A stretch of 11,160 nucleotides of DNA from Lentisphaeria bacterium. GTDB taxonomy: Bacteria; Verrucomicrobiota; Lentisphaeria; Victivallales; GWF2-50-93. Under the pieces are notes generated by a model. It made no database searches and was not told the DNA's origin. It saw only the letters and a program-made list of their open reading frames with translations. The stretch is taken from NCBI GenBank assembly GCA_020056205.1, contig JAGVIF010000073.1, positions 1 through 11,160 of the forward strand, in the 5' to 3' direction. Below, one piece after another: positions 1 through 11,160 of this stretch (within the stretch, counting starts at the first letter, position 1; each line of letters opens with the position of its first letter). Both the position numbers and the translations under genes were made by a program.

Positions 1-33
1 CAATAAGAAACTGCCAAGAAAGAGACACGCTAA

Positions 34-59
34 CCTGTCTGCGTGCGGGCACGCACAGG
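34..59. repeat. REP-like palindromic hairpin
   Basis: TGCGTGC (40-46) pairs perfectly with GCACGCA (49-55) around a GG loop. The stem extends outward with CCTG (34-37) against CAGG (56-59) after a 2-nt bulge (38-39). The result is a strong imperfect hairpin of 11 base pairs. There is no T-tract on either side, so it is not an intrinsic terminator. It resembles the dispersed extragenic palindromes common in bacterial genomes. Copy number in this genome cannot be seen from the window. Confidence 0.6.
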
Positions 60-66
60 CAGAAGC

Positions 67-117
67 TGTGAACTCCAACGGCAGTTTCAAAGGAGAAAAC
101 TCTTCTACTTTCTCCTT
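67..117. repeat. Dispersed motif followed by hairpin (copy 1)
   Basis: Positions 67-89 match 9289-9311 at 21 of 23 positions, differing only by C/T at two sites; the shared core is GGCAGTTTCA. In this copy it runs into AAGGAGAAA (90-98), which pairs perfectly with TTTCTCCTT (109-117) across a 10-nt loop. In the other copy the motif also leads into the left arm of an inverted repeat starting GGAGA. This suggests a mobile or dispersed non-coding element rather than chance similarity. Confidence 0.5.
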
Positions 118-156
118 CTCCCTTCAGTCTTTAGCCTTCCCCCTTTTTGCTTTTTT

Positions 157-175
157 CACAGGCAAGATGCCTGTG
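157..175. repeat. Perfect 8-bp stem-loop, dispersed-repeat type
   Basis: CACAGGCA (157-164) pairs perfectly with TGCCTGTG (168-175) across an AGA loop. It is preceded by six Ts on the plus strand and has no following T-run on either strand, so it does not look like a terminator. I recall similar phrases as dispersed extragenic repeats in several bacterial phyla; that recollection is not verified here. Confidence 0.55.
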
Positions 176-210
176 CTACACTCTCGCATTTCCGAACTCC
201 GGATTCGACG

Positions 211-255
211 AGCTCACCGCAAGCAAGCTCACTGCGGACAAGCTCACCGCAGGCC
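211..255. repeat. 15-bp tandem repeat, three copies
   Basis: Three head-to-tail 15-bp units begin at 211, 226 and 241. Each starts AGCTCAC[C/T]GC and varies in the last five bases (AAGCA, GGACA, AGGCC). The unit length is a multiple of three, so all frames stay open across it, which helps explain the spurious open frames here. No spacer structure is present, so it is not CRISPR. Confidence 0.75.
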
Positions 256-300
256 GAACTTCTCATTTGGTTTAGCGTTCGATTCCGATTCCGATTTTAA

Positions 301-333
301 AACCCTGAACGCTGAACGCTGAACGGTGAACCC
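301..333. repeat. Heptamer tandem repeat TGAACGC/TGAACCC
   Basis: Four contiguous 7-bp units occur at 306-333: TGAACGC, TGAACGC, TGAACGG, TGAACCC. The five bases before them (AACCC, 301-305) look like the end of a fifth unit. The 16-mer AACCCTGAACGCTGAA (301-316) recurs exactly at 9115-9130 in the other large intergenic region. A hexamer run GATTCC, GATTCC, GATTTT lies just upstream at 281-298. Confidence 0.75.
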
Positions 334-353
334 TTTCTTTATTCTTTTGGGTT

Positions 354-368
354 GCGGGCAAAGCCCGC
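354..368. repeat. GC-rich hairpin GCGGGC-AAA-GCCCGC
   Basis: A perfect 6-bp GC stem closes an AAA triloop. It has no T-tract on either strand, so I do not call it a terminator. It lies about 145 bp upstream of the csgG-like start and upstream of the proposed promoter. Confidence 0.5.
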
Positions 369-450
369 CTTAGAGTTCGTTGATGCGCGAAATCGAAATT
401 CAGATAGAATTTAGTTTCTTATCGAAAAACTGCAAGGCTCGCATTTTTCT

Positions 451-478
451 TTGAGTTTCCGAAAGATTGATGTATATT
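451..478 (+). promoter_or_regulatory. Probable sigma-70-type promoter for the csgG-like/folB pair
   Basis: TTGAGT (451-456) is separated by 16 nt from TATATT (473-478). These match the -35 consensus at 4 of 6 and the -10 consensus at 5 of 6 positions. Transcription would start near 485, leaving a leader of about 30 nt that contains the ribosome binding site at 503-507. This is consensus matching only. Confidence 0.4.
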
Positions 479-513
479 CCGGTTGCATATCAACAAAAAA
501 ACGGAGGTCTCTA

Positions 514-1446
514 ATGAAGAAATTATTAAAAATCATCGTCGCGCTCGCAATCGTTGCCGCGTTTTTCAAAACCTTGCCGGCTGTGGAACGCCCTACCCTT
601 GCCGTCATGCCGTTCATTATAGACCAGAGCCTTGAAATACGAATAGGAGACCTTGTCATAGCGCCGTCCGTAATCGAAAACGAATTCTCCGATCAGGTGC
701 TCCAAAACCTTGTAAAATCCAGAAAGTTCGATGTCCTCGAAAGGGCGAATGTGAAAAAGATAATGAACGAAAACAATCTCACGGAGTCCGACTACGCCAA
801 ACCGGGCGAGGCGGAAAGAATCGGAAAACTCCTTGTCGCCGACTACATCGTCGTCGGATACATAGACAGGCTGGAATTTATTCTTGAACAAAAAAATATT
901 CAGATTACCGGGGAGCGAAGCTTAAAACTCACCGGAACATTCAAGACACATTTCAGAGTGGTTGAAACAAAATCCGGAAAAATAGTCTGTGCGCAGAGCA
1001 TAGAAGAAAAACTTAAAAGCAGCGACATTCCCTTTCAGGAACGCAAAGATATGACCGGCGGCGATTTCAGGGACAGGCTTTTCAGCGCGGCGGCCGTAAA
1101 ATCATGCAACTATGTTCTTGAAGGGATATATCCGATAAAGATCGCCTCAATATCAGGGAACGAGCTTACTCTTAACCGCGGAGACGGCTCCGGACTGGTC
1201 AAGGGCGACCATCTCGATGTTTTCGAACTCGGCGACAGCGTCAAAGACCCTGACACCGGCGAAGTTCTCGGCTCTTCCGAAAGCAAAGTCGGGGAGATAG
1301 AGGTTACGGATGTCCTCCAAAAATTCTCAAAAGCGAAAATAATATCTTCCACAGGTATTATCACGGACGGAAGCATATGCCGCAGAATTAAATCTGTCAA
1401 AATTGAAGAAGCTCCGGCGACCCCAAGGGTCACGCCGGGATGGTAG
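514..1446 (+). CDS. CsgG-family secreted protein with FlgT-like C-terminal domain
   Basis: Predicted 310-residue exported envelope protein. Residues 1-23 form a Sec-type signal peptide (MKKLLK, then a hydrophobic run). Residues 27-205 resemble the CsgG/LpoB fold: RPTLAVMPF near 27-34, KFDVLERANVKKIMNENNL at 71-89, and VADYIVVGYI at 108-117. Residues 206-292 look like the C-terminal domain of FlgT-type proteins (NRGDGSGLVKGD, then DPDTGEVLG at 245-253, then VGEIEVTDV). Classical CsgG is an outer-membrane lipoprotein secretion pore, but here no lipobox cysteine follows the signal peptide, so a periplasmic or outer-membrane-associated role is more likely than a curli pore. ATG 514 is chosen because GGAGG (503-507) sits 6 nt upstream and the signal peptide begins there; an upstream in-frame ATG at 451 lacks both. 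No curli or flagellar genes are nearby. The family is fairly secure, the exact function is not. Confidence 0.8.
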   Translation: MKKLLKIIVALAIVAAFFKTLPAVERPTLAVMPFIIDQSLEIRIGDLVIAPSVIENEFSDQVLQNLVKSRKFDVLERANVKKIMNENNLTESDYAKPGEAERIGKLLVADYIVVGYIDRLEFILEQKNIQITGERSLKLTGTFKTHFRVVETKSGKIVCAQSIEEKLKSSDIPFQERKDMTGGDFRDRLFSAAAVKSCNYVLEGIYPIKIASISGNELTLNRGDGSGLVKGDHLDVFELGDSVKDPDTGEVLGSSESKVGEIEVTDVLQKFSKAKIISSTGIITDGSICRRIKSVKIEEAPATPRVTPGW

Positions 1447-1453
1447 AATTTGC

Positions 1454-1459
1454 GGTGAG
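1454..1459 (+). promoter_or_regulatory. Ribosome binding site that selects the folB start
   Basis: GGTGAG lies 7 nt before ATG 1467. An in-frame ATG at 1440 overlaps the previous gene's stop by 7 nt but would add nine residues not expected in the family. The site supports 1467 as the main start. Confidence 0.5.
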
Positions 1460-1466
1460 CGTCGTC

Positions 1467-1814
1467 ATGGACAAAATCATAATCAGAGATTTGAGGTTTG
1501 AGACATTTGTCGGAACCTTCCCAAAAGAAAAAAAAATCAAACAGGAAGTCATTCTCAACATCGAAATGGTTTGCGATTTTCGCAAAGCGTGCCTGAGCGA
1601 CAATCTTTCAGACACCGTTGATTATAAATTGGTTAAACAAAAAATCATAGTTCTTGTCGAAACCGGTAAATTCAACCTGATAGAAAAAATCGCCGAAGAC
1701 ACCGCTCGGATATGCCTGTCAACAAAGGGCGTGAACTCCGTAAAAGTCACAGTTGACAAACCCGGCGCCCTGACAAAAGCCCGCAGCACCGCCGTCCAAA
1801 TAGAAAGACCGTGA
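1467..1814 (+). CDS. folB: Dihydroneopterin aldolase
   Basis: Cytoplasmic enzyme of tetrahydrofolate synthesis that cleaves 7,8-dihydroneopterin to 6-hydroxymethyl-7,8-dihydropterin and glycolaldehyde, and often also epimerises the substrate. The 115-residue length is normal for this small octameric enzyme. From the start MDKIIIRDLRF, expected active-site residues fall at the positions I recall for the E. coli protein: Glu21 in FPKEKKIKQ, Tyr53 in TVDYKLV, Glu73 in NLIEKIAE, and Lys98 in DKPGA. The ending AVQIERP is also typical. It starts 20 nt after the csgG-like stop, so the two are probably cotranscribed, although no functional link is known. No folK or folP follows: a GTG overlapping the stop codon opens only a 16-codon frame. 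Confidence 0.92.
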   Translation: MDKIIIRDLRFETFVGTFPKEKKIKQEVILNIEMVCDFRKACLSDNLSDTVDYKLVKQKIIVLVETGKFNLIEKIAEDTARICLSTKGVNSVKVTVDKPGALTKARSTAVQIERP

Positions 1815-2026
1815 GTAAATATTCACCGAACCCTGCCTCTGTCTGCGCGCTGGGCAGGTAGGGTTTACTGAACTTAATACGCGTCGTCTCGCCGCCGCGC
1901 ATTTGCGCCGCCGGGGATGCCTTCACGGAATCAGGGAGTCGCATAAGCCTCCGGCTTGTGATTTGATTGATTTAAGAATAAATTAAATAATGAAAACACA
2001 AGCAAAAAGAAGGCAGGAGACAGAAT
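1815..2026. other. Intergenic region between converging transcription units
   Basis: This gap lies between folB (plus) and nrdJ (minus), which converge. Its first part (about 1831-1956) is visibly richer in G+C than the AT-rich tail (1961-2026) and contains several inverted repeats: CCTGCC (1832-1837) with GGCAGG (1853-1858), GCGCA (1897-1901) with TGCGC (1904-1908), and the hairpin 1942-1960. A minus-strand open frame crosses it and runs antisense into folB (1747-1944), but it lacks a credible ribosome binding site. No clear terminator for nrdJ on the minus strand is visible. Confidence 0.7.
1942..1967 (+). terminator. Possible intrinsic terminator after folB
   Basis: CATAAGCC (1942-1949) pairs with GGCTTGTG (1953-1960) around a TCC loop, giving 8 pairs with one G-T wobble. 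It is followed by ATTTGATTGATTT, a weak T-rich run on the plus strand. The complementary strand has no T-run after the hairpin, so if it terminates, it serves folB. The distance from the folB stop (about 130 nt) and the broken T-run limit confidence. Confidence 0.35.
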
Positions 2027-4288
2027 TCAGCATTTGCTGTATCCGCATGAAGCGCATTTCAGACAGTTTTCCTGACTGTATAATGACCATTCATTGCATT
2101 GCGGGCATATCATCATTTTTTTCTTTTTGCCGGAGGCGCTTGTGTTTGTTTTCTCTCCGTTTCCGTTTTTGGGCTTCATCATTCCGAGTTTGATGAGGTG
2201 TTTTTCTATTACAAAGCCGATATCGGCGGCAAGGGACGGCACGTATTTCCCCTCGGAGAAATATCCTCCGTTCGGGTCATATATGCTCTTTAACTCATCA
2301 ACAAGGAAACCCGGATCCGGTTCGCGCCTGAAGACCGCCGAGATAAGGCGCGTCATTGCCACTATCCAGCTGAAATGCTGGAGATTTTTGGTGTTTATAA
2401 ACAACTCGTAAGGACGGCGGCCGCCGTTCTCGATGATGTCATTTATGGTGAGATATAGCGCGTCCGGCGACAGAGGCGTTTTTATTTTGTAAGTTGTTCC
2501 TTCAAGTTCCCTCGGCCTAGGCAGATTTGAATCCACCAGTATCGGGGCTTTTTTTTCTTCCTCATTTTTTTTATCATCTTTTATGAGAACTCCGGATATG
2601 TGATCGGAAGGACGAAATGTAGTGCACCCTTTGAGTCCCTTGTCATAGGCCTTCATATAGATATTTTTAAAGTCCTGATAGGGGAAATTTTCCGGAACGT
2701 TGATGGTTTTTGAAATGGAACTGTCAACATATTTTTGCAGAACTGCCTGAATTTCAAGATGTTGATCCGGGTGAACGTCGTCGCTTGTGACGAAATAATC
2801 GGGAATTTTTTTGACTCCTTTGTGAGATTCAATAAATTTCATGTAAGCGTAGTCGCAGACATCCACCGTTTTCGTGTCGTGTTCATCTCCGTTCCTGATT
2901 TTTCTTTTGTAGTCCAGCGCAAAGAGAGGCTCCAGCCCGCTCGACACATTTCCCGCAAAAAGACTGATTGTCCCTGTCGGCGCTATTGAGATGAGATGCG
3001 AATTGCGAATTCCGCGCTTTGAGATCGAGTCCATGATTTCACCGGGCAAAACTGAGAGAAAAGCCGAAGAAGCGTATTTTCCCGCGTCAAAAAGAGGGAA
3101 GGAACCTTTTTCGCCGGCAAGAACGGATGACGCCTCGTATGCGGAATATGTGATTGTCCTCATTATGTCTTCGGCAATGTTTAGGGAGTCTTTCCCCCCG
3201 TATTTCAGCCCAAGAAATATCAGGGCGTCGGCAAGCCCTGTGATTCCGATGCCCATCCGCCGCTTGCGTTGAGCTTCAAGTTGTTGAGCTTTGAGCGGAT
3301 AGCCGCTTATTTCAATTATGTTGTCAAGGAAACGCACCGCTGTTTTTACGGTTTTTTCTATTGCGGACAAGTCAATCCCGGCGTTTTTTGAAAACGGCAT
3401 TTTTACAAATCTGCTGAGATTGATTGATCCCAGCAGGCATGCGCCATATGGGGGCAGAGGTTGTTCGCCGCAGGGGTTGGTCGCTTTTATCTCTTCGCAG
3501 TAGCGCAGGTTGTTCATTTCATTCACTTTGTCTATGAAAATCACACCTGGCTCCGCGAAATCATAAGTTGATTTCATTATCAATTCCCAGAGTTCAACGG
3601 CGTGAACTGTCTTGCGGACTTCCCCGTTGAAGACCAGTTCCCACATTTCGTTGTCTCTTACAGCCTGAACGAATTTGTCCGTAACCGCCACGGAAAGATT
3701 AAACATCTGGAGAGCGGAATTTTTTCTCTTCGCCGTTATGAAATCCATTATGTCGGGATGGTCGCAGCGCATGACCGCCATCTGAGCGCCTCTTCTCTGT
3801 CCGGCGCTCATTATCGTCCTGCATGTGGAGTCGAGCACCTGCATAAAGCTTATCGGACCCGATGAACTTGCCTCGCAACCCCTGATGTGCGAGCCGGCTG
3901 GTCTCAATGTCGAAAAATCGAAACCCACGCCTCCGCCTTGTTTCTGTGTTATCGCCGATTCCTTGACAGTATCGAATATTCCCTCTATGGAGTCCTCTAT
4001 TGTGTTCATCACATAGCAGTTGAACATAGTCGCCGCGCTGCGCTGTGTCCCGGCGTTGGAAATTATTCTTCCGCCGGGAAGGAAGCGGAAGTCTTCTAAA
4101 ATTTCGAGAAATTTCTTTTCCCACGCCGATGCGTTTTCTTCCGCGCCTGCCGCCGCCTTCGCGACTCTCCGCCACGTGTCCTCAACAGTCTTGTCTTCGG
4201 AAATTCCATGACCTCCGACGTATCTGTATTTCTTCCGCCAAATTTCATCTCCGACATCAAAATATTTCAATTCTTTATCTGCCCGCAT
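2027..4288 (-). CDS. nrdJ: Class II (adenosylcobalamin-dependent) ribonucleoside-diphosphate reductase
   Basis: Makes deoxyribonucleotides by thiyl-radical chemistry, generating the radical from adenosylcobalamin, so it works with or without oxygen. The 753-residue protein shows the catalytic set: Cys91 (FNCYV) and Cys284 (GACLLGSINL) as the reducing pair, and NPCGEQPL at 271-278 with radical Cys273, Asn271 and Glu275. Also visible are QKQGGGVGFDFS (115-126), SAGQRRGAQMAV (161-172) and the phosphate-binding APTGTIS (436-442). The C-terminal cysteine cluster (C728, C731, C742, C745, C748, C753) ends in CGYSKC, the arm that re-reduces the active site in class II enzymes. No N-terminal ATP-cone is present, so overall dATP activity control is probably absent. 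GGAGGG (4294-4299) lies 5 nt before the ATG. It starts 21 nt after the sugar permease gene, suggesting cotranscription. I saw no NrdR box or cobalamin riboswitch next to it. Confidence 0.95.
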   Translation of the reverse strand: MRADKELKYFDVGDEIWRKKYRYVGGHGISEDKTVEDTWRRVAKAAAGAEENASAWEKKFLEILEDFRFLPGGRIISNAGTQRSAATMFNCYVMNTIEDSIEGIFDTVKESAITQKQGGGVGFDFSTLRPAGSHIRGCEASSSGPISFMQVLDSTCRTIMSAGQRRGAQMAVMRCDHPDIMDFITAKRKNSALQMFNLSVAVTDKFVQAVRDNEMWELVFNGEVRKTVHAVELWELIMKSTYDFAEPGVIFIDKVNEMNNLRYCEEIKATNPCGEQPLPPYGACLLGSINLSRFVKMPFSKNAGIDLSAIEKTVKTAVRFLDNIIEISGYPLKAQQLEAQRKRRMGIGITGLADALIFLGLKYGGKDSLNIAEDIMRTITYSAYEASSVLAGEKGSFPLFDAGKYASSAFLSVLPGEIMDSISKRGIRNSHLISIAPTGTISLFAGNVSSGLEPLFALDYKRKIRNGDEHDTKTVDVCDYAYMKFIESHKGVKKIPDYFVTSDDVHPDQHLEIQAVLQKYVDSSISKTINVPENFPYQDFKNIYMKAYDKGLKGCTTFRPSDHISGVLIKDDKKNEEEKKAPILVDSNLPRPRELEGTTYKIKTPLSPDALYLTINDIIENGGRRPYELFINTKNLQHFSWIVAMTRLISAVFRREPDPGFLVDELKSIYDPNGGYFSEGKYVPSLAADIGFVIEKHLIKLGMMKPKNGNGEKTNTSASGKKKKMMICPQCNEWSLYSQENCLKCASCGYSKC

Positions 4289-4309
4289 TTATTCCCTCCA
4301 AATCGAAAA

Positions 4310-6223
4310 TTATTTTTCCACCGGCACGACTATTCCCTTCATAATCACGTTTTGGCAGAGTAGGAATATTATGAATGTTGGGATAGTGGCGAGTATGAGG
4401 GCTGAGAATATGACACCTTGTCCGGCGCTTCGCTGGAGTTGATAGAGCCACGGCATTATTGTCCACATTTCCTTCTTTTGACAGACGAGCAGCGCCATCA
4501 TGAAATTGGAATATGCCTGAGTGAATGCCTGGAGAGCGATGACCGCGAGTATCGGTTTGCTTAGGGTCATTGTTATCTGGAAGAATATTCTTACTTCCGA
4601 CGCTCCGTCTATGGCGGCGCTTTCATATAGTTCCTGCGGAAGGGAGTCGAAGAATCCTTTGAGCAGGAATATCGAGTACCCGCTTGCAACTCCCGGCAAT
4701 ATAAGAGCCCAGAAGCTGTTCAAGAGATTGAATTCTCTTAGCATCAGGAACATAGGTATTTGTGTTACCATCGGCGGAAAAGCCATTGTCAGCATCAGGA
4801 AAAGGAGTACTTTGTATGTTGATGGCGGCTTGAACCTGCTGAGCGCATATGCTGCGAGCGGATTAAATATCAGTGCGCAAAGGACTGAGAGCGAACAATA
4901 TATCACGGTGTTGATCAGCGCATTTCCGTGCAAAGCTATGTAGTCAAGAGCGGTTATAAAATTCCGCGTTGAGAAATCCTTCTTTATTGTGTTTTTATTT
5001 TTTATGAAATCAAAATAAATCATATCCTCCTGCGGGGTTCTCACCAAATTCCAATCCGCGAAATTCGTTGAAAGAGCCGAATTCATTTTTTCGATGGAAG
5101 CGTACTTTTCTTTTAAATGCGCGGCGAAAAGAAAATCTATTCCCATTATTGATATTGTCTCGGGCGGAGGGGTATGATGTTTCCCGCTAGCAGGGTCGTT
5201 CCACCCCTGAATGAAACTGTCCCAATCCGAGCAAACGATGCCTGTCCGTTTAGACACATCGTCAACGATTGGGATTTCCGTGAACGCCGCATATGAAGCC
5301 GCGTATTTCCTGTTCAGGGCATTTATATCGTTGGAATATTTTGCCGACAGAAATTCGCGGTATAATTTTTCCGCGGACATGTCAATTCTTATCCAGAGAA
5401 GATTCAATATTGATTTTGATAAGACGAGCCAATCCTCCTGCGTCTGTTTCGGGGCATTTGCCGGAAATCGTTCGGGGAGAACGAGTTCATCATACGATTT
5501 GTAGTTGGTTTCGTGCGAACTGTTGTAATTCGCGATGTCGCTGGTGTATTGGCCTTTCAGGTATTGCGCACAAAAATTGCGTATTGACGGATAGTAGCGT
5601 GATTCGTAGGGTTGTTTTTTCTTAAATTCGTATCTAAAATCTCTGAAAGGCGATGAGTCGAGGGCGGCGCTTTTCAGGAGAAAGTTTTCCGATATGAGAT
5701 AGAAATCATTCCACGAATCGAAGATCGTGCCGAAACGGTTGTTAAATTCCCTGATATTTCCGTTGGACAGGGCGATGGCTTCATCGCGGAACTTTCTCAG
5801 GTTCTTTGGGATTACGCCCGTTGTGACAGGAGCCTGGATGTATGATATTTCATAATAGTACTGAGGAAAATTCTTTTTTCCCACGAAAGCAAGCCATTCA
5901 TCGGCAAAGGTTTTATTGGTTTTTTGCGGCATATCAAGACTCCTGAACGTCGGGATGTTTGAGGAGGATGAGATTTGATACATGCCAAGGCTCTCATTGA
6001 AAAAAGCCTCAACGTGCTTCCTATACAGGGCGTCGTCGTTGATGAGAAATGTCGGCACGATAACGGCGTCGGGGGTATCAACGGCGCTCTTTGTTGTTCC
6101 TGATATCATCAGAATAAAAGGATAAAGCATGGATACCGCGCCTACGCACAGCGCAATATACATAGAGGCTATGAGAGCCCTGACCCTCAGCGATTTTGCT
6201 CCGATTTTTGATATTATTGCCAT
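4310..6223 (-). CDS. MalG-type carbohydrate ABC permease with large repeat-bearing external insert
   Basis: Inner-membrane subunit of a sugar importer (CUT1 type). The core is typical MalG: TM1 at about 15-41, then from about 430 to the end the remaining helices, with the ATPase-contacting EAA loop ELYESAAIDGAS at 531-542 and a MalG-like start to the core (ALINTVIY near 435). MalG proteins are usually about 280-300 residues; this one has 637 because residues about 42-425 are inserted between TM1 and TM2, which faces outside the membrane. The insert contains degenerate repeats spaced 70-77 residues, with a consensus like kY..sI..lN...tnY.s...I (Asn161, Asn234, Asn304, Asn381), plus a weaker copy near 66-98. 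This resembles helical segments I know from GH42-type proteins. The start lies 7 nt after the fusion gene's stop; the nearest ribosome-binding-like AGGAAAGG is 12 nt upstream, so translational coupling is likely. No frameshift is evident. Confidence 0.88.
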   Translation of the reverse strand: MAIISKIGAKSLRVRALIASMYIALCVGAVSMLYPFILMISGTTKSAVDTPDAVIVPTFLINDDALYRKHVEAFFNESLGMYQISSSSNIPTFRSLDMPQKTNKTFADEWLAFVGKKNFPQYYYEISYIQAPVTTGVIPKNLRKFRDEAIALSNGNIREFNNRFGTIFDSWNDFYLISENFLLKSAALDSSPFRDFRYEFKKKQPYESRYYPSIRNFCAQYLKGQYTSDIANYNSSHETNYKSYDELVLPERFPANAPKQTQEDWLVLSKSILNLLWIRIDMSAEKLYREFLSAKYSNDINALNRKYAASYAAFTEIPIVDDVSKRTGIVCSDWDSFIQGWNDPASGKHHTPPPETISIMGIDFLFAAHLKEKYASIEKMNSALSTNFADWNLVRTPQEDMIYFDFIKNKNTIKKDFSTRNFITALDYIALHGNALINTVIYCSLSVLCALIFNPLAAYALSRFKPPSTYKVLLFLMLTMAFPPMVTQIPMFLMLREFNLLNSFWALILPGVASGYSIFLLKGFFDSLPQELYESAAIDGASEVRIFFQITMTLSKPILAVIALQAFTQAYSNFMMALLVCQKKEMWTIMPWLYQLQRSAGQGVIFSALILATIPTFIIFLLCQNVIMKGIVVPVEK

Positions 6224-6230
6224 TGTTGTG

Positions 6231-8981
6231 TCAAGCCTTTCCTGCGGCTTTGAATTCCACTCGAGACAGCATTTTAAGCTGATGCATTGTAAATCCTATC
6301 ATCATGAACCCGAGCACCCATGCCATTGCGGTGGCTGGGCCGAATTGTAAATTGGTGAAGGCGCGGAACCATATTTGGAGGTCGGCGACTTCGGTGTTGT
6401 ATCCGCCGCCGGTCATTACGAGAATACCGCTTGCCGAATACCATGAGGCGATAAAGACACCTATAAAATTGATGACGATGAGGGCTTTGAGAGTGGGAAA
6501 TACGACGAAAAGTATTTGGTCTATGAATCCTGCCCCGTCTATTTCGGCGGCCTCGTAGTAGTCGTCCGGAATTCCTTTCAACGCGGCCAGATATATCAGG
6601 CAGCCCGGCCCCATTCCCGCCCAAACCATTGGGATTACGCAGGAAAGCATGGCCGTATCGGTGTCTTGTATCCATCTGACCGATTCCGGGTAAAAGGAGA
6701 AAAGGCGGTAAGGAATTTTCATGATTGAAGCCGAGAAAATTTCTCCCGACGGGAACAGCGTCGGCGATGCGGCTCCGAGGCAGGTGGCAAAAAGAATAAT
6801 AGCTGCAATTAGGAAGAGGCTTGAGCCAAAGAACATCTCGTTTAGATAAAGCCTTCTCGCAAACATAAATGCAAGGACGGCAAGCAGTATTCCGATTGCG
6901 ATGAATCCTATTGCCGGAATTCTCATCACTATAACATTTAGCATTCCGTATTCAGACTTGTCGAAGAATTGTTTCCATAACAGTACTGTCACAATCCCTG
7001 TTATGACGGCCGGCAGATAGTAAATGGTTCTGAAAAGCACCTTGCCTTTGGGAATTTCCTGGAGAAGTATCGCCAGTATTATAGGCGGCAGAAAAGTCAA
7101 TGATATGACTAACGTGCTGTATCTTAAGGAGTTCCATACGGTGTTCCACCAGTATGAGTTATATAGCAGATCCCCGAAGTTATCTATTCCCACGAAGGTT
7201 GATTTTCCTATCAGCTTATAATCGTAAAATGCCATGATTGAGCCCCTGAACAATGGAAGATACTGCCAAATAAAAATTGACAAAACTGCGGGAATTAAGA
7301 TTATGTATGCCCATCTGTATTTGAAGAAACCCCATTTTTCCGCGCTCTTTCCATCAACGACAGGGGTTTTGGGTGTAAATGCGTTGAGAATTCTTCTTAC
7401 GACAAAAGAGAACGCAATTATTATGCATATAATTACAGCCGCGGCCGATATTCTTCTTTTTACCCTTTCGGCGTGAGGGACTATTCCTATCATTTCTTCG
7501 TTGGCCCTGCCGCAGGCTTTTACGAGCAAACCGCGCATCGCTTCAATCCTTTTGTCGTAATTGCCGGGAAGTTTATTGTTGAGGCTCATGTCTTCGGCTT
7601 CCTGTATCGGAAACGTCATCATGTCGTATGCGATATTGCTGTTTTTCCCGTATGGTTCCGGACGTCCGGTCTCTATCGCGATCTTAAATGTGTCGCTCCA
7701 GCCTTTCGGGGCGAGCTTTTCCACTTCAGGATAGCCGAATTTTCTGAGATTTTTGGGGCTCATAAACTGACCAAGCCCTCCCTCTACCATTATTTTCATT
7801 TTGAGTGACATCGCCTCGTCCGAATCGTAGAACTTCATATACTCCCACGCGGCGTCGCGGACGGCGGAATCTTTTATCTGCGAGTATATTCCCATCATTC
7901 TGCTGTTGAGTTCTCCTCCTCTGTTGCCGCCGGGCCCGATTGGAACAGGCGCCATTCCGGTCACATCCGAATTAATTCTCGCCAGTACATTTTCTTCAAT
8001 GTAGGCAAATTGCATTCCGATAAGGCCTTGTTCCCATTTAACGGAGCTGCCAGGGTCCTTTGTGGCGTATCCTCTTCTGACCTTCCCGTTCTTGTCAGTC
8101 CATTTTTCGGTATTCAGCCGCGTGTAAAATTCGAGCGCCTTCGCGCCCGCCTCGGAATCAAATATACAACTCCACTGATTGGCGTTTTCGTTATAGGACA
8201 TGACTTCGCCGCCAGCCGACCACAGGAAGGTTACCCAGTGCCATGATTCGTGTTTTCCTGAACCGAACACGGCTCCGTATGTTCCTTTTTTCGGATCGGT
8301 GAGTTTTTTGGCGGCGTCATACATTTTGTCCCATGTCCAGTTATTATCAGGCGGCGGAATTTTATTGAGTTCAAAAAGGTCTTTTCTGTAGAGGAGGACT
8401 TTTCCAATTGCGCCGCCGTAAGGCAAAGCCCATACATGTTCAGCCCCTTCCGGCCCTTTTCGTTTTATCACCGGCCAGAGCTTGGGGTGGATTCTTTCCG
8501 AGAGTTCCGCCTCAGACATTTCGGATAAATACATATCATCTTTATTGTCAAGAGGATATAAAAAATTATTAAAAATGTAGTTATAAGATTTTCTGAAGTT
8601 TATGTAGAGGACATCCGGCGCTGTTCCGCCTGCTATTCCGAGGAGATCGAGTTCAACGCCTTCGACATTTATTCCGGTGAACTGTTCAAGCTCTATTTCG
8701 ACTTTGTCCCAATTGTATTTGCCGTATCTTGCCGGATTGTTCTTATATTTTTCTTTGTATTTCGCCGCAAATATCTCAGGGAAGCGTTTCACAAACAGAT
8801 TGACGCCGGCTACTTCGGCTCTGGAAAAAGTGTCAGTCATTGATGGAGAGGGTAACTGCCATATTTTCAGGTGTATGACGGTCTTGTCGTCCTTATTTTC
8901 AATCCAGCCGGCGGAAAGATTGATGGCGGAGAACGTTATTACGCATGCCAGTATTAAATTTAAGTATTTGTTCTTTGTCAT
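6231..8981 (-). CDS. Fused sugar-binding protein and MalF-type ABC permease
   Basis: A 916-residue fusion. Residues 1-25 are a signal peptide without a lipobox. Residues about 35-500 are a family 1 extracellular solute-binding protein for sugars (LGIAGGTAPDVLYINF at 113-128, WALPYGGAIGKVLLYRKDLF at 184-203, NNWTWDKMYDAAKKL at 213-227). A linking helix (about 511-529) re-enters the membrane, a short cytoplasmic loop follows, then a MalF-like permease from about 555: IDNFGDLL (599-606), RTIYYLPAVITGIV (651-664), and the EAA loop YYEAAEIDGAG (808-818), which binds the ATPase. The topology is self-consistent, with the binding domain outside. Two extra helices (about 690-708 and 717-735) lie between the usual third and fourth core helices. 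It is first in the operon with the MalG-like subunit and nrdJ. No Shine-Dalgarno precedes the ATG; TATAAAT sits a few bases upstream. The substrate is unknown, probably an oligosaccharide. Confidence 0.9.
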   Translation of the reverse strand: MTKNKYLNLILACVITFSAINLSAGWIENKDDKTVIHLKIWQLPSPSMTDTFSRAEVAGVNLFVKRFPEIFAAKYKEKYKNNPARYGKYNWDKVEIELEQFTGINVEGVELDLLGIAGGTAPDVLYINFRKSYNYIFNNFLYPLDNKDDMYLSEMSEAELSERIHPKLWPVIKRKGPEGAEHVWALPYGGAIGKVLLYRKDLFELNKIPPPDNNWTWDKMYDAAKKLTDPKKGTYGAVFGSGKHESWHWVTFLWSAGGEVMSYNENANQWSCIFDSEAGAKALEFYTRLNTEKWTDKNGKVRRGYATKDPGSSVKWEQGLIGMQFAYIEENVLARINSDVTGMAPVPIGPGGNRGGELNSRMMGIYSQIKDSAVRDAAWEYMKFYDSDEAMSLKMKIMVEGGLGQFMSPKNLRKFGYPEVEKLAPKGWSDTFKIAIETGRPEPYGKNSNIAYDMMTFPIQEAEDMSLNNKLPGNYDKRIEAMRGLLVKACGRANEEMIGIVPHAERVKRRISAAAVIICIIIAFSFVVRRILNAFTPKTPVVDGKSAEKWGFFKYRWAYIILIPAVLSIFIWQYLPLFRGSIMAFYDYKLIGKSTFVGIDNFGDLLYNSYWWNTVWNSLRYSTLVISLTFLPPIILAILLQEIPKGKVLFRTIYYLPAVITGIVTVLLWKQFFDKSEYGMLNVIVMRIPAIGFIAIGILLAVLAFMFARRLYLNEMFFGSSLFLIAAIILFATCLGAASPTLFPSGEIFSASIMKIPYRLFSFYPESVRWIQDTDTAMLSCVIPMVWAGMGPGCLIYLAALKGIPDDYYEAAEIDGAGFIDQILFVVFPTLKALIVINFIGVFIASWYSASGILVMTGGGYNTEVADLQIWFRAFTNLQFGPATAMAWVLGFMMIGFTMHQLKMLSRVEFKAAGKA

Positions 8982-9112
8982 TTTATTTATACTTGTTAAG
9001 TGTCATTATTGAGCGTGCCTGCGCTTGAAAATATGCGTAAATATCAACCAAAAATTGTATATATTGGAGCTGATTGCAAAACTAAGATTTTGCAGGAATT
9101 CAGAAGAACCCT

Positions 9113-9130
9113 TGAACCCTGAACGCTGAA
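9113..9130. repeat. Heptamer repeat, second location
   Basis: TGAACCC (9113-9119), TGAACGC (9120-9126) and a partial TGAA (9127-9130), with a similar GAACCC just before. The 16-mer at 9115-9130 is identical to 301-316, about 8.8 kb away. Confidence 0.65.
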
Positions 9131-9206
9131 TAAAATGCGACTGAATTTGGAATTTCATTTGGGTTTCTAATTTCTACGTTCTCTTTTCTCAAATTTCCAT
9201 ATTTCC

Positions 9207-9275
9207 TTTGTTTGTAGTAGGCGAATTTATATGCCGTTCTTTATACGCGCAATAAATTGCGCTACTACGAACGAA
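9207..9275. repeat. Long imperfect inverted repeat with an alternative inner hairpin
   Basis: Positions 9214-9230 (GTAGTAG, GCG, AATTTAT) pair with 9252-9268 except at the three central bases, where GCG faces GCG instead of CGC. With two wobbles the stem extends outward to 9207/9275. Inside the right arm a second perfect stem, GCGCAAT (9247-9253) with ATTGCGC (9256-9262), competes with the long one. There is no T-tract, so it does not look like a terminator. Confidence 0.55.
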
Positions 9276-9288
9276 TACTATTCGAAAT

Positions 9289-9386
9289 TGTGAACTTCAA
9301 TGGCAGTTTCAGGAGAGAATAATACCAAAGACAAAAGAGAAAACGATTGAGAAGCGCTTGAGTTGTTTTTATTCTCTCCTGAAACT
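9289..9386. repeat. 82-bp element bounded by perfect 18-bp inverted repeats, with dispersed motif (copy 2)
   Basis: AGTTTCAGGAGAGAATAA (9305-9322) is exactly repeated in inverted orientation at 9369-9386, with 46 bp between the arms. The left arm overlaps the 23-bp motif (9289-9311) shared with 67-89. No open frame of note lies inside. It could be a tiny MITE-like element or a long-loop RNA hairpin. No target-site duplication is obvious. Confidence 0.55.
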
Positions 9387-9392
9387 TAACCA

Positions 9393-9421
9393 CAAAGGCG
9401 CAAAGGTGCAAAGGCACAAAG
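9393..9421. repeat. Octamer tandem repeat CAAAGGYG
   Basis: CAAAGGCG (9393-9400), CAAAGGTG (9401-9408), CAAAGGCA (9409-9416) and a partial CAAAG (9417-9421) lie head to tail, starting 6 bp after the right arm of the 18-bp inverted repeat. Confidence 0.7.
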
Positions 9422-9456
9422 ATTTTTGTTATCGCTTTAATTTTCATTTTCTTCAT

Positions 9457-9477
9457 TCAATGTTGAATGTTCGATGT
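9457..9477. repeat. Heptamer tandem repeat TSRATGT
   Basis: Three contiguous units: TCAATGT (9457-9463), TGAATGT (9464-9470), TCGATGT (9471-9477). Its sequence is unrelated to the TGAACGC heptamer but the period is the same. Confidence 0.6.
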
Positions 9478-9527
9478 TTATTTTTCCCGCGCTCTTGCAC
9501 TTCCGAACTCCCGCGTTATTATTTTTT

Positions 9528-9559
9528 GATTTGGTGATTTAGAGATTTTATGATTTTAA
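9528..9559. repeat. Octamer tandem repeat headed by GATTT
   Basis: Four units in exact 8-bp register: GATTTGGT, GATTTAGA, GATTTTAT, GATTTTAA. Only the first five bases are constant. Confidence 0.6.
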
Positions 9560-9562
9560 AAA

Positions 9563-9594
9563 CTCCCGAATTCCCGAACTTTAGAACTCCCGAA
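9563..9594. repeat. Octamer tandem repeat CTCCCGAA
   Basis: Four units in 8-bp register: CTCCCGAA, TTCCCGAA, CTTTAGAA, CTCCCGAA. A related pair CTTCCGAA, CTCCCGCG lies at 9500-9515, and the 11-mer TTCCGAACTCC at 9501-9511 also occurs at 190-200. Confidence 0.6.
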
Positions 9595-9607
9595 CTTCTT
9601 TATCGCC

Positions 9608-9634
9608 GTCCCTTTTGTCCTTTTTGTCCCTTAT
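9608..9634. repeat. 9-bp tandem repeat GTCCYTTTT
   Basis: Three units: GTCCCTTTT (9608-9616), GTCCTTTTT (9617-9625), GTCCCTTAT (9626-9634). Confidence 0.65.
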
Positions 9635-9650
9635 CTTTAAGTTTCACCTC

Positions 9651-9672
9651 GATAAAACTGCGCAAGCGCAGT
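9651..9672 (-). terminator. Probable intrinsic terminator of the kinase/epimerase unit
   Basis: Read on the minus strand, ACTGCGC pairs perfectly with GCGCAGT across a TT loop (plus-strand 9657-9672), followed by TTTATC. The GC-rich stem followed by a short T-run, about 80 nt after the epimerase stop, fits a rho-independent terminator. The T-run is short and broken, so efficiency may be moderate. Confidence 0.5.
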
Positions 9673-9750
9673 CCATCGCTGATTTCTGACTACTTTTGCA
9701 ATTACCTCATTGTATTGGAACCGCTAACTCTAATAGTGTTTTTCCGTTTT

Positions 9751-10686
9751 TCAATTTGGGAATTGACCGGAATTGTATTTTGTTTTAAAAAAATCAATTG
9801 TATTATTGAGTCCTATCTCGAAATCTGACGACGGTTCAAATCCACAGGACAGCAGTTTTTTTATTGACGCGAGAGAGTGTTTTATTTCGCCTGGGCGTTC
9901 AGGCATGTGTATTACTTTCGAGTTTGAACCTGTCTGTTTCAGAATTTTTCCGACTATGTCGTTGATAGTATTTTTCTTTCCGTATGCGACATTGAAGACG
10001 CCGCCCGCCGAGTTTTGAGACATAAACACATTTGCGGCGGCCACGTCTTTGACGTAGACAAAGTCTCTTGTCTGTTCTCCATCCCCATAAATAATTATTG
10101 GCTCATTTTTTACCGCGCGGGAAACGAATATCGGGATGGCGGCGGCGTAAGGGCTTTTGGGGTCTTGCCTCGCCCCGAAAACATTAAAATATCTCAGGCT
10201 TACGGTGTTCAGCCTTTTTTCCCTTGCGAACATGCCGCAATAATATTCCCCGTCGAGTTTTGTTATGGCGTAAGGGCTGAGCGGGCCAGGAGCCATATCC
10301 TCCGTTTTAGGCGATTCGGGATTCTCCCCATACACGGCGGCCGATGTGCAGAAGCACAGTTTCTTCACTTTCGCGGCGGCGGCTTCTTCAAGAACAACCA
10401 GTGTTCCCTCAGTGTTTACCCTGACATACTCAAGCGGTTTTTCCATGGATTCGACCACGCTTATCATAGCGGCCATATGAAAAACGTAGTCCGCGTTTTT
10501 CACCGCCTTTCGGACAATATTTCTGTCTGTTATGTCTCCTTCTATAAACTCATGTTTCAGTCCGCCGATGTTTTCCCTCTTCCCTGTTTTGAGGTTATCA
10601 AGGACAGTCACATCCGCCTTTCCGCTAAAGTGTTCCACGAGATGACTTCCGATAAATCCTGCCCCTCCCGTGATTAGTATTTTCAT
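9751..10686 (-). CDS. UDP-hexose / UDP-N-acetylhexosamine 4-epimerase, GalE/WbpP type
   Basis: Extended short-chain dehydrogenase of 311 residues, expected in the cytoplasm. It uses bound NAD to invert C4 of a UDP-sugar (UDP-Glc/UDP-Gal and/or UDP-GlcNAc/UDP-GalNAc). The Rossmann NAD site is TGGAGFIGSH at 6-15; the catalytic set is Ser115 (CTSAAVYG), Tyr139 and Lys143 (SPYAITK). RYFNVFGARQDP (165-176) and YAAAIPIFV (180-188) resemble WbpP-type UDP-HexNAc epimerases, and GDGEQTRDFVYVKDV (201-215) is typical of the family. GGGGGAG (10695-10701) sits 8 nt before the ATG. The gene begins 90 nt after a NahK-like kinase, which supports amino-sugar substrates. Related dehydratases or other epimerases of the same superfamily cannot be fully excluded, so no gene symbol is assigned. 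Confidence 0.85.
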   Translation of the reverse strand: MKILITGGAGFIGSHLVEHFSGKADVTVLDNLKTGKRENIGGLKHEFIEGDITDRNIVRKAVKNADYVFHMAAMISVVESMEKPLEYVRVNTEGTLVVLEEAAAAKVKKLCFCTSAAVYGENPESPKTEDMAPGPLSPYAITKLDGEYYCGMFAREKRLNTVSLRYFNVFGARQDPKSPYAAAIPIFVSRAVKNEPIIIYGDGEQTRDFVYVKDVAAANVFMSQNSAGGVFNVAYGKKNTINDIVGKILKQTGSNSKVIHMPERPGEIKHSLASIKKLLSCGFEPSSDFEIGLNNTIDFFKTKYNSGQFPN

Positions 10687-10776
10687 TTTTTAAGCTCCCC
10701 CATTTTTTTGTAAACTATTTGGTAAATGAGCCAATTTCAAAACTCCGGTGTCCATATTCACCGAACTTGTACAATT

Positions 10777-11160
10777 TTATTGCGCTATTTTCCGCACAAG
10801 TCCGTTCATTTTATCCTCTTTATTATCAATACATTCGACCAATTTGAACTGCGTCCTGCAACGGTCAAGATTGTGCCCTTCTCTTTTTATTTTGAAATAT
10901 GTGTCGCCGGCCAGATAGTCTGTCAGGAAGCGGATCCCGATCTCGAAGGTTATCAGTTTTCCGCTGAAGGCCATGTTATCTATTTCGCAGCGATTTAGAA
11001 AATTGTCCGCCCCCTCAAGATAACCTTTTACAATAGCTTCAAACATTTCCATTCTCATCTTGATTTTGCTTAAATCTTTTTCATCTTCCGCCGCAGGGCT
11101 TGTGGACGTTCTCACCAAGTCTCCAAAATCATACAGCGAAATGCCGGGCATCACGGTATC
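10777..11160 (-). CDS. NahK-like sugar 1-kinase, C-terminal part (cut by window edge)
   Basis: The frame is open through the right edge, so the N-terminal part of the gene is outside the window; about 127 residues are visible. It starts DTVMPG and continues SLYDFGDLVR, then AAEDEKDLSK, LTDYLAGDTYFKIKR and LDRCRTQFKLVE. I recognise this set from N-acetylhexosamine 1-kinases (NahK) in the aminoglycoside-phosphotransferase fold, where the D-T-V-M-P-G and YDFGD region lies in the metal-binding catalytic part. Such kinases phosphorylate GlcNAc or GalNAc at C1 for conversion to UDP-sugars. The epimerase 90 nt downstream fits the lacto-N-biose/amino-sugar salvage pathway; the uridylyltransferase that would complete it is not in the window. 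Substrate is inferred from family only. Confidence 0.75.
   Translation of the reverse strand, partial: DTVMPGISLYDFGDLVRTSTSPAAEDEKDLSKIKMRMEMFEAIVKGYLEGADNFLNRCEIDNMAFSGKLITFEIGIRFLTDYLAGDTYFKIKREGHNLDRCRTQFKLVECIDNKEDKMNGLVRKIAQ

Follow-up and report, generated by a model that had tools for sequence, protein, structure and literature searches.

A MalG-type sugar permease with glycosidase-like helical repeats in its first external loop, paired with a binding protein-MalF fusion

Results

The window, an 11,160-nucleotide stretch of DNA from a Lentisphaeria bacterium, encodes a MalG-type permease whose loop between the first two membrane helices is enlarged by helical repeats, together with a solute-binding protein (SBP) fused to a MalF-type permease. 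Computational comparison reveals that the repeat unit resembles one segment of GH42/GH35/GH14/GH50-type glycosidases and that insert-bearing permeases are coupled to SBP-MalF fusions. The explanation that best accounts for the whole, to which we assign a probability of roughly 55%, is a MalFG-type importer with the SBP fused to MalF, where an approximately five-copy glycosidase-like array in the MalG loop docks the SBP. Feature coordinates are presented in Table 1.

Table 1. Features of the permease and its partner within the window.
Feature	Position	Strand	Basis
MalG-type ABC sugar permease with repeat insert, 637 aa	4310..6223	minus	ORF
TM1, residues 12-44	6092..6190	minus	hydropathy; predicted helix 12-42
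External insert between TM1 and TM2, residues 45-432	4928..6091	minus	hydropathy and predicted structure
Unit 1, residues 63-116, degenerate, Asn lost	5876..6037	minus	predicted helices; no repeat HMM match here
Unit 2, residues 140-203, N161	5615..5806	minus	repeat HMM 35.5 bits; predicted helices
Unit 3, residues 212-272, N234	5408..5590	minus	repeat HMM 39.1 bits; VIA match to GH14/GH50 segments
Unit 4, residues 277-339, N304	5207..5395	minus	
Unit 5, residues 357-408, N381	5000..5155	minus	repeat HMM 45.3 bits; Pfam GH42 match 366-400 here
Permease core TM2-TM6, residues 433-637	4313..4927	minus	Pfam, solved matches, hydropathy
Partner: solute-binding protein fused to MalF-type permease, 916 aa	6231..8981	minus	ORF, Pfam
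Tethered solute-binding domain of partner, residues 29-505	7467..8897	minus	Pfam, solved matches, hydropathy
Membrane anchor linking the partner's binding domain to its MalF part, residues 506-537	7371..7466	minus	hydropathy

Membrane topology of the permease

Hydropathy analysis places 388 non-membrane residues between hydrophobic segments at residues 12-44 and 433-462, close to the ~385 external residues proposed in the first-pass annotation. The permease has six membrane helices with a MalG fold, matches BPD_transp_1 (PF00528) at 48.4 bits against a cut-off of 26.4, and finds SugB, AlgM2 and MalG as the best matches to its C-terminal part among solved structures. Judged by sequence, it falls in the fold family of UgpE, MalG and GlcU but is none of these named systems; assignment as a UgpE, MalG or GlcU equivalog was rejected at 74.8, 61.9 and 55.2 bits against curated cut-offs of 297, 261 and 340, respectively.

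Repeat units of the insert

Support for an insert composed of five units of one three-helix pattern, that is to say, the degenerate repeats that had been proposed at first reading, comes from profile comparison, from the predicted structure and from variation in copy number. Windows of alignment A1 (60 columns, step 10, such that pairs overlap) were compared using hhalign, where 142 of 406 pairs within the insert exceed 90% probability with a top score of 78.8. This is far above the controls with reversed columns (0 of 406 pairs above 90%, top score 19.2) or permuted columns (0 of 406, top score 16.7), and the periodicity of the insert is thereby upheld. Among native pairs involving the membrane core, 4 of 770 also exceed 90%. 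Units 3 and 4 align with a probability of 98.9. A repeat HMM derived from units 2-5 recovers those four in the window's permease and no other.

Inspection of 73 aligned permease sequences indicates that the anchor asparagines named in the first-pass annotation (N161, N234, N304 and N381) lie where it placed them, at spacings of 73, 70 and 77, and are invariant. Five tryptophans of the insert (110, 171, 265, 277 and 334) are likewise invariant. The aromatic helix described for each unit is borne out by W110, W265 and W334; its assignment to the unit that follows is not, as these residues sit in the third helix of the preceding unit. The third helix of unit 2 has no Trp.

AlphaFold2 returns a pLDDT of 85.4 for the full permease, and a pLDDT of 94.5 with a pTM of 0.90 for residues 42-424 alone. 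Five helix triplets are predicted, forming five alike units in the insert modeled by itself. Each begins with a long helix, followed by a short one of 8 residues, where the Asn of units 2-5 is located, and then by a third helix of ~11-14 residues. These triplets span residues 63-74/79-86/104-116 in unit 1, 140-152/157-164/192-203 in unit 2, 214-226/230-237/259-272 in unit 3, 282-295/300-307/329-339 in unit 4, and 362-374/377-384/398-408 in unit 5. The weaker unit first proposed at residues 66-98 appears in the model as a helix triplet and has no repeat HMM match in the window's permease. Predicted strands are few, each of at most 3 residues.

Copy number and age of the array

The repeat HMM was searched against 122 proteins, consisting of the best 120 of 1201 database matches, the window's permease and, as a negative, its partner. 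At E<0.01, four units are found in 118 of the 121 permeases, three in one, five in P0042 and six in P0031, with none in the partner protein. One entire unit is duplicated in P0042, the two copies aligning with 31 identical positions. An array inside an ABC permease loop had been thought unusual; since all 121 permeases checked (the best 120 of 1201 and the window's own) carry at least three units, it is not a one-off. Permease ORFs of loci L001-L027 hold 3-6 units except at L014 (two, cut by a contig end) and L024 (one), with three units in a subfamily of 670-694 aa. Identity is 0.46 for units at the same position across proteins versus 0.22 between units within one protein, and the array is therefore old. 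The insert is less conserved than the permease core. Within the 670-694-aa subfamily, L023 and L025-L027 seem to carry a second insertion of ~45-50 residues in the core near query residue 500.

Likeness to glycoside hydrolases

The helices had initially been likened to those of GH42-like proteins, a likeness that holds once narrowed to one enzyme segment. At E<0.01, the unit profile retrieves 31 PDB sequences, each a glycoside hydrolase or related glucosyltransferase, and the same is true for 27 of 27 among the structural matches listed (VIA), where the top three cover one unit at 1.7-2.5 Å over 63-66 residues. A profile of 13 glycoside hydrolase segments matches 121 of the 122 proteins, 0 of 122 when reversed and 0 of 122 when shuffled. 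The Pfam model Glyco_hydro_42 (PF02449) matches 72 of the 73 aligned permeases, and its label is carried by most of the best 120 of 1201 database matches. For the window's permease, the score is 23.8 bits (cut-off 21) at residues 366-400, spanning positions 154-193 of the 376 in the profile. That this likeness arose by convergence on a short helix-turn-helix motif, as opposed to descent, is improbable given that the unit profile retrieves carbohydrate-active enzymes only and that Pfam's own GH42 model picks up the permeases.

The resemblance to GH42 beta-galactosidases and to GH35, GH14, GH50 and GH167 enzymes consists of one contained copy of the unit. GH42-type enzymes hold this single copy inside a barrel, whereas the permease has several tandem copies and no predicted barrel. 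The AlphaFold2 insert presents helical repeats without the eight strands of a catalytic (beta/alpha)8 barrel, and the insert is therefore not a GH42-type enzyme. Identity as a GH42 beta-galactosidase was rejected on these helical repeats, on the short stretch of profile matched and on the trimerisation domain PF08532, which is not among the permease Pfam matches up to E=1.

Pairing with SBP-MalF fusions

The partner ORF lies directly upstream of the permease ORF and contains SBP_bac_1 at residues 115-391 (E 5.2e-21) and BPD_transp_1 at residues 694-897 (E 7.1e-09), such that both domains of a fused-SBP importer occupy one 916-aa ORF. Among solved structures, the fused SBP resembles sugar-binding SBPs. 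Hydropathy indicates no P2-like loop in the MalF part of the partner, with at most 39 residues between hydrophobic segments after the anchor.

Among order-level relatives, 36 places appeared to bear the insert, 25 of which were hand-picked for neighbourhood analysis; L123 is cut upstream, leaving 24. All 24 (20 and 4 in two batches) have an SBP-MalF fusion of 832-932 aa directly upstream, including L088, which shows a single unit. Ordinary MalG genes of order-level relatives have a fusion partner in 0 of 20 cases, their partners measuring 292-516 aa. The same permease/fusion pair is present on a Verrucomicrobia contig (L003).

In a phylum sample, 53 of 194 genomes match at E<=1e-40, and 18 further loci were picked from it by core similarity. 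Of these loci, 9 have the fusion directly upstream, 1 (L140) has it one gene away, 6 (L142, L144, L146, L147, L155 and L156) do not adjoin a fusion, and 2 are cut by contig ends. Several distant members have one unit by sequence and L144 has none. Whole-genome searches locate a fusion-sized relative elsewhere in 5 of the 6 genomes whose locus has no neighbouring fusion, and no such relative in G070. Insert and SBP also co-diverge (partial r 0.62 over 25 pairs; 0 of 2000 permutations), and 65 neighbour genes reveal no shared pathway.

Variants of the gene arrangement were also observed. At L140 (2277-4406), the fusion is separated from the array permease by a PIF1-like helicase gene, and the pair is therefore split. 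An SBP-MalF fusion has no adjoining permease at L115 (7216-9864), in a genome that also holds a complete pair (L085). The fusion ORF at L149 (725-5233) extends to 1502 aa with ~600 extra N-terminal residues that have no Pfam match, where the start may be too early. MalF-like and MalG-like matches in frames of equal length, 675-697 aa, occur in G001 (C248), G002 (C273), G005 (C77:157416-159419), G006 (C40) and G007 (C40), pointing to single-chain MalF-MalG fusions.

A second, apparently unrelated MalG insert

A 584-aa MalG in genome G032 (L116:5497-7251) has an insert of ~320 residues and stands beside an SBP_bac_1-MalF fusion; its insert contains no array unit, and no Pfam domain was found besides the permease. 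This layout recurs in four relatives, each from a further genome (L134-L137), and together these five MalG permeases measure 553-611 aa and are paired with an SBP-MalF fusion in 5 of 5 cases. No array unit was detected in any of their inserts, nor a Pfam domain in the three scanned. The next relatives, L138 and L139, measure 385-393 aa with a shorter loop and have a separate MalF of 303-307 aa. The ~320-residue insert thus shares its permease location and fusion pairing with the repeat insert and differs from it in having no array unit. Since both insert lineages are paired with fusions, a large MalG loop domain and a tethered binding protein co-occur in two lineages. This co-occurrence, involving apparently different domains, is the strongest hint at function.

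Discussion

Docking of the tethered binding protein is the most likely role for the array, and contact between the insert and the partner's binding domain is favoured because of the pairing with SBP-MalF fusions. The system would operate as a MalFG-type sugar importer with its binding protein fused to the MalF half and, in the first periplasmic loop of the MalG half, a ~65-residue three-helix unit in about five tandem copies (up to six by sequence in relatives). A tethered binding protein would have to reach the MalF/MalG entrance in the right orientation, and the array would replace the role of MalF P2, acting from the MalG side. Its putative origin is a glycosidase barrel fragment that entered the permease loop and then multiplied. 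A broader scenario, in which the fragment was lifted, tandemly multiplied and inserted in the MalG loop as a receptor platform while an unrelated loop domain evolved likewise in another MalG lineage, is tentative, at somewhat less than even odds. If true, tethering of the binding protein creates selection for a loop scaffold on the other permease subunit.

The array could instead present a glycan-contacting surface, a carbohydrate-binding module whose GH-like units retain oligo- or polysaccharide chains or steer them to the binding protein. Consistent with this are the occurrence of the unit otherwise in carbohydrate-active enzymes, the five invariant tryptophans and the match of the fused SBP to sugar-binding SBPs of solved structure. 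We consider such a surface unlikely, as the unit corresponds to one helical segment of these enzymes and not to a whole active-site cleft, and the residues common to both settings (Leu, Asn, Gly-Thr) look fold-defining.

Less probable again is a spacer or anchor that stiffens the loop or reaches the cell wall, an outer-membrane porin or an exo-enzyme, where coupling to SBP fusions would reflect lineage history. Variable copy number, weaker conservation of the array than of the core and the lack of a shared pathway among the 65 neighbour genes would all fit, but coupling to an SBP fusion recurs with the apparently unrelated insert, and genomes with a lone permease nevertheless encode a fusion elsewhere in 5 of 6 cases. 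It is highly improbable that, as the Pfam label Glyco_hydro_42 would suggest, the insert is a degenerate glycosidase joined to the permease that continues to cleave sugar before uptake: PF02449 does exceed its cut-off and matches nearly all aligned permeases, but the match in the window's permease covers only a short part of the profile, the insert is predicted to fold into five similar helical units and not into a barrel, and none of the insert positions invariant across the 73 sequences is a Glu, though in unit 1 E72 and E77 come close to invariance.

The docking model invites comparison with E. coli MalFGK2, where the P2 loop of MalF is reported to interact with the binding protein. P2 belongs to MalF, whereas here the insert of repeats lies between TM1 and TM2 of MalG, and it is the MalF half that carries the binding protein as a fusion. 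OpuA has fused substrate-binding domains. ABC importers of this fused-domain kind, which include GlnPQ, resemble the present system in that a permease subunit and the binding domain are linked covalently (PMC8025302, PMC11065425). OpuA and GlnPQ are glycine-betaine and amino-acid systems, in contrast to the fusion of SBP_bac_1 with MalF and the array on the other permease subunit described here. Permeases scoring for both PF00528 and PF02449 are already machine-recorded, and literature searches, as far as the texts were accessible, returned no description of the repeat domain. The transporter type itself is known; its repeat domain, similar to a segment of glycosidases, is undescribed in the literature searched, to the extent of those texts.

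The array exemplifies a new extracellular domain apparently assembled from copies of an enzyme piece, and provides a natural setting in which to test how a binding protein that is tethered finds its transporter. For annotation it is a warning, as 72 of 73 permeases score Glyco_hydro_42 yet are not beta-galactosidases.

Genomic context of the window

The assembly to which the window belongs, as contig 207, comprises 597 contigs totalling 2.89 Mb and is 81% complete. Of 10 genomes searched for OB_MalK, all contain it except this 81% complete assembly, where none was found; nor was a TOBE_2 match found here, for which controls were positive in 13 of 14; because of this level of completeness, a MalK-type ATPase may simply be missing from the assembly. 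NCBIfam searches of the other window ORFs return no match for 451-1446, and identify a FolB-type protein at 1440-1814, a B12-dependent ribonucleotide reductase at 2027-4288 and an NAD-dependent epimerase-like protein at 9751-10686.
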